A DNA stretch of 64,000 nucleotides from the NCBI RefSeq assembly GCF_030403505.1, contig NZ_JAUEMJ010000001.1:369752-433751 (forward strand), given 5' to 3'. The notes under the pieces are model-generated. The model saw nothing but the letters and a program-made list of their open reading frames with translations, was not told where the DNA came from and made no database searches. The stretch comes from Glycomyces tritici (lineage in GTDB: Bacteria > Actinomycetota > Actinomycetes > Mycobacteriales > Micromonosporaceae). This document shows, in pieces, positions 1-64,000 of the stretch. The translations under genes and the position numbers were made by a program. Positions within the stretch are counted from its first letter, which is position 1. Each line of letters starts with the position of its first letter.

Positions 1-548
1 CCGTAGATGTTGTGGTACCGGGCGATGCGGGTCTGGAGGCCGAAGTCCTCGCGGAAGTGGCGGCACATGCGCTCGGAGAACAGCTTCTCCCAGCCGTAGC
101 CGTCCTCGGCGTCGGCGGGGTAGGCGTCCTCTTCCTTCAGGGGCGCGATGTCGGCCTCGGTCTGCTTGTAGCCGGCGTAGACGCACGCGGAGGAGGAGTA
201 GAAGAAGCGCCCGACCTCGGCGTCCTTGGCGGCCATGAGCATGTGCGTGGAGGGGAGGACCGAGAGCATGCACAGGGCCTTGTTGTTCTCGATGAAGCCC
301 ATGCCGCCCATGTTGCAGGCGAGGTTGTAGACCTCGGCGGCGCCGTCGCCGACTGCTTCGCGGCAGGCGGCGAGGTCGGCGAGGTCGCGCTGGAGGCTCT
401 CGGTGTCGCCGTGGACCTGGTACCACTCGTCGAGGGGCTTGACGTCGACGGCGCGCACGGTCTTGCCTTCGGCGAGGAGGCTCGCCACCAGGTGTCCGCC
501 GATGAACCCACCGGCTCCCGCCACTACCGCGTCCACGCTTGCCGCCAT
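1..548 (-). CDS. GDP-mannose 3,5-epimerase-like NAD-dependent epimerase, 3' part missing
   Basis: Extended short-chain dehydrogenase that would interconvert nucleotide sugars in the cytoplasm. The frame reads from an ATG at 548 off the left edge (about 182 codons visible, C-terminal half missing). The N-terminal Rossmann loop is AGAGGFIGGHL. The Ser-Tyr-Lys region reads FYSSSACVYAGYK and is followed by EEDAYPADAEDGYGWEK and then RIARYHNIYG. This series resembles GDP-mannose 3,5-epimerases more closely than UDP-glucose 4-epimerases, so the call comes from motif recall rather than a search. The gene starts 38 bp beyond the end of the DUF234-type gene and may be co-transcribed with it. A GDP-sugar epimerase of another specificity is the alternative. 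Confidence 0.8.
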   Translation of the reverse strand, partial: MAASVDAVVAGAGGFIGGHLVASLLAEGKTVRAVDVKPLDEWYQVHGDTESLQRDLADLAACREAVGDGAAEVYNLACNMGGMGFIENNKALCMLSVLPSTHMLMAAKDAEVGRFFYSSSACVYAGYKQTEADIAPLKEEDAYPADAEDGYGWEKLFSERMCRHFREDFGLQTRIARYHNIY

Positions 549-586
549 CGTCACTCCTCAAGGTTTCGGATACGGGGAAAGAAGCC

Positions 587-1558
587 TCAGCCTACCCGTC
601 GCGTCTCCGCGCCCACCAGCCGGGAAATGGGGTGTAAGTCACCGTTGGGGGCGTTTTCCGGGGCGTTCGCGGGCTCGTTCGCGCCGCGCCGCAGCAGCTG
701 TGCGGGGCCGATCACGAACAGGTCCGGATCGGGGTCGTCGGTGATGGCGGCCTCCACACGGGAGGCGATGCAGTAGAGGCGCGCCTTGGGGTCGCCGAGG
801 AGCCGCTTGACGTAGCGGAGGCGTTTGAGCTGGCGTTCGACCATCTGGAACTTCCAGCGGATGGTGCCCAGCGCGATCGGTTCGCCGGTCTCGCTCCAGG
901 CCGCGAGTTCGATGGTGCGCAGTTGCCGGAAGCGCGGGTCGGGGACGGTGAGGCGGGTGGTCTGCGCGGCGGCGGGGTCGTTGAGGGCCCATTCGCGGGC
1001 GAGGCGGTGGAACTCGGGGCGGCACACGTACCGGTCGAAGCGGGCGTGGGTCATCCGCCACAGCCGGTCGGTGATGTAGCCGCGACGCCAGCGCGCCAGG
1101 TGCGGGGCGACCATGGCGTAGTGGAAGCGCACGAAGCGGTGGTCCATGGTCCAGAAGGGCGCGTCGGGGTCGAGGGGGTTGGGGTCGGCGCGGATGAGGC
1201 CGGCCGCTGCGAGCCCCTGGAGGACGGCGTCGAGGTCGGCTTCACCGAGGCCGGTGGTGGCGCGCAGGTCGTAGGGGGTGCGGGGCCGGGTGGTGATGGC
1301 GGCGAGGACGTCGTCCTGGGGCTTGTCGGGGGCTTCGCCGAGGACGGCTTCGACGGCGCCGGCCATGGTTTCGAGGAAGGGGCTCTCGGGCCGCAGGAAC
1401 GTGGTCTTGACCCATGCGTCGACGGCGTGCCTGCTCTGGGGGAGGTCGCCGGCCTGGGCCAGGAGGGCGGGGTCGGAGCCGAGGAGGGCGTGGACGCTGA
1501 CGGCCGTCTCGGGGTCGGCCACGCCTACGGAGAGGATGGACTCGCGCAGTTCGTTCAT
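587..1558 (-). CDS. Orphan DUF234-type protein (C-terminal half of an AAA ATPase family), 323 aa
   Basis: Function unknown. Residues about 80-130 resemble a winged helix (TPYDLRATTGLGEADLDAVL). Residues 135-190 carry the DUF234 pattern (FWTMDHRFVRFHYAMV, then a Phe/Arg-rich stretch ending HRLAREWAL). Residues about 215-260 look like the nuclease-fold tail usual in this family (TIELAAWSETGEP then GTIRWKFQMVERQLKRL). Family members normally begin with a P-loop ATPase domain, but no Walker A or B motif is visible here and an in-frame stop lies 11 codons before the ATG. That stop is the stop of the upstream GNAT gene, 33 bp away, so the two are probably co-transcribed. No clear ribosome binding site precedes the ATG. 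Confidence 0.6.
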   Translation of the reverse strand: MNELRESILSVGVADPETAVSVHALLGSDPALLAQAGDLPQSRHAVDAWVKTTFLRPESPFLETMAGAVEAVLGEAPDKPQDDVLAAITTRPRTPYDLRATTGLGEADLDAVLQGLAAAGLIRADPNPLDPDAPFWTMDHRFVRFHYAMVAPHLARWRRGYITDRLWRMTHARFDRYVCRPEFHRLAREWALNDPAAAQTTRLTVPDPRFRQLRTIELAAWSETGEPIALGTIRWKFQMVERQLKRLRYVKRLLGDPKARLYCIASRVEAAITDDPDPDLFVIGPAQLLRRGANEPANAPENAPNGDLHPISRLVGAETRRVG

Positions 1559-1591
1559 AGCGATGGTGATGCTACACAGTGGCTGCCCGGG

Positions 1592-2110
1592 TCACAGTTC
1601 GCGGAACATGAGGTGCATGCCGACCAGGCCCCGGGCGGGGTGGTGGAAGGTCTCGGGGAGGACCGCGAGGGTGCGGAACCCGAGTGAGTGCCAGAGGTCG
1701 ACGGCGCGGGTGTTGGTGGCGACGACGGCGTTGAACTGCATGGCGGTGAAGCCGTCGGCGCGGGCGCGGGCGAGGGCGGCTTCGCCGAGGGCGCGGCCGA
1801 GGCCCTGGCCGCGGACGGCCGGGTCGACCATGAACCCGGCGTTGGCGATGTGGGAGCCGCGGCCGGGCTGGTTGGGGTGGATCTCGGCGATCCCGGCGAC
1901 GCGGCCGGCGGGCGTGCCGTCGTCGCCGGTGCCGTCCTCGATCACGGCGACGAGGGCGCTCGCGGGCGCCTCCTTCTCGATCCAGTAGGCGCGCAGGCGC
2001 TCCTCGGGGGTGTCGGCATCCCACACGAAGTGCTCGCCGGAGGCGACGATGGGCCGGGCGAAGGCCCACACGGCGGGCCAGTCCTCAGGGCGGGCGTCAC
2101 GGATCTGCAT
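1592..2110 (-). CDS. GNAT family N-acetyltransferase, 172 aa
   Basis: Acetyl-CoA-dependent N-acetyltransferase of unknown substrate. It begins MQIRDARPEDWPAVW and has the acetyl-CoA binding loop VRGQGLGRALGEAAL (motif A, near residue 100) followed by NAVVATNTRAVDLWHSLGF (motif B), as in phosphinothricin-acetyltransferase-like members. The frame is open further upstream, but that extension runs through the intergenic repeat at 2169-2320, so the ATG at 2110 is preferred. The full GNAT fold fits within 172 residues. The orphan DUF234 gene follows 33 bp downstream on the same strand. Confidence 0.85.
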   Translation of the reverse strand: MQIRDARPEDWPAVWAFARPIVASGEHFVWDADTPEERLRAYWIEKEAPASALVAVIEDGTGDDGTPAGRVAGIAEIHPNQPGRGSHIANAGFMVDPAVRGQGLGRALGEAALARARADGFTAMQFNAVVATNTRAVDLWHSLGFRTLAVLPETFHHPARGLVGMHLMFREL

Positions 2111-2168
2111 GGCACGAAAGCGTAATCGGCGAGGGGTACCGGCGCCAGCGCGCTTGCGCGCTGAACGA

Positions 2169-2320
2169 TGTCGTACCCGCCTGTCAGAGTTGATGCCGGG
2201 GGCCCATCGATGTCCGATTTGCCGGGACCCTCCGTTCACATTGGGCCCCAACAGGAATCGTCGAATCGGTGCGGCAGGGTTGATGCCGGGGTCTCCGCAG
2301 GTCCGATCTGAAGGCCGGCG
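2169..2320 (+). repeat. Intergenic tandem-pair repeat, copy 1 (A type)
   Basis: The first unit (2170-2242, 73 bp) starts GTCGTACCC, continues with a TGTCAG..GTTGATGCCGGGG block and an ATCGATGTCCGATTTGCCGG block, and ends CCGTTCACATT. A second, decayed unit starts at 2260 and keeps GCAGGGTTGATGCCGGGG. Matching pairs lie at 18.5 and 58.9 kb, and a variant lies at 28.5 kb. This copy fills the gap between the GNAT start and the 3' end of the FAD monooxygenase. It explains the false upstream extension of the GNAT reading frame. Confidence 0.85.
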
Positions 2321-2339
2321 CCAGGGCACGCCCGGTCCC

Positions 2340-3494
2340 TCAGCGCGGCGGCTGCCAGTCCGACAGGGACGCCGCCTGGTGCTGCACCCACGAGTCCGGT
2401 ACGGCCCGCAGGAGGCTCTTCGTCACTCCCCTGCCGCCCGAGGCGATCATGTGGACGCGTCGCGAGAGGCGCGCGACGCGCTTGACCCGCGCCATGCGGG
2501 CCCGGTCGTAGGAGCCGAGCGCGGCCGGGACCGATTCGGGGCTGCGGCGCAGCGCCCAGCCGAGCGTCACCGCGTCCTCCAGGGCGAGGCTCCCGCCCTG
2601 CGCGAGGATCGGCGCCACGCCGTGCGCGGCGTCGCCCAGCAGCACCAGGCCGCCGGCGCCGACCGCCTGGTGGAACACCGGCGGGACCGGCCACACATAC
2701 CGGACCGGCTGCTGCGTCAGCTCCGAGGGGCGGGTGGCGGCGATGAACTTGCCCACGGGCGCGGGCCAGTCGGCGAACCACCGGTTGATGAGCTCGTGCT
2801 GGATCTGCGGCGACTCCGGCCGCATCCCGCCCGGGACCGTGGCCCACCAGCAGGCGCCGGCGTGCCCGAGGTCGCCGTAGCCGAAGCGGCGGCGGTCGGG
2901 CCCGTAGATCTCCACGGCGTCGGTGGTGCGCTCGGGGGCGCGGTGGGCGGGCACGAGGCCGCGGAAGCACACCGCCCCGGCGTCCACCGTGGGCGAACCG
3001 GGGGCGATGAGCGCGCGGCTGGGCGAGTCGATGCCGTCCGCGGCGACGATGAGCTCGGCGTCCCAGCGGCGCGAGGCGTCCCCGGCGGCCAGGTCGACCA
3101 TGTCGATCCGGTCGACCTGGACGGCCGGGTGGACCTGGACGTTGTCGCCCAGGCGCGACACGAGCGCCTCGTAGAGCATCGCGGTGTGCACCATGACCGA
3201 AGGCGTGCTGTCGTCGGCGCCGAGCATCGCCGCCGCGAACGAGCTCGACAGGCGCTCCTCGTTGCGCAGTTCGAAGCGGTCCACCGGGGTCCCGGAGGCG
3301 TCGAGCAGGGCGTCGACGCCGAGCGCGCGCAGTGCGCGCACGCCCGAGGCCCACAGGATCATGCCGAGGTCGTCGCCTTTGAGGCGCTCGCGCCGCTCCA
3401 GCAGCGCCACCTTCCAGCCCAGCCGGGACAGGACGATGGCGCTGGCGAGTCCGGCGACGCCGGCGCCGACGACTACGGCTCTTCGGTTCTGCAT
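2340..3494 (-). CDS. FAD-dependent monooxygenase (PHBH-type), 384 aa
   Basis: Flavoprotein hydroxylase of the p-hydroxybenzoate hydroxylase group, using NAD(P)H and oxygen on an unknown aromatic-like substrate. Residues 5-30 hold the FAD dinucleotide fold VVVGAGVAGLASAIVL. Near residue 165 is the DG motif AADGIDSPSR. Near residue 285 is the GD motif LLGDAAHGVAPILAQGGSLA. These three are the family signatures in the expected order and the length is normal. The ATG at 3494 lies directly before the Rossmann strand; upstream in-frame codons belong to the lgt tail region. It lies 22 bp downstream of lgt and may be read from the same transcript, without an obvious functional link. Confidence 0.85.
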   Translation of the reverse strand: MQNRRAVVVGAGVAGLASAIVLSRLGWKVALLERRERLKGDDLGMILWASGVRALRALGVDALLDASGTPVDRFELRNEERLSSSFAAAMLGADDSTPSVMVHTAMLYEALVSRLGDNVQVHPAVQVDRIDMVDLAAGDASRRWDAELIVAADGIDSPSRALIAPGSPTVDAGAVCFRGLVPAHRAPERTTDAVEIYGPDRRRFGYGDLGHAGACWWATVPGGMRPESPQIQHELINRWFADWPAPVGKFIAATRPSELTQQPVRYVWPVPPVFHQAVGAGGLVLLGDAAHGVAPILAQGGSLALEDAVTLGWALRRSPESVPAALGSYDRARMARVKRVARLSRRVHMIASGGRGVTKSLLRAVPDSWVQHQAASLSDWQPPR

Positions 3495-3516
3495 CTGCAC
3501 CTGCCCGGGGGTGGGG

Positions 3517-4548
3517 TCAGCTGTCGTCGCGGGGTTTGCCCGCGTCGGCCGAGGGCTCGGCGTCGAGCGGCTCGTCGGGGACCACGTCGTCCTCGGGCCG
3601 GTCGGGTTCGGGGTCGTCGTCCGCGTCGGAGGCGGCATCGATCTCGCCCGGCTCGGCGCCCTTGGGAAGGGCCCCGTTCACGTACCCGGCGGCAGTCGCT
3701 TCGGGGGCGTCCCAGTCGACGGTGACGCGCTCGCCGCCGTCGAGCACGAAGACCTGGCGGGTGCCGCGCGCGAAGATGAGGTAGGCGACGGCGAGGACGA
3801 CGACGATGACGCTCATCCACTGGTTGAGGCGCAGGCCGCCGAAGTCCTCGGCGGGGTCGATGCGCAGGCCCTCGATCCAGAACCGGCCGATGCCGTAGAG
3901 GGCGACGTAGAGGGCGACGGCGCGCCCGGCCCCGAACTTGGCCTTGCGGTCGGCCAGGACCACGGCGATCGCGACGCCGACGTTCCACAGCAGCTCGTAC
4001 AGGAACGTGGGGTGGAACGTCGCGTACTCCCTGTACCCGGCGACCCGGTGGTCGAAGTCGATGGAGACGGCCCACCACGTGTCGAGGGGCTTGCCGTACA
4101 GCTCCTGGTTGAACCAGTTGCCGAGGCGGCCGACGGCCTGCCCGACCGGGATGCCGGGGACGATCGCGTCGGCGACCATCGCGAACGGCAGCTTCAGCTG
4201 GCGGCAGCCGAGCCACACGCCGACCGCGCCGAGGGCGACGGCGCCGGGGATGCCGAGGCCGCCCTCCCAGACCGCGAGGGCCTTCCAGGGGTCGCCGTCG
4301 GCGCCGAAGTAGGCGTCGGGGCTGGAGAAGACGTGGTAGAGGCGGGCGCCGACGATGCCGAACGGCACGGCCCACACGGCGAGGTCGAGCACGGCCCACT
4401 TGGGGGCGCCGCGCGAGCGCATGCGCGCCTCGGCGATCCAGCAGGCGGCGACGATGCCCGCGATGAGGCACAGCGCGTACGCGCGGATCGGGATGGGGCC
4501 GAGGTGCCAGACGGACTCCGACGGGCTCGGGATATATGCGAGGTCCAC
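3517..4548 (-). CDS. lgt: Prolipoprotein diacylglyceryl transferase
   Basis: Integral membrane enzyme that moves diacylglycerol from phosphatidylglycerol to the lipobox cysteine of prelipoproteins. It shows the early IRAYALCLIAGI membrane helix, then GARLYHV, then the Lgt signature GQAVGRLGNWFNQELYG, then HPTFLYELLWN. About seven membrane segments fit. A GTG start at 4548 gives VDLAYIPSPSESVW, the usual actinobacterial N-terminus; upstream in-frame sequence is Arg-rich and unconvincing. The last 75 or so residues form an acidic Asp/Glu/Pro tail outside the conserved core. It follows trpA by 159 bp that hold a terminator, so it probably has its own promoter. Lipoproteins that need it in this window include GluB and the protein at 52.4 kb. 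Confidence 0.95.
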   Translation of the reverse strand: MDLAYIPSPSESVWHLGPIPIRAYALCLIAGIVAACWIAEARMRSRGAPKWAVLDLAVWAVPFGIVGARLYHVFSSPDAYFGADGDPWKALAVWEGGLGIPGAVALGAVGVWLGCRQLKLPFAMVADAIVPGIPVGQAVGRLGNWFNQELYGKPLDTWWAVSIDFDHRVAGYREYATFHPTFLYELLWNVGVAIAVVLADRKAKFGAGRAVALYVALYGIGRFWIEGLRIDPAEDFGGLRLNQWMSVIVVVLAVAYLIFARGTRQVFVLDGGERVTVDWDAPEATAAGYVNGALPKGAEPGEIDAASDADDDPEPDRPEDDVVPDEPLDAEPSADAGKPRDDS

Positions 4549-4669
4549 GACGAGTAAACCTATCGGTTGCGCGAGCGGGGCGTGGCACGGGCCCGAGCCG
4601 GTCCCACGCCGCCGCTCCCGATGCGGCGGCGACGCTCTCGCATACCGCCCATTTCGGGCGGGCACGGCG

Positions 4670-4698
4670 AGGCCCCGCGGGCACCGCCCGCGAGGCCT
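4670..4698 (-). terminator. Hairpin after trpA
   Basis: Arms 4670-4682 and 4686-4698 pair over 13 bp with one G-T wobble and a 3-nt loop, 9 bp past the trpA stop. There is no T tract, as is common in actinobacteria. It probably ends the hisI-trpA transcript before lgt. Confidence 0.7.
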
Positions 4699-4707
4699 GC
4701 GTGACGG

Positions 4708-5496
4708 CTAGCGGCGCACGCCCGCGGCGAGGTCCGCGGTGAGCTCGGCGAGCTTCTGGTGGCCCGAGGGGATGTCCTCGGACTCCAGGTAGCAGTTGAC
4801 GATGGCGGAGCCGACGATGACCGCGTCCCCGTACGCGCCGATCTCGGCGGCCTGGTCGCCCGAGCGGACGCCCAGCCCCACGCCGATCGGCAGGTCGGTG
4901 TGCTTACGGGTGCGCTCCACGAGCGCCGGGGCGGCCGCCGAGGTGGCGGCGCGGGCGCCGGTGACGCCCATGACCGACTGCGCGTACACGAACCCGCGGC
5001 AGGCCGCGACGGTGGCGATGATGCGCTCCTCGGTGGAGGACGGGGCGACCAGGAAGACCCGGTCGAGGTCGTGCGCGTCAGAGGCCGCGATCCACTCCCC
5101 CGCCTCGTCGGGGATGAGGTCGGGCGTGATGAGCCCGGCCCCGCCCGCGGCGGCGAAGTCGCGCGCGAACCGGTCGACCCCGTACCGCTCCACGAGGTTC
5201 CAGTAGGTCATGACGAGGATCGGGACGCGGCCGGCGACGGCCTCGGTCACCTCGAACACCTGCCGGGTCCGGAACCCGCCCGCGAGGGCCTGGTCGGCGG
5301 CCTTCTGGATCGCCGGGCCGTCCATCACCGGGTCCGAGTACGGCAGGCCCAGCTCGATGATGTCGGCCCCGTGGTCGATCATGATGTCGACGGCCTTGAT
5401 CGAGTCGGCGAGCGTCGGGTAGCCCGCGGGCAGGTAGCCCACCAGCGCGGCCCGGCCCTCGGCCTTGGTCTTCGCGAAAGCGTCGGCAGCGTGCAC
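4708..5496 (-). CDS. trpA: Tryptophan synthase alpha chain
   Basis: Cleaves indole-3-glycerol phosphate to indole and glyceraldehyde-3-phosphate in the TrpAB complex. It is a TIM barrel of 262 aa, the normal length. The catalytic Glu is in ELGLPYSDP (near residue 48) and the catalytic Asp in the following PVMDGPAIQ. The phosphate-binding end has GLGVRSGDQ and VIVGSAIV. The start is GTG at 5496, 2 bp after the trpB stop, so translation is likely coupled. A strong hairpin follows the stop codon. Confidence 0.97.
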   Translation of the reverse strand: MHAADAFAKTKAEGRAALVGYLPAGYPTLADSIKAVDIMIDHGADIIELGLPYSDPVMDGPAIQKAADQALAGGFRTRQVFEVTEAVAGRVPILVMTYWNLVERYGVDRFARDFAAAGGAGLITPDLIPDEAGEWIAASDAHDLDRVFLVAPSSTEERIIATVAACRGFVYAQSVMGVTGARAATSAAAPALVERTRKHTDLPIGVGLGVRSGDQAAEIGAYGDAVIVGSAIVNCYLESEDIPSGHQKLAELTADLAAGVRR

Positions 5497-5498
5497 GG

Positions 5499-6707
<1,209 letters not shown>

Positions 6708-6793
6708 GGTGTCTCGCTCCCCTTCGCAACTCGCTGCCCGGGCGCGCGGCGTCGCGCACCACAGGGCTCACCTGTGTGTTCCGTCCGCGACCG

Positions 6794-7600
6794 CTAGATC
6801 GGGCGCGGCGTGGCCGGGTGGGACCCGGCGGTGACCAGCTCGGCGACGGCGTCGCGCGGGCTCTTCGTCTTGACGACGCCCTCGCCGACGAGCACGGCGT
6901 CCGCGCCGGCGCTGGCGTAGCGGATGAGGTCGCGGGTGCCCCTGACGCCCGATTCGGCGACTTTGACGACGCCGCGGGGCAGGCCGGGGGCGATGCGCTC
7001 GAACACCGAGCGGTCGACTTCGAGGGTAGTCAGGTCGCGGGCGTTGACGCCAATGACTTTCGCGCCGGCGCGCAGGGCGCGGTCGGCCTCGTACTCGGTG
7101 TGGACTTCGACGAGGGCGGTCATGCCGAGGCCCTCGATGCGCTCGTGGAGCGAGACGAGGGTGTCCTGGTCGAGGGCGGCGACGATGAGGAGCACGAGGT
7201 CGGCGCCGTGGGCGCGGGCTTCGAGCACCTGGTAGGGGGAGACCACGAAGTCCTTGCGGAGGACCGGGATCTGGACCTTGGCGCGGACGGCGTCGAGGTC
7301 GTCGAGGCTGCCTTTGAAGTAGTGCTGCTCGGTGAGGACCGAGATGACGGACGCGCCGCCCGCGGCGTACTCGGCGGCGAGCACGGCCGGGTCGGGGATG
7401 TCGGCGAGGGCGCCTTTGGAGGGGGAGGCCCGCTTGACCTCGGCGATGACGCTGACGCCGCCGCCGGAGAGCGCGGCGTACCCGTCGAGGGCGGGGCGTG
7501 CGGCCTCGGCGCGCTCGCGGATCTTCTCGATGGGGGTCTCGGTCTGGCGCCGTTCGAGATCGGCGCGGACTTCGGTGATGATCTGCTCCAGCACGTTCAC
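6794..7600 (-). CDS. trpC: Indole-3-glycerol phosphate synthase
   Basis: Closes the indole ring from CdRP in tryptophan synthesis. A TIM barrel of 268 aa with all the expected active-site segments in order: [10 protein letters not shown] (catalytic Lys), LRKDFVV (general-acid Lys), LVEVHTE, GVNARDL and VAESGV. It is a separate enzyme, not fused to TrpF. The start is GTG at 7600, directly abutting the TAG stop of the upstream membrane-protein gene with no bases between them, which implies coupled translation. Confidence 0.97.
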
Positions 7601-8185
7601 CTAAGATCGTCCCTTCTCCTGCGCCGATGCCGTGATATTAGGCGACGAGGGGTCCTCGCCGGAGTCGAGGGCGTTCCACAGCGACACCGGGTCCTCTGCT
7701 ATGGCGGACGCCTTGTCGGGGGCCGCTTCGTAGCGGTCCCGGCTGTCGGGCCAGCCGCCTGCTCGGGCGGTGGTGGCGGCCCCGGCGAACGCGAGGACGA
7801 GCGCGGCGGCGCCCATGGCGATCGGCCAGGGGCCGGCGTCGAGGTTGAGCGCCCCGCCGAGGGCGGTCGCGAGGCCGGCGAGGGCGGCGACGACGCCGAG
7901 AACGCGGCGGGCGCGGTTGCCGGTGGCGAGCATCGCCAGGAAGGCGGCGCCGCCGGCGAGGGCGCACGGCAGGGCCCAGGAGGCGAGGTCGGTGCCGGCC
8001 TGGGCGGTGGTGGCGGTGATCCCGGCGTGGCCGGTCTCGTTGGTGGCGGTCCAGTCGCGGGAGGCGGCGAGCGCGGCCACTGCGGCCGCGAGGATCCCTG
8101 CGAGGAGGACGCGGGTGCGCTCGGCGGCGCGCTGCTCGGCGGTGCCGTCGTCGGCGGCGCTGGTCTCGTGGTTCGCTTCGCTCAT
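7601..8185 (-). CDS. Trp biosynthesis-associated membrane protein (TIGR02234-like)
   Basis: Small integral membrane protein (194 aa) found beside trp genes in actinobacteria; its role is unproven. About four hydrophobic segments are visible: near residues 25-45, 75-95, 100-120 and 125-145. Between the first two lies a loop starting [14 protein letters not shown], where family members keep a W near the first helix. The ends are hydrophilic. The ATG at 8185 overlaps the hisI stop as ATGA, and its own stop abuts the trpC GTG, so hisI, this gene and trpC are tightly coupled. In many relatives trpE sits between hisI and this gene; here it does not. Confidence 0.8.
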
Positions 8186-8526
8186 GCGATCTCCCTTCCG
8201 GTGAAGCAGGTGCGGGTGCCGGTGTGGCAGGCGGGGCCGGTCTGGTCCACCTGGAGCAGGACGGTGTCGCCGTCGCAGTCGACCGCGACCGAGACGACCG
8301 CCTGGTGGTGGCCGGAGGTCTCGCCCTTGACCCAGTACTCGCCGCGGCTGCGCGACCAGTAGGTGGCCTTGCGGGTGGCCAGGGTGCGCCGCAGCGCTTC
8401 GGCGTCCATCCACGCGAGCATGAGGACCTCGCCCGTGTCGTGCTGCTGCGCGATGGCGGGGACGAGCCCGTCGGCGTTGAACGTGAGGTTCGCGATCACG
8501 TCGTCGCTGGTCTGTCCTGCTTCCAC
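8182..8526 (-). CDS. hisI: Phosphoribosyl-AMP cyclohydrolase
   Basis: Opens the adenine ring of phosphoribosyl-AMP in histidine synthesis; a zinc- and magnesium-dependent enzyme. Family motifs are [26 protein letters not shown], the metal site [14 protein letters not shown], and the zinc cysteines of [12 protein letters not shown]. It is monofunctional (no HisE domain). A GTG at 8526 is chosen because it leaves about 20 residues before the conserved FNADGL segment, as in related proteins; GTG at 8499 is a possible shorter start. It heads the block leading into trpC and is divergent from a RibD-like gene across 79 bp. Confidence 0.95.
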
Positions 8527-8605
8527 GACTACCGATTGTGATCGCACCCCGGCGCGGCCCGCCACCCGGCCCCGGTCGGGAGTGCATCGTGGGATTCTCG
8601 GGGGC

Positions 8606-9331
8606 ATGGAGCGCCCTTATGTGATCGTTTCGGCCGCGATGAGCATCGACGGCTTTCTCGACGACGTCTCGCCCGAGCGGCTGATGCTGTCGAACGCGGC
8701 GGACTTCGACCGGGTGGACGCGGTGCGCGCGAGCGTCGACGCGATCCTCGTCGGGGCCGGGACGGTGCGCGCGGACGACCCGCGGCTGCTGGTGCGGTCG
8801 GCGGAGCGGCGCGAGGAGCGGGTGGCGGGCGGGAGCCCGGCGTCGCCGCTGCGGGCCGTGATCTCCCCCTCGGGGCGGCTCGAACCGGGCGCCAGGCTCT
8901 TCGACCGAGCCGCGGACGACGCGGCCGGGCCGGTCGTGGTGTACACGAGCACCGCAGGGGCCCGGACGTTCCCGCTCGGGCCGGACGCGGACGAGTTCGG
9001 GCCGGCGACGTGGCCGGAGGGGTCGGTGCATCCGGAGGTGGTGGCGGTCGGCGACAGTGGCGTGGCGCCCCTCGCGGTCCTGGAGGACCTGGCGCGGCGC
9101 GGCATCGAGCGGGTCCTCGTGGAGGGCGGCGGGATCGTGCACACCGCGTTCATGTCGGCCGACCTGGTCGACGAGGTGCACCTGGCGGTCGCGCCGTTCC
9201 TGCTGGGGAGCGCGGGCGGGCCCCGGTTCGTGCACGCCGCGGCGTTCCCCCAGTCGCCCGAGCGGCCCCTGAAACTGGTCGAGACGCGGGCGATCGGAGA
9301 GGTCGCGCTGCTGGTCTACCGGCGCGACTGA
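8606..9331 (+). CDS. RibD C-terminal domain reductase (pyrimidine-reductase-like), 241 aa
   Basis: Stand-alone NADPH reductase domain of the dihydrofolate-reductase-like fold, related to the reductase half of RibD. It opens with [16 protein letters not shown], has the nucleotide-binding stretch [15 protein letters not shown], and later [13 protein letters not shown], all hallmarks of the family. No deaminase domain is attached, and no riboflavin genes are near, so it could act in riboflavin synthesis or on another substrate. The ATG at 8606 lies just before the first beta strand. Confidence 0.85.
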
Positions 9332-9343
9332 CCCGCGGACGCA

Positions 9344-9433
9344 GCTGATCGACCTGCGCGACCGATCGACTCGCACGGCCGATCCGCCTGCACCACTGGT
9401 CCGCCTGTACGAGACGGTCCGCCTGTACGAGAG
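9344..9433. repeat. 18-bp tandem repeat, about five degenerate copies
   Basis: The last two units (9398-9415 and 9416-9433) are identical in 17 of 18 bases: GGTCCGCCTGTACGAGA plus C or G. Three earlier 18-bp blocks (from 9344, 9362 and 9380) are progressively weaker versions. The array lies 12 bp past the RibD-like stop and about 90 bp before the BCCT gene. Confidence 0.7.
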
Positions 9434-9525
9434 CGCGGCGCGGCGTGGCCGAATCGGGCGGACACGCGCATTTCGTCACTTATGGTGACTGAAGCGCCAC
9501 TCCACCAACGAACGGAGCCCGTCCG

Positions 9526-11274
9526 ATGGCAACGACCGCGACGCCGCCCACCGACCCCGGGGAGACCCCGCCGCCCGCCGCGCCCGTCGATGCGGAGGAG
9601 CGCCAGACGACCTACCCGGTCGACCGGCCGGTGTTCTGGATCAGCGCCGTCGTCATCCTCGCCGTCATCGTCTTCGGCGCGGTCTACCCCGACCAGTTCG
9701 AGACCGGCTCCACCGCCGCCCTCAACTGGGTCATCGTCAACTTCGCGTGGCTGTTCATCATCGCCGGCAACATCTTCGTGGTCCTCGCCGTCTACATCGC
9801 CGCCAGCCGTTTCGGCGCCATCAAGCTCGCCGCGAGCACGGACGAGGAGCCCGAGTTCGGCACCCTCCCGTGGATCTCCATGATGTTCGCCGCCGGCATG
9901 GGCATCGGCCTCATGTTCTACGGCGTCGCCGAGCCCCTGGCCCACTACTTCGACGCGCCCCCGCCGCTCGAGCTCGACCCCGCCTCCCCCTTCTTCAACG
10001 ACCAGCTCACCGAAGGCGCCCTCGTCTACTCGTTCTTCCACTGGGGACTGCACCCGTGGGCGATCTACGCCGTCGCCGGCCTCGCCCTCGCCTACTCGAC
10101 GTTCCGCAAGCAGCGCGGCAACAACATGAGCGACGCGTTCGCGCCCCTCACCGCCGGGAGGCGCTGGGGGCCCGTGACCGGCAAGGCCATCGACCTGCTC
10201 GCCGTGTTCGCCACCGTGTTCGGCACGGCCGCCAGCCTCGGCCTCGGCGCCCTCCAGGTCGCGGTCGGCCTCGAGATCGTGGTCGGCGTCCCCGAGTCGA
10301 CCCAGCTCGAATTGGTCGTCATCATCGCGCTCACCGCCGCGTTCGTCGCCTCGGCGTTCTCCGGCGTCCACCGCGGCGTCAAATGGCTCTCCACCACGAA
10401 CGTCGTCCTCGCCCTGTTCCTCATCGTGTTCGTGTTCTTCGCCGGCCCGACCCTGTTCATCCTCGACGCCTGGCCCAACGCCATCGGCGGCTACCTCTCG
10501 GAGCTCGCCGGCATCTCCAGCGCCACCGGCGCGTTCGGCGGCGGCGAGTGGCTGGGCACCTGGACGATCTTCTACTGGGCGTGGTGGCTCTCCTGGGCGC
10601 CCTTCGTCGGCACCTTCATCGCCCGCATCTCCCGCGGCCGCACCATCCGCCAGTTCATCGTCGGCGTCCTCCTCATCCCCTCGGCCGCCTCCACACTGTG
10701 GTTCGCGATCCTCGGCGGCACCGCCCTGTGGCAGCAGAACCACGGCGAGGACTTCAGCGAAGCCGTCGCCATGGGCGAGGAGTACTCCCTGTTCGCACTC
10801 CTCGAATCACTCCCGCTCTACAGCCTGCTCTCAGGCCTGTCCATGGTCCTCGTCGCCATCTACTTCGTCACCGGCGCCGACTCCGCCTCACTCGTCCTCG
10901 GCTCGCTCTCCAGCCACGGCTCCCTCGCCCCCAAGAAGCCGCTCGTCGTCTTCTGGGGCGCGACCATCGGCGCCGTCGCCGCCGTCCTGCTGCTCTCCGG
11001 CGGACTCCAGGGCCTCAAGAACGCCACGATCATCGTCGCGCTCCCGTTCGTCGTCGTCATGCTCCTCCTCTGCGTCTCGCTCATGAAGGAGCTCGCCACC
11101 GACCCGGCCGGGCACCCGCTGCGGCACCAGCTGCGGCACAAGGGCTTCCGCGAGGCCATCCGCAAACTCGTCGGCGAAGAGGTCGACTCCCGCACCGCGA
11201 ACCCCAACAGGTGGAGCCGCAGCCGCGTGCGCTTCGGCGTCGGCAACGGCAAGCGCGGCGGCACAGAGGAGTAG
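9526..11274 (+). CDS. BCCT-family osmolyte transporter, 582 aa
   Basis: Sodium- or proton-coupled carrier for glycine betaine, choline, carnitine or related compatible solutes in the cytoplasmic membrane. Twelve hydrophobic segments fit. The glycine stretch MMFAAGMGIGLMFYGVAEPL (near residues 122-141) and the Trp-rich helix FYWAWWLSWAPFVGTFIARI (near residue 350) are diagnostic. The N-terminus is Pro/Ala-rich and cytoplasmic. The C-terminal tail is basic, as in osmoregulated BetP-like carriers, but sensing is only inferred. The ATG at 9526 follows a CGGAG-like site. It stands alone, with no regulator beside it. Confidence 0.93.
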   Translation: MATTATPPTDPGETPPPAAPVDAEERQTTYPVDRPVFWISAVVILAVIVFGAVYPDQFETGSTAALNWVIVNFAWLFIIAGNIFVVLAVYIAASRFGAIKLAASTDEEPEFGTLPWISMMFAAGMGIGLMFYGVAEPLAHYFDAPPPLELDPASPFFNDQLTEGALVYSFFHWGLHPWAIYAVAGLALAYSTFRKQRGNNMSDAFAPLTAGRRWGPVTGKAIDLLAVFATVFGTAASLGLGALQVAVGLEIVVGVPESTQLELVVIIALTAAFVASAFSGVHRGVKWLSTTNVVLALFLIVFVFFAGPTLFILDAWPNAIGGYLSELAGISSATGAFGGGEWLGTWTIFYWAWWLSWAPFVGTFIARISRGRTIRQFIVGVLLIPSAASTLWFAILGGTALWQQNHGEDFSEAVAMGEEYSLFALLESLPLYSLLSGLSMVLVAIYFVTGADSASLVLGSLSSHGSLAPKKPLVVFWGATIGAVAAVLLLSGGLQGLKNATIIVALPFVVVMLLLCVSLMKELATDPAGHPLRHQLRHKGFREAIRKLVGEEVDSRTANPNRWSRSRVRFGVGNGKRGGTEE

Positions 11275-11328
11275 CCGGCGCCGGGCGCTGCTATTTTATG
11301 GGGTGACCCTGCGGCGGAAGGAAACCCC

Positions 11329-12291
11329 ATGAAGGCGATCGTGGTCGAGCAGACCGGCGGGCCGGGCGTCATGCGAGTGCTCGAAGGCGAGGACCCGGGC
11401 CCCCGCCCCGGCCAGATCGCCGTCAAGGTCGCCGCCGCCGGCGTCAACTTCATCGACGTCTACCACCGCACCGGCGCCTACGGGCTCCCCCTGCCCTTCA
11501 CCCCCGGCCTCGAAGGCGGCGGCTACGTCGCGGCCATCGGCGCCGGCGTCACCGGCTTCACCGTCGGCGACGAGGTCGCCTGGAAGAGCGTCCCCGGCTC
11601 CTACGCCGACCTCGTCATCGGCGACGCCGACCAGTTCGTGCTCGTCCCCGAGAAGGTCGCCGTCGAGACCGCCGCCGCCGTCATGCTCCAAGGCCTCACC
11701 GCCCACTACCTGTGCACCACCGTCCACCCCGTGCAGGAAGGCGACACCGTCATCGTCCACGCCGCCGCCGGCGGCATGGGCCTCCTCCTCACCCAGATGG
11801 TCAAATCCAAAGGCGGCAAGGTCATCGGCACCGTCTCCACCGACGCGAAAGCCGAACTCGCCCGCCAGAACGGCGCCGACCACGTCATGCGCTACGAAGG
11901 CTTCGGCGCCAAAGCCCGCGAACTCACCGGCGGCGAAGGCGTCGCGGCCGTCTACGACGGCGTCGGCAAGACCACCTTCAGCGAAGGCCTCACCGCACTG
12001 CGCCGCCGCGGCGTCATGGCACTCTTCGGCCAGGCCAGCGGCCCCGTCCCGCCCGTCGACCCCCAGGACCTCCACCGCGGCGGCTCACTCGTCCTCACCC
12101 GGCCCACCCTCCACGATTTCACCGCCACCCGCGAGGAGTACCTCTGGCGCTCGAACGAGGTCTTCCAGATGATCGAGGACGACGACCTCCTCGTCCGCGT
12201 CGGCGAGACCTTCCGCCTCGAAGAGGCCCCCGAAGCCCACCAGGCCCTCGAAGCCCGCAAGACCACCGGGAAACTCCTCCTCATCCCCTAG
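11329..12291 (+). CDS. NADPH:quinone reductase (Qor-like), 320 aa
   Basis: Zinc-free medium-chain dehydrogenase that reduces quinones with NADPH. The N-terminal GroES-like domain includes VAAAGVNFIDVYHRTGAYGL; the cofactor loop is HAAAGGMGLLLTQMVK (near residue 150). Motifs LEGGGYVAAIGAGV and GLTAHYL are typical of quinone oxidoreductase 1. The start at 11329 is preceded by GGAAGGA at good distance. It converges with the GlxA-family regulator, the two stops being separated by only 3 bp. A second relative lies on the other side of that regulator. Confidence 0.88.
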   Translation: MKAIVVEQTGGPGVMRVLEGEDPGPRPGQIAVKVAAAGVNFIDVYHRTGAYGLPLPFTPGLEGGGYVAAIGAGVTGFTVGDEVAWKSVPGSYADLVIGDADQFVLVPEKVAVETAAAVMLQGLTAHYLCTTVHPVQEGDTVIVHAAAGGMGLLLTQMVKSKGGKVIGTVSTDAKAELARQNGADHVMRYEGFGAKARELTGGEGVAAVYDGVGKTTFSEGLTALRRRGVMALFGQASGPVPPVDPQDLHRGGSLVLTRPTLHDFTATREEYLWRSNEVFQMIEDDDLLVRVGETFRLEEAPEAHQALEARKTTGKLLLIP

Positions 12292-12294
12292 CCG

Positions 12295-13302
12295 CTACTG
12301 CGCAACGGACATGTTCGACCGCTCGCGGAACGTGCGCCGGTACGCCGACGGCGACACCCCCAGCACCGCCCGCAGATGCTGGCGCAGCGACACCCCCGTG
12401 CCCAGGCCCGCGCGCTGCGCGATCTGGTCCACCGTCAGCTCGCTCGACTCCAGCAGCCGCCGGGCGTGCTCGACCCGCTGGCGGGTGAGCCACTGCGTCG
12501 GGCTCTGCCCGGTCTCTTCCCGGAACCGGCGGGTGAAGGAGCGGCGGCTCATCCGCGCCCGCCGCGCCAGATCATCGATCGACAGCGGATGGTCGAGGTG
12601 CTGGAGCGCCCATTCGCGCACCCCGGCGGTGCTCACCCCGGTCTCCTCGGGCACGGGCCGCTCGATGAACTGCGCCTGCCCGCCCTCGCGCCACGGCGGC
12701 ACCACGCAGCGGCGCGCGACCGCGTTCGCGACCTGGCTGCCGTGGTCGCGACGCACCAGGTGCAGACACAGGTCCACGGCAGCACCGGCGCCCGCCGAGG
12801 TGAGGATGCGGCCCTCGTCGACGAACAGCACGTCCGGGTCCACCCTGACCTTCGGGTGGCGCTCGCTGAGCAGGTCGGTGAGCATCCAGTGCGTGGTCGC
12901 GGCACGGCCGTCGAGCAGGCCCAGGTGGGCGAGGACGAACGCGGCGCTGCAGAACGAGACGATCCGCGCCTCGGGCCGGATGCGCGCGAAGGCCGGCTCG
13001 AGCCCGGCGAGCAGGTCGGGCACCTCGCACGAGGGCCCGCCCGTGGGGTCCACAGTGGCCACAATGACGGTGTCGGCGCTGGCCAGCAGCTCGGGTCCGT
13101 GCTCCACATTGATCGTGTACCCGGCGGTGGCGCGGACGGGGCCGCCGTCGAGGGAGCACACGCGCACGTCGTAGCGGCGGGTGCCGTCGGCGCGGCCGGC
13201 GGCGGCGAAGACGCGCTCGGGGATGCCGAGGTCGAACGTGATCACGCCGTCGAGGGCGAGGACCGCGACGCGGTGGGGTGCGGCCGCACTGGATTCCGTC
13301 AT
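12295..13302 (-). CDS. GlxA-family AraC-type transcriptional regulator, 335 aa
   Basis: DNA-binding regulator with an N-terminal DJ-1/PfpI (glutamine-amidotransferase-like) domain and a C-terminal AraC double helix-turn-helix. Residues 10-185 hold the first domain, with the nucleophile-elbow-like SFCSAAFVLAHLGLL. Residues about 230-330 hold the HTH domain (DDLARRARMSRRSFTRRF, then the second helix-turn-helix near VDQIAQRAGLG). The ligand is unknown. It is divergent from the oxidoreductase at 13406 across 103 bp that contain two small palindromes, so that gene is its likely target. Confidence 0.9.
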   Translation of the reverse strand: MTESSAAAPHRVAVLALDGVITFDLGIPERVFAAAGRADGTRRYDVRVCSLDGGPVRATAGYTINVEHGPELLASADTVIVATVDPTGGPSCEVPDLLAGLEPAFARIRPEARIVSFCSAAFVLAHLGLLDGRAATTHWMLTDLLSERHPKVRVDPDVLFVDEGRILTSAGAGAAVDLCLHLVRRDHGSQVANAVARRCVVPPWREGGQAQFIERPVPEETGVSTAGVREWALQHLDHPLSIDDLARRARMSRRSFTRRFREETGQSPTQWLTRQRVEHARRLLESSELTVDQIAQRAGLGTGVSLRQHLRAVLGVSPSAYRRTFRERSNMSVAQ

Positions 13303-13405
13303 GGCCCGATTCTTTCACATAACGGCCTTCAGGCCGCTAGGCGAGGATCCGCCTGCGGCGAAGACTAGGGGGCACCGAAAGGCCACTGCCAGAAAGGAAA
13401 CCGCC
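13303..13405. promoter_or_regulatory. Divergent promoter region with two palindromes
   Basis: CGGCCT-TC-AGGCCG (13323-13336) and an AGGCG-6-CGCCT inverted repeat (about 13338-13353) lie between the GlxA-type regulator and the oxidoreductase. They are candidate operators; no clear -10/-35 pair was assigned. Confidence 0.4.
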
Positions 13406-14341
13406 ATGACCACCATGCGCGCCATCACCCAGAACGCCCTGGGCGGATCCGAAGTCCTCGAACTCGTCGAGGTCGAACGGCCCGAACCGGCCATGGGAGA
13501 GATCCTCGTGAAGGTGCACGCCGCCGGCCTCAACCCGGTGGACTGGAAGGTGCGGACCTACGGCGCGCTCACCGGCGCCCCGGCCCCGTTCACCGTGGGC
13601 TGGGACGTCTCGGGCACCGTGGCAGCCGTCGGCCCTGGCGTGCAGCTCTACCGGGTCGGCGACGAGGTCTACGGCATGCCGCGGTTCCCGCACTTCGCCG
13701 GCGCCTACGCCGAGTACGTGACCGCGCCCGCCCGCCACTTCGCGCCCAAGCCCGCCGGTCTCAGCCACGAGGAGGCCGCGGCCCTGCCGCTCGCCGCCCT
13801 CACCGCCTACCAGTCCCTCGTGGACGTCGCGGATCTCCAAGCGGGCCAGAGGGTCCTCATCCACGCCGCCGCGGGCGGCGTCGGCCACCTCGCGGTCCAG
13901 ATCGCGAAAGCCAAGGGCGCGTACGTGATCGCGACCGCCAGCGCCGCGAAGCTCGAGTACGTGCGGGGCATCGGCGCCGACGAGGTCATCGACTACACGG
14001 CCGGCGACTTCACCGAGCAGGTGAGCGGGGTCGACGTGGTCCTCGACGGCGTCGGCGGCGACTACGCCGCCCGCTCTGCTGCGGTGGTCCGCGACGGCGG
14101 CCACCTCGTCATCCTGCCGAGCGCGGCGGAGCTGCCCGCATCGGAGCTGGCCCGGATCAACGCCGGCTTCAACATCGTCGAACCCGACCTGGGCGGGCTC
14201 AAGGCGATCACCGCCCTGGTGGAGGCGGGACAGCTCAAGCCGACGGTCGCCGAGACCTATGCCCTTGAGGACGCGGGCAAGGCCCACGAGTCCCTGGAGC
14301 CGGGCCGCACGATCGGCAAGATCGTGCTCACCGTCGTCTGA
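13406..14341 (+). CDS. NADP-dependent oxidoreductase (quinone-reductase family), 311 aa
   Basis: Zinc-free medium-chain dehydrogenase. The GroES-like part includes VHAAGLNPVDWKVRTYG and GWDVSGTVAAVGPGV; the cofactor loop is IHAAAGGVGHLAVQIAKAKG (near residue 150). These match the NADP-dependent quinone-reductase-like group. The ATG at 13406 follows AAAGGAAA; upstream in-frame codons overlap the divergent promoter and are excluded. It is probably regulated by the adjacent GlxA-type regulator. Substrate unknown: quinones or reactive alkenals are likely for the family. Confidence 0.87.
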   Translation: MTTMRAITQNALGGSEVLELVEVERPEPAMGEILVKVHAAGLNPVDWKVRTYGALTGAPAPFTVGWDVSGTVAAVGPGVQLYRVGDEVYGMPRFPHFAGAYAEYVTAPARHFAPKPAGLSHEEAAALPLAALTAYQSLVDVADLQAGQRVLIHAAAGGVGHLAVQIAKAKGAYVIATASAAKLEYVRGIGADEVIDYTAGDFTEQVSGVDVVLDGVGGDYAARSAAVVRDGGHLVILPSAAELPASELARINAGFNIVEPDLGGLKAITALVEAGQLKPTVAETYALEDAGKAHESLEPGRTIGKIVLTVV

Positions 14342-14345
14342 CCAG

Positions 14346-14400
14346 TTGTCCACAAGCCCTTCACCAGGCAATAAAAGTGCTGCTCACGAAGTTATCCACA
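14346..14400 (+). promoter_or_regulatory. Two perfect DnaA boxes
   Basis: TTGTCCACA at 14346-14354 and TTATCCACA at 14392-14400 both match the bacterial DnaA-box consensus and face the same way, 46 bp apart. They sit just past the stop of the oxidoreductase in a 316-bp gap. That gap otherwise holds hairpins: GATGGC-6-GCCATC at 14447-14464, a 12-bp inverted repeat at 14521-14550 and the terminator at 14592-14624. No replication gene is near. Confidence 0.6.
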
Positions 14401-14520
14401 GGCGGAAAACTCTTGTTGCCGCTCGACTACCCCACGTGTTGTAGTAGATGGCAAAAACGCCATCGGGCACCAGCGGGATGGCGGCGACACCAGGGGATTC
14501 GCGAACGTCGCCATACCGAG

Positions 14521-14550
14521 ACCGCGCGCGGGAAGCCACCCGCGCGCGGT
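14521..14550. other. 12-bp perfect inverted repeat
   Basis: ACCGCGCGCGGG (14521-14532) pairs with CCCGCGCGCGGT (14539-14550) around a 6-nt loop. It may be a second terminator for either convergent transcript. Confidence 0.55.
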
Positions 14551-14591
14551 CCCCGCCAGGTGCCACACCCCTCCGCCTCCGCGGAGGCCGC

Positions 14592-14624
14592 GCGTGGCGG
14601 TCGGGCCCAACCCGACCGCCACGC
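14592..14624 (-). terminator. Terminator of the ABC exporter operon
   Basis: GCGTGGCGGTCGGG (14592-14605) pairs perfectly over 14 bp with 14611-14624 around a 5-nt loop, 34 bp past the stop of the second ABC gene. The stem is symmetrical and could also stop transcription from the left. Confidence 0.75.
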
Positions 14625-14657
14625 CGCAACACCAGTTCAGTTCAGATAAGACTCGAC

Positions 14658-16442
14658 TCAATTCGAGCGGGTCTGCTCCACCCAGGAGCCGTGCAGCCCC
14701 GCATAGACCGAGCCGGGCTCGGCGGCGAGTTCGGCGTGCGGGCCGTGCTGCACCAGGTTCCCCGCGTCGAAGACCAGCACCTCGTCGGAGGTCTCGGCCG
14801 TCGACAGGCGGTGCGCGATGATCACCGTGGTGCGCCCGCGCGTCACGGCATCGAGCGCGGATGAGAGCCGCAGTTCCGTGGCCGGGTCGACGGCGCTCGT
14901 GGCCTCGTCGAGGACGAGCAGGTCCGGGTCGGCCACATAGGCGCGCACCAGCGAGACCAGTTGGCGCTCGCCCACACTCAGGTTGGCGCCGCTCTCGCCC
15001 AGCTCGGTGTCGAGGCCGGCCGGGAGCGTCTCGAGCCAGTCGTCGAGGCCCAGTTCGGCGAAGGCCACATAGATCTCCGCGTCCGTCAGGTCGGGCCGCG
15101 CGAACCGCACGTTGTGCGCGAGGGACCCGTTGAACAGGAAGCCCTCCTGGGGCACCATCGTGACGCGCCCGCGCAGCGACGCGAACGTGACACTGGTGAG
15201 CGGCACGCCGCCGATGAGCACGTTCCCCGAGGTCGGGTCCATGAGGCGGGTCAGCAGTTTCGCGAACGTGGTCTTGCCCGAGCCGGTCTCGCCGACCACG
15301 GCGACCTTCGTGTGGGCCCGGATCTCGACGTCGATGCCGTGCAGCACCTCCTCGCCGCCGGGGTACGCGAAGCGCACGCCCTCGAAGCGGACCCCGAGGG
15401 GCCCTTCGGGAAGGGCCACGCCGTCGACCGGGTCGGCGACGTCGGGCTCGGTGTCGACGATGTCGAGCACGCGCCGCCAGCCGGAGACCGCGTTCTGGGC
15501 CTCGTTGAGCGTCTCGGTGCCGATCACCACCGGCTGGGTGAAGAGGATGACGAGGAACAGGAACGCCGTCAGCTCGCCCACGGTCATCGACCCGTCGGCG
15601 ACGAGGAACGCGCCGAGGACCACCACGACCACGTTGACGCCCAGGTAGACCAGCTCCCCCGCGCCGAATGAGAACGCCGAGCGGCTGATCGCGCGGGTCT
15701 GGTCGCGCCGGTGCTCGTCGATCGAGGCGTCGAGCCGCTCGCTCGTGCGCGCGCCGACCCCGTACGCGCGCACCGTGCCCGCGCCGACGACCGACTCGGC
15801 GACGGCAGAGAGCATCTTGGACACGCTCTTGCGCACGTCCGTGTAAGCGGCGGCCAGGTGCCCCTGGAGCCACTTGATCAGCCAGGTCACCGGGATGAAC
15901 ACGATCCACACCGCGATCGCCAGCTGCCACGAGTAGACCGCCATGACCACGGTGGCGACGACGATCTGCGCCGCCGCGGTCACCAGCACCATGCCGCCCT
16001 GCTGGAGGAACGTGCTGACCTGGTCGATATCGGTCGTGACCCGCGCGGTGAGCGCGCCGCGCCGCTCGGACTGCTGGTGCAGCATCGACAGGTCGTGGAT
16101 GTGCCGGAACGTCCTGCGCCGCAGCGAGGCCAGCGCGTGTTCGGAGACGACGAACAGGCGGCGGTTCATGAGGTAGTTCGTGCCGGTGGTGACGAGCAGG
16201 GCGGCGACGCCGAGGGAGGCGACGAGCATGACGTAGCCGATGTCGGGTCCGCCTTCGCCGAGGAGGCCTTTGTCGAGGACCTGCTGTGCGCCGATGGGTA
16301 CGACGAGGCGGCCGACCGAGGTGACGGCCGCGAGGAACACGGTGAAGCCGAGGCCGCGTCGCAGTTCGGGTGAGAGCCGCAGGCCGCGTTTGACGGTCTG
16401 CCACGGGCCCGGCTGCGTCTGGGGTGCTTCCTGGGCGCTCAC
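14658..16442 (-). CDS. ABC exporter half-transporter B (membrane-ATPase fusion), 594 aa
   Basis: Type IV (B-family) ABC exporter subunit with six membrane helices (residues about 30-320) then the ATPase. Walker A is GETGSGKTT (near residue 385), Walker B LLVLDEATSAVD with the catalytic Glu present, and the H-loop IIAHR is intact. The signature motif is LSVGE rather than LSGGQ. The GTG start at 16442 overlaps the stop of the partner gene as GTGA. Together with the partner it should form a heterodimer in which this subunit supplies the working Walker A/B/H-loop of the one canonical ATP site. Substrate unknown; drugs, lipids or peptides are typical. Confidence 0.9.
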   Translation of the reverse strand: MSAQEAPQTQPGPWQTVKRGLRLSPELRRGLGFTVFLAAVTSVGRLVVPIGAQQVLDKGLLGEGGPDIGYVMLVASLGVAALLVTTGTNYLMNRRLFVVSEHALASLRRRTFRHIHDLSMLHQQSERRGALTARVTTDIDQVSTFLQQGGMVLVTAAAQIVVATVVMAVYSWQLAIAVWIVFIPVTWLIKWLQGHLAAAYTDVRKSVSKMLSAVAESVVGAGTVRAYGVGARTSERLDASIDEHRRDQTRAISRSAFSFGAGELVYLGVNVVVVVLGAFLVADGSMTVGELTAFLFLVILFTQPVVIGTETLNEAQNAVSGWRRVLDIVDTEPDVADPVDGVALPEGPLGVRFEGVRFAYPGGEEVLHGIDVEIRAHTKVAVVGETGSGKTTFAKLLTRLMDPTSGNVLIGGVPLTSVTFASLRGRVTMVPQEGFLFNGSLAHNVRFARPDLTDAEIYVAFAELGLDDWLETLPAGLDTELGESGANLSVGERQLVSLVRAYVADPDLLVLDEATSAVDPATELRLSSALDAVTRGRTTVIIAHRLSTAETSDEVLVFDAGNLVQHGPHAELAAEPGSVYAGLHGSWVEQTRSN

Positions 16443-18370
16443 GCCGTGGTCTCCTCTTCGTTGTGCTTGGTGCCGTTGAAGTCGGTGTCGCCGAGGTCGG
16501 TGTCGTTGAATTCGCTGTCGAATTCGCGTTCGGCTTCGGCCCGCTCGTAGGCGGTGACGAGGTCGGCGTAGGGCTGGTGGGTTTTGAGGAGGTCCTGGTG
16601 GGGGCCGCGGGCGGTGATGCGGCCGTTCTCGAGGAAGACGACTTCGTCGGCGAGGGCGATGGTGGCTCTGCGGTAGGCGACGACGAGGACGCTGGCGACG
16701 TCTGCGGAGTCTTTGAGGCCGGTGAGGATCTGGGACTCGACTTTCGGGTCGACGGCGCTGGTGGCGTCGTCGAGGATGAGCATCCGGGGTTTGCCGGCGA
16801 GGGCGCGGGCGAGGGTGAGTCGTTGGCGTTGGCCGCCGGAGAGGGTGGTGCCGCGTTCGCCGACTTCGGTGTCGAGGCCGCTGGTGTCGGGGTCGCCGGT
16901 TTCGGTGGTGCTGGCGAGGGCGGCGACGAATTTTTCGGCTCCGGCGGCGATGAGGGCGTCCCAGAGTCGGTCGTCGGTGAGTCCGGGGCGGTCGAGGGCG
17001 AGGTTGGCGCGGACGGTGTCGTCGAAGACGAACGGGATCTGCTGGACGAGTGCGGTGGTGCGGGCGAGGCTCGCGTGGGTGAGGTCGCGGAGGTCGTGGC
17101 CGTCGAGGGTGACGGTGCCGCGGGTGGGGTCGACGAGGCGGGCGGCGAGGTGGGCGAGGGTGGATTTGCCTGATCCGGTGGCGCCGACGAGGGCGACGGT
17201 GGTGCCGGGTTCGACGGTGAAGGTGACTTCGTGGAGGGCTTCGTGGCCGTCGGGGTAGGCGTAGGCGACGGCGTTGAATTCGAGGCGGGCGGGGGTGGTG
17301 GTGTCGGGGAGTTCGTTGTCGCCGTAGGCCATGTCGCCGGTGGCGGAGAGGACGTGGTCGACTCGGCGGCGGCCGACGACGGAGCCGGGGAGGTCGCCGA
17401 GGACCCAGCCGATGGCGCGGACGGGGAAGGCGAGGACGGAGAACATGAAGGAGACGGTGACGAGTTGACCGAGGTCGATGGCGCCGGCTTCGAAGCGGGC
17501 GAGGCCGACGAGGAGGGCGACGAGGACCCCGATTTCGGGGAGTCCGGAGATGGCCGGTTCGAAGGCGGCGCGGAGGCGGCCGACGCCGATCATGGCGTCG
17601 CGGAGGTCCTCGGCGGTGGCGGTGAAGCGTTCGGTTTCGGCGGCTTCGCGTCCCATGGCTTTGACGACGAGGGCGCCGTCGAAGGATTCGTGGCCGACGG
17701 CGGAGACTTCGGCGCGCAGTTCTTGGGCGCGTTTGGCGCGGGGGGCCATTTTGGTGGCGAAGAGGGCGTTGAGGGCGAAGAGGGCGGGGAACATGCCGAG
17801 GGCGACGAGGGCGATGGCCCAGTCGATCCAGAGGAAGGCGCCCATGGCGACGATGACCATGAAGAGGGTGCCGACTGCGAAGGGGAGTGGGGCGAGGGGG
17901 CGGGTGGCGGCTTCGACGTCGGCGTTCGCGTTGGAGAGGAGGGTGCCGGTGGGGTGTTTCTGGTGCCAGGAGACGGGGAGGGCGAGGTAGCGGCGGGTGA
18001 TCTGGCGGCGCCAGTGGGCTTGGACGCCGAACATCATGACGCCGGCGCCGATGCGGCGGGCGCACATGGTGGAGAAGCGGATGATGGAGGTGCCGACGAG
18101 TGCGGCGACGCCGATCATGACGGTGCCGAAGACGACTTCGCCGTTCTCGTAGGCGGGGACGGCGATCGCGGAGACGACCCAGCCGACGACGAAGGAGAGG
18201 AATAGCGTCATCGCGGTGTTGGCCATGGCTCCGGCGGCGCCTACTGCGAACGGTTTGGGTTCGAGGCGGATCATGTCGCCGATGTTGCGCAGTCCTTGGC
18301 GGAGGATGCGGTCGTCGGCGGGCTGGTCGTCGAGGGACGACGGTGTGTCGGCGCCGGTGGGCAGCGTCAT
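16439..18370 (-). CDS. ABC exporter half-transporter A (degenerate ATP site), 643 aa
   Basis: Partner of the gene at 14658. Six membrane helices (residues about 55-340) precede the ATPase. Walker A GATGSGKST and signature LSGGQRQRL are canonical. Walker B reads MLILDDATSAVD, so the catalytic Glu is Asp, and the H-loop position reads VVAYR, with Tyr for His. These changes mark the degenerate half of asymmetric exporters such as TmrAB or BmrCD. The C-terminus is acidic and Asn/Asp-rich. The ATG at 18370 follows GGAGAC; the frame stays open upstream but without a ribosome site. First gene of the two-gene operon. Confidence 0.9.
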   Translation of the reverse strand: MTLPTGADTPSSLDDQPADDRILRQGLRNIGDMIRLEPKPFAVGAAGAMANTAMTLFLSFVVGWVVSAIAVPAYENGEVVFGTVMIGVAALVGTSIIRFSTMCARRIGAGVMMFGVQAHWRRQITRRYLALPVSWHQKHPTGTLLSNANADVEAATRPLAPLPFAVGTLFMVIVAMGAFLWIDWAIALVALGMFPALFALNALFATKMAPRAKRAQELRAEVSAVGHESFDGALVVKAMGREAAETERFTATAEDLRDAMIGVGRLRAAFEPAISGLPEIGVLVALLVGLARFEAGAIDLGQLVTVSFMFSVLAFPVRAIGWVLGDLPGSVVGRRRVDHVLSATGDMAYGDNELPDTTTPARLEFNAVAYAYPDGHEALHEVTFTVEPGTTVALVGATGSGKSTLAHLAARLVDPTRGTVTLDGHDLRDLTHASLARTTALVQQIPFVFDDTVRANLALDRPGLTDDRLWDALIAAGAEKFVAALASTTETGDPDTSGLDTEVGERGTTLSGGQRQRLTLARALAGKPRMLILDDATSAVDPKVESQILTGLKDSADVASVLVVAYRRATIALADEVVFLENGRITARGPHQDLLKTHQPYADLVTAYERAEAEREFDSEFNDTDLGDTDFNGTKHNEEETTA

Positions 18371-18539
18371 CGGGTCTCCGGTCGGTGGGTACGGGCGCCA
18401 GCCCTGGGAAGCGCTGGCTAGCCGGTCGGCAAGCAACCGCTAGCAATCATGCCTCGCGCCTGCGGCAGTCGCCAACCGCAATTCCACCGGGCGGCATCGA
18501 ACGGCATGGTCACGCACGGTTCAGTGTCGGTCGACAGAC

Positions 18540-18716
18540 TGTCGTACCCCTAGGTCAGGGTAGATACCGGGGGCCCATCAGTGTCCGATTTGCCGGGACG
18601 CTCCGCTCACATTCGCGGCGCCGATCCGCGGCGGCCGAACTTGTCGTACCCGTCGGGCAGGGTTGATGCCGGGGGCCCGTCGATGTCCGATTTGCGGAGA
18701 CCCTCCGCTCGCGTTC
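18540..18716 (+). repeat. Intergenic tandem-pair repeat, copy 2 (A type)
   Basis: Two 73-bp units, 18541-18613 and 18643-18715, separated by 29 bp. Both start GTCGTACCC, contain a GATNCCGGGGGCCC block and a TGTCCGATTTG block. The second unit ends 5 bp before the hisF stop codon. The rest of the 350-bp gap (18371-18540) is the upstream region of the ABC operon, in which nothing else was recognised. Confidence 0.85.
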
Positions 18717-18720
18717 GGCC

Positions 18721-19485
18721 TCAGCGGACCGGGTGGCCCGCGTCGCGCAGTTCCTGCTTGACCTCGCCGATCGCGACGTCGCCGAAGTGGAAGATCGAGG
18801 CCGCGAGGACCGCGTCGGCGCCGGCGTCGACTGCGGGCGGGAAGTGGGCGGCCTTGCCGGCGCCGCCGGAGGCGATGAGCGGGATGTCGACGGCGGCGCG
18901 CACGGCGGCGATCAGCTTGAGGTCGAAGCCCTGCTTCATGCCGTCGGAGTCGATGGAGTTGAGCAGGATCTCCCCCGCCCCGAGTTCGGCGGCGCGGGCG
19001 CACCATTCGACGGCGTCGAGGCCGGTGGAGCGCTTCTGGCCGCCGTGGGTGGTGACCTCCCAGCCCGATGCGGTGTCGCGTCCGGAGGCGACGTCGGCGG
19101 AGAGGACGAGCACCTGGTTGCCGAATCGTTCGGCGATCTCGGAGATGACTTCGGGCCTGGCGATGGCGGCGGTGTTGATGCCGACCTTGTCGGCGCCGGC
19201 GCGCAGGAGGCGGTCGACGTCGTCGGGGGTGCGGACGCCGCCGCCGACGGTGAGCGGGATGAAGACCTGCTCGGCGGTGCGGGCCACGACGTCGTACATG
19301 GTCGCCCGGTCTCCGGATGAGGCGCTCACGTCGAGGAAGGTGAGTTCGTCGGCTCCGGCGGCGTCGTAGGCGGCGGCCAGTTCGACCGGGTCGCCCGCGT
19401 CGCGCAGGTTCTCGAAGTTCACGCCTTTGACGACTCGCCCGGCGTCGACGTCCAGGCAGGGGATCACACGCACCGCAACAGTCAC
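18721..19485 (-). CDS. hisF: Imidazole glycerol phosphate synthase subunit HisF
   Basis: Cyclase subunit that, with HisH, makes imidazole glycerol phosphate and AICAR in histidine synthesis. TIM barrel of 254 aa. Catalytic Asp residues are in [15 protein letters not shown] (near residue 11) and VLSADVASG (near residue 130). Phosphate sites are LTVGGGVRT and [12 protein letters not shown]. The start is GTG at 19485. No hisH or other his gene is adjacent. A tandem-pair repeat begins right after the stop codon. Confidence 0.97.
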
Positions 19486-19541
19486 GCGGCAAGCCTACAG
19501 GCGCCGCCTCGCGTGTCGTCCGCCATATTTCCGAAACGAAC

Positions 19542-19596
19542 TTGAACATGTTCAAGACGCCGGTGTAGCGTGAGATCAGAAGTTGAACATGTTCAA
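19542..19596 (+). promoter_or_regulatory. Promoter with two identical TetR-type operators
   Basis: The perfect palindrome TTGAACATGTTCAA occurs at 19542-19555 and again at 19583-19596, 41 bp apart. The left copy contains a -35-like TTGAAC; after 18 bp comes a -10-like TAGCGT (19566-19571). The right copy would cover the start of the transcript. This layout suits autorepression by the TetR regulator encoded second in the operon. Confidence 0.75.
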
Positions 19597-19636
19597 CTCA
19601 AGCCAGCAAGTACCCCGCACAGAACGGAGCACTGCC

Positions 19637-20050
19637 ATGGACCTGGCAGTCATCGGCTACATCGCCTACCTCCTCGTCGCCATCCCCCTCACCGTCTGGG
19701 TCGCCCGCACCCTCGGCGCCAACGGCTTCCACTTCATCAAGGACGTCTTCGCCGGCGACGAGCAGCTCGCCCAGGCCGTCAACAAGCTCCTCCAGGTCGG
19801 CTTCTACCTCCTGAACTTCGGGTTCGTGGCACTGTGGCTGCGCACCGCCGACCCCATCCCCGACGCCCGCGGCGTCTTCGAGACCGTCGCCGTCAAGATC
19901 GGCGCCGTACTCCTCGTGCTCGGCGTCCTCCACGTCCTCAACGTCCTGGTGCTCAACGGCTTCCGCAAGCGCGGCCACGTCGACGCCCGCGCCCTCGCCA
20001 CCCTGGAACCGCCGCGCCCGCCGCAGCGGCCGCAGGCGTACGGCGCCTGA
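19637..20050 (+). CDS. Small integral membrane protein, 137 aa
   Basis: Function unknown. Three to four hydrophobic segments: residues about 3-22, 55-72, and 85-110, separated by a loop FHFIKDVFAGDEQ. The C-terminus is Pro/Arg-rich. The ATG at 19637 follows ACGGAG; an earlier in-frame ATG lies inside the right-hand operator and is unlikely. It is the first gene behind a TetR-type dual operator and is followed 20 bp later by a TetR gene, so it is the likely regulated target of that repressor. Confidence 0.75.
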   Translation: MDLAVIGYIAYLLVAIPLTVWVARTLGANGFHFIKDVFAGDEQLAQAVNKLLQVGFYLLNFGFVALWLRTADPIPDARGVFETVAVKIGAVLLVLGVLHVLNVLVLNGFRKRGHVDARALATLEPPRPPQRPQAYGA

Positions 20051-20070
20051 ACCGCAGTAGGATCGCCTGC

Positions 20071-20781
20071 GTGAGCACCGAAGCCGAGGCCTCCGACGCG
20101 TCCGCCCGCCCCTCCTCGAAGGGCGAGCGGACGCGTCAGCGCATCATCGACACCGCGCTCGACATGTTCGCCGAACGCGGCTACGACAAGACCACGATGC
20201 GGGCGATCGCCGCCGAGGCCGGTGTCTCCGTGGGCAACGCCTACTACTACTTCAAGTCCAAAGAGCACCTCATCCAGGGCTTCTACGAGCAGGCCACCAC
20301 CCGCCACGCCGAGCTCACCCCGCGCCTGCTCGACGGCAAGGAGACCCTCGCCGAGCGGATCGAGGCGGCGCTGCTCGCCTGGCTCGACATCGCCGGGCCC
20401 TACCACGCGTTCGCGGGCCAGTTCTTCCGCAACGCCGCCGACCCGTCCAGCCCGCTGAGCCCCTTCTCCGCCGACTCCACCGAGAGCCGCGACCGGGACA
20501 TCGCGCTCTACCGCGAGGTCCTCGAAGGCTCGAAGACCAAGGTGCCCAAGGACATGGCGGACATCCTGCCCGAGATGCTGTGGCTGCACCAGATGGTCGT
20601 GGTCCTGTACTGGGTGTACGACGCCTCGCCCGGCCAGGAGAAGTCGCGCGAGCTGGCCCAGCGCACCGCCCCGCTCGCGGCCCGCGTCGTCGCCCTCTCC
20701 CGCCTGAAGATCCTGCGGCCCCTGGTGAAGCAGGGCGAGGAGCTCGTGCGGGACTTCCTCATCACCAGGCGCCCCGAGTAG
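20071..20781 (+). CDS. TetR-family transcriptional regulator, 236 aa
   Basis: N-terminal TetR helix-turn-helix at residues about 25-65 (TMRAIAAEAGVSVGNAYYYF followed by KSKEHL). The C-terminal ligand domain is about 150 residues and contains several Trp/Tyr positions (LWLHQMVVVLYWVYD). The GTG at 20071 is 20 bp after the membrane-protein stop and follows TAGGAT. It very probably binds the two TTGAACATGTTCAA palindromes upstream of the operon. The ligand is unknown. Confidence 0.88.
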   Translation: MSTEAEASDASARPSSKGERTRQRIIDTALDMFAERGYDKTTMRAIAAEAGVSVGNAYYYFKSKEHLIQGFYEQATTRHAELTPRLLDGKETLAERIEAALLAWLDIAGPYHAFAGQFFRNAADPSSPLSPFSADSTESRDRDIALYREVLEGSKTKVPKDMADILPEMLWLHQMVVVLYWVYDASPGQEKSRELAQRTAPLAARVVALSRLKILRPLVKQGEELVRDFLITRRPE

Positions 20782-20787
20782 ACGCGA

Positions 20788-20823
20788 AACGGGCCGGCGG
20801 GACGAGTGTCCCGCCGGCCCGTT
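20788..20823. terminator. Bidirectional terminator, 16-bp stem
   Basis: AACGGGCCGGCGGGAC (20788-20803), loop GAGT, and the perfect complement 20808-20823. It lies between the convergent TetR and SCO5389-like genes. Confidence 0.85.
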
Positions 20824-20854
20824 CAGCCGGTGCCGCAGCGCAGTGGCGCAGAGG

Positions 20855-21265
20855 TCAGCAGTCGCGCAGTTCCGGCGACTGGTTGAGGAGCTGCCCGCGG
20901 GGGGAGATGAACTTGCGGTACGTGTCCGAGTCGACCTCCGCCAGCGGGAACGCCGCGATGCGGTGGCAGTTCTGGAAGGCGAGCTTCACGCCGTAGTGGC
21001 GTTCGAGCGCGCCGCGCATCGAGTCCGAGGCGAGCACCCGCAGCAGCTGCCCGCGCGACTGCTCGTCCGGCGGCGGGGTGGTGTTGTCGGCGAACTGCGT
21101 CGAGCCGCTCGACGAGACCACCCCGTTCTTCAGGTCGTTGACGACCTTGGCGATGAGCTCCCATGCGAACGGCAGCGACTGCTTGACGCAGTCGATGAAG
21201 TCGGCGTCGCCGACCTCCCCTGCCTCGGCCTTGTGCAGCAGGTCTTCAGAGACGTCAAGGGACAT
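20855..21265 (-). CDS. SCO5389-like conserved actinobacterial protein, 136 aa
   Basis: Uncharacterised. The segments SLDVSEDLLHKAEAGEVGDA, FADNTTPPPDEQSRGQLLR, LAFQNCHRIAAFPL and QLLNQSPELRDC match from memory a small protein family of Streptomyces and relatives (SCO5389 type). It is soluble, with no signal peptide, and the C-terminus is strongly conserved. The ATG at 21265 begins the conserved MSLDVS. It follows the CooC/ParA-like ATPase gene by 128 bp on the same strand, which suggests a functional pair. Confidence 0.7.
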   Translation of the reverse strand: MSLDVSEDLLHKAEAGEVGDADFIDCVKQSLPFAWELIAKVVNDLKNGVVSSSGSTQFADNTTPPPDEQSRGQLLRVLASDSMRGALERHYGVKLAFQNCHRIAAFPLAEVDSDTYRKFISPRGQLLNQSPELRDC

Positions 21266-21393
21266 GCGTTCTCCTCTCGGTTCGAATCGGTTCATTGTGC
21301 TCGGTCCCGTGACCCTCCGCTGTCGGGTAGTCGACGCAGAGGGGTCCCGGAACCCGAGCCGTCCAGAACGCGCCGCACGGCGCTGTGCGGCGG

Positions 21394-22362
21394 TCAGACG
21401 TGTTGCGCGCGGAGCAGGTGCTCCCCGAGGACGTACCCGGGCACGATCTGGTCGGCCAGGTCCACCCCGGCGCGGTCGTTGCCCCAGGCGAGGGCGGCCT
21501 TGCGGTGGAAGTCGTGGGCCTGCCGGGTGAACTTGGCCCAGTCCTTGCCGTCGGTCGCGGCCCGCTCGCGGGCGGCGTCGATGACGGCGAGGTTCTCGGG
21601 TTCGAGGGCGCCGACCGGGCCGACGGTGCCGCGCTCGGCCGCCTTGACGTACCGGGAGCGCGTGCACCAGCCGATGAGGGCGTCGCCGACGTGCTCGCGG
21701 AGGAACGCGATGTCGTCGTCGTCGTCGATCTTGTTGCCGATGACGGAGATGCGGACGTCGTAGTCCTCGGCGTAGCCCAGGTACTGCTTGTAGACGCCGA
21801 CGCTGCGGAGGGTGGGTTCGCAGACGAGGAAGGTGTGGTCGAAGCGGGTGAACATGCCGGAGGCGAAGGCTTCGGCGCCGGCGACCATGTCGACGATGAC
21901 GAACTCGTCGGTGGTGTCGACGAGGTGGTTGAGGAGGAGTTCGACGGCGCCGACCTTGGAGTGGTAGCAGGAGACGCCGAGGTCGTCGTCGACGAAGCCG
22001 CCGGTGGCGGCGAAGCGGATGCCGTCGTGCTCGGTGAAGAGGGTGTCGAAGACCGGGTTGGATTCGCCGACGGTGAGCAGGCGCGAGCCGGGCCCGGGCG
22101 GGGTGGTCTTGAGCATGAGGTCGGCGCTGGGGATGAGGGGGTTGCTGCCGCGGAGGTAGTCCTTGATGCGGTGGAGGTGCTCGCCGAGGACGGGTCCCAT
22201 GGCGGCGGCTTCGGGGTCGAGGCCGAGCGCGGCGGCGAGGTGCTGGTTGATGTCGGCGTCGATGGCCATGACCGGGTGTCCGAGAGCTGCTGCGCGGCGC
22301 GCGAAGAGCGAGGCCATCGTGGTCTTGCCGGAGCCGCCCTTGCCGACGAAGGCGAGTTTCAT
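21394..22362 (-). CDS. CooC/ParA-like P-loop ATPase, 322 aa
   Basis: SIMIBI-class ATPase resembling CooC/MinD-type maturation or positioning proteins. It starts MKLAFVGKGGSGKTTMASLF (deviant Walker A), has AIDADINQHLAAALGL in the second switch region, and FVIVDMVAGAEAFASGMF as the Walker B stretch. A guanine-type N-K-D-like INGNKID equivalent reads VIGNKIDDDDD. No nickel-enzyme genes are near, so a CooC role in metal insertion is not supported. It is divergent from nothing and is read towards the SCO5389-like gene. The ATG at 22362 gives the P-loop at the very N-terminus. Confidence 0.8.
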   Translation of the reverse strand: MKLAFVGKGGSGKTTMASLFARRAAALGHPVMAIDADINQHLAAALGLDPEAAAMGPVLGEHLHRIKDYLRGSNPLIPSADLMLKTTPPGPGSRLLTVGESNPVFDTLFTEHDGIRFAATGGFVDDDLGVSCYHSKVGAVELLLNHLVDTTDEFVIVDMVAGAEAFASGMFTRFDHTFLVCEPTLRSVGVYKQYLGYAEDYDVRISVIGNKIDDDDDIAFLREHVGDALIGWCTRSRYVKAAERGTVGPVGALEPENLAVIDAARERAATDGKDWAKFTRQAHDFHRKAALAWGNDRAGVDLADQIVPGYVLGEHLLRAQHV

Positions 22363-22377
22363 GCTGTGGTTCCCCCA

Positions 22378-22408
22378 CCAATTGAAAATGGTTGTTGATT
22401 TCAAATGG
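22378..22408 (-). promoter_or_regulatory. AT-rich inverted repeat upstream of the CooC/ParA-like gene
   Basis: CCAATTGAAA (22378-22387) and TTTCAAATGG (22399-22408) form a 10-bp inverted repeat with one mismatch, 15 bp before the ATPase start. Its AT content stands out in this genome, so it may be an operator, a promoter element or a leader hairpin. Confidence 0.45.
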
Positions 22409-22489
22409 AGCGTAGCAGGGCCCGAATGTGCTTGCGCCTCATATTGGTCGGTGGTACGGACGGTGCCTGTTGATGCTGCTGGGTGCACT

Positions 22490-22523
22490 GAGGGCCCCGT
22501 CGCGCTGATGCGACGGGGCCCTC
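22490..22523 (-). terminator. Terminator of the glutamate transporter operon
   Basis: GAGGGCCCCGTCGC (22490-22503) pairs perfectly over 14 bp with 22510-22523 around a GCTGAT loop, 16 bp beyond the gluD stop. Confidence 0.85.
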
Positions 22524-22539
22524 GGTGATGCGTGACGCG

Positions 22540-23436
22540 CTACTCGGCGACGGCGGTCGCCTCGATCTGCCGCACCCGCGCCAGCGGGGCCGCGGTCTTC
22601 GTGCGCATGCGCCGCTCGACGACGACCACCAGCTTCGAGAGCGCGTAGGCCATCACGAAGTAGATGAGCGCGGCGATGATGAGCGCCTGCAGATAGGAGT
22701 TGCCGTAGTCGTGGCCGACGATGTTGGCCGAGTGCAGCAGCTCCGGGTAGGTGATCACGGCGCCGAGCGAGGTGTCCTTCAGCAGGATCACCAGTTGCGC
22801 GAGCACCGCCGGGAGCATGTTGCGCACCACCTGCGGCAGCACGACCAAGCGCTGCACCTGGCCGTGGTTCAGCCCGACCGCGTACCCGGCCATGGCCTGG
22901 CCGGGCGGCAGCGCCGCGACGCCCGCCCGCAGGATCTCGGCGAGGACCGCGCCGTTGTAGATGCCGAGGCCCAGCACCAGGAACACCAGCCGCCGCGTGT
23001 CGCCGTCCCAGCCGAACGTCTCACCGGTGAATCGGAACGCCCCGTCGATCGTGAAGGAGATCCAGATGAGCAGCACCAGCGGGAGGGAGCGGAAGAACTG
23101 GACGTAGCCGGTGGCGGCCCAGCGGGTCAGCGCGAACCGGGAGATCCGGCCGAACCCGAAGACGACGCCGAGGATGATCGCCAGGACCGAGCCGAGCGCG
23201 AAGGCCAGGAGGGTGTTGAGGATCGCCGGGATCCAGGTGTTCTGGACGACGAGCACGTCCAGCGGGTTGGCCCAGCGAGTCTCCTCGAAGAAGCCGTCCC
23301 GGGCCAGTGTCAGTGCGCCCCAGCCCAGCAGGGCCAGGATCACCGCGCCGGAGACGATGGAGGCGATGAGCGAGCGCTGCCGGCCCTTGGGGCCGAGCGC
23401 GTCGAACAGGACCGTGCTTTCTTGCTGTCTGGTCAT
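22540..23436 (-). CDS. gluD: Glutamate-type ABC transporter permease GluD
   Basis: Inner-membrane permease of a polar amino-acid ABC importer, 298 aa with an N-terminal extension before the core helices. The hallmark EAA loop reads AGYAVGLNHGQVQRLVVLPQ, where the usual EAA alanines are partly changed. Upstream is YVQFFRSLPLVLLIW, the conserved His/Glu-family permease motif. About six helices fit. It starts 13 bp after gluC. Which amino acid is carried (Glu, Gln, Asp) cannot be read from the sequence. Confidence 0.9.
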   Translation of the reverse strand: MTRQQESTVLFDALGPKGRQRSLIASIVSGAVILALLGWGALTLARDGFFEETRWANPLDVLVVQNTWIPAILNTLLAFALGSVLAIILGVVFGFGRISRFALTRWAATGYVQFFRSLPLVLLIWISFTIDGAFRFTGETFGWDGDTRRLVFLVLGLGIYNGAVLAEILRAGVAALPPGQAMAGYAVGLNHGQVQRLVVLPQVVRNMLPAVLAQLVILLKDTSLGAVITYPELLHSANIVGHDYGNSYLQALIIAALIYFVMAYALSKLVVVVERRMRTKTAAPLARVRQIEATAVAE

Positions 23437-23449
23437 GAGTCACCCGCCT

Positions 23450-24106
23450 TCATCGGACGAACGCGGCGCGCCGCTCGGCGAGCCGGACGAGGTAGCTGAG
23501 GACAAAGGCGATCGCCAGGTAGCAGACGGTCACGCTGATCGTGACGCCCCACAGGTCGTACCGGGACTGGGGGTCGTCGATCAGGCCCCGCGAGGTCGAG
23601 TACAGCTCGGTGATGCCGACCGCGTACACGAGGGCGCTGTTCTTGACCAGGGCGATCAGGAGCGACCCCAGCGGCGGGATGACCGCGCGGAACGCCTGCG
23701 GGAGGATCACGTTCTGCAGCGACTGCCCGAAGGTCAGGCCGATCGAGCGGGCCGCCTCGGCCTGCCCGAGCGGGATCGAGTTGATGCCGGACCGCAGGGT
23801 CTCGCCGGCGAACGCCCCGGTGTACATGCCCAGGCCGAGCAGGCCGACACCCCAGGAAGTGGTCTCGATGCCGATGGACGGCAGACCGAAGTACATGATG
23901 AACAGGACCGCCAGGAGCGGCACGTTGCGGAACAGCTGCGTGTAGGCGTTCGCGGCCCAGCGGGCCGGCGCGGCGGGGCTCACGTGCATGACCACCAAGA
24001 CCATGCCGATCGCGAGCGCGATGGCGTAGCTGGCGAGCGTCACGACCACGGTGATGCGCGCGCCCTCCAGCAGGGCGTCGGCCATCGAGGCGAAATTGTC
24101 GAACAA
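23450..24106 (-). CDS. gluC: Glutamate-type ABC transporter permease GluC
   Basis: Second permease, 218 aa, five helices. It contains YTQLFRNVPLLAVLFIMYFG and the EAA loop AARSIGLTFGQSLQNVILPQ. It has the usual length for GluC/GlnP-like subunits. The ATG at 24106 is near the 154-bp gluB-gluC gap that holds a G/C homopolymer block and a strong hairpin. Confidence 0.92.
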   Translation of the reverse strand: MFDNFASMADALLEGARITVVVTLASYAIALAIGMVLVVMHVSPAAPARWAANAYTQLFRNVPLLAVLFIMYFGLPSIGIETTSWGVGLLGLGMYTGAFAGETLRSGINSIPLGQAEAARSIGLTFGQSLQNVILPQAFRAVIPPLGSLLIALVKNSALVYAVGITELYSTSRGLIDDPQSRYDLWGVTISVTVCYLAIAFVLSYLVRLAERRAAFVR

Positions 24107-24121
24107 GCGGACTCCTCCATA

Positions 24122-24210
<89 letters not shown>

Positions 24211-24211
24211 C

Positions 24212-24237
24212 GCGGCGGCCGTGTGCACGGCCGCCGC
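24212..24237 (-). terminator. Hairpin between gluB and gluC
   Basis: GCGGCGGCCGTG (24212-24223) and CACGGCCGCCGC (24226-24237) pair perfectly 23 bp past the gluB stop. In such operons a hairpin here usually lets more binding protein be made than permease. Confidence 0.75.
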
Positions 24238-24260
24238 CGCCTCACCGAACGGTCGCGGAC

Positions 24261-25190
24261 CTAGTAGCGGTTGGGTTCCGGGAGCGCCTCGGGGGTGGGC
24301 ATCCCGGCGGCGCCGAAGGTCTTGTCGAAGGCCTTCTGCCAGTCGCCGTTGGCGATGATCGCGTCGATCATGTCGTTGACGAAGTTGCGGGCGTCGGTCT
24401 GGCCGAGCGGCATGGCGACGCCGTAGGGCTCGTCGGTGAAGATGTTCGCGGAGCCGAGGACGCGGTAGGCGTCGGGCTTGTCGACGGTGAATCCGTAGAG
24501 GATGGTCTCGTCGGTGCTGACCGCTTCGGTCTGGCCGTTCTCCAGGGCCAGGGCGCAGGCGGCGTAGTCGGCCAGCGGCGTGATCGTGGCCTCGGGGTTC
24601 TCCTTCTCGAGGTTCGCGATCGAGCCGGAGCCCTCGGCGATGCAGACGTCCTTGCCGGCGAGGTCGGCCACCGACTGGATGTCGGTGTTGTCGGCGGCGA
24701 CCATGACGTTCTGGCCGGTCTCGAAGTACGGGCCGGCGAAGTCGAACTGGGTCAGCCGCTCGGGGTACATCGAGTAGGACGCGATGACCACGTCGACGGT
24801 GCCGTCGTTGATGTACGTCTCGCGGTTCTGCGAGGTGGTCTCGACGAAGCGGAGGTTGCCGTCGTCGCCCTCGGTGACCTCGCCGAAGATGTAGGTGGCC
24901 AGGAGGCGGGCGATCTCGGCGTCGAAGCCCTCGACCTCGCCGGTCGCGGTGTTCATCTGGCCGATGAGCGGCTGGTCGTACTTGACGCCGACCGTGATGA
25001 AGCCCTTGTCCTGGATCTCCTGGATGTAGCCGGCGGGGATCGCTTCGGCCTGGCCCAGCGAGTACTCGCCGACCGACTCCTCGACCGATTCCTTCTCTTC
25101 GGCGTCCTGGCTGGCTTCGCCGGAGCAGGCGGCGAGCGACATGGCCACGGCGGCCATAGCCGCTACGGCGGTTCTACGGAACATGCGCAT
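24261..25190 (-). CDS. gluB: Glutamate-type substrate-binding lipoprotein GluB
   Basis: Extracellular lipoprotein of the amino-acid importer, 309 aa. The signal ends in a lipobox MSLAACSGE, so the mature protein begins at the Cys. The periplasmic-binding-protein fold is marked by FITVGVKYDQPLIGQMN, GFDAEIARLLA, SYSMYPERLTQFDFAGPY and DVCIAEGSGS. The start is taken as the ATG at 25190, 9 bp after GAAGGAAGGA; an upstream ATG at 25211 would overlap that site. Lipidation depends on Lgt (3517). Confidence 0.92.
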   Translation of the reverse strand: MRMFRRTAVAAMAAVAMSLAACSGEASQDAEEKESVEESVGEYSLGQAEAIPAGYIQEIQDKGFITVGVKYDQPLIGQMNTATGEVEGFDAEIARLLATYIFGEVTEGDDGNLRFVETTSQNRETYINDGTVDVVIASYSMYPERLTQFDFAGPYFETGQNVMVAADNTDIQSVADLAGKDVCIAEGSGSIANLEKENPEATITPLADYAACALALENGQTEAVSTDETILYGFTVDKPDAYRVLGSANIFTDEPYGVAMPLGQTDARNFVNDMIDAIIANGDWQKAFDKTFGAAGMPTPEALPEPNRY

Positions 25191-25241
25191 TCGGATGTGT
25201 CCTTCCTTCAAGGGCGAACGGTGTGGTGGTTTCGGGTGGCT

Positions 25242-25997
25242 CTAGTGCGTCATGACCTTGGCGAGGAAGTCCTGGGCACGCGCGGTCTTGGGGTCGTCGA
25301 AGAACTCGTCCGGGGTGGCGGTCTCGACGATCTGGCCCTCGGCCATGAACACGACCCGGTTGGCCGCGCGGCGGGCGAAGCCCATCTCGTGGGTCACCAC
25401 GACCATCGTCATGCCCTCGCGGGCGAGGTCCTGCATGACGTCGAGGACCTCGTTGATCATCTCGGGGTCGAGGGCGGAGGTCGGCTCGTCGAACATCATG
25501 AGCTTGGGGTCCATGGCCAGTCCGCGGGCGATCGCCACGCGCTGCTGCTGGCCGCCGGAGAGCTGCGAGGGGAAGGCGTCGGCCTTCTCGGCGAGGCCGA
25601 CGCGCTCCAGGAGCTGGCGGGCGCGGGCCTCGGCCTTCGCCTTGGGGGTGCGGCGCACTTTGATCGGGCCCAGCGTGATGTTCTGCAGCACGGTGAGGTG
25701 TGCGAACAGGTTGAAGTGCTGGAAGACCATGCCGACGTCGGCGCGGAGGTGCGCGAGTGCGCGGCCTTCGGCCGGGAGCGGCTTGCCGTTGACGGTGATG
25801 TCGCCGGAGTCGACGGTTTCGAGCCGGTTGATGGTGCGGCACAGGGTGGACTTGCCGGAGCCGGAGGGTCCGATGAGGACCACCACCTCGCCGTCCTCCA
25901 CGGTCAGGTCGATGTCCTTGAGCGCGTGCAGGTCTCCGAAGTGCTTGTTGACGCCGGAGATGCTGACCATCGGTGCCTTCGGCTGCGTTGCTTCCAT
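25242..25997 (-). CDS. gluA: Glutamate-type ABC transporter ATPase GluA
   Basis: ATPase of the importer, 251 aa. Walker A GPSGSGKST, signature LSGGQQQRVAIARGLAM, Walker B LMMFDEPTSALDPE, H-loop VVTHEMGFA. The sequence HFGDLHALKDIDLTVEDGEV is characteristic of polar amino-acid importers. First gene of gluABCD on the minus strand. The ATG at 25997 follows AGGGAC; the true start could be the later MVSISGV. A palindrome at 26075 lies 77 bp upstream. Confidence 0.92.
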   Translation of the reverse strand: MEATQPKAPMVSISGVNKHFGDLHALKDIDLTVEDGEVVVLIGPSGSGKSTLCRTINRLETVDSGDITVNGKPLPAEGRALAHLRADVGMVFQHFNLFAHLTVLQNITLGPIKVRRTPKAKAEARARQLLERVGLAEKADAFPSQLSGGQQQRVAIARGLAMDPKLMMFDEPTSALDPEMINEVLDVMQDLAREGMTMVVVTHEMGFARRAANRVVFMAEGQIVETATPDEFFDDPKTARAQDFLAKVMTH

Positions 25998-26074
25998 TCG
26001 TGTCCCTGTTGTCGTGTGCAACCCTCGACTGGTGCGGGGCGAGCGGATTGGCTTGAGTACCTGGAAATAGTAGT

Positions 26075-26086
26075 GTGACAGCTCAC
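26075..26086. promoter_or_regulatory. Palindrome GTGACAGCTCAC in the gluA-lipB intergenic region
   Basis: TGTGACAGCTCACG has LacI-type operator geometry (TGTGA-4-TCAC). It lies in the 250-bp divergent region between gluA and lipB and differs by one base from GTGACCGCTCAC ahead of araB (57613). Confidence 0.4.
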
Positions 26087-26247
26087 GCGCGGTTAGCGGG
26101 GCGGCCAGAGCCGCAACTAGTCGGCAATTAAGTAACAGCATCATAAAGAACGACCTGGGCATAACGGATACGACCCATGGCCGGAACAATCGTGACGCAT
26201 CCGGCGTCCGGTGGCCGCGGGGGCGCGGCGCGGATTAATGTCGTTCC

Positions 26248-26919
26248 ATGACCGCAACCGTGGGAACCGCGAGCGTCGCAGGCGGGAAGATCACCGTCGA
26301 ACGGCGCGGCCTGGTGGACTACCAGGAGGCCTGGGACTACCAGAAGGAGCTGCAGCAGCGGCGGATCGACGACGAGATCGGCGACACCGTGCTGCTCCTC
26401 GAGCATCCGAGCGTGTACACCGCCGGGCGGCGGACCGAGACGTGGGCGCTGCCGCAGGACGGCACGCCCGTGGTCACGGTGGACCGGGGCGGGCAGATCA
26501 CCTGGCACGGGCCGGGGCAGCTCGTCGGCTACCCAATCATGAAGATGCGCAACAAGGTCGACGTCGTCGGGTACGTGCGGCGGGTGGAGGACGCGGTCAC
26601 CGCGGTCTGCCACGAGTTCGGGGTGACCTCGGCGCGCGGGCGGATGCACGACCGGACGGGCGTGTGGCTGCCGGAGGACGACAAGGGCCCGGAGCGGAAG
26701 ATCTGCGCGATCGGCGTGCGGGTGCGGTGGGCGACGACGATGCACGGCTTCGCGTTGAACTGCAACCCGGACATGGGCTACTGGGAGCGGATCGCGCCGT
26801 GCGCGATCACGGACGCGGACGTCACGAGCCTGACGCAGGAGCTGGGCCGGGAGGTCACCGTCGCGGAGGTCCTGCCGGTGATGGAGCGGCACCTGGGCCT
26901 GCTGCTCGAGCGCGACTAG
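26248..26919 (+). CDS. lipB: Octanoyl-[acyl-carrier-protein]:protein octanoyltransferase
   Basis: Transfers octanoyl groups from ACP to the lipoyl domains of 2-oxoacid dehydrogenases and GcvH. Signature [17 protein letters not shown] near residue 75; the catalytic Lys is in [13 protein letters not shown] and the catalytic Cys in [10 protein letters not shown]. Length 223 aa is normal. lipA is usually next to lipB but is not here: the gene is followed by a terminator and a convergent hydrolase. Confidence 0.96.
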
Positions 26920-26933
26920 CGAGGCAAGAGGGG

Positions 26934-26959
26934 ACGGGCGCGGCATCCGCCGCGCCCGT
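26934..26959. terminator. Terminator between lipB and hydrolase
   Basis: ACGGGCGCGGC (26934-26944), loop ATCC, perfect complement 26949-26959, then TTT. Serves convergent genes. Confidence 0.8.
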
Positions 26960-26977
26960 TTCGCGTCGCCGGGGCGG

Positions 26978-28360
26978 CTAGGAGCAGGCGTCGTAGGGTT
27001 CGGGCTGCTCGTCGGCGAGGTCGGGGGTCTCGTCGAGGAGCACCTTGAAGATGTTGTTCCAGGCGTCGGACTCGGGGTAGAAGATCTCCGAGTGCGAGTG
27101 GACGCCTTCCACGGGCTTGCCGGAGATGCCCTGGTCGGAGAGGCTCAGGCCGTAGTCGTCGACGGCGTCGGGAGCGTCGGAGAGGTTGCCGGTGACGAGG
27201 TTCCGGTTCCCGGGGAAGTCGTCGGGGTCGGCGCCGTGGCCCAGGAGCGGCACGTACGGCATGCCCTGGACGTAGGAGATCGGGTCGCCCGGGCCGGTGA
27301 TCGAGTAGCGGGGGCGGCACGGCTCGGTGTAGTCGGCGGGGCTGTACACGTCGTTGCCCATGCCGGCCGAGGCGATGTGGAGGACCTGGTCGGCTTCGAC
27401 GTCGTAGGTCTCGGCGTAGCCGATGACCGCGCCGCCGTAGGAGTGGCCGGCGAGGGTCAGCGGGGTGTCGTCGCCGATCTGGTTGCGCACGTCGAACGTG
27501 AACGAGGCGAGGCTCTCGGCGGCGACCTGGGACCAGGACGCCCAGGACTCCTCGATCCAGCCGGAGGGCCAGGACGCGGCGGCCCAGACGATGACCGCGA
27601 GCTCGCCGTCGGAGGCGTCCACGAAGGACTTCGCGCGGTTGTAGTACAGCTCGAAGTTCTCGCTGGAGAGCACGGCGGAGCCGCCCGGGACCAGGACCGC
27701 GACGTTCGCGGCGGTGTCGAGGTCGCCCACGACCTCGATCCAGGAGCCGTCGCCGTTGTTGTTGTACGGGTCGAGGTACAGGAACTGGCGGCCGGTGCCG
27801 ACCAGTGCCTGGAGCTCCTCGCGGGCGGGCCGCTCGGCGTCGTCCGTCCACGGACGGGTCGGGCTGTCGTACGTGGTGGAGGCCTCGGTGGTGGCCTTGA
27901 GGATGAGCTGGTTCGCGGTGATGCGGGCGTCGAACGGCGCGCCGGGCATCTCGGCGACGACGGACGGGTAGAGGACGGCGAGCCAGGCGGTCGCGTCCTC
28001 GCCGAGGCCGTCGAAGAACGCGTTGACGTCGAGGGGGTCGAGGCCGCCGCCGGCGTCGCGGAGTTCGGCGAGGGCCGCGCCGAGTTCGCCGGAGTCGGCG
28101 GTCGGTTCGGCGGCGACGAGCCCGGCGGCGAGCGCGGGGTCGGCCAGGGCGGTCTCGAGCGCCGCGGCGGGGTCGTCCCCGGCGACGGGGGCGTCGGCGC
28201 GCAGCGCCGAGAGCTCGCTCGCGGGGTCGGCGGCGAGGACGGGGACCGCGTGGAGCTGGTCGGCCTCGGCTTCACCGAGGCGCGTCAGGCCGGCCAGGTA
28301 GACGAGCGCGAAAACGGCGACGGCCGTCACGACCGTCGCACGCCACCACCGAAATCTCAC
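26978..28360 (-). CDS. Membrane-anchored alpha/beta hydrolase (DUF1023-like), 460 aa
   Basis: An N-terminal membrane anchor (residues 5-25, TAVAVFALVYLAGL) precedes an Ala/Glu-rich helical region and then an alpha/beta hydrolase domain. The nucleophile elbow is LAGHSYGGAVIGYAE near residue 325, and a late His lies in EGVHSHSEIFYP. This arrangement matches the actinobacterial DUF1023 family, whose substrates are unknown. The GTG at 28360 is chosen because further upstream in-frame codons run through the repeat at 28437-28620. It is convergent with lipB. Confidence 0.8.
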   Translation of the reverse strand: MRFRWWRATVVTAVAVFALVYLAGLTRLGEAEADQLHAVPVLAADPASELSALRADAPVAGDDPAAALETALADPALAAGLVAAEPTADSGELGAALAELRDAGGGLDPLDVNAFFDGLGEDATAWLAVLYPSVVAEMPGAPFDARITANQLILKATTEASTTYDSPTRPWTDDAERPAREELQALVGTGRQFLYLDPYNNNGDGSWIEVVGDLDTAANVAVLVPGGSAVLSSENFELYYNRAKSFVDASDGELAVIVWAAASWPSGWIEESWASWSQVAAESLASFTFDVRNQIGDDTPLTLAGHSYGGAVIGYAETYDVEADQVLHIASAGMGNDVYSPADYTEPCRPRYSITGPGDPISYVQGMPYVPLLGHGADPDDFPGNRNLVTGNLSDAPDAVDDYGLSLSDQGISGKPVEGVHSHSEIFYPESDAWNNIFKVLLDETPDLADEQPEPYDACS

Positions 28361-28436
28361 CGAGTCAGCGTAACCGAGGACGTCGGGGCCCGGCGAACGC
28401 TGCGCGTGTGAGGGCAGCCTCCAGGCGGAGCAAACG

Positions 28437-28620
28437 AGGGCAGGGACCGAGCTGCCGGGGGCCGTGTTTCGGGCCCCCGGTATAGACCCTGACATGGGGG
28501 TACGACATGCCGTTGAGTCCGAGCCGGTCTCGCATCGGGGCCGGTTTTCAGGGCAGGGGCCGAGCCGATCGGGGCCGTGTTTCGGGCCCCCGGTGCAAAC
28601 CCTGACACACGGGTCTGACA
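28437..28620 (-). repeat. Intergenic tandem-pair repeat, copy 4 (B type)
   Basis: On the minus strand two 71-bp units, 28620-28550 and 28507-28437, are separated by 42 bp. They share the A-type head (TGTC..ACCC, then TGTCAGGGT and CCGGGGGCCC) but continue with CGAAACACGGCCCC and end near CCCTGCCCT. They lie in the 319-bp gap between the hydrolase start and the ABC ATPase stop; nothing else was seen there. Confidence 0.8.
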
Positions 28621-28679
28621 TCGCGGCACGAACCGAGCACCGCTCGCGTTCGGGGCCGTTGGCGGGCTGGGCCCGCTGG

Positions 28680-29471
28680 TCAGGAGGCCGTGGCGGTGAA
28701 GCGGTCGCCGTTGGCGGTGAGGGTGAGCGGGAGGCCGAAGGCCTTCGAGAGGGTCTCCGAGGTGAGCGCCTCCGCGATCGGGCCCGCGGCGATCACGCCG
28801 CCGGCCGAGAGGACCAGCGCGTGCGTGAAGCCCGGCGGGATCTCCTCCACGTGGTGGGTCACCAGCACCAGGGCCGGCGCGGCCTCGTCGCGGGCGAGAC
28901 CGGCGAGGGTCGCCACGAGGGCCTCGCGGGCGCCCAGGTCGAGCCCGGCGGCGGGCTCGTCGAGGAGCAGCAGCTCCGGGTCGGTCATGAGCGCGCGGGC
29001 GATGAGCACGCGCTTGCGCTCGCCTTCCGAGAGCGTTCCGAACCGCCGCTCGGCGAGCTGGGCGACGCCGAGCCAGCGCATGAGCGAGGCGGCGCGCTCG
29101 TCGTCCTGCGGGTCGTACTCCTCGCGCCAGCGGCCCATCATGCCCCAGGCGGCGGTGCGGACCACGTCGAAGGCCTGCTCGTCGTTGGGGATCGCGTCGG
29201 CGACCTGGGTGGTGGTGAGGCCGATGCGGGGGCGCAGTTCGAATACGTCGACGCGGCCGAGGCGTTCGCCGAGGATCTCGACGACGCCGGAGGTGGGGTG
29301 GTTGCGGGCGGCCGCTAGGTTGAGCAGCGTCGTCTTGCCGGCGCCGTTGGGGCCGAGGACGACCCAGCGCTGTGCGGCGTCGACTTGCCAGTCGATGCCG
29401 TCGAGGAGCTGGTTGCCGCCGCGTCGCACGGTGACGCCGGACAGGTCGAGGACGCGTTCAGACTGAGCCAC
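28680..29471 (-). CDS. ABC transporter ATPase without adjacent permease, 263 aa
   Basis: Stand-alone ABC ATPase. Walker A GPNGAGKTT (near residue 40), signature LSEGERKRVLIARALM, Walker B LLLLDEPAAGLDLG, H-loop VTHHVEEIPPGF. The signature and the HHVEE segment resemble ModF/YbbA-type orphan ATPases rather than importer ATPases. No membrane partner is adjacent, so its role is open. It is divergent from the ABC system at 29706 across 234 bp. Confidence 0.82.
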   Translation of the reverse strand: MAQSERVLDLSGVTVRRGGNQLLDGIDWQVDAAQRWVVLGPNGAGKTTLLNLAAARNHPTSGVVEILGERLGRVDVFELRPRIGLTTTQVADAIPNDEQAFDVVRTAAWGMMGRWREEYDPQDDERAASLMRWLGVAQLAERRFGTLSEGERKRVLIARALMTDPELLLLDEPAAGLDLGAREALVATLAGLARDEAAPALVLVTHHVEEIPPGFTHALVLSAGGVIAAGPIAEALTSETLSKAFGLPLTLTANGDRFTATAS

Positions 29472-29588
29472 GGGTCAATGAAACCACGGGCTCGGGACGA
29501 ACGGTCGCGGGCGGGCCTCGGCGGCGGTATTACGACACACGGGCGAACGTCCGGTGGCGCGTTGGAGTGCATCGCCGGGCGGTGCAAC

Positions 29589-29665
29589 GACGCCGCGTCC
29601 GGCGGCGTCTGAACTATCAGACGCCGGTCTCCGGCGGCGGCGCCTCGGCGCCGGCGTTCGCCGGC
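29589..29665 (+). promoter_or_regulatory. Leader with overlapping alternative hairpins
   Basis: CGGCGTCTGA (29603-29612), loop ACTA, and TCAGACGCCG (29617-29626) form a perfect 10-bp stem. The arm 29602-29609 can instead pair with GACGCCGC (29589-29596), so the two folds exclude each other. Two more hairpins follow (29638-29653 and 29650-29665). The region ends 40 bp before the ABC ATPase ATG at 29706, on the coding strand. Confidence 0.5.
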
Positions 29666-29705
29666 CGGTCGCCTTGACCATGCAAGTCCTAACTGGAATG
29701 AGCAG

Positions 29706-30773
29706 ATGCCCCCCATCATCGAGATATCGGGGCTGAGGAAGACCTATTCGAGGGCCTTCCGTCAGCCGCACAATGCTTTGGACGGCCTCGATCTCGAGGT
29801 CGCCGCGGGCCAGGTGCACGGTTTCCTGGGCCCCAACGGCTCCGGCAAGACCACGACCCTGCGGGCCCTGCTCGGTCTCATCCGCGTCGACGGCGGGACC
29901 ATGCGGATCTTCGGCGAGGAGGTCCCCCACCGGCTCCCCGACGTCATCGCGAGGATCGGCGCGGTCGTGGAGTCCCCGCAGTTCTTCAAGCACTTCTCCG
30001 GGCGTCTGACCCTGCAGCTGCTCGCCGAGAGCGCCGGGGTGTCGAGGGCTCGTGTCGAGGAGGTGCTGGAGCAGGTGGGTCTGCGCGATGCCGCGAAGGC
30101 CTCTGTCAAGGGCTACTCGCTGGGCATGCGGCAGCGCCTCGCGGTCGCGCAGGCGCTGCTGAAGCAGCCGCAGCTGCTGATTCTGGACGAGCCGGCGAAC
30201 GGGCTGGACCCGGCCGGCATCCACCACATGCGCGAGCTGCTGCAGTGGCTGGCGCATTCGCAGGGCGTCACGGTGGTCGTCAGTTCGCACCTGCTCTCCG
30301 AGGTGCAGCAGTTGTGCGATTCGATGACGATCGTCTCGAGGGGGCGGCGCATCGTCGACGGCAAGGTCGCCGACATCATCGCCGGCCACGGGGAGGCGAG
30401 TCTGACGGTCCGGTTCCCGGACGCGGCGTCGCTGCCTGAGGCGGCGGAGGCCCTTGCGGTGGCGTCGGGTTCGCTCGATGCGGCGAAGGCCGCGGTGACG
30501 GCTTCGGTCGACCGCGACCGGCTGGTCGTGAAGGGCGCGCCGGAGGCGGCGTGGGTGACGAAGACGCTCGCTGACGCGGGGATCTACCTGTCCGAGCTGC
30601 GGGCGGAGACGAAGAACCTCGAGTCGGTGTTCCTGGAGCTGACCGGCACCGCGCCGGTCCCGGGGCAGACCGTCCAGATCGGGGAGTCGGTGACGGTGCC
30701 GCAGGCGCCGGCCGGGCCGGTCGCCGACGGTGTCGTGGCCATCGAGGTCGAGCCGGAAGGGGCCGAGCGGTGA
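29706..30773 (+). CDS. ABC-2-type exporter ATPase, 355 aa
   Basis: ATPase of a two-gene exporter. Walker A GPNGSGKTT (near residue 43), a variant signature YSLGMRQRLAVAQALL, Walker B LLILDEPANGLDP, H-loop VVSSHLLSEV. The last 120 residues are an accessory domain ending in an Ala/Pro/Val-rich acidic tail. The YSLGM signature is usual in drug/bacteriocin-type exporter ATPases (CcmA/DrrA-like). The stop overlaps the permease GTG as GTGA. Substrate unknown. Confidence 0.88.
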   Translation: MPPIIEISGLRKTYSRAFRQPHNALDGLDLEVAAGQVHGFLGPNGSGKTTTLRALLGLIRVDGGTMRIFGEEVPHRLPDVIARIGAVVESPQFFKHFSGRLTLQLLAESAGVSRARVEEVLEQVGLRDAAKASVKGYSLGMRQRLAVAQALLKQPQLLILDEPANGLDPAGIHHMRELLQWLAHSQGVTVVVSSHLLSEVQQLCDSMTIVSRGRRIVDGKVADIIAGHGEASLTVRFPDAASLPEAAEALAVASGSLDAAKAAVTASVDRDRLVVKGAPEAAWVTKTLADAGIYLSELRAETKNLESVFLELTGTAPVPGQTVQIGESVTVPQAPAGPVADGVVAIEVEPEGAER

Positions 30774-31795
30774 ATCTGTTCAAGACCGAACTGCGGCGCC
30801 TGGCGCGCCGCCGCCTGTCGCTGGTGTTCGCCATCATCGCCGCGGCGGGGCTGCTGGTGCTGACGGCGGTGTTCTGGTTCACCTCGAGCAAGGGCCCGAC
30901 GGAGGCCGAGCTCGCGGACGCGCAGGCCCAGGCCGACATGATGAACGAGGAGAACGGGGTCGACTCGGGGTACGAGGAGTGCCTGAACGACGAGGCGTAC
31001 TTCGACGCCGAGGAGTACAGCTACATCGAGACCGAGCCGTACTACGCGGACATGACGCATGAAGAGCTCTGCGCCGACATGTTCGTCATGTGGACCGCCG
31101 ATGACTTCATCTACACCTACACGTTCGTGTTCGCCGACGAGAGTCCGCTGGTCCTCATCGGTGCGGCGGTCATCGCGGGCCTGATCATGATGATGCTCGC
31201 GTCGTCGGCGATCGGCGCGGAGTGGTCGAGCGGCGGGTTGGCGAACCTGCTGCTGTGGCATCCGAACCGGTTGAAGGTGTGGGGTGCGAAGCTCGGTGCG
31301 GCCTCCGTGGTGTGCGTGGCGGCGGTGGTCGCGGTGCTGGTACTGGCGTTCGGGCTGCTGTACATGACGGCGGCGGCTCGCGGCGAGGTCGGTGACCTGA
31401 ACGCGGCCTGGTGGGACGAGAACCTGCCGAAGCTCGCGCGCGCCGGCCTGCTGGCGGTGGCGATGACGGTGCTCGGTGCGTCGCTGGCGATGCTGGGGCG
31501 GCACACGGCGATCTCGGGCGGCATCATCGCCGGCTACCTGATCGTGGGCGACATGCTGGTGCGGTTCGCGGGCATGGCGATCCAGATGCCGTTCTCGGAG
31601 CGATTGTCGCTGTACACGTGGGTGACCGCGTGGATCGAGGGGAAGATCGAGCTGCACGACTGGAGCGAGATGAACCAGGAGTTCCCGGACGTCATGGTGA
31701 TCACCTCGACTGAGGCGGGGCTGATGCTGGGCGGGATCGTGCTCGCCTTCGCGGCGTTGGCGACCTGGGCGTTCCAGCGGCGCGACGTGTCGTAG
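30770..31795 (+). CDS. ABC-2-type exporter permease, 341 aa
   Basis: Membrane partner of the ATPase at 29706. An N-terminal helix (residues 20-42) is followed by an unusually acidic extracytoplasmic loop of about 80 residues rich in Glu, Asp and Tyr (AYFDAEEYSYIETEPYYADM). Then come about five helices between residues 125 and 335. The GTG start at 30770 overlaps the ATPase stop. A hairpin at 31815 ends the operon. Confidence 0.82.
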   Translation: MNLFKTELRRLARRRLSLVFAIIAAAGLLVLTAVFWFTSSKGPTEAELADAQAQADMMNEENGVDSGYEECLNDEAYFDAEEYSYIETEPYYADMTHEELCADMFVMWTADDFIYTYTFVFADESPLVLIGAAVIAGLIMMMLASSAIGAEWSSGGLANLLLWHPNRLKVWGAKLGAASVVCVAAVVAVLVLAFGLLYMTAAARGEVGDLNAAWWDENLPKLARAGLLAVAMTVLGASLAMLGRHTAISGGIIAGYLIVGDMLVRFAGMAIQMPFSERLSLYTWVTAWIEGKIELHDWSEMNQEFPDVMVITSTEAGLMLGGIVLAFAALATWAFQRRDVS

Positions 31796-31814
31796 TCGCA
31801 GCACAAGCGAGGGC

Positions 31815-31840
31815 GCCGCCCGCGGGTTTCCGCGGGCGGC
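31815..31840. terminator. Terminator between ABC permease and ROK gene
   Basis: GCCGCCCGCGG (31815-31825), loop GTTT, perfect complement 31830-31840. Serves convergent genes. Confidence 0.8.
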
Positions 31841-31861
31841 GTCCTGCTGTCTCGGGCGGGG

Positions 31862-33031
31862 CTAGTCGAAGAGGCTTTCGCGGACGGCGTCGAGGCCGTG
31901 GAGGATCGCGCCGCGCATGACCGGCTCGTCGGTGACCGAGCCGGCGACGACGCTCGGGTTGACGGGGGCGAGCTGAGAGGTCTGGGCGGCGACGCGTCCG
32001 GCGAGTTCGAGCCCGCCCGCGTAGCCGACGGGGCCGCCGAGGACGACCACGGTGGGGTCGAGGAGGACGCAGACGGCGACGATGCCGAGCGCGATGCCGC
32101 GGGCGATCTCGTCGAGGCATGCGGCGCCCTGGGGGCCGGCGTCGATGGCGGCGGTCAGGACGTCCCCGGGTTCGGCGGCGTCGAAGCCGTGCTTCGCGCC
32201 GATGTCGATGACGGCGTCGCCGCCGATGACGCGCTGGTAGGAGCCTTTGGAGAGGCGGGTGACGACGCCGCCGGTGGGCAGTTCGCCGCCGGGGACGGGC
32301 AGGAAGCCGATCTCGCCGGCGGCGCCGCTGGCGCCCCGGTACAACTGGCCGTTGAGGATGACGCCGAGGCCGAGGCCGCCGCCGAACCAGGCGTAGACGA
32401 AGTCGGTGGCGCCGCCGGCGCCGCCGGAGCGCTGCTCGGCGAGGCAGGCGAGGTTGACGTCGTTCTCGATCTCGACGGCCGGGGTGAACTCCTCGTTCAG
32501 GGCGGTGCGCAGGCCGCGGTGCCAGGCCGGGAGGTTCCAGGAGAAGCCGATGTCGCCGCTCGCGGGGTCGATGACGCCGGGGGTGCCGAGGACGATCCGC
32601 TGCACTTTGGACATCTCGACGCCCGCGTCGGCGACGGAGTCGGTGACGACGCGGCGGACCACGGCCACCGGGTCGGTCGAGTGCTCGACGTCGATCTCGG
32701 CGCGGCCGACGATGCGGCCGGTGAAGTCGGCGCAGGCGCCCTTGGTGGTCACGGGGCCGACCTCGACGCCGACGACGTACGTGAAGGCCGGTACGGCGGC
32801 GTACAGGGAGGCGTTGGGGCCGCGCCCGCCGGACTTGGAGCCGACGACCTCGACGAGGCCGCGGGTCTGGAGGCGCTCCATCATCTGGGAGGCGGTGACC
32901 TTGGACATCGAGGTCCGCTCGGCGAGCTGGGCGCGGGTCTGGGGGCCGTCCTCCAGCAGGAGTTTCAGCGCGGCCTGATCGTTCAGGACGCGAAGCAGTT
33001 TGGGCACCCCGGGGGTGTGGCTCTTCGGCAT
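31862..33031 (-). CDS. ROK-family transcriptional regulator, 389 aa
   Basis: Sugar-responsive repressor of the NagC/XylR type. N-terminal winged helix at residues about 20-75 (TRAQLAERTSMSKVTASQMM), then a ROK sugar-kinase-like fold with VVGVEVGPVTTKGACADF, a NDVNLACLAE segment and ASGAAGEIGF. The usual zinc motif CxCGxxGC is replaced by PGGELPTGGVV, so this is a Zn-less member and probably does not phosphorylate sugar. The ATG at 33031 follows AAGGAAG. It has no sugar transporter next to it, so its target is not clear from context. Confidence 0.85.
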   Translation of the reverse strand: MPKSHTPGVPKLLRVLNDQAALKLLLEDGPQTRAQLAERTSMSKVTASQMMERLQTRGLVEVVGSKSGGRGPNASLYAAVPAFTYVVGVEVGPVTTKGACADFTGRIVGRAEIDVEHSTDPVAVVRRVVTDSVADAGVEMSKVQRIVLGTPGVIDPASGDIGFSWNLPAWHRGLRTALNEEFTPAVEIENDVNLACLAEQRSGGAGGATDFVYAWFGGGLGLGVILNGQLYRGASGAAGEIGFLPVPGGELPTGGVVTRLSKGSYQRVIGGDAVIDIGAKHGFDAAEPGDVLTAAIDAGPQGAACLDEIARGIALGIVAVCVLLDPTVVVLGGPVGYAGGLELAGRVAAQTSQLAPVNPSVVAGSVTDEPVMRGAILHGLDAVRESLFD

Positions 33032-33142
33032 TCGTACTTCCTTATTCTCCGAGCCCACATTATCCACGGTTGCCCACCCGCCCCTCCCGCAGCTAGCGCG
33101 CGAAAGCCGAACGCTTGATCGGCAAACCCCGGCGGAGCGGGC

Positions 33143-33199
33143 GGGTGCCGGGCTCGGCGTGCAGCGGCGGCGCCGCCGCCCGCCCCGAGTCCGGCACCC
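33143..33199 (-). terminator. Long hairpin after glutamate dehydrogenase
   Basis: GGGTGCCGG plus CTCGG (33143-33157) pairs with CCGAG plus CCGGCACCC (33185-33199), 14 pairs with one mismatch. The loop itself carries the palindrome GGCGGCGCCGCC. It begins 10 bp past the gdh stop. Confidence 0.8.
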
Positions 33200-33209
33200 G
33201 GCGCCTCCT

Positions 33210-36200
33210 CTACTCCCCGTCGGTCTCGACCAGGCCCCTGATCTGGCGCAGCGACACCGACAGCACCGCGAGCTTCTCGTCCGAGCGGGTGGCCTCGGCC
33301 GTCGCCTCGTGGATCCGCTCGATCTCGGCGGCGTTGCGGTCGGCCCAGGAGTCCACCGCCTCGTCCGGGTCCGTGCCCGGCTTCGCCTGCAGCACGCTCG
33401 CGGTCAGGCCCGCCATCGCGCCGTACAGGTCGTACCGCAGCGCCGAGCGCGCGAGCGTCTGCCACCGGTTCGTGCGCGGCAGCGCCGAGATCTCGTTGAG
33501 GATCGCGTCGAGGTGGACCGTCGCCGCGATCCCGTAGTACACCTCGGCGGTCTGGTGCAGATCGGTGTCGTTGAGCCGCGCGCACTCCACGACGTCGACC
33601 AGGCCGAACCCGAAGATCGGGGCCGAGGCGTCCCGCGCGATCTCCGCGGGCATCCCCTGCTCCTCCAGCTCGTCGCAGAACTGCTCGAACCCGACCGCTT
33701 CGGAGTCGTGGAGCAGCTCCGGCAGGCGCGGCTGCAGCACCGCGAGGCCCGGCCGCAGCCGCTCGGTCTCGGCCGACACGTCCAGGGCCCCGCGCCGGTG
33801 CTGCACGAGCCAGCGCACGCCGCGGTCCAGGAGCCGGCGGATGACCAGCATCCCGGCGATCTGCGCGTCCTGCGGCACCTGGTTGTCGAGCGCCTCGATG
33901 CGCCGCCACAGGTCCGGCAGGCCGAACGCGTCCCGGATGATCACGTACGCCCGGATCACGTCCACGACGTCGGCGCCGGTCTCGTCGGCGATGCGGAACA
34001 GGAACGTGGTGCCCGCCCGGTTCACGGCTTCGCCGACGACCGCGGTCGCCACGATCTCGCGCCGGAGCGGGTGGTCGGCCATGAGGTCGGCGTACGGTTC
34101 GCGAAGCGGTGCGGGGAAGTAGGAGCGCAGCACCGGTGCGGTCCACTCCTCGTCGGGCAGCCCCGAGTCGAGCACCGCGCGCTTCGCCCAGATCTTCACG
34201 TACGAGAGCAGGACCGAGAGTTCGGGTTCGGTCATCGCCGTGCCCGTGGCGACCCGCTCTTTGAGCTGCTTGTCGCTCGGCAGCCCTTCGATCTCGCGGT
34301 CGAGGCCGACCGTCTTCTCCAGGTGCTTCATGAGTCTGATGTGGACGGGCAGGAGGCGGGTGCCCAGGCGGGACGCGTTCGCCAGCGCCATGTTCTGGCC
34401 GTAGTTGTGGGCGAGGACGGCGTCGGCGACGTCGTCGGCCATGTCCATGAACAGCTTGTTGCGGTGTTCGGGTTCGACGCGGCCGGTGAGTGCGGCGGAT
34501 CGGAGGAGGATCTTGATGTTGACTTCGTGGTCGGAGGTGTCGACGCCGGCGGAGTTGTCGATGAAGTCGGTGTTGCAGTGTCCGCCGGTGCCGTCGGGGC
34601 CGCCGGTTTGGGCGTATTCGATGCGGCCGAGCTGGGTGAAGCCGAGGTTGCCGCCTTCGCCGACGACGCGGCAGCGGAGTTGCTCGCCGTTGACGCGGAC
34701 GGCGTCGTTGGCCTTGTCGCCGGCGTCGGCGTCGGTCTGCGCTGTGGATTTGACGTAGGTGCCGATGCCGCCGTTCCAGAGGAGGTCGACGGGGGCGGTG
34801 AGGATCGCGCGGATGAGTTCGGGCGGTGTGAGGTCCTTGGTGTCGGCGTGGATGCCGAGTGCGGTGCGTGCTTCCGGGGAGACGGGGATGGATTTCGCTG
34901 AGCGTTCCCAGACGCCGCCGCCGGCGGAGATGAGGGTGGGGTCGTAGTCGGCCCAGGTGGAGCGGGGCATGTCGAAGAGTCGGCGGCGCTCGGTGTAGGA
35001 GGCGGCGGCGACGGGGTTGGGGTCGATGAAGATGTGCATGTGGTTGAACGCGGCGACGAGGCGGATGTGCTCGGAGAGGAGCATGCCGTTGCCGAAGACG
35101 TCGCCGCCCATGTCGCCGATGCCGACGACGGTGAAGTCCTGTGTCTGGGTGTCGATGCCTTCGGCGGGGTTGTGCTCGTCGCCGTCTCGGGTGAGCCCTC
35201 GGAAGTGGCGTTTCACGGATTCCCATGCGCCTCTTGCGGTGATGCCCATTTTCTTGTGGTCGTAGCCGACGGAGCCGCCGGAGGCGAAGGCGTCGCCGAG
35301 CCAGAAGCCGTATTCGGCGGCGACGGCGTTGGCGATGTCGGAGAAGGTGGCGGTGCCTTTGTCGGCGGCGACGACGAGGTAGGGGTCGTCGCCGTCGTGG
35401 CGGACGACGTTCGGGGGCGGGACGACGGTGTTGTCGGCGTCGCGGTTGTCGGTGATGTCGAGCAGGGCGGAGATGAACTCGCGGTAGCGGGCGACGCCTT
35501 CGGCTTGGAGTGCGGTGCGGTCGGGGAAGTCGGTGCGTTTGAGGACGAATCCGCCTTTGGCGCCGACGGGGGTGATGACGGTGTTCTTGACTTCCTGGGC
35601 TTTGACGAGGCCGAGGATCTCGGTGCGGAAGTCCTCCAGGCGGTCGGACCAGCGCAGGCCGCCGCGGGCGACGCGCCCGTAGCGCATGTGGACGCCTTCG
35701 AAGTGCGGTGAGTACACGAACACTTCGAACATGGGGCGGGGTTTGGGCAGGAAGTCGATGGCGCGGGCGTCGAATTTGAAGGCGACGTGCTCCTTGGGGC
35801 GGCCGGTGTCGGCGCGCTGGAAGTAGGAGGTGCGGAGGGTGGAGCGGATGAGGGTCAGGAAGGCGCGGAGGATGCGGTCGGCGTCGAGGTTGGGGACGGC
35901 GGCGAGGCCTTCGGCGAGTGAGTCGTCGATGCGGGCGACGGCGGCGTCGCGGTCGGCGCCGACGCGGGGGTCGAAGCGGGCTTCGAAGAGCCGTACGAGG
36001 TTCGCCGCGATCTCGGGGTAGGCGCCGAGGGTGGCGGAGATGAAAGCCTGGGAGAACACGAAGCCGCATTGGCGGAGGTATTTCGCGAGGGCGCGGAGGA
36101 CGACGACTTGGCGCCAGGTGAGGCCGGCGGCGATCACGAGTTCGTTGAAGCGGTCGGATTCGGCTTCGCCGGTCCAGGCGGCGCGGAACGCGTTCTCGAA

Positions 36201-38108
36201 GCGGATGCGCAGCTGCGGTACGGATTCGGCGGCGCGGCCGGGCAGTTGGAGGCCGAAGTCGTGGAGGTGGATGGTGCCGTCGGCGCGTTTGATGTGGTAG
36301 GGGCGTTCTTCGGCGACGGTGACGCCGAGGTGGCGCAGGACGGGGAGGGCTTCGGAGAGGCCGATGGCCTGGTCGAAGGCGTAGATCTTGAAGTGGACGT
36401 CGTCGTCGCTGCCGCCGCGGCGGAACAGCTGGAGTTCCATGTCGCCCGGTTCGCGCAGTGTTTCGAGTTTCGCGATGTCCTTGGCGGCGTCGATCGGTGA
36501 GTGCTCGGCCTTGTAGGCGGGCGGGTAGGCGTGGGCGTAGGCCTTGGCGAGCATGCGGGCCTGGCCTTCGCCGATGTGGTGGTCGAGTTGGAGGGCGAGG
36601 TCGGCGTCCCAGGAGCGGGTGGCGTCGGCGAGTTCGGCCTGGATGGACTCGACGTCGACCGGGGGGTGGTCGGCGAAGGGGTCGATGCGGACGACGAAGT
36701 GGAGGCGGGCGAGCACCGATTCGGTGACGCGGGCGTCGTAGTCGATCTGGGAGCCGCGCAGGCGCCGGCGCAGGATCTCTTCGATCTTCTGGCGGTTCTC
36801 GGTGTTGTAGCGGTCGCGCGGGAGGTAGACGAGGCAGGAGTAGAAGCGGCCGTAGACGTCTCGGCGGGCGAACAGGCGCAGGCGGCGGCGTCCGGCGAGG
36901 CGCAGGACGCCCATGGCGGTGGTGTAGAGGTCGTCGGTGCGGGCTTGGAACAGCTCGTCGCGGGGGTAGGTCTCGAGGGCGGTGACGAGGTCCTTCCCGG
37001 AGTGGGAGGAGAGGGTGACGCCGGAGCGTTCCAGGACGTCCTGGACTTTGCGTTTGACGACGGGCAGGTCGGTGACGCTGGAGAGGTAGGCGGCGGAGGT
37101 GAACAGGCCGAGGAAGCGGAGTTCGCCGTCGGGGTTGCCGTCGGCGTCGAAGGTCTTCACGCCGATGTAGTCCATGAAGGACGTGCGGTGGACGGTGGAG
37201 CGGGCGTTCGACTTGGTGATGACCAGGAGCCGCTTGGCGCCGATCTGCGCGCGCGCGTCGGTGTTGAAGGAGGCGAGCGGGCGCGGCGCGGTCGGGGCCT
37301 TGCGCAGCAGGCCCAGGCCGGTCTCCGCCATGGGTGTGAGGGCTTCGTCGTCGCCGGCGCCGGTGAGGCGGTACTGGCGGAAGCCCAGGAACGTGAACTT
37401 GTCGTCCGCGAGCCAGCGCAGGAGTTCGACGGTGTCGTCGATGTCCTTGGGCGGGACGGGGAGGGGCGTGGTGCCTTCGGTGCCGGTGGCGGCGCGGTCG
37501 AGGTCTTCGGCGATCTGGAGGGCTTTGGCGCGCATGGCCTGCCAGTCGGCGACGCACACGCCGACGTCGGAGAGGACTTCGAGGATGTCCGCTTCGAGTT
37601 CGGCGAGGAACGCGGCGTCGGCGACGCGCTGGGTCTCGATGTGCATCCAGGATTCGGCGCGGCCGTCGGCGGCGGGGGCTTCCTGGAGGTTGCCGTCCTG
37701 GTCGCGGCGGACGGGGACGATGGGGTGGACGAACACGGAGACGTCGACGCCGTGCTTGTTGAACAGGCCGGTGAGGGAGTCCACGAGGAACGGGGAGTCG
37801 TCGCAGACGATGTCTACGCGGGTGGAGGAGGCGGCGTCGGGGCCTTCGGCGTCCTCGGGGCAGTCGAGTTCGAGGATGATCTGGCCGGGGGCGCGGACCT
37901 CGGCCATGCGGCGGTGGTGGGCGGTGGTCTCCAGGAGCTGGTGGGCGCTGCGGCCGACGAGGTCGTCGTCGGAGACGAGGCTCCAGTAGAGCTCGACCAG
38001 TCTCGCCAGGGATTCGTCGGGGCCGGCCAGTCGGGCGGCCTCCTGGAGCAGTTCCTCCCGGTCGGGGAGGGTCTCGCGGAACTCTTCGTCGCCGATGAAC
38101 GCCAACAC
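33210..38108 (-). CDS. gdh2: NAD-specific glutamate dehydrogenase (large, 180-kDa class), 1632 aa
   Basis: Catabolic, NAD-dependent oxidative deamination of glutamate to 2-oxoglutarate and ammonia. The protein has the length and domain order of the large Streptomyces/Mycobacterium type: a long N-terminal regulatory half with ACT-like segments (PFLVDSLTGLFNKHGVDVSV near residue 105), then the catalytic core from about residue 830 (RVARGGLRWSDRLEDFRTE, VGAKGGFVLK, GIGDMGGDVFGNGM, FIDNSAGVDTSDHEVN), then a helical C-terminal region. Start GTG at 38108. It has a terminator and no partner gene; divergent from the DUF4178 cassette. It would feed on glutamate of the kind imported by GluABCD. Confidence 0.95.
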   Translation of the reverse strand: MLAFIGDEEFRETLPDREELLQEAARLAGPDESLARLVELYWSLVSDDDLVGRSAHQLLETTAHHRRMAEVRAPGQIILELDCPEDAEGPDAASSTRVDIVCDDSPFLVDSLTGLFNKHGVDVSVFVHPIVPVRRDQDGNLQEAPAADGRAESWMHIETQRVADAAFLAELEADILEVLSDVGVCVADWQAMRAKALQIAEDLDRAATGTEGTTPLPVPPKDIDDTVELLRWLADDKFTFLGFRQYRLTGAGDDEALTPMAETGLGLLRKAPTAPRPLASFNTDARAQIGAKRLLVITKSNARSTVHRTSFMDYIGVKTFDADGNPDGELRFLGLFTSAAYLSSVTDLPVVKRKVQDVLERSGVTLSSHSGKDLVTALETYPRDELFQARTDDLYTTAMGVLRLAGRRRLRLFARRDVYGRFYSCLVYLPRDRYNTENRQKIEEILRRRLRGSQIDYDARVTESVLARLHFVVRIDPFADHPPVDVESIQAELADATRSWDADLALQLDHHIGEGQARMLAKAYAHAYPPAYKAEHSPIDAAKDIAKLETLREPGDMELQLFRRGGSDDDVHFKIYAFDQAIGLSEALPVLRHLGVTVAEERPYHIKRADGTIHLHDFGLQLPGRAAESVPQLRIRFENAFRAAWTGEAESDRFNELVIAAGLTWRQVVVLRALAKYLRQCGFVFSQAFISATLGAYPEIAANLVRLFEARFDPRVGADRDAAVARIDDSLAEGLAAVPNLDADRILRAFLTLIRSTLRTSYFQRADTGRPKEHVAFKFDARAIDFLPKPRPMFEVFVYSPHFEGVHMRYGRVARGGLRWSDRLEDFRTEILGLVKAQEVKNTVITPVGAKGGFVLKRTDFPDRTALQAEGVARYREFISALLDITDNRDADNTVVPPPNVVRHDGDDPYLVVAADKGTATFSDIANAVAAEYGFWLGDAFASGGSVGYDHKKMGITARGAWESVKRHFRGLTRDGDEHNPAEGIDTQTQDFTVVGIGDMGGDVFGNGMLLSEHIRLVAAFNHMHIFIDPNPVAAASYTERRRLFDMPRSTWADYDPTLISAGGGVWERSAKSIPVSPEARTALGIHADTKDLTPPELIRAILTAPVDLLWNGGIGTYVKSTAQTDADAGDKANDAVRVNGEQLRCRVVGEGGNLGFTQLGRIEYAQTGGPDGTGGHCNTDFIDNSAGVDTSDHEVNIKILLRSAALTGRVEPEHRNKLFMDMADDVADAVLAHNYGQNMALANASRLGTRLLPVHIRLMKHLEKTVGLDREIEGLPSDKQLKERVATGTAMTEPELSVLLSYVKIWAKRAVLDSGLPDEEWTAPVLRSYFPAPLREPYADLMADHPLRREIVATAVVGEAVNRAGTTFLFRIADETGADVVDVIRAYVIIRDAFGLPDLWRRIEALDNQVPQDAQIAGMLVIRRLLDRGVRWLVQHRRGALDVSAETERLRPGLAVLQPRLPELLHDSEAVGFEQFCDELEEQGMPAEIARDASAPIFGFGLVDVVECARLNDTDLHQTAEVYYGIAATVHLDAILNEISALPRTNRWQTLARSALRYDLYGAMAGLTASVLQAKPGTDPDEAVDSWADRNAAEIERIHEATAEATRSDEKLAVLSVSLRQIRGLVETDGE

Positions 38109-38239
38109 GTCTCGATCTCCAGTCCGATTCGACTCGGCCCACCTCGTCGTGGGCCGCCTACAGGCTAGATCCTATGGATCTGAGCGGGCATCGTAGGGTT
38201 CTCACGCGACACGGGGGTTACACCTGCATTGCGGAACTG

Positions 38240-38266
38240 CGGTGACACCGGCTTTGCCAACTTGGC
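38240..38266 (+). promoter_or_regulatory. Two 11-bp palindromes ahead of the DUF4178 cassette
   Basis: CGGTGACACCG (38240-38250) and GCCAACTTGGC (38256-38266) lie 53-79 bp before the ATG of the DUF4178 gene in the 210-bp divergent region with gdh. They are candidate operator half-sites; a promoter was not assigned with confidence. Confidence 0.35.
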
Positions 38267-38318
38267 GGTAGAGTGACGTCAAGGAACCATCCCGCACCCA
38301 CTTTGTGAAGGCCACGCC

Positions 38319-38930
38319 ATGGAAGCCGTCATCATCCTGCTGCTCATCGCCGCCGTCGTGTTCGCCGGCTGGTGGTTGTGGCGCAGGAACTCCCGCAAGA
38401 ACGAACCCGTCCCCCCGCGGCCCCCGGCCGACCCGTTCGCGGACGCCGACACCGACGTGCTGCGCGGCGACCCGCTGCGGCTCAAGGCGGCCGACCTGGT
38501 CGAGCTGTACGGCAAAACCCTCGCCGTGCGCGGCACGCTGCGCCTGTCGGAGGGCGACTACCGGTGGGCCGAGCACTTCCTGGACACCGGCACCGGTGTG
38601 CGGCGCTGGCTGTCGGTCGAGGCCGACCCGGACGTGGAGATGGTGCTGTGGGAGGAGGTCACCGACACCGACCTGCAGCCCGGCCCGCGTGAACTCAGTC
38701 ACGAAGGCGTCTCGTTCAAGTCGGACGAGAAGGGCAAGGCGAAGTACGTGAGCGAGGCGACGACGGGCCTGGCCCCGGCCGGTACGCTGCGCTATCACGA
38801 CTACGCGGGCCCCGACGGCCAGAAGCTGTCCTTCGAGGCGTTCGGCGACGACGCCAAGTGGGAGGTGGCGAAGGGGCTTACCCTGGACCGCAACCAGGTC
38901 ACGATCTACCACCAGAGCGACGAGGCCTGA
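38319..38930 (+). CDS. DUF4178-containing membrane-anchored protein, 203 aa
   Basis: Single N-terminal helix (AVIILLLIAAVVFAGWWLW, residues 3-21) followed by Arg/Lys and Pro and then a soluble domain of about 150 residues. The domain has beta-rich segments GKTLAVRGTLRLSEGDYRW and TLRYHDYAGPDGQKLSFEAF that fit DUF4178. No catalytic residues are obvious. It opens a five-gene plus-strand cluster with gaps of 70, 57, 36 and 13 bp to the next genes. Function unknown; context suggests membrane-associated polyamine or stress biology. Confidence 0.72.
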   Translation: MEAVIILLLIAAVVFAGWWLWRRNSRKNEPVPPRPPADPFADADTDVLRGDPLRLKAADLVELYGKTLAVRGTLRLSEGDYRWAEHFLDTGTGVRRWLSVEADPDVEMVLWEEVTDTDLQPGPRELSHEGVSFKSDEKGKAKYVSEATTGLAPAGTLRYHDYAGPDGQKLSFEAFGDDAKWEVAKGLTLDRNQVTIYHQSDEA

Positions 38931-39000
38931 CCCCCGTTCCCTCCCCCGCGATCCCCGCTCGCCTTCCCCACTGGAGCCCACGCTGATAGCGCATATCGAG

Positions 39001-39492
39001 GTGCCGTTCGTCGACGTCTCGGCCGCCTCGCTCACCTTCCGGCCGGACGCCCCGTCGATGCCGGTCCTGGACCTGCTCGAACGCGACGCCGGACCGCTGC
39101 GGCTCTCGCTGCGGCTGCTCGGCGCGAGCCACCAGGCGGTCGTCGCGACCCCTGACGGGCTCCTCTCGGAGACCCTCGCCTACCGGTCCGATTTCGGGCC
39201 GGACCTGCCCGAGGCGTTCAGCCAGCGGGTCGGCTCGTGGCGGCACCGGTACGAGTGCAGGGTCGAGAAGCTCACGGTTCCCGAACTGCGGCAGCGGGTC
39301 CGGGCCCTGCGCGACCGGGCCGTGCTGCGCACCGGCGAACCGGACCTGCTGGTGGGCGTGTTCGGGGAGGACCCGGACGCGCTCACGGCCCTGGAGGTCA
39401 CCGGGACGGCGCCGCTGTCGTGGCGGACCGTCCACACCTACCCGCAGTACGGCGAAGTCGTGACCACCACGAGCACTGTCGTACCGACGTAG
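39001..39492 (+). CDS. DUF2617 family protein, about 163-169 aa
   Basis: Uncharacterised soluble protein, second in the cassette. Conserved-looking segments are LLGASHQAVVA near residue 45 and HTYPQYGEVVTTTS at the C-terminus, the part that usually defines the family. The GTG at 39001 has only a poor ribosome site. A CTG at 38983, in frame, is preceded by GGAG at good spacing and would add LIAHIE; homologues from memory have a similar lead-in before the FVDVS-like strand. The coordinates use the GTG and the CTG is flagged as the alternative. Confidence 0.7.
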   Translation: MPFVDVSAASLTFRPDAPSMPVLDLLERDAGPLRLSLRLLGASHQAVVATPDGLLSETLAYRSDFGPDLPEAFSQRVGSWRHRYECRVEKLTVPELRQRVRALRDRAVLRTGEPDLLVGVFGEDPDALTALEVTGTAPLSWRTVHTYPQYGEVVTTTSTVVPT

Positions 39493-39549
39493 TCGCAATG
39501 CGCCCGTAAGCTGAACCGACTCCCCGACAGGACGACCCGAGGACCACCG

Positions 39550-40014
39550 ATGACCGATCAGCACCCGCCCCCTCCGCCGCCCGCCTCCCGCGGCCTGAAC
39601 TGGAAGCACTGGACCGCGATCATCGTCGTGATCGCCTTGTGCTGCGGCGGGGTCTTCCTGATGAACACGAACTTCTCGAACCCGACGGACACGATCCGCG
39701 ACCACTACACGCGGGCCGCGAACCTCGACGAGGGCGGCGGCAAGGCGTACACCTCGTCTTCCTCCCCGGCGATCGTGGCCGACCAGATCGACGACGACGC
39801 CGAAGCGCGCTCGGAGCGGTCCTCGGGCGGCACGTACTACCTGCAGTACTCCAAGCACATCGTGGCCGTCTCGCCCTACAACGGCGGCTCGAAGATCATG
39901 CTGCACGACTACCGCAGCGGCTACAACCACTACTCCTCGGTGTTCATCCTGTGGGGATGGTCGTCCTCACCCCCCTCGCCGTTCCGCGGCGGCGGCCCCG
40001 GCTCCGGCAAGTAG
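39550..40014 (+). CDS. DUF4247 membrane-anchored protein, 154 aa
   Basis: Third gene of the cassette. A Pro-rich N-terminus precedes one helix (WTAIIVVIALCCGGVFLM). The extracytoplasmic domain carries GGTYYLQYSKHIVAVSPYNG and RSGYNHYSSVFILWGW, which fits the DUF4247 pattern of a small Tyr-rich domain. The C-terminus is Gly/Pro-rich. No enzyme motif is visible. Start ATG at 39550. Confidence 0.7.
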   Translation: MTDQHPPPPPPASRGLNWKHWTAIIVVIALCCGGVFLMNTNFSNPTDTIRDHYTRAANLDEGGGKAYTSSSSPAIVADQIDDDAEARSERSSGGTYYLQYSKHIVAVSPYNGGSKIMLHDYRSGYNHYSSVFILWGWSSSPPSPFRGGGPGSGK

Positions 40015-40050
40015 CGCGAACCCAACCCAGACAAGGAAAGGCAACCCAAC

Positions 40051-40497
40051 ATGCTCGCACAGGTTGAAAGTCAACTGGGAGGGTTCGGGGGCGACGTCGC
40101 CGGCGCGCTCGCCTACAGCGTCATCGGCATCGCGCTGATGGTGCTCGGATTCTTCATCGTCGACTGGCTCACCCCCGGCAAGCTCGGCGAACTGATCTGG
40201 ACCCACCGCAACCGCAACGCCTCGCTCCTGCTCTCCTCCAACCTGATCGGCGTCGGCCTCATTGTGGTCGGCGCGATCTGGGCCTCGGAGGGGAACCTCG
40301 TCCAAGGCGTCATCTCGACGTTCGTGTTCGGCGTGATCGGCCTGGGCGCCATGGCCGTCGCGTTCCTCATCCTCGACGTGATCACCCCCGGGAAGCTCGG
40401 CGCGCTCGTCGTCGACGAGGAGCCGCACCCGGCCGTGTGGGTCAGCTCCGCCATGCACCTGGCCCTCGGCGGGGTCATCGCCATGGCGCTGTCGTGA
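40051..40497 (+). CDS. DUF350 integral membrane protein, 148 aa
   Basis: Four hydrophobic segments arranged as two related pairs: ALAYSVIGIALMVLGFFIVDWLTPGKLGEL and VISTFVFGVIGLGAMAVAFLILDVITPGKLG share the motif (V/I)(D/V)xxTPGKLG, as in DUF350 duplicated proteins (first repeat about residues 20-48, second about 88-116). DUF350 proteins are often encoded beside polyamine genes. ATG at 40051 follows AAGGAAAGG. Confidence 0.8.
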   Translation: MLAQVESQLGGFGGDVAGALAYSVIGIALMVLGFFIVDWLTPGKLGELIWTHRNRNASLLLSSNLIGVGLIVVGAIWASEGNLVQGVISTFVFGVIGLGAMAVAFLILDVITPGKLGALVVDEEPHPAVWVSSAMHLALGGVIAMALS

Positions 40498-40510
40498 ACC
40501 CGGTGCTGTC

Positions 40511-42088
40511 TTGACCGCTGAGGCCGCCCCTCAGACCGTGATGCCTGCGCGCCGGGTCCGCCTGGCGCGCTTCGGTCTGCTCGCCACCGCGTTCGCGGTC
40601 TCGGCGTGCGGGCTCGTCTACGAACTGGCGCTCATCACCTTGGGCGCCTACCTGGTCGGGAACACCGCGAAGCAGGCGTCGATCGTCCTGGCCGTCATGG
40701 TGTTCGCGATGGGGCTCGGCGCACTGGCGGCGAAGCCGCTGCGGCGCTGGCCGGCGCTGGCGTTCGCCGCGGTCGAGCTCGCCCTGGCCCTGCTGGGCGG
40801 GTTCAGTGTGATGCTGCTGTACGCGGCGTTCTCCTGGACCGACCTGTACAGCCTGCCGCTGGTGGTCGTGGCCGCGGCGATCGGGCTCCTGATCGGCGCC
40901 GAGATCCCGCTGCTCATGGAACTGCTGCAGCGCATCAGGGAGCAGGCCGCGGGCGCGGCCGTCGCGGACCTGAACGCCGCGGACTACCTGGGCGGGCTCA
41001 TCGGGGGCCTGGCGTTCCCGTTCATCCTGCTGCCGTTCTTCGGGCAGATCCAGGGCGCGCTCCTGGTGGGCGCGGTGAACGCCGTCGCGGGCGTCCTCCT
41101 CGTGTGGGTCCTGTTCCGCCACGACCTCTCCAAGGCCGCGAAGCAGCTCCTCACCGTCGTCGCGGCACTGACCGCGATACTGCTGGTGGCCGCGTTCGCG
41201 TACACCGGGAAGTTCGAGACCGCGGCCCGGCAGGCGCTGTACGCGGCGCCGATCGTCTACAGCGAGGACAGCCAGTACCAGCAGATCGTCATGACCGAGG
41301 CCGCCTCGCCGTTCGGCGAGCAGGACCTGCGGCTCTACCTCAACGGCGACCTGCAGTTCTCCTCAGTGGACGAATACCGGTACCACGAGGCGCTCGTCCA
41401 CCCGGCCATGAACGGCCCCCACGAGAACGTCCTGGTCCTCGGCGGCGGCGACGGCCTCGCCGTGCGCGAGATCCTCCGCTACCCCGACGTCGAGACGGTG
41501 ACCCTGGTCGACCTCGACGGGGCCGTCACCGACCTCGCCCGCGAATTCGACGACCTGGTGGCGCTCAACGAAGACGCCATGAACGACCCCAAGGTCGACG
41601 TCGTCAACGCCGACGCGTTCACCTGGCTGCGCGAGCAGACCGGCACCTGGGACACGATCATCGTCGACATGCCCGACCCGGACGCGACCGAGACCGCGAA
41701 GCTGTACTCGGTCGAGTTCTACGGCCTCGCGACCGACCACCTCGCCGAGACCGGCCGGATGGTCGTCCAGGCCGGCTCGCCCTACTTCGCGCCGAAGACG
41801 TTCTGGACCATCGCCTCGACCCTCGAAGCGGCCGGCCACAAGCCCGCCCCGTACTGGGTGTCGGTGCCCAGCTTCGGCGACTGGGGCTACATGCTCGTCC
41901 AGGCGGGCGGCGAAGTCCCCGACCTCGGCCTCGACACCTCCGTCGGCCCGTTCCAGTCCCTCACGCCCGAACTCGTGGAAGCCGCCCAGGTCTTCCCGCC
42001 CGACCGCGACCGCATGGACATGGAGCCCTCCACCCTCATGCGCCCCGTGATCCTCGACCGGGTCGAATCCGAGTGGAACAACTACTGA
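40511..42088 (+). CDS. Membrane-embedded spermidine synthase (polyamine aminopropyltransferase), 525 aa
   Basis: Fusion of about seven N-terminal membrane helices (residues 20-235) with a spermidine-synthase domain (residues about 250-520). The aminopropyltransferase core is visible: YSEDSQYQQIVMTE, the S-adenosyl loop LVLGGGDGLAVREI, VTLVDLD, the substrate gate DMPDPDATETAKLYSVEFY, and GDWGYML near the end. It would use decarboxylated S-adenosylmethionine; no SAM decarboxylase is near. The start is a TTG at 40511 in this reading with no good ribosome site, and ATG at 40541 is an alternative. Last gene of the DUF4178-DUF2617-DUF4247-DUF350 cluster, 13 bp after DUF350. Confidence 0.85.
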   Translation: MTAEAAPQTVMPARRVRLARFGLLATAFAVSACGLVYELALITLGAYLVGNTAKQASIVLAVMVFAMGLGALAAKPLRRWPALAFAAVELALALLGGFSVMLLYAAFSWTDLYSLPLVVVAAAIGLLIGAEIPLLMELLQRIREQAAGAAVADLNAADYLGGLIGGLAFPFILLPFFGQIQGALLVGAVNAVAGVLLVWVLFRHDLSKAAKQLLTVVAALTAILLVAAFAYTGKFETAARQALYAAPIVYSEDSQYQQIVMTEAASPFGEQDLRLYLNGDLQFSSVDEYRYHEALVHPAMNGPHENVLVLGGGDGLAVREILRYPDVETVTLVDLDGAVTDLAREFDDLVALNEDAMNDPKVDVVNADAFTWLREQTGTWDTIIVDMPDPDATETAKLYSVEFYGLATDHLAETGRMVVQAGSPYFAPKTFWTIASTLEAAGHKPAPYWVSVPSFGDWGYMLVQAGGEVPDLGLDTSVGPFQSLTPELVEAAQVFPPDRDRMDMEPSTLMRPVILDRVESEWNNY

Positions 42089-42233
42089 CCCGGCGCACCC
42101 CGCCCCGCACGTGAACGCCGTCCGCCGCAACCCGGCCCGAACCGCACCGCGGCACCGGCTCGGCACACTGCGCTATCCTGACACTCCCCTCGCCCCCAGC
42201 CCCACCAGCCCACCATTCACACAAGGAACCCCA

Positions 42234-42644
42234 GTGACCGCACCGCAGAACCCATACCTCGTCCCCGTCAAGTACGGCACCGGCCTCTCCGTCCTCAACA
42301 TCGTCGCGGGCGGCCTCCTCCTGCTGCTGGGCGTGCTCGCGCTCCTCGGCGGCAGGTTCAGCTTCTGGCTCGTCCTCGGCCCGCTCCTCCTGGCCATGGG
42401 CATCCTCTCCCTCACCAGGCCCTACGCCACCTACGACACCGCGACCGGCGCCCTGGACCTGTTCCACCCCTTCGGCTACCGCATGCGCTCCTACGGCGCG
42501 CCCAAGGGCGAGCGCATCTACTTCGACCCGGCCAAGTCCAAGATCATGCGCGCCCGCCAGAGCGGCGGCCCCCGCAAGGTCAGCATGGTCGGCATGAACC
42601 GCGACGACCTCGCCCGCCTCATCGCAGTCCTCCCCCAGGCCTGA
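42234..42644 (+). CDS. Small membrane protein, 136 aa
   Basis: Two adjacent hydrophobic segments (residues about 20-40 and 45-65) are followed by a soluble PH-like or charged domain (GYRMRSYGAPKGERIYFDPA, then IMRARQSGGPRKVSMVG). No family recognised. GTG at 42234 follows AAGGAAC. It starts 145 bp past the spermidine synthase and may or may not belong to the same transcript. A GC-rich hairpin with a homopolymer block follows. Confidence 0.65.
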   Translation: MTAPQNPYLVPVKYGTGLSVLNIVAGGLLLLLGVLALLGGRFSFWLVLGPLLLAMGILSLTRPYATYDTATGALDLFHPFGYRMRSYGAPKGERIYFDPAKSKIMRARQSGGPRKVSMVGMNRDDLARLIAVLPQA

Positions 42645-42682
42645 CCCCCGGCCAAGCGAACGGCCACATCGGACACGGCAAT

Positions 42683-42728
42683 GTGGCGGGGGGGGGGGGC
42701 CCCCCCCCCCCGCCCCCCCCCCCGCCAC
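42683..42728. terminator. Terminator with homopolymer core
   Basis: GTGGCGGG at 42683-42690 and CCCGCCAC at 42721-42728 form the outer stem between two convergent genes. The inside is pure G then C runs and is likely a mis-called stem. Confidence 0.6.
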
Positions 42729-42742
42729 TTGCCACCGGGCCG

Positions 42743-44314
42743 CTACTTCGCCCCGAGCACGGTCTCCTCGCCCACGACGACCTCCTCCAGGAGATCCACC
42801 GTCTCCCGCAGCTTCACAGGGGTGAGGAACAGTGCCGCGATGAACCCGACCGCCGCGATGCAGGCCGAGATCATGAACAGGTGCCCCGTCGCGTCCCCGT
42901 AGGAGGCGCGCACGATCTCGGCGACCGGCTCGGGCATCCCATCCAAGTCCAGTGTGGATCCGCCGAGACTGCCGCTCGCATCGATGCCCAGGGCCGCAAG
43001 GCCCGAGGCGATCTTGTCCGCGACCTGGTTCGCGAGAACCGCGCCCAGGACCGACACGCCGATCGTGCCGCCGAGCGAACGGAAGAACGCGATCGCGCCC
43101 GAGGCCGCACCGAGCTCGCGCAGCGGCACCGAGTTCTGGACCACCAGCACGAGGTTCTGCATGGCCATGCCGACCCCGGTGCCGACCAGGAACATGCCCG
43201 CCCCCATGAACACCAGGGAGGTCGTGTGGTCGATGGTCGCGAGCATCGCGAAGCCGCCCGTCAAGACCAGTGCGCCGGTGACGATGTACGGCTTGACCTT
43301 CCCGGACTCGGACACCATCCGCCCGGCCACCGCGGAGGAGACCATGACGCCGAACATCATCGGGATGGTCAGCAGCCCGGCCTCGGTCGGCGAGAAGCCG
43401 CGGGCGATCTGGAAGTACTGGCCGAGGAAGACCGCGCCGCCGAACATGGCCATGCCCACCGCGAGGCTGGCGACGACCGCGAGCGCGGGGTCGCGGCGCC
43501 TGATGACGTGCAGCGGCACGACCGGATCCTTGACCTTGGCCTCAACGACCGTGGCCGCGCCGAGCAGGAGCACCGAGCCGGCGACCATGAGCGCGGTCTG
43601 CCAGGAGATCCAGTCGAAGTCGTTGCCCACGAACGTGACCCACAGCAGCAGCAGGCTGACGCCCGCGGCGATGAGCGTCGCACCGAGGTAGTCGATCTTC
43701 GTGTCGGGCCGCTTCGTCTCGGCCAGGTGCAGGGTGCGCTGGAGCATCAGGAAGGCCACGACCGCGATCGGGACGGCCAGGAAGAAGCACCACTGCCAGC
43801 CGAGCCAGTCGGCGTCGGTGATCGCGCCGCCCAGCAGCGGTCCGCCCACAGTGGAGACGGCCATGACGGCCCCGAGGTAGCCGTTGTACCGGCCGCGCTC
43901 CTTCGGGCTGACCATCGCGCCGATGATCACCTGCACGAGGACCTGCAGGGCGCCCATGCCGAGGCCCTGGACCGCGCGGAGGGCGATGAGCTGGCCCGTG
44001 TTCTCCACCAGGCCGCACAGCAGCGAGGCGGCGGCGAAGATGACGATCGCGATCTGGAGCAGGCGCTTCTTGTCGAACAGGTCGGCGAGCTTGCCCCACA
44101 CCGGCGTCGACGCCGTGCTCGCGAGGAGGGTCGCGGTGACGACCCACGTGTACTGGGACTGCGTGCCCTCGAGGTCGCCGACGATCTGCGGGAGCGCGAC
44201 GGAGACGACGGTGGACGAGACCATCGCCGCGAACAGGACCATGAGCAGGCCGGAGAGGGCCCGCATGATCTCGCGGTGGGTCATCGGCGCGGGTGCGGCG
44301 GTTGCGGCGGTCAA
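42743..44314 (-). CDS. MFS drug:H+ antiporter (DHA2, 14-TMS), 523 aa
   Basis: Export pump of the EmrB/QacA type. Hydrophobic profile fits 14 helices. The family signature near the second helix is TATLLASTASTPVWGKLADL and the antiporter motif C lies in GPLLGGAITD. The start is TTG at 44314, 7 bp after a perfect AGGAGG; the frame is open upstream but a TTG with that site is the best start. It is divergent from a TetR regulator with an operator between them, which points to ligand-induced export. Confidence 0.9.
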   Translation of the reverse strand: MTAATAAPAPMTHREIMRALSGLLMVLFAAMVSSTVVSVALPQIVGDLEGTQSQYTWVVTATLLASTASTPVWGKLADLFDKKRLLQIAIVIFAAASLLCGLVENTGQLIALRAVQGLGMGALQVLVQVIIGAMVSPKERGRYNGYLGAVMAVSTVGGPLLGGAITDADWLGWQWCFFLAVPIAVVAFLMLQRTLHLAETKRPDTKIDYLGATLIAAGVSLLLLWVTFVGNDFDWISWQTALMVAGSVLLLGAATVVEAKVKDPVVPLHVIRRRDPALAVVASLAVGMAMFGGAVFLGQYFQIARGFSPTEAGLLTIPMMFGVMVSSAVAGRMVSESGKVKPYIVTGALVLTGGFAMLATIDHTTSLVFMGAGMFLVGTGVGMAMQNLVLVVQNSVPLRELGAASGAIAFFRSLGGTIGVSVLGAVLANQVADKIASGLAALGIDASGSLGGSTLDLDGMPEPVAEIVRASYGDATGHLFMISACIAAVGFIAALFLTPVKLRETVDLLEEVVVGEETVLGAK

Positions 44315-44396
44315 GAGACGGCCTCCTAGGGTGTTGCTGGAGGAGGGCCGGGGGGTCGTTGGGCCCGGCGGCCGGAGACATGAAGACGCCGCAATG

Positions 44397-44453
44397 TAGT
44401 GAACGCTGCGTCTCTTATATAACGCTAGCATTTAGTGAACGCATCGTTCACTA
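44397..44453. promoter_or_regulatory. Operator for the divergent MFS/TetR pair
   Basis: A 9-bp perfect inverted repeat, TAGTGAACG-3-CGTTCACTA (44433-44453), and a second left arm TAGTGAACG at 44397 with a weak right arm. Between them is the AT-rich TATATAACGC. It is 16 bp before the TetR start. Confidence 0.75.
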
Positions 44454-44468
44454 CCGAAGGGATGGCCG

Positions 44469-45068
44469 GTGACCGATTCCACAGCGAGCCGCAGACGCGG
44501 CGACGACCTCGAACGCGCGATCTTCGAGGCCGCCCTGGAGGAGTTGGCCGAAGTCGGGTACGCCAACCTCCGCATGGAGGCCATCGCCGCCCGCGCCAAG
44601 GCCGGCAAGGCGTCCCTCTACAAGCGCTGGCCCGACCGCGCGCACCTCGTGCGCGCCGCCGCCCGCTACAAGGCGACCGAGGTCGAGACCGATTTCGAAC
44701 CGAGCGACGACGTGCGCGCCGACTTCGCGCGCGTCATGCGCTTCATCGCCGACTACCAGAACGGGCCCTTCGGCGAGGCCATCCGCGGCTGGGTCGGCGA
44801 GCTCGGCTCCTCCCCCGCCGACGAGGCCGAGGCCGAGGACCTGCGGCAGCGGATCGAGACACCGCGCATCATGGTCTTCGCCAAGATCCTCAAGCACGGC
44901 GTCGAACGCGGCGCGGTCCGCCCCGAAGCCCTCCAGCCGCGCGTGGTGAACCTCGCCCCGAACCTGCTCACCCACTACTTCCTCACCCGCGGCCACGCCG
45001 CCCCGCAGCAGGTCGTCGACGAGATCCTCGACCAGGTCGTGATGCCCCTGATCACCGCCGACCGCTGA
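44469..45068 (+). CDS. TetR-family regulator of the MFS pump, 199 aa
   Basis: N-terminal helix-turn-helix RMEAIAARAKAGKASLYKRW at residues about 35-55. The C-terminal half is a TetR_C-like ligand domain. GTG start at 44469 with GGCCG just upstream. Probably represses itself and the divergent pump through the TAGTGAACG palindrome. Confidence 0.88.
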   Translation: MTDSTASRRRGDDLERAIFEAALEELAEVGYANLRMEAIAARAKAGKASLYKRWPDRAHLVRAAARYKATEVETDFEPSDDVRADFARVMRFIADYQNGPFGEAIRGWVGELGSSPADEAEAEDLRQRIETPRIMVFAKILKHGVERGAVRPEALQPRVVNLAPNLLTHYFLTRGHAAPQQVVDEILDQVVMPLITADR

Positions 45069-45081
45069 CCCGCGGGCACGC

Positions 45082-45115
45082 CGCAGGGCCGGACGGTTTC
45101 CCGTCCGGCCCTGCG
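45082..45115. terminator. Terminator between TetR and rtcB
   Basis: CGCAGGGCCGGACGG (45082-45096), loop TTTC, perfect 15-bp complement 45101-45115. Serves convergent genes. Confidence 0.85.
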
Positions 45116-45122
45116 GTGCCGA

Positions 45123-46310
45123 TCACCCCTTGACGCAGACGACCTGGCGCAGCCGCGCCACGATCTCCACCAGGTCCGACTGGGCGGCCATGACCTGCTC
45201 GATGTCCTTGTAGGCGCCGGGGATCTCATCGAGCACCCCAGCGTCCTTGCGGCACTCGACGCCCTCGGTCTGGGCGATCAGGTCCTCGGCGGTGAAGCGC
45301 CGCTTCGCCGCGTTCCGGCTCATCTTCCGGCCCGCGCCGTGCGAGGCCGACTCGTAGGCCTCGCCGTTGCCCAGCCCGCGCACGATGAAGCTCGAAGCGC
45401 CCATCGAACCCGGGATGATCCCCATGTCCCCCAGGCCCGCCCGGATGGCGCCCTTACGGGTGACCAGGAGGTCCTGGCCGTCATGGGTCTCCTCGGCCAC
45501 GTAGTTGTGGTGGACTGAGATCTCCGGTTCGAAGCGGACCTTCGCGAACCGCTTCTTGACGACCTGGCGCAGCAGCGCCATCATGACCGCCCGGTTGCGG
45601 CGCGCGTACTCCTGCGCCCAGTACAGGTCGCGCCGGTAGGCCTCCATCTGCGGCGTGTCCGACACGAACACCGCCAGGTCGGGGTCCGGCAGGGCCGCGT
45701 TGTGCGGCAGTCCCTTCGCCTTCTCGATGTGGTGCTGCGCCAGCGCGTTCCCGACGTAGCGGGAACCGGAGTGGAGCATCAGCCAGACCTGTCCGTCATC
45801 GGATAGACAAACTTCGATGAAGTGGTTGCCTCCGCCCAGGGTGCCGAGCTGCTTCATCGCCTTCGCCTCGGTCCGCCGGGCCACCTGCGGGGCCAGGTCG
45901 TCGAAGCCGGACCAGAACTCGTGCCAGCCGTGCAGGCCTGTCTTGACGTGGCCGGTGTCGACCGAGTTCTTGTGCATGGCCTGGCCGACCGGAATGGCGG
46001 CCTCGATCGCCGAGCGGAGCCGCCCGAGGTCGTCGGGCAGGTCGTCGGCGGTGAGCGAGGTCCGCTGCGCGGTCATGCCGCAGCCGATGTCCACCCCGAC
46101 CGCGGCGGGCGAGACCGCACCGCGCATCGCGATGACGGAGCCGACCGTGGCGCCGATGCCGTAGTGCACATCGGGCATAACCGCCACACCGTGAACCCAG
46201 GGGAGCTTCGCGATGTTGTGGAGCTGGCCGAGCGCCTGCGGCTCGACCGAGTCGACGTCGCCCCACAAGCGGATCGGAGCCGCCTTGGACTTGAGGTCGG
46301 TGAAGGACAT
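45123..46310 (-). CDS. rtcB: RNA-splicing ligase RtcB, 395 aa
   Basis: GTP-dependent, Mn-requiring 3'-phosphate/5'-OH RNA ligase for RNA repair. Metal-site motifs are VGVDIGCGM (near residue 75), GGGNHFIEVC, LHSGSR and VHHNYV. The guanylate-accepting His is in SHGAGRKMSR near residue 335. Length matches the shorter bacterial RtcB subgroup. No archease or RtcA/RtcR gene is adjacent. The upstream 231-bp gap holds one DnaA-box-like site and nothing else recognised. Confidence 0.95.
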   Translation of the reverse strand: MSFTDLKSKAAPIRLWGDVDSVEPQALGQLHNIAKLPWVHGVAVMPDVHYGIGATVGSVIAMRGAVSPAAVGVDIGCGMTAQRTSLTADDLPDDLGRLRSAIEAAIPVGQAMHKNSVDTGHVKTGLHGWHEFWSGFDDLAPQVARRTEAKAMKQLGTLGGGNHFIEVCLSDDGQVWLMLHSGSRYVGNALAQHHIEKAKGLPHNAALPDPDLAVFVSDTPQMEAYRRDLYWAQEYARRNRAVMMALLRQVVKKRFAKVRFEPEISVHHNYVAEETHDGQDLLVTRKGAIRAGLGDMGIIPGSMGASSFIVRGLGNGEAYESASHGAGRKMSRNAAKRRFTAEDLIAQTEGVECRKDAGVLDEIPGAYKDIEQVMAAQSDLVEIVARLRQVVCVKG

Positions 46311-46335
46311 GGAGGGACTCCTCTCGAAAGGACAT

Positions 46336-46344
46336 TGTGGACAA
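46336..46344 (-). promoter_or_regulatory. DnaA box, single
   Basis: TGTGGACAA is the complement of a perfect TTGTCCACA box, 26 bp upstream of the rtcB start on the same strand. Single, so possibly chance. Confidence 0.4.
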
Positions 46345-46541
46345 CTGGCCGAGTTGCGATCTTAATGTTCCTACGCGCCGATGCGAAAGATCAACACATT
46401 TAAAGCGCGTCTCGGTCGGCGACAACCGTGAGTGCGGACTGCATCAATTTGACCCGCCTTGCCTCAGCGCTCGTCCAACCGCGCACAGTAGAGCGGCGAT
46501 CGAATTGAGGCGGCAGTGCGGCGATCTCGACCCGTGAGTCC

Positions 46542-47456
46542 TTATTGGAGCGCTTCGACCAGGAGGTCCGTGAGGGCCTTCGCGTACTGGCCGTCCGGGT
46601 CGTAATCGGGGTCGAAAACGGTGAGGTCCATGCCTGCGCAGCGGTCGTCGGCGGCACAGGTGGTGATGAGCTGGCTCAGCTCACCGAGGGAGATGCCGCC
46701 AGGTGCCGGGCCGTCCACGGCCGGCATCACTGAGGGGTCGAGGACGTCCGTGTCAACATGGAGCCAGAACGTCGCCACGTCCCCCAGCGAGTCCAGCGCC
46801 CACTCCGCCGAGCGGCCGACGCCGTTCGCGCGCAGCGCGGGCACCGTGCGCATCGCGACACCGGAGGCCTCGAGCTCGACCCGGTGCGGGTCGTCGGCCC
46901 GCAGACCGAGCACCACGAGGTGGTCGGTGTCGACATAAGGGCGGAGCCCGCCGATGTCGGTGAGATCGGGCTGGCCGCGGCCGGTGGCCAGGGCCAGTTC
47001 CTCCGCCGCCGCCGCGCCCACGTACTGCGAGTTCCCGGGGTGGCGGAAGTCGGAGTGCGCGTCGATGAAGACCAGACCGCGGCCCCGGCGGTCGCGTTCG
47101 GTGCGCCTGCGCGCCGCCAGCGCGGGGCCGAGGAGGATCGAGCAGTCGCCGCCGAGGACGAGCGGGAAGCGCCGCTCCTGCCACAGGCGTTCGACCCGGT
47201 CGGCGAGGCGCCGCGTGTACTCGGCGATGGCCTTGGCCTGGCCGACGCCGTCGCCGGGGCGCCACGCGGAGGCGTCGAAGCGCGGCGGGGTGAGGCATCC
47301 GGCGTCCACGGCGTTGAGGCGCGAGAGGAGGCGGTGGTCGCGGAGCGCGCCGGGGGCTTTGGCGCAGCCGGGGACGGTGCTGGGGGTCGGCGGGCGCAGT
47401 CCGAGGTTGGAGGGCGCGTCGAGGACCGCGATGCGTCTTGATCGAGTCGCTGGCAA
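46542..47456 (-). CDS. Arginase/ureohydrolase-family protein, 304 aa
   Basis: Binuclear-metal hydrolase fold of arginase, agmatinase and formimidoylglutamase. Metal motifs are GGDCSILLG (near residue 100), DAHSDF (near residue 130) and HVDTDVLDP (near residue 230). The first motif is usually GGDHS, so a metal-ligand His is replaced by Cys here; some arginase-family proteins show this. Start is TTG at 47456, right after GGGAGGTGA, the best Shine-Dalgarno in this region. Substrate cannot be named; arginine, agmatine or a guanidino compound is possible. Adjacent to rtcB but no evidence of an operon link. Confidence 0.8.
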   Translation of the reverse strand: MPATRSRRIAVLDAPSNLGLRPPTPSTVPGCAKAPGALRDHRLLSRLNAVDAGCLTPPRFDASAWRPGDGVGQAKAIAEYTRRLADRVERLWQERRFPLVLGGDCSILLGPALAARRRTERDRRGRGLVFIDAHSDFRHPGNSQYVGAAAAEELALATGRGQPDLTDIGGLRPYVDTDHLVVLGLRADDPHRVELEASGVAMRTVPALRANGVGRSAEWALDSLGDVATFWLHVDTDVLDPSVMPAVDGPAPGGISLGELSQLITTCAADDRCAGMDLTVFDPDYDPDGQYAKALTDLLVEALQ

Positions 47457-47602
47457 CGCTCACCTCCCACAAGGCACCGGCCTCGTTAGCTTGTCACAGC
47501 GGACGGCCCCGGCACCAGCTCCGGCGGTCCACCGAACGGCCGAACCTCCGCGTCACGAGGTGGCGCGGAGGTTCGGGTCGCCTTGCGGCGGTGGTCTATC
47601 GG

Positions 47603-49021
47603 TTAGAACAGGACGGCGCTGAGTTTGCGGCGGGCCTTCGCGACGGCCGGGTCGTCGACGCCGGCGACGGTGAACAGCTCGACGAGGCGCTTGCGCAGCC
47701 GTTCACGGTCCTCGCCGAAGTTCTTGGCGACGAGCGCGATGAGCCGCTCGTAGGCGGCCTCGGCCTGGCCGGAGAGGAGCTGGAGGTCGGCGGCGGCGAG
47801 GGCCGCGTCGATGTTGTCCGGGTCGGCGTCGCTGATGGCGACGGCGTTGTCGGGCAGGGCGCCCACGCGCCGCAGCATCCGGACCTGCGCGAGCCCGGCT
47901 TCGGCCTCGCCGGACGCCGGGTGGTTCTTGAGGTACTTGTCGTAGGCGGCCTCGGCGGCGTCGAGCTGGCCTTCGACCATGAGGTTCTCGGCGTTGGCGA
48001 GCTCGGGGTCGAGCGGCTGGGGCACGTCGAGGCCGGCGGCCTGCGTGACGCGGCCGATCCACTGGCGCAGGCCCTGCTCGGTCTGCGGTCCTTGGAGCAG
48101 GTCGAGCGGGCGGCCCTGGGCGAGCGCGACGACGGCGGGCAGCGACTGGAGCTGGAGGGCGGCGGCGAGCTGCTGGTTCTGCAGCACGTCGGCCTTCGCG
48201 AGCACCCACGCGCCGCCGGCCTCGGCGGCGAGCCGCTGCAGGATGTCGCGCACTTGGAGGCTCTCGGGCACCTGGTCGGCCCAGAAGGCGACGATGACCA
48301 GCGCGTCGAGCGAGCGCTCGAGGACTTCGGTCTGGACGGTCGCGTCGGTGACGTCGATCGCGAGGACGCCGCTGCCGGGGAGGCCACCCTGCTGCGCCTG
48401 CGCGGCCTGCTGCTGTGCGGCGGCCGCGAGGGTGCTGAGGTCGACGCCTCCGGAGAATCGTGACGGTACCTGGTCGCTCATAGTGGTGATTGTTCCATTC
48501 TCATCGTGGCTGGGGAGTGGGGGCCGGTCGCGGTGTGGGACGCGGCGCGGCGGGAATAAGCGGCGTCCGGCGGCTTCGTCGCGGCCTTTGCAGGCGAGGC
48601 GGTCGGCGCGTTCGTTGCCGGGGTCGCCGGCGTGGCCCTTGACCCAGCGCCAGTCGACGTTGTGGCGGGCGGCGGCCTCGTCGAGGCGGCGCCACAGGTC
48701 GGCGTTCTTGACCGGTTCCTTCTTGGAGTTGATCCAGCCGTTGCGCTTCCAGCCGTTCATCCAGGTGGTGATGCCGTTGCGCACGTATGAGGAGTCGGTG
48801 TAGAGCACGACGTCCATGGGCCGCTTGAGGGTCTCCAGGGCCTGGATGGCGGCCATGAGCTCCATGCGGTTGTTGGTGGTGGCCTTCTCGGCTCCGTAGA
48901 GCTCCTTCTCGTGCGCACCCCACTGGTAGTAGACGCCCCAGCCCCCCGGGCCGGGGTTGCCGGAGCACGCCCCGTCGGTGTAGATGACGGCGGTGTCCTC
49001 GTTCGCGTCCGGTTTCGGCAT
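47603..49021 (-). CDS. rnhA: RNase HI fused in frame to YbbN/CnoX-like thioredoxin-TPR protein, 472 aa
   Basis: Residues 1-150 are RNase [47 protein letters not shown] carry the full catalytic set (Asp, Glu, Asp, His, Asp). Residues 181-472 are the co-chaperone-like part, starting [15 protein letters not shown], with a thioredoxin fold whose CxxC site is replaced ([11 protein letters not shown]) and a C-terminal tetratricopeptide region. They are joined by an Arg/Pro-rich linker containing a rare TTA codon. The frame is continuous, but an ATG at 48481 could start a separate ybbN gene of 293 codons. Either a fusion or a lost stop or frameshift; GC composition of the linker is consistent with non-selected sequence. 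Confidence 0.7.
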
Positions 49022-49031
49022 GAACGCCAGC

Positions 49032-49619
49032 TTAGTCGGCGAGGGCGGTGACGGCTTCGATGGCCAGCAGGACGCCGATCACGAGGAACAGGCCGGAGGA
49101 GACGTAGCGGACGACCTTCTCGGGGATGCGTTTGGCGATCCAGGCGCCGGCGAACACGGCGAGGAGGTCGGCGGCGAGCATGCCGGCGGTGCCGCCGATC
49201 CAGACGCCCCAGGGGTTGTAGCTGGAGCCCATGCCCATGGCGATGAGCATGGTCTTGTCGCCGAATTCGGCGAGGAACATGGCGGTGACGATGGTGAGCA
49301 GGCCGGTGCCGCGTTCCTTGATGGGGCCGTCGTCCTCGTCGTCGTCCTTCTCGGGTTTGAGGCCCCAGAGGCCGAAGCCGATGAACATGACCGCGGCGGC
49401 GAGGCGGATCCAGTCGGTGGGGAGGAGGTTGCCGACGGCGGCGCCGACGCCGACGGAGAGGCCGATGAGTGCGCCGATGGCGATCACGAGGCCGAGGATG
49501 ACGGTTCGCATCCGGTACTTGGTGGCGAACGTGAGGGCCATGAGCTGGCTCTTGTCCCCCATCTCGCCGAGGAAGACGGCGCCGAAGGCGATGCCTGCGG
49601 CGATGAGCAATGCGTCCAT
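49032..49619 (-). CDS. TMEM165/GDT1 (UPF0016) family Mn2+/Ca2+ exporter, 195 aa
   Basis: Six-helix cation:proton antiporter built of two repeats. Both carry the hallmark E-x-G-D-(K/R)-(T/S) motif: [13 protein letters not shown] near residue 18 and [13 protein letters not shown] near residue 115. An acidic, Asp-rich loop separates the halves. The yybP-ykoY-type riboswitch upstream and the family make manganese export the most likely function. It overlaps nothing; rnhA-ybbN is next, 10 bp downstream on the same strand. Confidence 0.9.
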
Positions 49620-49694
49620 TGAGGGTGATCCTCCCAGTGTTCACGCCGGGAGGAGGGCAGTCGCGGACCTCGACCCGGCCGTACGGCCTTGGTC

Positions 49695-49801
49695 GAAGGT
49701 CTCGCTCGCCCCGGGATCCGAGGCCGTGCGGCCGGGTCCGGTCTCGGCGAGCCGAGTGGGACCAGTATGTCGACCGCAGCGTTGGGAGCTACTCCCCTTC
49801 T
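49695..49801 (-). promoter_or_regulatory. yybP-ykoY manganese riboswitch
   Basis: On the minus strand the RNA begins GAAGGGGAGUAGC and contains GUCGACAUACUG, the two most conserved stretches of this class, and ends GCGAGACCUUC. GAAGG at the 5' end pairs with CCUUC at the 3' end (P1). A -10-like TATAGT precedes it at 49811-49816. Downstream, CCUCCC can pair with GGGAGG, hiding the Shine-Dalgarno of the exporter gene 9 nt before its ATG. Placement ahead of a UPF0016 exporter is a classic association for Mn2+ sensing. Confidence 0.85.
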
Positions 49802-49816
49802 GCGCTGGCAACTATA

Positions 49817-49852
49817 CGCGCGGACCCCTCGCGGTGGCGACGGGTCCGCGCG
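49817..49852 (-). terminator. Terminator of the MFS gene
   Basis: CGCGCGGACCC (49817-49827) pairs with 49842-49852, with an inner TCGC/GCGA stem. It ends 19 bp past the MFS stop and lies over the promoter of the riboswitch transcript. Confidence 0.8.
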
Positions 49853-49870
49853 TGAGGTGCGCCGCGCCGG

Positions 49871-51106
49871 TCAGGCGGGGGTGGAGGCGGTCGCCTTGTC
49901 GGCGTGCGGTTCCGTGGCGCGGTCCTTGAAGAGGCGGTGGAGGGTGAGCGGTCCGGCGAAGGCCGCGAAGGCGGCGAGCACGGTGGGGACGAGGAGTCCG
50001 GTCGTGATGGTGGTGGCCTCGGCGATGTACCCGATCGCGGCGGGGCCGATGAGGAGCCCGGCGGAGCCGGACATGGAGATGAGCGCGACGTTGGAGGGCG
50101 TGCCGCCGGCTTGTCCGATAGCGCTGAACAGGACCGGGACGATGATGGCGATGCCGCTGCCGGCGAGGAGCCATCCGGTCCAGGCGAGGGGGAGGCCGCC
50201 GGCCGCATCCGAGACCAGGACGAGGACGTACCCGGCGAAGGCCAGGGTGCCGGCCCACAGGAGGGTCGGGCCGGGGCCGAGTCTGGCGCGGATGGGGTCG
50301 CCGAAGAGCCGGAAGACGGTCATGGCGACGGCGAAGACGGTGTACGAGAGGGGTGCGAGCGCGGCGTCGGCTTCGAGGGCGTTGGCGGCGTGGAGGTTCG
50401 CCCAGTCAATCGCGCCGGACTCGATGAGGTGGCCGCCGAGGCCGAGGACGAACAGGGCGGCGAGGAGCAGCGCGCCGATGCGGCGGACGGGGGCTCCGCT
50501 GCTGCCGCCGGAGTTGTCTCGACCCGGTGGCGGCAGCAGCGGACGTGTGCAGGCGGCCATGGCGACCGCGCTGATGAGGGCGACGGCGACGAGGACGCCC
50601 TGACCGCCGAAGCCGATGCCCAGGGCGAGGGCCGTGACGGCGCCGGCGAGGGCGCTGCCGAGGCTCCAGAGGCCGTGGAACGCGGAGATGATGGGGCGGC
50701 CGTAGCGCTGCTCGAGCTCGACCGAGTGGGCGTTGATGCCGACTTCGATGAAGCCGACGCCGATGCCGTAGAGCGCGGCGGCGGCGAGGAGCGTCGTGTA
50801 GTTCGGGGCGAGGGCGGGTGCGATGAGGACCAGTTGCGTGGCGGGGGCGGTCCACAGGAGCAGTCTGCGGCTGGTGACGCGGTCGGCGATGCGCCCGGCG
50901 AGGACCATAGCGCCGAGGCCGACGAGCTGGATGAGCAGGAGCGCGGTGCCGAGCTTCGCCTCGCCGAGGCCGAGCCGGGCGTCGATGCCGGGCAGTGAGG
51001 CGGCCCAGGCGCCCATGACGAAGCCGGAGGTGGCGAAGGCGCCGTGCAGCCCGATGCGGGCGCGGCGCAGGACCAGCGGGTCCAGGGTGTTCGTTGCGGT
51101 GGGCAC
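49871..51106 (-). CDS. MFS transporter, 411 aa
   Basis: Twelve-helix major facilitator with a sugar-efflux/FucP-like look: GSAGLLIGPAAIGYIAE near residue 350 and GLWSLGSALAGAVTALAL near residue 145. The motif A-like GRIADRVTSRRLLL is present after helix 2. Start GTG at 51106. Divergent from a ROK repressor, so a sugar or sugar-like substrate is plausible. Substrate unknown. Confidence 0.85.
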   Translation of the reverse strand: MPTATNTLDPLVLRRARIGLHGAFATSGFVMGAWAASLPGIDARLGLGEAKLGTALLLIQLVGLGAMVLAGRIADRVTSRRLLLWTAPATQLVLIAPALAPNYTTLLAAAALYGIGVGFIEVGINAHSVELEQRYGRPIISAFHGLWSLGSALAGAVTALALGIGFGGQGVLVAVALISAVAMAACTRPLLPPPGRDNSGGSSGAPVRRIGALLLAALFVLGLGGHLIESGAIDWANLHAANALEADAALAPLSYTVFAVAMTVFRLFGDPIRARLGPGPTLLWAGTLAFAGYVLVLVSDAAGGLPLAWTGWLLAGSGIAIIVPVLFSAIGQAGGTPSNVALISMSGSAGLLIGPAAIGYIAEATTITTGLLVPTVLAAFAAFAGPLTLHRLFKDRATEPHADKATASTPA

Positions 51107-51159
51107 AGCCGTTGTGGTCCTTGCGGTCGCGACGGAGGCGGGTCCGGTGACGACCCGCC

Positions 51160-51235
51160 ATTTTTGTTCTCGTCACGAACATAACAAGAGCCCGGCCGTC
51201 CCGTCAAGGATTATGTTCGAGCCAGACACAAAAAT
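51160..51235. promoter_or_regulatory. Divergent promoter with two copies of a 23-bp motif
   Basis: The 23-bp element starts ATGTTCG and ends ACAAAAAT. Copy 1 lies on the minus strand at 51160-51182, copy 2 on the plus strand at 51213-51235; they match at about 18 positions and face away from each other between the MFS transporter and the ROK regulator. These are probable ROK operators. Confidence 0.65.
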
Positions 51236-51261
51236 TTCGGTGCGGCTGGCATAATCCCTGC

Positions 51262-52437
51262 ATGCCCCAGACGATGACCAGCGCCGACCTCCGCATTCGC
51301 AATCAGGTCCGGCTGCTGCGCGCCGTCCACGACGCCGCCGCCCCGTTCACCAGGGCCGAAGCCGCCCGGCTGCTCGGCATCGGCCGCAACACCGCCGCCG
51401 CCCTCGTCGGCGAGTTGGAGCGGGCCCGGCTCCTCCACGAGGTCCCGGCCGAGACCGGCGGACGCGGGCGACCCACGACCCTGCTCGTACCGCACCCCGA
51501 AGGGCCCCTGGTGCTCGCGGTCGACTTCCGGGAGGACACCTGGACGCTCGCCGCCGTCGAACTCGGCGGCGCGGCCACCGAACTCGAGACCGGCGAACAC
51601 GACCGCACCCCGGCGGTGTTCGACGAGATCCGCGCGGCCGTGGCGCGCCACGACACTCCGCGACTGGCGATGCTCGGCTTCGCGACCTCAGGCCCGATCC
51701 GCGACGGCCACCGGCTCCACATCTCGCACCTCGGCTGGGACGAGGTCGAGCTCGACTCGGTGCTCGGCGCGGGCTGGCCGCCCGCCGTGATCGACAACGA
51801 CGCCCGCCTCGCCGGGCTCGCCGAATCACGACGGGGCGCGTTGCGCGGCATGGGCACCGCGATGCACTTCCACATCGACTTCGACATCGGCGGCACCCTG
51901 CTGCTCGCCGGGGACGCGCAGCGCGGGGCGCACAACATCGCCGGCGAGTTCGGACACATGCCGCTCACCGGGTCCACACTGGAGTGCATGTGCGGCGTGC
52001 GCGGCTGCTGGAGCCTCGACGTCGGTGCGAACGCGCTCGTGCGGCGATTCGGGAAGCAGCCGGGCTACGGCACGGGACGCGAACTGGCGCAGGAGATCCT
52101 GCGCCGCGCCGAAGACGGCGAACCGGAGGCGGTGGCGGCGCTGGACGAGAACGCGGCGGCGCTCGGCAAGGGGCTCGGGGCACTCGCGAACGCCCTCGAT
52201 CCGGAGGCGATCAGCCTCTCAGGGCTCGGCGTGGACCTGATCCGATTGCGACGCAACCTGATCGAGGACGCCTGCCGCGAGCAGCTGATGGCGTTCCGCC
52301 GAGACGAGCCGCCGCAGATCCTCGCGGGCACGGTAGGAGCGGCGGGTCCGCTGACGGGCGCCGCCGAGATCGCCTGGGACGGGATCCTGGATCCTGACTG
52401 GCTTCGAAATTCCCTGCGGAACCGTTCAGGACGGTAG
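51262..52437 (+). CDS. ROK-family transcriptional regulator (zinc type), 391 aa
   Basis: N-terminal winged helix (TRAEAARLLGIGRNTAAALV, residues about 30-50), then a ROK sugar-binding fold. The zinc motif is intact in TLECMCGVRGCWSL (near residue 240) and a HNIAGEFGHMPL segment precedes it. The protein is likely to sense a sugar and control the divergent MFS transporter. The stop codon overlaps the convergent lipoprotein gene by 12 bp. Confidence 0.85.
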   Translation: MPQTMTSADLRIRNQVRLLRAVHDAAAPFTRAEAARLLGIGRNTAAALVGELERARLLHEVPAETGGRGRPTTLLVPHPEGPLVLAVDFREDTWTLAAVELGGAATELETGEHDRTPAVFDEIRAAVARHDTPRLAMLGFATSGPIRDGHRLHISHLGWDEVELDSVLGAGWPPAVIDNDARLAGLAESRRGALRGMGTAMHFHIDFDIGGTLLLAGDAQRGAHNIAGEFGHMPLTGSTLECMCGVRGCWSLDVGANALVRRFGKQPGYGTGRELAQEILRRAEDGEPEAVAALDENAAALGKGLGALANALDPEAISLSGLGVDLIRLRRNLIEDACREQLMAFRRDEPPQILAGTVGAAGPLTGAAEIAWDGILDPDWLRNSLRNRSGR

Positions 52438-53415
52438 CCGGCCAGCCGCAATAATGTCTTGAGCCAAGCTGAGCATCTCATCGGTGCGCTCCTTGAAGGC
52501 GAAGAACTCCTCTTCATTGGCGCTCACATATTCGATCATGTATTCCCAGTAGACATCGGATTGAATACCCTCGAGACCTGTTTCCTCGTGGCAAACCGCA
52601 TCTACTGCAGCAACCGATAGAATGATCTCATCGAATTCTTTCTCCAGCGCTTGCCGCTCGGCATCTCCAGCCTGGATTGCGCTCTGCTGGTAACCGCCCA
52701 CCTGCATACCGAGATCCATGTAGATGCTGAACGGTTCGTCATATTCGAATCCTGCAGCTTCCATGCAGATCGACCACTCAATCCGAGCATCGAAGACCCG
52801 TTCGTCCTGCTCCCAATCGGTTCCCCCTCGCGCACCGGCAAGTCCCGCATGCACCAGAAAGTCTGGGTAGTTTCCATCCGCCAGAGTGTCTTCAGCCCGC
52901 CGCAGGCATCCACCTCCTGCACGTTCAACCTCTCCGAGCTCAGGCAGGTTTATAGTCTCGGGCGTCATCTCCGAAGACCCGTAGAACGCTGCAAAGTATG
53001 CTTCTTGATCCGCAATAGACTGTTGATCAAATTCGCTCGGCTCTTCCAGATAGCTGATGTCTCCGTCATCCTCGATTTCAACGAAGGTGGTGTCGACTCC
53101 CGACTCCAATCCGATTCCGTAAATCTCAACGGGAGGCAGCGAGAGATCTGGCTTAGTCAAGACGCTCTGCCCCAGCCAGGCTTTCATATCCTGATCGACT
53201 TCGAACTCAAGTTCCGGAGGATGAAGCTCGAAGCCCTGTTCCTCCATGCAGACCCTGGCGACTCGATCAAGGGCCTCTTCAATCGCCGTATCGGCGTTGT
53301 TGTTGGCCAGTAGGACTGCCTCAGCAGCCTGTCTATCAATTGACCCTGAACCGCTCGCACAGCCGACCAGTGTCACTACGAGCATGGCCGGAACAAGGAT
53401 TCTAAAGCTCGACAT
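52426..53415 (-). CDS. Hypothetical lipoprotein, 329 aa, AT-rich gene
   Basis: Type II signal with lipobox LVGCASG (Cys near residue 19). The mature part is acidic and contains three Cys-x-x-x-x-Gly segments of similar type (CMEEQGFEL, CMEAAGFEY, CHEETGLEG), and one GGGCLRRAED. Such Cys-Gly-(F/L) repeats occur in several uncharacterised actinobacterial secreted proteins. The gene is visibly AT-richer than its neighbours and uses codons with A or T third bases, suggesting transfer. Its stop lies inside the 3' end of the ROK gene. Confidence 0.7.
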   Translation of the reverse strand: MSSFRILVPAMLVVTLVGCASGSGSIDRQAAEAVLLANNNADTAIEEALDRVARVCMEEQGFELHPPELEFEVDQDMKAWLGQSVLTKPDLSLPPVEIYGIGLESGVDTTFVEIEDDGDISYLEEPSEFDQQSIADQEAYFAAFYGSSEMTPETINLPELGEVERAGGGCLRRAEDTLADGNYPDFLVHAGLAGARGGTDWEQDERVFDARIEWSICMEAAGFEYDEPFSIYMDLGMQVGGYQQSAIQAGDAERQALEKEFDEIILSVAAVDAVCHEETGLEGIQSDVYWEYMIEYVSANEEEFFAFKERTDEMLSLAQDIIAAGRLPS

Positions 53416-53450
53416 GACTCATCCCAAGAACAATCTGGACTCAGAGCCAT

Positions 53451-53639
53451 TTGAGGCTACCCGAGGGAGATGCGCTGGGCATCAGCCCGGTCTCGATCCG
53501 GCGGCAGCTCAAGGAACTTCGGGCAAGGCACCACGTGGATACGAACGTTCAGCTGTTCGTCCTGGCATCGATCAGTGGGGCCGTAGATCCTGAGAAGGTC
53601 CTGCCGCCTCGAGTCGCTTCCCGGCTGGACCATCCGTGA
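53451..53639 (+). pseudogene. Fragment of a LuxR-type HTH gene, 62 codons
   Basis: The short frame contains LGISPVSIRRQLKELRAR followed by VDTNVQLFVLASISGAV, which matches a LuxR/GerE C-terminal helix-turn-helix. No sensor domain or start signal is upstream, and it begins right after the AT-rich lipoprotein start. Probably a remnant of a regulator lost by deletion or arriving with the lipoprotein. A short functional gene cannot be excluded. Confidence 0.5.
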
Positions 53640-53689
53640 AACAGCCGCCGGGGGGGGGGGCCCAGCGGCCCCGCCACCCGGCGGCTGTT
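53640..53689 (-). terminator. Terminator after araA
   Basis: AACAGCCGCCGGG (53640-53652) pairs with 53677-53689 over 13 bp. The loop contains a run of ten G followed by CCCAGCGGCCCC. It lies 14 bp past the araA stop. Confidence 0.75.
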
Positions 53690-53703
53690 GCTAGACGAAC
53701 TTG

Positions 53704-55200
53704 TTAGATGCCGCCCTCGAGGTGGTGGTAGACCTGGTTCCAGCGGAGTTCCTGCTTGAACTCGCGGGCGTTGGTGCCCTCGCCGATAACGACCAGCTCG
53801 ATGCCGGCGATCTCGGCGAAGTCCTCCAGGACCTCGCGGCCGTACGCCTGCGTGAACGAGGTGTGGTGCGGTCCGCCCGCGGTCAGCCAGGACTCGGCGG
53901 AGGTCTGGAGATCCGGCAGCGGCTCCCACACGGCCCGCGCCACCGGCAGGTTCGGCAGGTCCTCGTCGGGCACGACGGTGTTGACCTCGTTGGCCACCAA
54001 GCGCAGCCGGGTGCCGAGGTCCATCATGCCCACGCAGATCGCCGGGCCGGGCGGGGCGGTGAAGACCAGGCGCACCGGGTCCTCCTTGCCGCCGATCCCG
54101 AGCGGGTGGATCTCCGCCTTCGGCTTCTCCGAGGCGATCGTCGGGCAGACCTCGAGCATGTGCGCGCCGAGGATCTGCGGGGACTCCGCGCCCAGGTTGT
54201 AGGTGTAGTCCTCCATGAAGGACGTGCCGCCCTCAAGACCCGTGGCCATGACCTTCATGAGGCGCACCAGGATCGAGGTCTTCCAGTCGCCCTCGCCGCC
54301 GAAGCCGTAGCCGTCGGCCATGAGGCGCTGCACCGCGATGCCGGGGAGCTGCTTGAGCGCGCCCAGGTCCTCGAAGGTGTCGGTGAACGCCTTCGCGCCG
54401 TGCTCTTCCAGGACCGAGCGCAGCGCCAGCTCGATGCGGGCCGCGTCGCGCAGCGACTCGTGGCGGTCGCCGCCCGCGCGCAGCTCCGGCACCACGTCGT
54501 AGTCGGCCTCGTAGACCTTCACGAGGTCGTCGACGGCCTTGTCCTCGATGGTCGCGACCCGCTCGGCGAGCTCGTTCACGCCGTAGGTGTTCACCTCGAC
54601 GCCGAGGCGGATCTGCGCCTCGGTCTTGTCGCCCTCGGTCACGCCGACATACCGCATGTTGTCGCCGAAGCGGATCAGCTTGAGGTTCTGGACCTCGTTC
54701 CAGCCCAGCGCGGCACGCGCCCAGCTGCCCACCCGCTCCTGGACCTGCTCGTCGGCCCAGTGGCCCACGACGGTCTTGCGGCGGTGGCGCATGCGCGTCA
54801 GCATGTACCCGAACTCGCGGTCGCCGTGGGCGGCCTGGTTCAGGTTCATGAAGTCCATGTCGATGTCGGCCCACGGCAGGTCCCGGTTGTGCTGCGTGTG
54901 CAGGTGCAGCAGGGGCTTCTGCAGCACGCCGAGCCCGGAGATCCACATCTTCGAGGGCGAGAACGTGTGCATCCAGGCGACCACGCCGATGCACGAGTCC
55001 GAGGCGTTGGCCTCCAGCAGCACCTTCCGGATCTCGTCAGGGGTGGTCAGCACCGGCTTGGCGACGACCTTGACCGGGATCGCGGGGGCGCCGTCGAGCC
55101 CGGCGACGATGTCCGCCGAGTTCTGGGCGACCTGCTCGATGGCCTCGGGGCCGTACAGGTGCTGGCTGCCGGTGACGAACCAGAGTTCCTTGGTTTCCAT
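53704..55200 (-). CDS. araA: L-arabinose isomerase
   Basis: Mn-dependent conversion of L-arabinose to L-ribulose. Length 498 aa is standard. The N-terminus [20 protein letters not shown] is diagnostic. Metal ligands fall in [15 protein letters not shown] (Glu near residue 305), the FMEDYTYNL segment (Glu near residue 335), EVCPTIAS region and [10 protein letters not shown] (His near residue 450). Start ATG at 55200, 3 bp after the araD stop. Third gene of araB-araD-araA. Confidence 0.97.
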
Positions 55201-55203
55201 TGC

Positions 55204-55893
55204 TTACTGCTCCTTGGAGGACGGCTGCTGGCCGTAGACGTTCTGGTAGCGGTCATAGAGCTTGTCGATGTCCGCTTGAGGGATCGGGACCGGCTCGCCG
55301 AGCTGGCGCGAGATGTGGACGGTGCGCGCCACGTCCTCGGCCATGACGGCGGCCTTCACGGCGGCCTTCGGGTCCTTGCCGATGGTGAACACGCCGTGGT
55401 TCTGCATGATGACCGCCGGGGAGCGGTGGCCCTGCAGCGTCTCGACGATGCCCTTGCCGATGGCGTCGGAGCCGATGCGCGCGAACGGGCCCAGCGGGAT
55501 CTCCCCGCCGAACTCGTCGGCCATCGCCGTGATCACGCACGGGATCGGCTCGGCGCGCGCGGCCCACGCGGTCGCGTACGGGCTGTGCGTGTGGACCACG
55601 CCGCCGACCTCGGGCATCCGCTGGTAGACCACGTTGTGGCTCTCCGCGTCCGAGGACGGCGCGAGCTCGCCGTCGAGGATCTTGCCCTCGAGGTCGGTCA
55701 CGACCATGAGCTCGGGCACGAGGTCGTCGTAGGAGACGCCGCTCGGCTTGATGACGATGAGGTCGGTGCCCGGGACGCGGCCCGAGACGTTGCCGCTGGT
55801 CCAGGTCACCAGGCCCCAGCGCAGGAGCTCGGCGTGCAGGTTGCAGACCTTGACCTTCATCTCCTCGACGGCCGGAGTCGTCTTGAAGCTCAT
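55204..55893 (-). CDS. araD: L-ribulose-5-phosphate 4-epimerase
   Basis: Zinc enzyme that epimerises L-ribulose-5-phosphate to D-xylulose-5-phosphate. Class II aldolase fold: TWTSGNVSGRVPGTDLIVIKPSG near the start, the zinc His pair in VVHTHSPYATAWA and the third His in IMQNHGVFTIG. Length 229 aa is normal. The ATG at 55893 overlaps the araB stop as ATGA. Its product can enter the pentose phosphate pathway through the transketolase at 61.5 kb. Confidence 0.97.
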   Translation of the reverse strand: MSFKTTPAVEEMKVKVCNLHAELLRWGLVTWTSGNVSGRVPGTDLIVIKPSGVSYDDLVPELMVVTDLEGKILDGELAPSSDAESHNVVYQRMPEVGGVVHTHSPYATAWAARAEPIPCVITAMADEFGGEIPLGPFARIGSDAIGKGIVETLQGHRSPAVIMQNHGVFTIGKDPKAAVKAAVMAEDVARTVHISRQLGEPVPIPQADIDKLYDRYQNVYGQQPSSKEQ

Positions 55894-57554
55894 TTCGTTG
55901 CCTCCGTGGCGATCTTGTGCAGCGTGTGCAGCGCGCGGGAGCCGCCGCGGCCGAAGTGGTCGTGCAGCTCCTCGTAGACGGCGTACAGCTCGTCGTAGGC
56001 GTCGGCGCGGGCCTCGTCGGGGACGTAGGCGTTGCGCTCGACCTTGCCCATGGCCTCCGCGGCCGCGACGATGTCCGGGTAGGCGCCCGCCGCGACGGCG
56101 GCGTGGATCGCCGAGCCCAGGGCCGGGCCCTGCTGCGAGGTGAGGACCGTGATCGGCATGCGCAGCACGTCCGAGTAGGTCTGCATGAGCCACCGGTTCT
56201 TCAGCAGGCCGCCCGCGGCGACGAACTCCTCGATCGGGACGCCCGCCTTGACGAGGGTCTCGACGATCATGCGGGTGCCGAACGCGGTGGCCTCCACCAG
56301 CGCACGGTAGATGTCCTCGGGCTTGGTCTGCAGGCCCATGCCGAGGATGACGCCGTGCAGGTCGTGGTCGACCAGGACGGAGCGGTTCCCCGAGTGCCAG
56401 TCGAGCGCGACGAGGCCGTGCTGGCCCACCGCCTGCTGCTCGGCGAGCTCGGTCAGGTACTGGTGGATCGAGATGCCGCGCTCGTCGGCCGCGGCGGTGT
56501 ACTCGCCGGGGACGCCGTTCTTGGTGAACCACGCGAAGATGTCGCCCACACCGGACTGGCCGGCCTCGTAGCCCCACAGGCCCTTGGTGATGCCGTCGCG
56601 GACCACGCCGCACATGCCCGGGGCCTCGGTCAGGTTCTCGCCGTTGACGACGTGGCAGGTGCTGGTGCCCATGATGGCGACCATCTGGCCGGGGCCGACG
56701 GCCTTCGCGGAGGCGGCCGTGACGTGCGCGTCGACGTTGCCGGCGGCGATCACGGTGCCGGCGTTCAGGCCGGTCCACTCCGCGGCCTGCGCGGTGAGCT
56801 CGCCGGCCTTGTCGCCGAGCGGCAGGAGCGGGTGCTCCATCTTGGCGTTGAAGTCGGCGAAGTCGGGGTTGAGGGCGGCCAGGTACTCGCGCGAGGGGCG
56901 CTCGCCGTCCTGCACGATGCCCTTGTAGCCGGCGGTGCAGGAGTTGCGGGTCTCCTGGCCGCACAGCTGCCACACGATCCAGTCGGCCGCTTCGATCCAG
57001 CGCTCGGCGCGGTCGTAGACCTCGCGGTCCTCCTCCAGGAGCTGGAGGCCCTTGGCGTAGGCCCACTCCGAGGAGATCTTGCCGCCGTAGCGCGGCAGCC
57101 ACGACTCGCCGCGCTCGGCGGCGACGGCGTTGATGCGGTCGGCCTGGCCCTGCGCGGCGTGGTGCTTCCAGAGCTTGGGCCACGCGTGCGGGCGGTCCTT
57201 GAGGTCGTCCAGCTCGCACAGCGGCGTGCCGTCGGCGGTGGTCGGCAGGATCGTGCACGCGGTGAAGTCCGTGGCGACGCCGACCACCTGGTCGGGGCTC
57301 ACACCGGCAGCGGCGAGCGCGGCGGGCACGGCGTTGCGGAGCACGTCGACCCAGTCCTTGGGCGACTGGAGCGCCCAGCTGCGGCCGAGGCGGACGCCGG
57401 AGCCCGGGAGGGCCTCCTCGATCGCGCCGTGCTCGTACACGTGCTCGGCACTGGCCAGCTCGCGGCCATCGGCAACCGACGCGACGACGACCCGGCCTGA
57501 CAGGGTGCCGAAGTCGATCCCGATAGCAACGGCATCGTTGTCGCTGCCAGTCAT
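55890..57554 (-). CDS. araB: Ribulokinase
   Basis: Phosphorylates L-ribulose with ATP. FGGY kinase fold of 554 aa with the phosphate loop IGIDFGTLSGRVVV, the GTSTCHVVNG site and the C-terminal GGLLKNRWLMQ/GPALGSAIHAAVAAG segments. The ATG at 57554 follows AAAGGAGG at good distance. First gene of the araBDA operon. A LacI-type palindrome lies 59 bp upstream. No araR or transporter gene is adjacent. Confidence 0.97.
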   Translation of the reverse strand: MTGSDNDAVAIGIDFGTLSGRVVVASVADGRELASAEHVYEHGAIEEALPGSGVRLGRSWALQSPKDWVDVLRNAVPAALAAAGVSPDQVVGVATDFTACTILPTTADGTPLCELDDLKDRPHAWPKLWKHHAAQGQADRINAVAAERGESWLPRYGGKISSEWAYAKGLQLLEEDREVYDRAERWIEAADWIVWQLCGQETRNSCTAGYKGIVQDGERPSREYLAALNPDFADFNAKMEHPLLPLGDKAGELTAQAAEWTGLNAGTVIAAGNVDAHVTAASAKAVGPGQMVAIMGTSTCHVVNGENLTEAPGMCGVVRDGITKGLWGYEAGQSGVGDIFAWFTKNGVPGEYTAAADERGISIHQYLTELAEQQAVGQHGLVALDWHSGNRSVLVDHDLHGVILGMGLQTKPEDIYRALVEATAFGTRMIVETLVKAGVPIEEFVAAGGLLKNRWLMQTYSDVLRMPITVLTSQQGPALGSAIHAAVAAGAYPDIVAAAEAMGKVERNAYVPDEARADAYDELYAVYEELHDHFGRGGSRALHTLHKIATEATK

Positions 57555-57612
57555 GGCGCCTCCTTTGGGGGTGCTCGTTTTCGACTCGTTCGTCGAGGTC
57601 CTTAAGTAGAAA

Positions 57613-57624
57613 GTGACCGCTCAC
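57613..57624. promoter_or_regulatory. LacI-type palindrome upstream of araB
   Basis: GTGACCGCTCAC, inside AAAGTGACCGCTCACATG, 59 bp before the araB start. It has the LacI-family operator geometry and is one base different from the palindrome ahead of gluA. Confidence 0.55.
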
Positions 57625-57820
57625 ATGCAGCTGTTCCACCGCGTGAGGGTGGCGTGGCATGGATTGGATCCCCAACAACCTAACGCATTCGCACGTTCGG
57701 TACCAGCAGCGGTCCAGTGAACGGGAGCCCGAACCGGAAATACCGGATCGATTCCGGCGCACTTGGAGCGGGTGCCGGGTGACGAGTGTGATCGAGGTCC
57801 CGCGGCGAATCCCGTGCATC

Positions 57821-57855
57821 GTACGTCGTACACAGTACAGCATTGTTCGTACAAT
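57821..57855. promoter_or_regulatory. AraR-like palindromes between araB and the dehydrogenase
   Basis: ATTGTTCGTACAAT (57842-57855) and the related GTACGTCGTAC (57821-57831). The ATTGTnCGnACAAT pattern resembles AraR boxes. They are about 90 bp upstream of the dehydrogenase and about 290 bp upstream of araB, so they could serve either gene. Nothing else was recognised in this 388-bp divergent gap. Confidence 0.4.
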
Positions 57856-57942
57856 GTACGGGATTACGGGCGATCAGCGGCGGGTATTCGCAGCTCCGGA
57901 ACCGGCCGAGCCGCGGCCGGGCGGAGCCGAAGGGAAGAGCCG

Positions 57943-58788
57943 ATGGGCAAGCCGGGACAGCAGCAGCAGCCTCCGGGGCAGACCGAGGAGATGACCCCGA
58001 AGCCGAAGGACAGCATGGAGGGGTACGAGGGGCGCGGACTCCTCAAGGACCGCCGGGCGCTGATCACCGGCGGCGACTCCGGGATCGGGCGGGCCGTGGC
58101 GGTGGCGTTCGCGAAGGAGGGCGCCGACGTCGCCATCGCCTACCTCGAGGAGCACGAGGATGCCCAGCGCACCGCGGAACTGGTCAAGGCCGAGCACCGC
58201 CAGTGCGTCCTGCTCCCGGGCGACCTCGCGGACCGCGACCACTGCAATGCCGTGGTCGACCAGACGGTGAAGGCCCTCGGCGGCCTCGACCTGCTGGTCA
58301 ACAACATCGCGACGCAGACCCCGGTCGAGCGGCCGGAGGACATCAGCGACGAGCAGTGGGAGCACACGTTCAACGTGAACATGCACAGCTTCCACCGCGT
58401 GACCAGGGCGGCACTGCCGCACATGGGCGAAGGCGACGCGATCGTCAACTGCGCCTCCGTGAACGGCCTCCGCGGCAACAAGACGCTCATCGACTACTCG
58501 GCGACGAAGGGCGCGATCATCGCCTGGACGTACTCGATGGCGCAGGCGCTCGCGCCGCGGCACATCCGCGTCAACTGCGTCGCGCCCGGCCCGGTGTGGA
58601 CGCCGCTGATCCCGTCCACGCTGCCGGAGGACCACGTCGAGGGCTTCGGGGAGCAGGTGCCGCTGGGCCGCCCGGCCGAACCGGACGAGCTCGCGCCCTC
58701 GTTCGTGTTCCTCGCCTCGAACCGCATGTCGTCCTACATCACGGGCGAGGTCATCGCGGCCCTGGGCGGCGAGACCATGCCCGGCTGA
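57943..58788 (+). CDS. SDR-family oxidoreductase (stress/GsiB-YghA type), 281 aa
   Basis: Classical short-chain dehydrogenase. A Pro/Gln-rich N-terminal extension of about 30 residues precedes the cofactor loop ALITGGDSGIGRAVA. NNIA (near residue 120), the catalytic Ser in VNCASVNG, and the Tyr-Lys pair in DYSATKGA are all present. The extended start and GDSGIGRAV are typical of the actinobacterial/B. subtilis general-stress SDR group. The ATG at 57943 follows AAGGGAAG. Substrate unknown. Confidence 0.87.
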   Translation: MGKPGQQQQPPGQTEEMTPKPKDSMEGYEGRGLLKDRRALITGGDSGIGRAVAVAFAKEGADVAIAYLEEHEDAQRTAELVKAEHRQCVLLPGDLADRDHCNAVVDQTVKALGGLDLLVNNIATQTPVERPEDISDEQWEHTFNVNMHSFHRVTRAALPHMGEGDAIVNCASVNGLRGNKTLIDYSATKGAIIAWTYSMAQALAPRHIRVNCVAPGPVWTPLIPSTLPEDHVEGFGEQVPLGRPAEPDELAPSFVFLASNRMSSYITGEVIAALGGETMPG

Positions 58789-58801
58789 CCGACCACGAGC
58801 G

Positions 58802-58834
58802 AACGTGCCGCGGCCGATTCGGCCGCGGCACGTT
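58802..58834. terminator. Terminator after the SDR gene
   Basis: AACGTGCCGCGGCCG (58802-58816), loop ATT, perfect 15-bp complement 58820-58834, 14 bp past the SDR stop. Confidence 0.85.
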
Positions 58835-58864
58835 TGCGCAGGTCGGCATTGCGACGCTGCAGGC

Positions 58865-59040
58865 TGTCGTACCGGCATGTCAGGGTTGATGCCGGGGGCC
58901 CATCGATGTCCGAATTGCCTGGACCCTCCGTTCACATTCGGCCGCCGCCCAACCGCAACCCGGTGCTGTCGCACCCGCGTGTCAGGGTTGATGCAGGGGA
59001 CCCATCGATGTCCGATTTGCCGGGACCCTCCGTTCACATT
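58865..59040 (+). repeat. Intergenic tandem-pair repeat, copy 3 (A type)
   Basis: Two nearly identical 73-bp units, 58866-58938 and 58968-59040, separated by 29 bp, in the convergent gap between the SDR and DUF3618 genes. These are the best preserved copies: GTCGNACC, TGTCAGGGTTGATG, CATCGATGTCCG, TGGACCC or GGGACCC, CCGTTCACATT. Confidence 0.9.
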
Positions 59041-59116
59041 GCTCCCCCGCTCCAGCCCCGACGCAAAGGCGGAGCGGCGGGCCATGGCCCGCCGCTCCGC
59101 TGCTCTGCGCGTCGCC

Positions 59117-59680
59117 TCAGTGGGTGAGGCGGCGCATCACCTTCTTGCGCTGCTTCTGCACCGTGGTCGCGGCCGAGCCGAAGACGTCCTTCGCCGCGGC
59201 CCAGCGCTTGCGCGAGGCCTGGCGCGCCGCCTTGCGGCGGCGCTCGGTCGCCTTGATCGCCTCGCGCGCCGCCTCACGGGCGGCCTTCGAGGTCCTGCGC
59301 TGATCGCGGATGACGTGCACCCCGACCACCGCCGCGGCCGCCGCACCGGTCGCCGCGACCACCACCGTCAACGGGTGGCGCCGCATCGGCGCGAACGGCC
59401 CGTGCGCGTGCGCGGCGTCCGGGTCGAGCCCGAGCTTCGACCGCAGCTCCAGCACGGAGTCGTTGACCCGCTCCCGGGTCCGCTCGGCGTCCCTCTCCAA
59501 GTCCGCAGTGGACTTGTGCTGGTCCGCCTCGGCGTCCTGGAGGGCCCAGTCGTGTTGTCGCACCAGGTTCTCCTCGGGGTGCTCGTCCTCCGGCTCGTAG
59601 GGCATGCCCACCGCCGGAGGCGGCGCGAGTCCTACGCCGGGCGGGACAGCCGCACTCGGCGGCACCGTCCATCCGGTCAT
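59117..59680 (-). CDS. DUF3618 domain protein, 187 aa
   Basis: The core LERDAERTRERVNDSVLELRSKLG is the DUF3618 helix. A proline-rich N-terminus precedes it. A central hydrophobic segment (VVVAATGAAAAAVVGVHVI) is followed by a strongly basic C-terminus rich in Lys and Arg. The ATG at 59680 overlaps the stop of the holin-like gene as ATGA, so the two are translationally coupled. Function unknown; usually near the holin-like family. Confidence 0.78.
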   Translation of the reverse strand: MTGWTVPPSAAVPPGVGLAPPPAVGMPYEPEDEHPEENLVRQHDWALQDAEADQHKSTADLERDAERTRERVNDSVLELRSKLGLDPDAAHAHGPFAPMRRHPLTVVVAATGAAAAAVVGVHVIRDQRRTSKAAREAAREAIKATERRRKAARQASRKRWAAAKDVFGSAATTVQKQRKKVMRRLTH

Positions 59681-60198
59681 CGGTCCATCCTCCCTCGCAG
59701 GGCCCGGGCGTCTTCCCGGGCGTGCTCCATCGTCTCGTCGGGGACCGGCGGCATGGCCTCGCGGATCTTGGCGCGGCCCACCATCGCGAAGATCCCCGCG
59801 ACCGCCAGCAGCGCCACGCCCATCACGAGCGCGGCCAGCCACGCCGGCCACACCAGCGCGAGCGCGATGCCCGCCGCGAGGGCCAGCGCCGCCCCGCCGT
59901 AGACGGCGATGACGCCGGCGAGGGCGAACATGCCGCCGCCGAACGCGCCCCGCTTGGCCTTGTCGCCGATCTCGCGCGCTGCCAGTTGGGCTTCGACGCG
60001 GGCCAGGTGCGCCACCTGGGTCGTCAGGTCGCCGACGATCGCGCCGACCGAGCGGTCCTGCTCTTCCCAGTTGCGGCGGCCCCAGCTGCGGCGCCCGGTG
60101 CGTTCGCGGGTGCCGCGGTCGGCGTCGGCCCAGTCGCCGCCGTGCTCGCGCTCGGCGGCGCGGATGGCCTGCGCCTCGGGGTCGTGTCGGACCTCCAT
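59677..60198 (-). CDS. Phage-holin-like membrane protein (DUF1469 type), 173 aa
   Basis: Actinobacterial putative holin superfamily III member: a basic N-terminus, the sequence VGAIVGDLTTQVAHLARVE, then two strong hydrophobic hairpins (MFALAGVIAVYGGAALALAA and WLAALVMGVALLAVAGIFAM). Not a phage gene in context; such proteins are common in stress clusters. ATG at 60198. Confidence 0.75.
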   Translation of the reverse strand: MEVRHDPEAQAIRAAEREHGGDWADADRGTRERTGRRSWGRRNWEEQDRSVGAIVGDLTTQVAHLARVEAQLAAREIGDKAKRGAFGGGMFALAGVIAVYGGAALALAAGIALALVWPAWLAALVMGVALLAVAGIFAMVGRAKIREAMPPVPDETMEHAREDARALRGRMDR

Positions 60199-60221
60199 GT
60201 CCTCACCTCTCTCCGCCGGGC

Positions 60222-60551
60222 TCAGGAGCGCTTCTGGAGTGCGCGTTGGAGCTCGGCTTTGGTCATCTTGGATCGTCCTTCGATGTTCTTGCGGCGGGCC
60301 TCCTGGTAGAGCTGCTCCTTGGTGCGGCCCTTGGGTCCGGAGTGCGAGCGCTTCCCGCCGCGTTTGGCGGACGACATGTCCTCCGTGGAGGTGCGGCTGG
60401 CCGTCTTGGTCTTGCCCTTGCGGGCGCGTTCCTTGTTGACGGTGCGCGCGGCCATCTCCTCGGCTCGGTCGTGGCCCATGCCCCGATCCTCCGCCTGGTC
60501 CCGGATGTGCTTGTACTGGCGCTCTTCCTTCTTGTTCCACTCCTTCGGCAT
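60222..60551 (-). CDS. Plasmid-stabilisation-type basic protein, 109 aa
   Basis: Small, very basic protein: MPKEWNKKEERQYKHIRDQA, then MAARTVNKERARKGKTK, SKRGGKRSHSGPKGRTKEQL and a C-terminal SAP-like helix (MTKAELQRALQ). This matches a widespread actinobacterial and Rhizobium family named after plasmid stabilisation, whose real role is unclear. No plasmid genes are near. ATG at 60551. Confidence 0.72.
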   Translation of the reverse strand: MPKEWNKKEERQYKHIRDQAEDRGMGHDRAEEMAARTVNKERARKGKTKTASRTSTEDMSSAKRGGKRSHSGPKGRTKEQLYQEARRKNIEGRSKMTKAELQRALQKRS

Positions 60552-60780
60552 GATGCCCTCACCTCCGCGGTGTCCGGTTTCTGCCAGGTGCGATGTGGTT
60601 CGGGTTCCCCGCCCGCCTCGGAGGAAACCTCGCTTGCCCGGGAGGGGCCCTGGTCGGGGGCGCGCGCATACTTCCGTGGCCCCCGGGTAGCCATCTCCGG
60701 CAAGCAGGTCTTGCGGGCGACTCCCGCCGGCCGGAGCGGTCGTAGAGGGCTGCCGTGCCGGGTGGTGGAGCACCATATGA

Positions 60781-60817
60781 GAACGGCGCCTCGGGAATCC
60801 GTCCCGAGGCGCCGTTC
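60781..60817 (-). terminator. Terminator of the DUF4383 gene
   Basis: GAACGGCGCCTCGGGA (60781-60796), 5-nt loop, perfect 16-bp complement 60802-60817, 12 bp past the stop. The rest of the 277-bp gap to the upstream gene holds nothing recognised. Confidence 0.85.
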
Positions 60818-60828
60818 CGTGCGTGCGG

Positions 60829-61356
60829 TCAGCGGGCCGCGCCGCGGTTGGTCTCGCCGAAGTCGCCTTCGCCGCGGGCCTCGCTCTCCTTGGGGAGCTT
60901 GGTGTGCAGGAGGAGGCCGAGCACGATCATGCCCACGCCGAGGACGAGGTGCAGCCAGTCGTCGGCGGTGTTCGCGGGCAGGAAGTTGCCCGCGTGGTGG
61001 TCGCTCACGGGGAACCCGTAGGCGGCGAGCAGCAGGTACAGGAAGCCGCCGCCGATGAGGTACCAGCGGGCCGCTTTCACGAACCACGACATGAAGAGGC
61101 CGAGGAGGCCGATGACGAGGTGCACGAGGTTGTGCAGGACCGAGACCTGGAAGATCCCGAAGAGCTCGGCCTCGGAGTCGGCGCCCGAGAAGGTCATGCT
61201 GGAGAAGTTCTGGGTGATGCCCGGCAGGAACCCGAGTACGCCGATCACCACGAACACGAGGCCCACTCCCGCGGCGCCGTCCTGGATCGCCGTCGTGCGC
61301 CGCCGTTCGGCCTCCCACCAGTGGTGTCCGGTGGTGGACATCGGATGCGAGTTCAT
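60829..61356 (-). CDS. DUF4383 membrane protein, 175 aa
   Basis: Four hydrophobic segments (residues about 27-45, 65-90, 95-115 and 138-155) with GVGLVFVVIGVLGFLPGI near the first and LHLVLGVGMIVLGLLL near the last, the typical DUF4383 pattern. The ATG at 61356 follows AGGAGG. Function unknown; often near stress genes. Confidence 0.78.
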   Translation of the reverse strand: MNSHPMSTTGHHWWEAERRRTTAIQDGAAGVGLVFVVIGVLGFLPGITQNFSSMTFSGADSEAELFGIFQVSVLHNLVHLVIGLLGLFMSWFVKAARWYLIGGGFLYLLLAAYGFPVSDHHAGNFLPANTADDWLHLVLGVGMIVLGLLLHTKLPKESEARGEGDFGETNRGAAR

Positions 61357-61551
61357 CGTCGCGCCTCCTTCGCCAGGGTTCACAGGCGCGCCGCCCGCCC
61401 GCCTATGGGCATCCTCAGGCGGGGCGGCGCGTCGCGGCGTCCATGTGGCGCCGCAGTGCTCGGGTACCCGGGAGCCGCGTCGCGACACCGGTTTCGGGGC
61501 GGTGAGCACGGGTAGTCCTGGCGTCCAGGCACCCGACATTCAGGAGGAGCC

Positions 61552-63390
61552 GTGAGCGTCATCGAGGCCCGCGCAAGCGACATCACCGAGCTCGGACAGC
61601 AGCTGCGCGTGGACGCGGTGCGCGCGTCGGCCCGTGCGGGGTCGGGGCACCCGACGTCGTCGATGTCGGCCGCCGACCTCATGGCGGGCCTGCTGACCGG
61701 GCACCTGCATTACGACTTCGAGCATCCGCACCTGCCGGGGAACGACCGGCTGGTGTTCTCCAAGGGGCACGCTTCGCCGCTGCTGTACGCGATGCTGCAC
61801 GCGGCGGGCGCGATCGACGAGGAGCACCTGCTGACCTACCGCAAGCTCGGCTCCGACCTGGAGGGCCATCCGACGCCGCGTCTGCCGTGGGTGGACGTGG
61901 CGACGGGGTCGCTGGGACAGGGGCTGCCGATCGGGGTCGGGATGGCGCTGGGTGCGCGCCTGTCGGGTTCGCCCGCGCGGGTGTGGGTGCTGTGCGGGGA
62001 CGGCGAGATCGCGGAGGGTTCCATGTGGGAGGCGTTCGCGGCGGCCGCGGACTTCGGCCTGGGGAACCTGTGCGCGATCGTGGACGTGAACCGGTTGGGT
62101 CAGACGGGGCCGACCCGCTACGAGTGGGACACGGCGGCGTACGCGTCGCAGATCGGCGGGTTCGGCTGGCACACGGTCGAGATCGACGGGCACGACCCGG
62201 TCGCGATCGACAGGGCGTACGCCGAGGCCGCGCGCCAGGACGTGCCCACGGCGATCCTGGCGAAGACCCGCAAGGGCAAGGGCGTGGCCGCCGCGGAGGA
62301 CAAGGAGGGCTTGCACGGCAAGCCGCTTGCGGAGTCGGAGAAGGCGGTCGTGGAGCTCGGGGGCGTGCGGGGGGCGCGCGTCCGGGTGAACCCGCCCCGG
62401 TCGAGCGAGCCGCGCCGTTCGCGCCCGTCGCTGCCGATGGCGCATCCGTCGTTCCCGGTGGGCGGCAGCGCCGCGACCCGGGACGGTTTCGGTGTGGCCC
62501 TGGAGGCGCTGGGCGATGCGAATCCCGATGTGGTGGTCGTGGACGGGGAGGTCGCCGATTCGACCCGCACGGACGCGTTCAGGAAGGCGTTCCCGAACCG
62601 CTTCTTCGAGTGCTACATCGCGGAGCAGCAAATGATCGGCGCGGCGGTCGGGTTGCAGTCGCAGGGGTGGATCCCGTACGCGTCGACGTTCGCCGCGTTC
62701 TTGACGCGCGCCCACGATTTTTTGCGGATGGCCGCGATCGGCGGCGCGGACCTGCGGGTCGTCGGCTCGCACGCGGGCGTGTCGATCGGTGCGGACGGGC
62801 CGAGCCAGATGGGCTTGGAGGACCTCGCGATGTTCCGGGCGCTGTGGCGCAGCGTGGTGCTGTACCCGTGCGACGCGAACCAGGCCGCGCATCTGACCGC
62901 GACGATGGCGGACCTGCCGGGGATCAGCTACCTGCGCACCACGCGCGCGGAGACGCCGGTGATCTACCGGGGCGACGAGCTGTTCCCGGTGGGCGGGAGC
63001 AGGACGCTGGTCGGTTCGGCGCACGACCGGGCCGTGATCGTCGCGGCGGGGATCACGGTGTCCGAGAGCCTCGGCGCGGCCGAGCGCCTCGCCGACGAGG
63101 GCATTCCGGTGCGCGTCATCGACGCGTACTCGATCAAGCCGCTCGATGCGGCGGCGATTCGCCAGGCCGCGGCGGAGACGGGCCGGGTGCTGACGGTGGA
63201 GGACCACTGGCCGGTGGGGGGTCTGGGCGACGCCGTCCTCGACGCCGTGGCCGGGCAGGTCCCTGACGTGCGTTTCCGCAAGCTGGCGGTGCGCGGCATG
63301 CCCGGTTCGGCCGGGCCGGCCGAGCAGCTGGCCTCGGCCGGGATCGACTCGGCCGCGATCGTGCGGGCCGTGCAGCGGCTCGTGGTCTGA
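61552..63390 (+). CDS. tkt: Transketolase (short, two-domain type), 612 aa
   Basis: Thiamine-diphosphate enzyme of the pentose phosphate pathway, of the archaeal/mammalian-like length rather than the 700-residue bacterial type. GHPTSSMSAADLMAGLL and SKGHASPLLYAML are N-terminal substrate and cofactor motifs; the thiamine site is GDGEIAEGSMWEAF...VDVN. The catalytic Glu lies in AEQQMIGAAVG. A Pro/Arg-rich hinge (about residue 280) joins the two domains. GTG at 61552 follows AGGAGG. Could channel xylulose-5-phosphate from araBDA. Confidence 0.9.
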   Translation: MSVIEARASDITELGQQLRVDAVRASARAGSGHPTSSMSAADLMAGLLTGHLHYDFEHPHLPGNDRLVFSKGHASPLLYAMLHAAGAIDEEHLLTYRKLGSDLEGHPTPRLPWVDVATGSLGQGLPIGVGMALGARLSGSPARVWVLCGDGEIAEGSMWEAFAAAADFGLGNLCAIVDVNRLGQTGPTRYEWDTAAYASQIGGFGWHTVEIDGHDPVAIDRAYAEAARQDVPTAILAKTRKGKGVAAAEDKEGLHGKPLAESEKAVVELGGVRGARVRVNPPRSSEPRRSRPSLPMAHPSFPVGGSAATRDGFGVALEALGDANPDVVVVDGEVADSTRTDAFRKAFPNRFFECYIAEQQMIGAAVGLQSQGWIPYASTFAAFLTRAHDFLRMAAIGGADLRVVGSHAGVSIGADGPSQMGLEDLAMFRALWRSVVLYPCDANQAAHLTATMADLPGISYLRTTRAETPVIYRGDELFPVGGSRTLVGSAHDRAVIVAAGITVSESLGAAERLADEGIPVRVIDAYSIKPLDAAAIRQAAAETGRVLTVEDHWPVGGLGDAVLDAVAGQVPDVRFRKLAVRGMPGSAGPAEQLASAGIDSAAIVRAVQRLVV

Positions 63391-63478
63391 GGCCCGCACC
63401 AGAACCTGCAAAACGCCGCAAGGGAGAACGACGCGAACGATACTCGTGACAACGGCTCAACGAATGGAGACGAGCAGC

Positions 63479-63895
63479 ATGGCAACCGCACGCGACCTCA
63501 TGCACACGGGGTGCACCTGCATCAAGAGCAACGACACCGCCGCCAATGCGGCCAGGATGATGGCCGAGCTCGACGTCGGCTCGATGCCGATCTGCGGCGC
63601 GGACGACGACAAGCTCCACGGCATGGTCACGGACCGGGACCTGGTCCTGCAGGTCATGGCGAAGGGCCACGACCCCGAGACCTACACGGTCGACCAGATG
63701 CCGCAGGGCCACCTCATCCTCGCCGACGCGAACGAGGACGTCGACAACACCATGGCGAAGATGAAGGAGCACCAGATCAACCGGCTTCCGGTGATCGACC
63801 AGGGCCGCCTCGTCGGCATCATCTCGATCGGGGACATCGCCAACCGCATGCCCGAATCGGTGACCGGCGACGTGGTGGGCTCCATCAAGGCCTGA
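63479..63895 (+). CDS. Tandem CBS-domain protein, Hrp1-like, 138 aa
   Basis: Two CBS domains, residues about 5-65 and 75-130. MATARDLMHTG, ELDVGSMPICG and KLHGMVTDRDLV then MKEHQINRLPVIDQGRLVGI are close to the M. tuberculosis hypoxia-response protein Hrp1, which is dormancy-linked. Nucleotide sensing is inferred. The ATG at 63479 follows GGAGACGAG; an ATG at 63446 is possible but weaker. 88 bp after the transketolase. Confidence 0.85.
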   Translation: MATARDLMHTGCTCIKSNDTAANAARMMAELDVGSMPICGADDDKLHGMVTDRDLVLQVMAKGHDPETYTVDQMPQGHLILADANEDVDNTMAKMKEHQINRLPVIDQGRLVGIISIGDIANRMPESVTGDVVGSIKA

Positions 63896-63928
63896 CCGGG
63901 AGTACCTGGGACGCAAGGCCACAGGGGG

Positions 63929-64000
63929 TGGCGGGGGGGGGGGGGGGGGGGCCCCCCCCGCCCCCCCCCCCCCCCGGGGGGGGGGGGGCCGCCCCCCCCA
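63929..64000. other. Homopolymeric G/C block to the window end
   Basis: After GGTGGC the remaining 70 bases are runs of G and C only. It lies 34 bp past the CBS gene stop, where a terminator is expected, and resembles the blocks at 24122 and 42683. Probably unreliable sequence. Confidence 0.7.

Follow-up and report, generated by a model that had tools for sequence, protein, structure and literature searches.

The association of 7TM-SpeE with DUF350, DUF4178, DUF4247 and DUF2617 was described in 2024 (Ravi et al. 2024, PMC11237479). One variant of the polyamine-linked PSP operons, which is devoid of PspA and carries DUF4247 and DUF2617 (CCP45394.1, CCP45395.1; PMC11237479), comprises the same five families as the locus presented here. 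In its passages on these families, that paper interprets DUF2617 as an enzyme with a beta-sandwich fold and a pair of conserved histidines, and draws no link to S-adenosylmethionine (SAM) decarboxylase, while SAM decarboxylase and polyamine oxidase are mentioned in such operons. Among open-licence papers, DUF2617 also occurs in PMC13118837 and PMC9505326; the relevant passages of PMC11237479 and PMC13118837 contain no link between DUF2617 and SAM decarboxylase. Many actinobacteria and H. volcanii possess a spermidine synthase homologue without a known donor-making enzyme; for H. volcanii, the problem is posed as unanswered in the pertinent section of PMC5178350, which also reports that spermidine was not found.

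We analysed a 64,000-nucleotide stretch of DNA (the window) from the soil actinobacterium Glycomyces tritici, in which five plus-strand ORFs form a cassette with the following features:

38319..38930, plus strand: DUF4178 protein, 203 aa (PF13785, 1.8e-33), a putative accessory member
39001..39492, plus strand: DUF2617 protein, 163 aa, GTG start (DUF2617, 3.1e-35), the proposed cryptic pyruvoyl S-adenosylmethionine decarboxylase
39127..39129, plus strand: Ser43 codon, proposed self-cleavage (between Ala42 and Ser43) and pyruvoyl site, from conservation and the register with SpeD
39181..39183, plus strand: Tyr61 codon, occupying the position of the active-site Cys of SpeD
39385..39387, plus strand: Thr129 codon (Thr in 280/280), aligned to Thr57 of actinobacterial SpeD in the profile alignment
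39433..39435, plus strand: His145 codon (His in 279/279) within T-V-H-T-Y-P-Q-Y-G, aligned to SpeD His70 in the profile alignment
39550..40014, plus strand: DUF4247 protein, 154 aa (PF14042, 4.6e-23)
39985..40011, plus strand: DUF4247 C-terminal tail RGGGPGSGK, ending in Lys, compared with homologue tails
40051..40497, plus strand: DUF350 (YjfL-family) membrane protein, 148 aa (PF03994, 3.4e-25)
40511..42088, plus strand, listed from TTG: membrane polyamine aminopropyltransferase with seven hydrophobic segments and a C-terminal synthase domain (Spermine_synth 2.7e-35, PRK03612)

The successive gaps are 70, 57, 36 and 13 bp, and the ORF coordinates and Pfam matches bear out the five-gene plus-strand cassette with 13-70 bp gaps recognised in the initial annotation, as well as its composition of four DUF families and an aminopropyltransferase with about seven helices (Pfam matches, PRK03612, seven hydrophobic segments). 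On the opposite strand, ORFs of 277 and 343 aa overlap the cassette, and neither has a Pfam match. All five families of the DUF4247/DUF2617 variant are found together here, whereas the main form of the polyamine-linked PSP operon differs, as its PspA and CesT/Tir pair are missing from the five genes and the next ORF. The idea that this is an undescribed system had to be abandoned, since the association already appears in the operon descriptions of PMC11237479 (2024). Neither SAM decarboxylase nor polyamine oxidase families were detected by Pfam among the six cassette-side ORFs scanned. The statement that no SAM decarboxylase is adjacent is correct for the known Pfam families in the genes scanned, but probably mistaken in substance, as DUF2617 resembles one.

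The synthase scored 659.6 bits against the NCBIfam PRK03612 equivalog cut-off of 472 bits, and no difference was seen from this membrane polyamine aminopropyltransferase, as known here from sequence. Its residues 24-231 hold seven hydrophobic segments, and PDB aminopropyltransferases match residues from about 235 to 480 (E down to 5.5e-30). The stretches GGGDG, DEYRYHE, D-x-x-DP and P-SF, at the donor and amine sites, align with solved aminopropyltransferases; for the individual residues within them we assume the customary roles. Hydrophobic and membrane segments, respectively, were recognised by eye at the N-termini of the DUF4178 and DUF4247 proteins, and the latter is likely exported. In several loci of genome family f51 an extra gene lies between DUF4247 and DUF350; its product is a membrane protein whose tail is rich in Pro and Gln.

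The gene association of the cassette exceeds chance. Counting the places over the cut-off in 128 class-level genomes (two pieces of a single DUF2617 gene in genome G115 were entered once), we found a membrane SpeE gene within 5 kb of DUF2617 in 23/23 cases, of DUF4247 in 13/13, of DUF4178 in 17/21 and of DUF350 in 18/33. Among the named genomes, membrane SpeE lay on the same strand at all 80 DUF2617 loci. The view of the genes as a linked set therefore stands for DUF2617 and DUF4247, which do not scatter independently in the 128 genomes, but less so for DUF350, which is often located elsewhere. No fusion of DUF2617 and the synthase within a single open frame was present among the loci examined. 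Plasmid records yielded no DUF2617; they did contain membrane SpeE relatives, every one below 60% identity.

DUF2617 probably works like SAM decarboxylase and is probably a remote relative of that family. It resembles SpeD (class 1b, PF02675; eukaryotic class, PF01536) in Ser-His at the proposed pyruvoyl site, the T-x-H-T-[YW]-P-[EQ]-x-G motif, a conserved Cys or Tyr (at the Tyr61 position, Cys in 221 and Tyr in 59 of 280 rows) and SpeE as the genomic partner, and differs in its length of about 160 aa, the location of its two motifs in different halves, and Ala preceding Ser. The Ser43 position is Ser in all 279 distinct rows covering it, and was kept in 36/36 loci not retrieved by a pattern containing that Ser. 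His145 and Thr129, aligned with the catalytic His and Ser/Thr motif of SpeD, are invariant. In the best register of the first half Ser43 falls on SpeD Ser65, the structural alignment ranges begin at DUF2617 model residue 44 and human residue 69, and the DUF2617-SpeD profile match scores above 200 shuffles. On the other hand, none of 45 DUF2617 members matched PF02675 or PF01536 at E <= 10, and DUF2617 is therefore not filed as a SAM decarboxylase family member. Sequence searches of the PDB with DUF2617 gave nothing significant (best E 1.4 with a single sequence and 0.67 with a profile), Foldseek found no match at E <= 0.001 in the PDB (both models) or among viral models (first model), and a second structural search yielded weak matches.

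We consider it likely that the cassette is a self-sufficient membrane aminopropylation module, with DUF2617 as a diverged SAM decarboxylase feeding SpeE. From gene order, conservation, the DUF2617/SpeD replacement (see below), residue conservation and the profile match, we infer that DUF2617, as a strongly diverged two-half enzyme, would undergo self-cleavage between Ala42 and Ser43, with Ser43 becoming the pyruvoyl group, and that His145 and Thr129 of its second half would assist it in decarboxylating SAM. The decarboxylated SAM would pass to the adjacent membrane-anchored SpeE, which would move the aminopropyl group to an amine, in the simplest case a diamine, giving spermidine or a related compound. 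The DUF4178, DUF4247 and DUF350 proteins may serve as accessories that link this activity to the membrane or the cell surface, in line with the proposal made for PspA-linked relatives. The initial argument that, with no decarboxylase nearby, the enzyme does not simply make spermidine is weakened, because DUF2617 is a likely decarboxylase. The predicted topology and the C-terminal lysine of DUF4247 leave room for a modified envelope component as the product.

Among the genomes with membrane SpeE, DUF2617 is absent just where SpeD is present. The complementarity rests on 3-4 independent contrasts, with SpeD in 11/11 such genomes of family f51 and DUF2617 in 26/26 of family f1, which would suit a lineage effect, i.e. 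two groups differing in both genes by chance, without a functional link. However, the mixed family f8 (14 genomes with DUF2617, 3 with SpeD), single genomes of families f9 and f34 and the control panel follow the same rule, and the remaining cassette genes stay in place where DUF2617 is gone, so that such a coincidence appears quite improbable. A comparison genome likewise had membrane SpeE and DUF2617 matches and no SpeD match. The explanation that SpeD is simply encoded elsewhere in the genome was rejected: none was present in 6/6 same-genus genomes of the order sample or in any of the 26 f1 genomes with membrane SpeE; PF01536 matched none of the 128 genomes, but no control either, and this result says little.

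DUF2617 might instead be a SpeD-derived pyruvoyl decarboxylase for ornithine, arginine or lysine, supplying the amine acceptor and not the donor. SpeD homologues became ornithine or arginine decarboxylases several times, according to the part of PMC10407285 concerned with them, and the ASH...AY residues of Glycomyces DUF2617 recur in divergent SpeD-like proteins of Streptomyces. We nevertheless think this has little chance of being correct, as most genomes with the synthase would then have no donor for it, and the absence of DUF2617 just where SpeD is present would stay unexplained. The lack of a family-level match, the weak second structural search and the spermidine-free H. volcanii (in the section of PMC5178350 cited above) would agree with DUF2617 being a non-catalytic partner or an unrelated beta-sandwich enzyme (the latter as in Ravi et al. 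2024), the synthase using SAM or another donor. This is unlikely in view of the replacement pattern, the profile match and the coincidence of sequence-based and structural registers on the serine proposed to carry the pyruvoyl group. Even less can be said for a surface-protein modification system, which seems highly improbable, even though charge predicts an inner N-terminus, and hence an outer synthase domain, in all 107 seven-segment homologues (of 127 loci), and DUF4247 has a Gly-rich tail with Lys as its final residue in 73/73 loci (39 distinct 16-residue tails). The 20 residues past the last SpeE segment are fairly basic (mean 2.7 K+R versus 2.7-3.9 inside), which fits an inside location, and DUF2617 and SpeE occur without DUF4247 in 50/80 loci (all 50 from Streptomycetaceae, 4 incomplete upstream). 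We know of no precedent for export of the donor.

If DUF2617 is indeed the missing decarboxylase, a reaction would be assigned to a Pfam family of unknown function, and the polyamine pathway would be completed in groups including Streptomyces, Micromonospora and Corynebacterium. DUF2617 would then be a pyruvoyl enzyme of a new and minimal type.

The five closely set plus-strand genes proposed by the initial annotation were confirmed by ORF coordinates and by Pfam and PRK03612 matches. DUF4178, DUF2617, DUF4247, DUF350 and a membrane aminopropyltransferase (SpeE) follow in this order at 38319-42088, separated by 70, 57, 36 and 13 bp. Two antisense ORFs overlapping the cassette matched no Pfam family. 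Among named relatives, those nearest to the window DUF2617 come from Glycomyces (94% for Glycomyces sp. YM15), and the named matches of at least 75% over most of its length are from Glycomyces, which places the window in this genus or a near relative.

The ORF directly beyond the cassette (42111-42644; GTG start listed) has hydrophobic segments by eye and no Pfam match. In eight genomes of the Glycomyces group (loci L043, L044, L046, L047, L049, L051, L053 and L022/L129, the last two being one genome), relatives of this ORF follow the cassette on its downstream side, and it may be a sixth cassette member in Glycomyces. Upstream of the cassette, a 1632-aa ORF (33210-38108, minus strand) resembles by eye a large NAD-dependent glutamate dehydrogenase. 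On the other side, an MFS transporter gene (PF07690) divergent from a TetR regulator gene (42743-45065) is followed by an RtcB ligase gene (45123-46310, minus strand).

The cassette had been put forward as a candidate for an undescribed system. Excerpts of Ravi et al. 2024 (PMC11237479) describe operons in which the PspA-CesT/Tir pair is accompanied by DUF350, DUF4178 and a 7TM-spermidine synthase fusion; in a variant lacking this pair, DUF4247 (CCP45395.1) and DUF2617 (CCP45394.1) occur. The cassette was thus already known. Both accessions are M. tuberculosis proteins. The speE gene of that species is named as Rv2601 in an excerpt of PMC11841054.

The proposed co-occurrence of the five families was borne out in part. 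Membrane SpeE, called by an NF002956 score over the cut-off, was found at 26 places in 25 of the 128 genomes of the class-level sample. Nine of these places hold the full cassette, DUF4247 is missing from five, DUF2617 from three and DUF4178 from one, and at the remaining eight DUF2617 is the sole companion. DUF2617 (23/23 places), DUF4247 (13/13) and DUF4178 (17/21) in this sample lay within 5 kb of membrane SpeE, but DUF350 did so at just 18 of 33 places. A same-strand membrane SpeE accompanied DUF2617 at all 80 named-genome loci, the best 80 of 570 confirmed; 29 of these were five-gene, one was four-gene and 50 comprised DUF2617 and SpeE only, all 50 from Streptomycetaceae (upstream sequence ends early in four). 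On the basis of the class-sample places and these 80 loci, the module core is DUF2617 plus SpeE, and the other genes are accessory. Since Streptomycetaceae mostly lack DUF4247 next to this core, it is not an obligate partner. Six loci of genome family f51 (L163, L164, L166, L173, L179, L180) carry an extra membrane-protein gene with a Pro/Gln-rich tail between DUF4247 and DUF350.

SpeE requires decarboxylated S-adenosylmethionine (SAM) as donor, which is made by SpeD in known pathways. SpeD (PF02675) was found in 6 of the 128 class genomes, five of which are among the 25 that have membrane SpeE. All three cassettes without DUF2617 (G051, G127, G098) are in SpeD genomes; the remaining two genomes with SpeD and membrane SpeE (G038, G132) also have DUF2617, and their SpeD reads ASH...AYG, not ESH...TCG. 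The prediction that SpeD, with an intact site, occurs where DUF2617 is absent was fixed before 249 genomes of the order were surveyed. Membrane SpeE was present in 75, DUF2617 in 61 and SpeD in 52; the 75 comprised 58 with DUF2617 only, 15 with SpeD only, one with both (G154, SpeD match weak, with an in-frame stop) and one with neither (G228, 82% complete, SpeE at a contig end). Two genomes with DUF2617 lack membrane SpeE: G351, with a broken partial copy, and G330, where no cassette member lies within the 9 kb read (L175) and a weak soluble-type SpeE match occurs elsewhere in the genome. The SpeD-site reading, which left out G021, G195, G365 and G366, gave ESH...TC in 30/30 SpeD loci of the order sample, including 9 of the 15 SpeD-only genomes; an intact site was likewise read in G051 and G127, and in G098, where it is QSH...TC. 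The SpeE locus was read in every SpeD-only genome (16 across the two surveys); 15 of them keep DUF4178, DUF4247, DUF350 and SpeE there without DUF2617, and in the 16th the locus is interrupted by a contig end.

Fisher's test on the exclusion in the order survey gave p 1.1e-13 with relatives counted as independent. In a quick-method tree of 53 synthases with SH-aLRT support values, DUF2617 presence changes four times. Supported branches yield three independent pairs, an average of 2.9 of which show SpeD going the opposite way (p 0.25, sign test). A 14-genome control panel agrees with DUF2617/SpeD replacement: 10 genomes had SpeE-like matches (one over the cut-off), with SpeD in eight of these and DUF2617 in the remaining two (C. 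glutamicum, H. volcanii). For H. volcanii, excerpts of PMC5178350 report two 7-TM SpeE homologs and no detected spermidine, with no SAM decarboxylase homolog found in halophiles and the donor source stated as an open question.

SpeD was present in 3 of the 50 named DUF2617 genomes searched (first 50 of the 80), all Streptomyces, as ASH...AYG in two and the usual ESH...TC in one. Four Streptomyces-type SpeD homologs (L123, L124, L184, L185) have ASH...AYG replacing ESH...TCG; as an adjacent ORF at L123 resembles a phosphopantetheinyl transferase by eye, such homologs may serve a secondary-metabolite pathway. At L127, SpeD and a soluble SpeE-like domain are joined in a single ORF.

The actinobacterial SpeD sequence reads ...ESHASLHTYPETGDIFVDVFTCG, with the same motif in solved bacterial SpeDs. 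In DUF2617, LGASHQ...ETxA[C/Y] belongs to the first half and WRTVHTYPQYG to the second, a split that resembles the eukaryotic SAM decarboxylase. None of 45 DUF2617 members hit a Pfam model for SAM decarboxylase at E <= 10. Using hhalign, the whole DUF2617 alignment scored 26.5 against SpeD (200 column-shuffled SpeD profiles: maximum 22.5, mean 12.5) and the second half alone 26.8 with E 3.1e-4 (shuffle maximum 22.3), the program's own probability being only 10-19% and 39.5%, respectively; the first half alone was not significant (9.0; mean of 100 shuffles 11.6). The six best gapless windows of the first half share one register, with Ser43 on SpeD Ser65, the pyruvoyl precursor, and those of the second half place His145 on SpeD His70. 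Ser43, His44, Glu57, Phe121, Ala127, Thr129, Trp141, His145, Tyr147 and Pro148 are invariant where covered in 281 distinct rows. The 80 named loci (best 80 of 570) were retrieved by a pattern containing Ser43 and His44 and are therefore uninformative on their conservation; both residues occur in 36/36 covering rows, of 38 from profile searches, and in 169/169 protein-search rows. Position 61 is Cys in 221 rows and Tyr in 59, the nameable Tyr61 rows being Glycomyces, Salininema and Haloglycomyces.

Since the window synthase passes PRK03612 and aligns with solved aminopropyltransferases across the donor and amine sites, it should be active. The "about seven extra membrane helices" ascribed to it were recovered as seven hydrophobic segments in 107 of 127 loci. 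Positive charges predict the N-terminus inside in 107/107 of these, so that the synthase domain is predicted outside; however, the 20 residues past the last segment are fairly basic (mean 2.7 K+R), which argues for inside. Either the topology rule fails at the last segment or the system acts outside, which would require export of the donor, for which no precedent is known. The DUF4247 protein has a Gly-rich tail whose very last residue is Lys at 73/73 loci (some sharing a genome; 39 distinct 16-residue tails), in the window as follows:

39985-40011, plus strand: C-terminal tail RGGGPGSGK of DUF4247, terminal Lys kept in 73/73 loci

Excerpts of related literature contain no mention of this tail. 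Its conservation points to processing or modification at the C-terminus, on which the reading of the module as a surface-protein modification system is based; we regard this reading as very improbable. The main biochemical rival, which is unlikely, is that DUF2617 is a SpeD-derived decarboxylase with a changed substrate; SpeD switches substrate readily, according to an excerpt of PMC10407285. Based on our observations, we suggest that the new element in this known cassette is a testable identity for DUF2617, which is probably a cryptic SAM decarboxylase.
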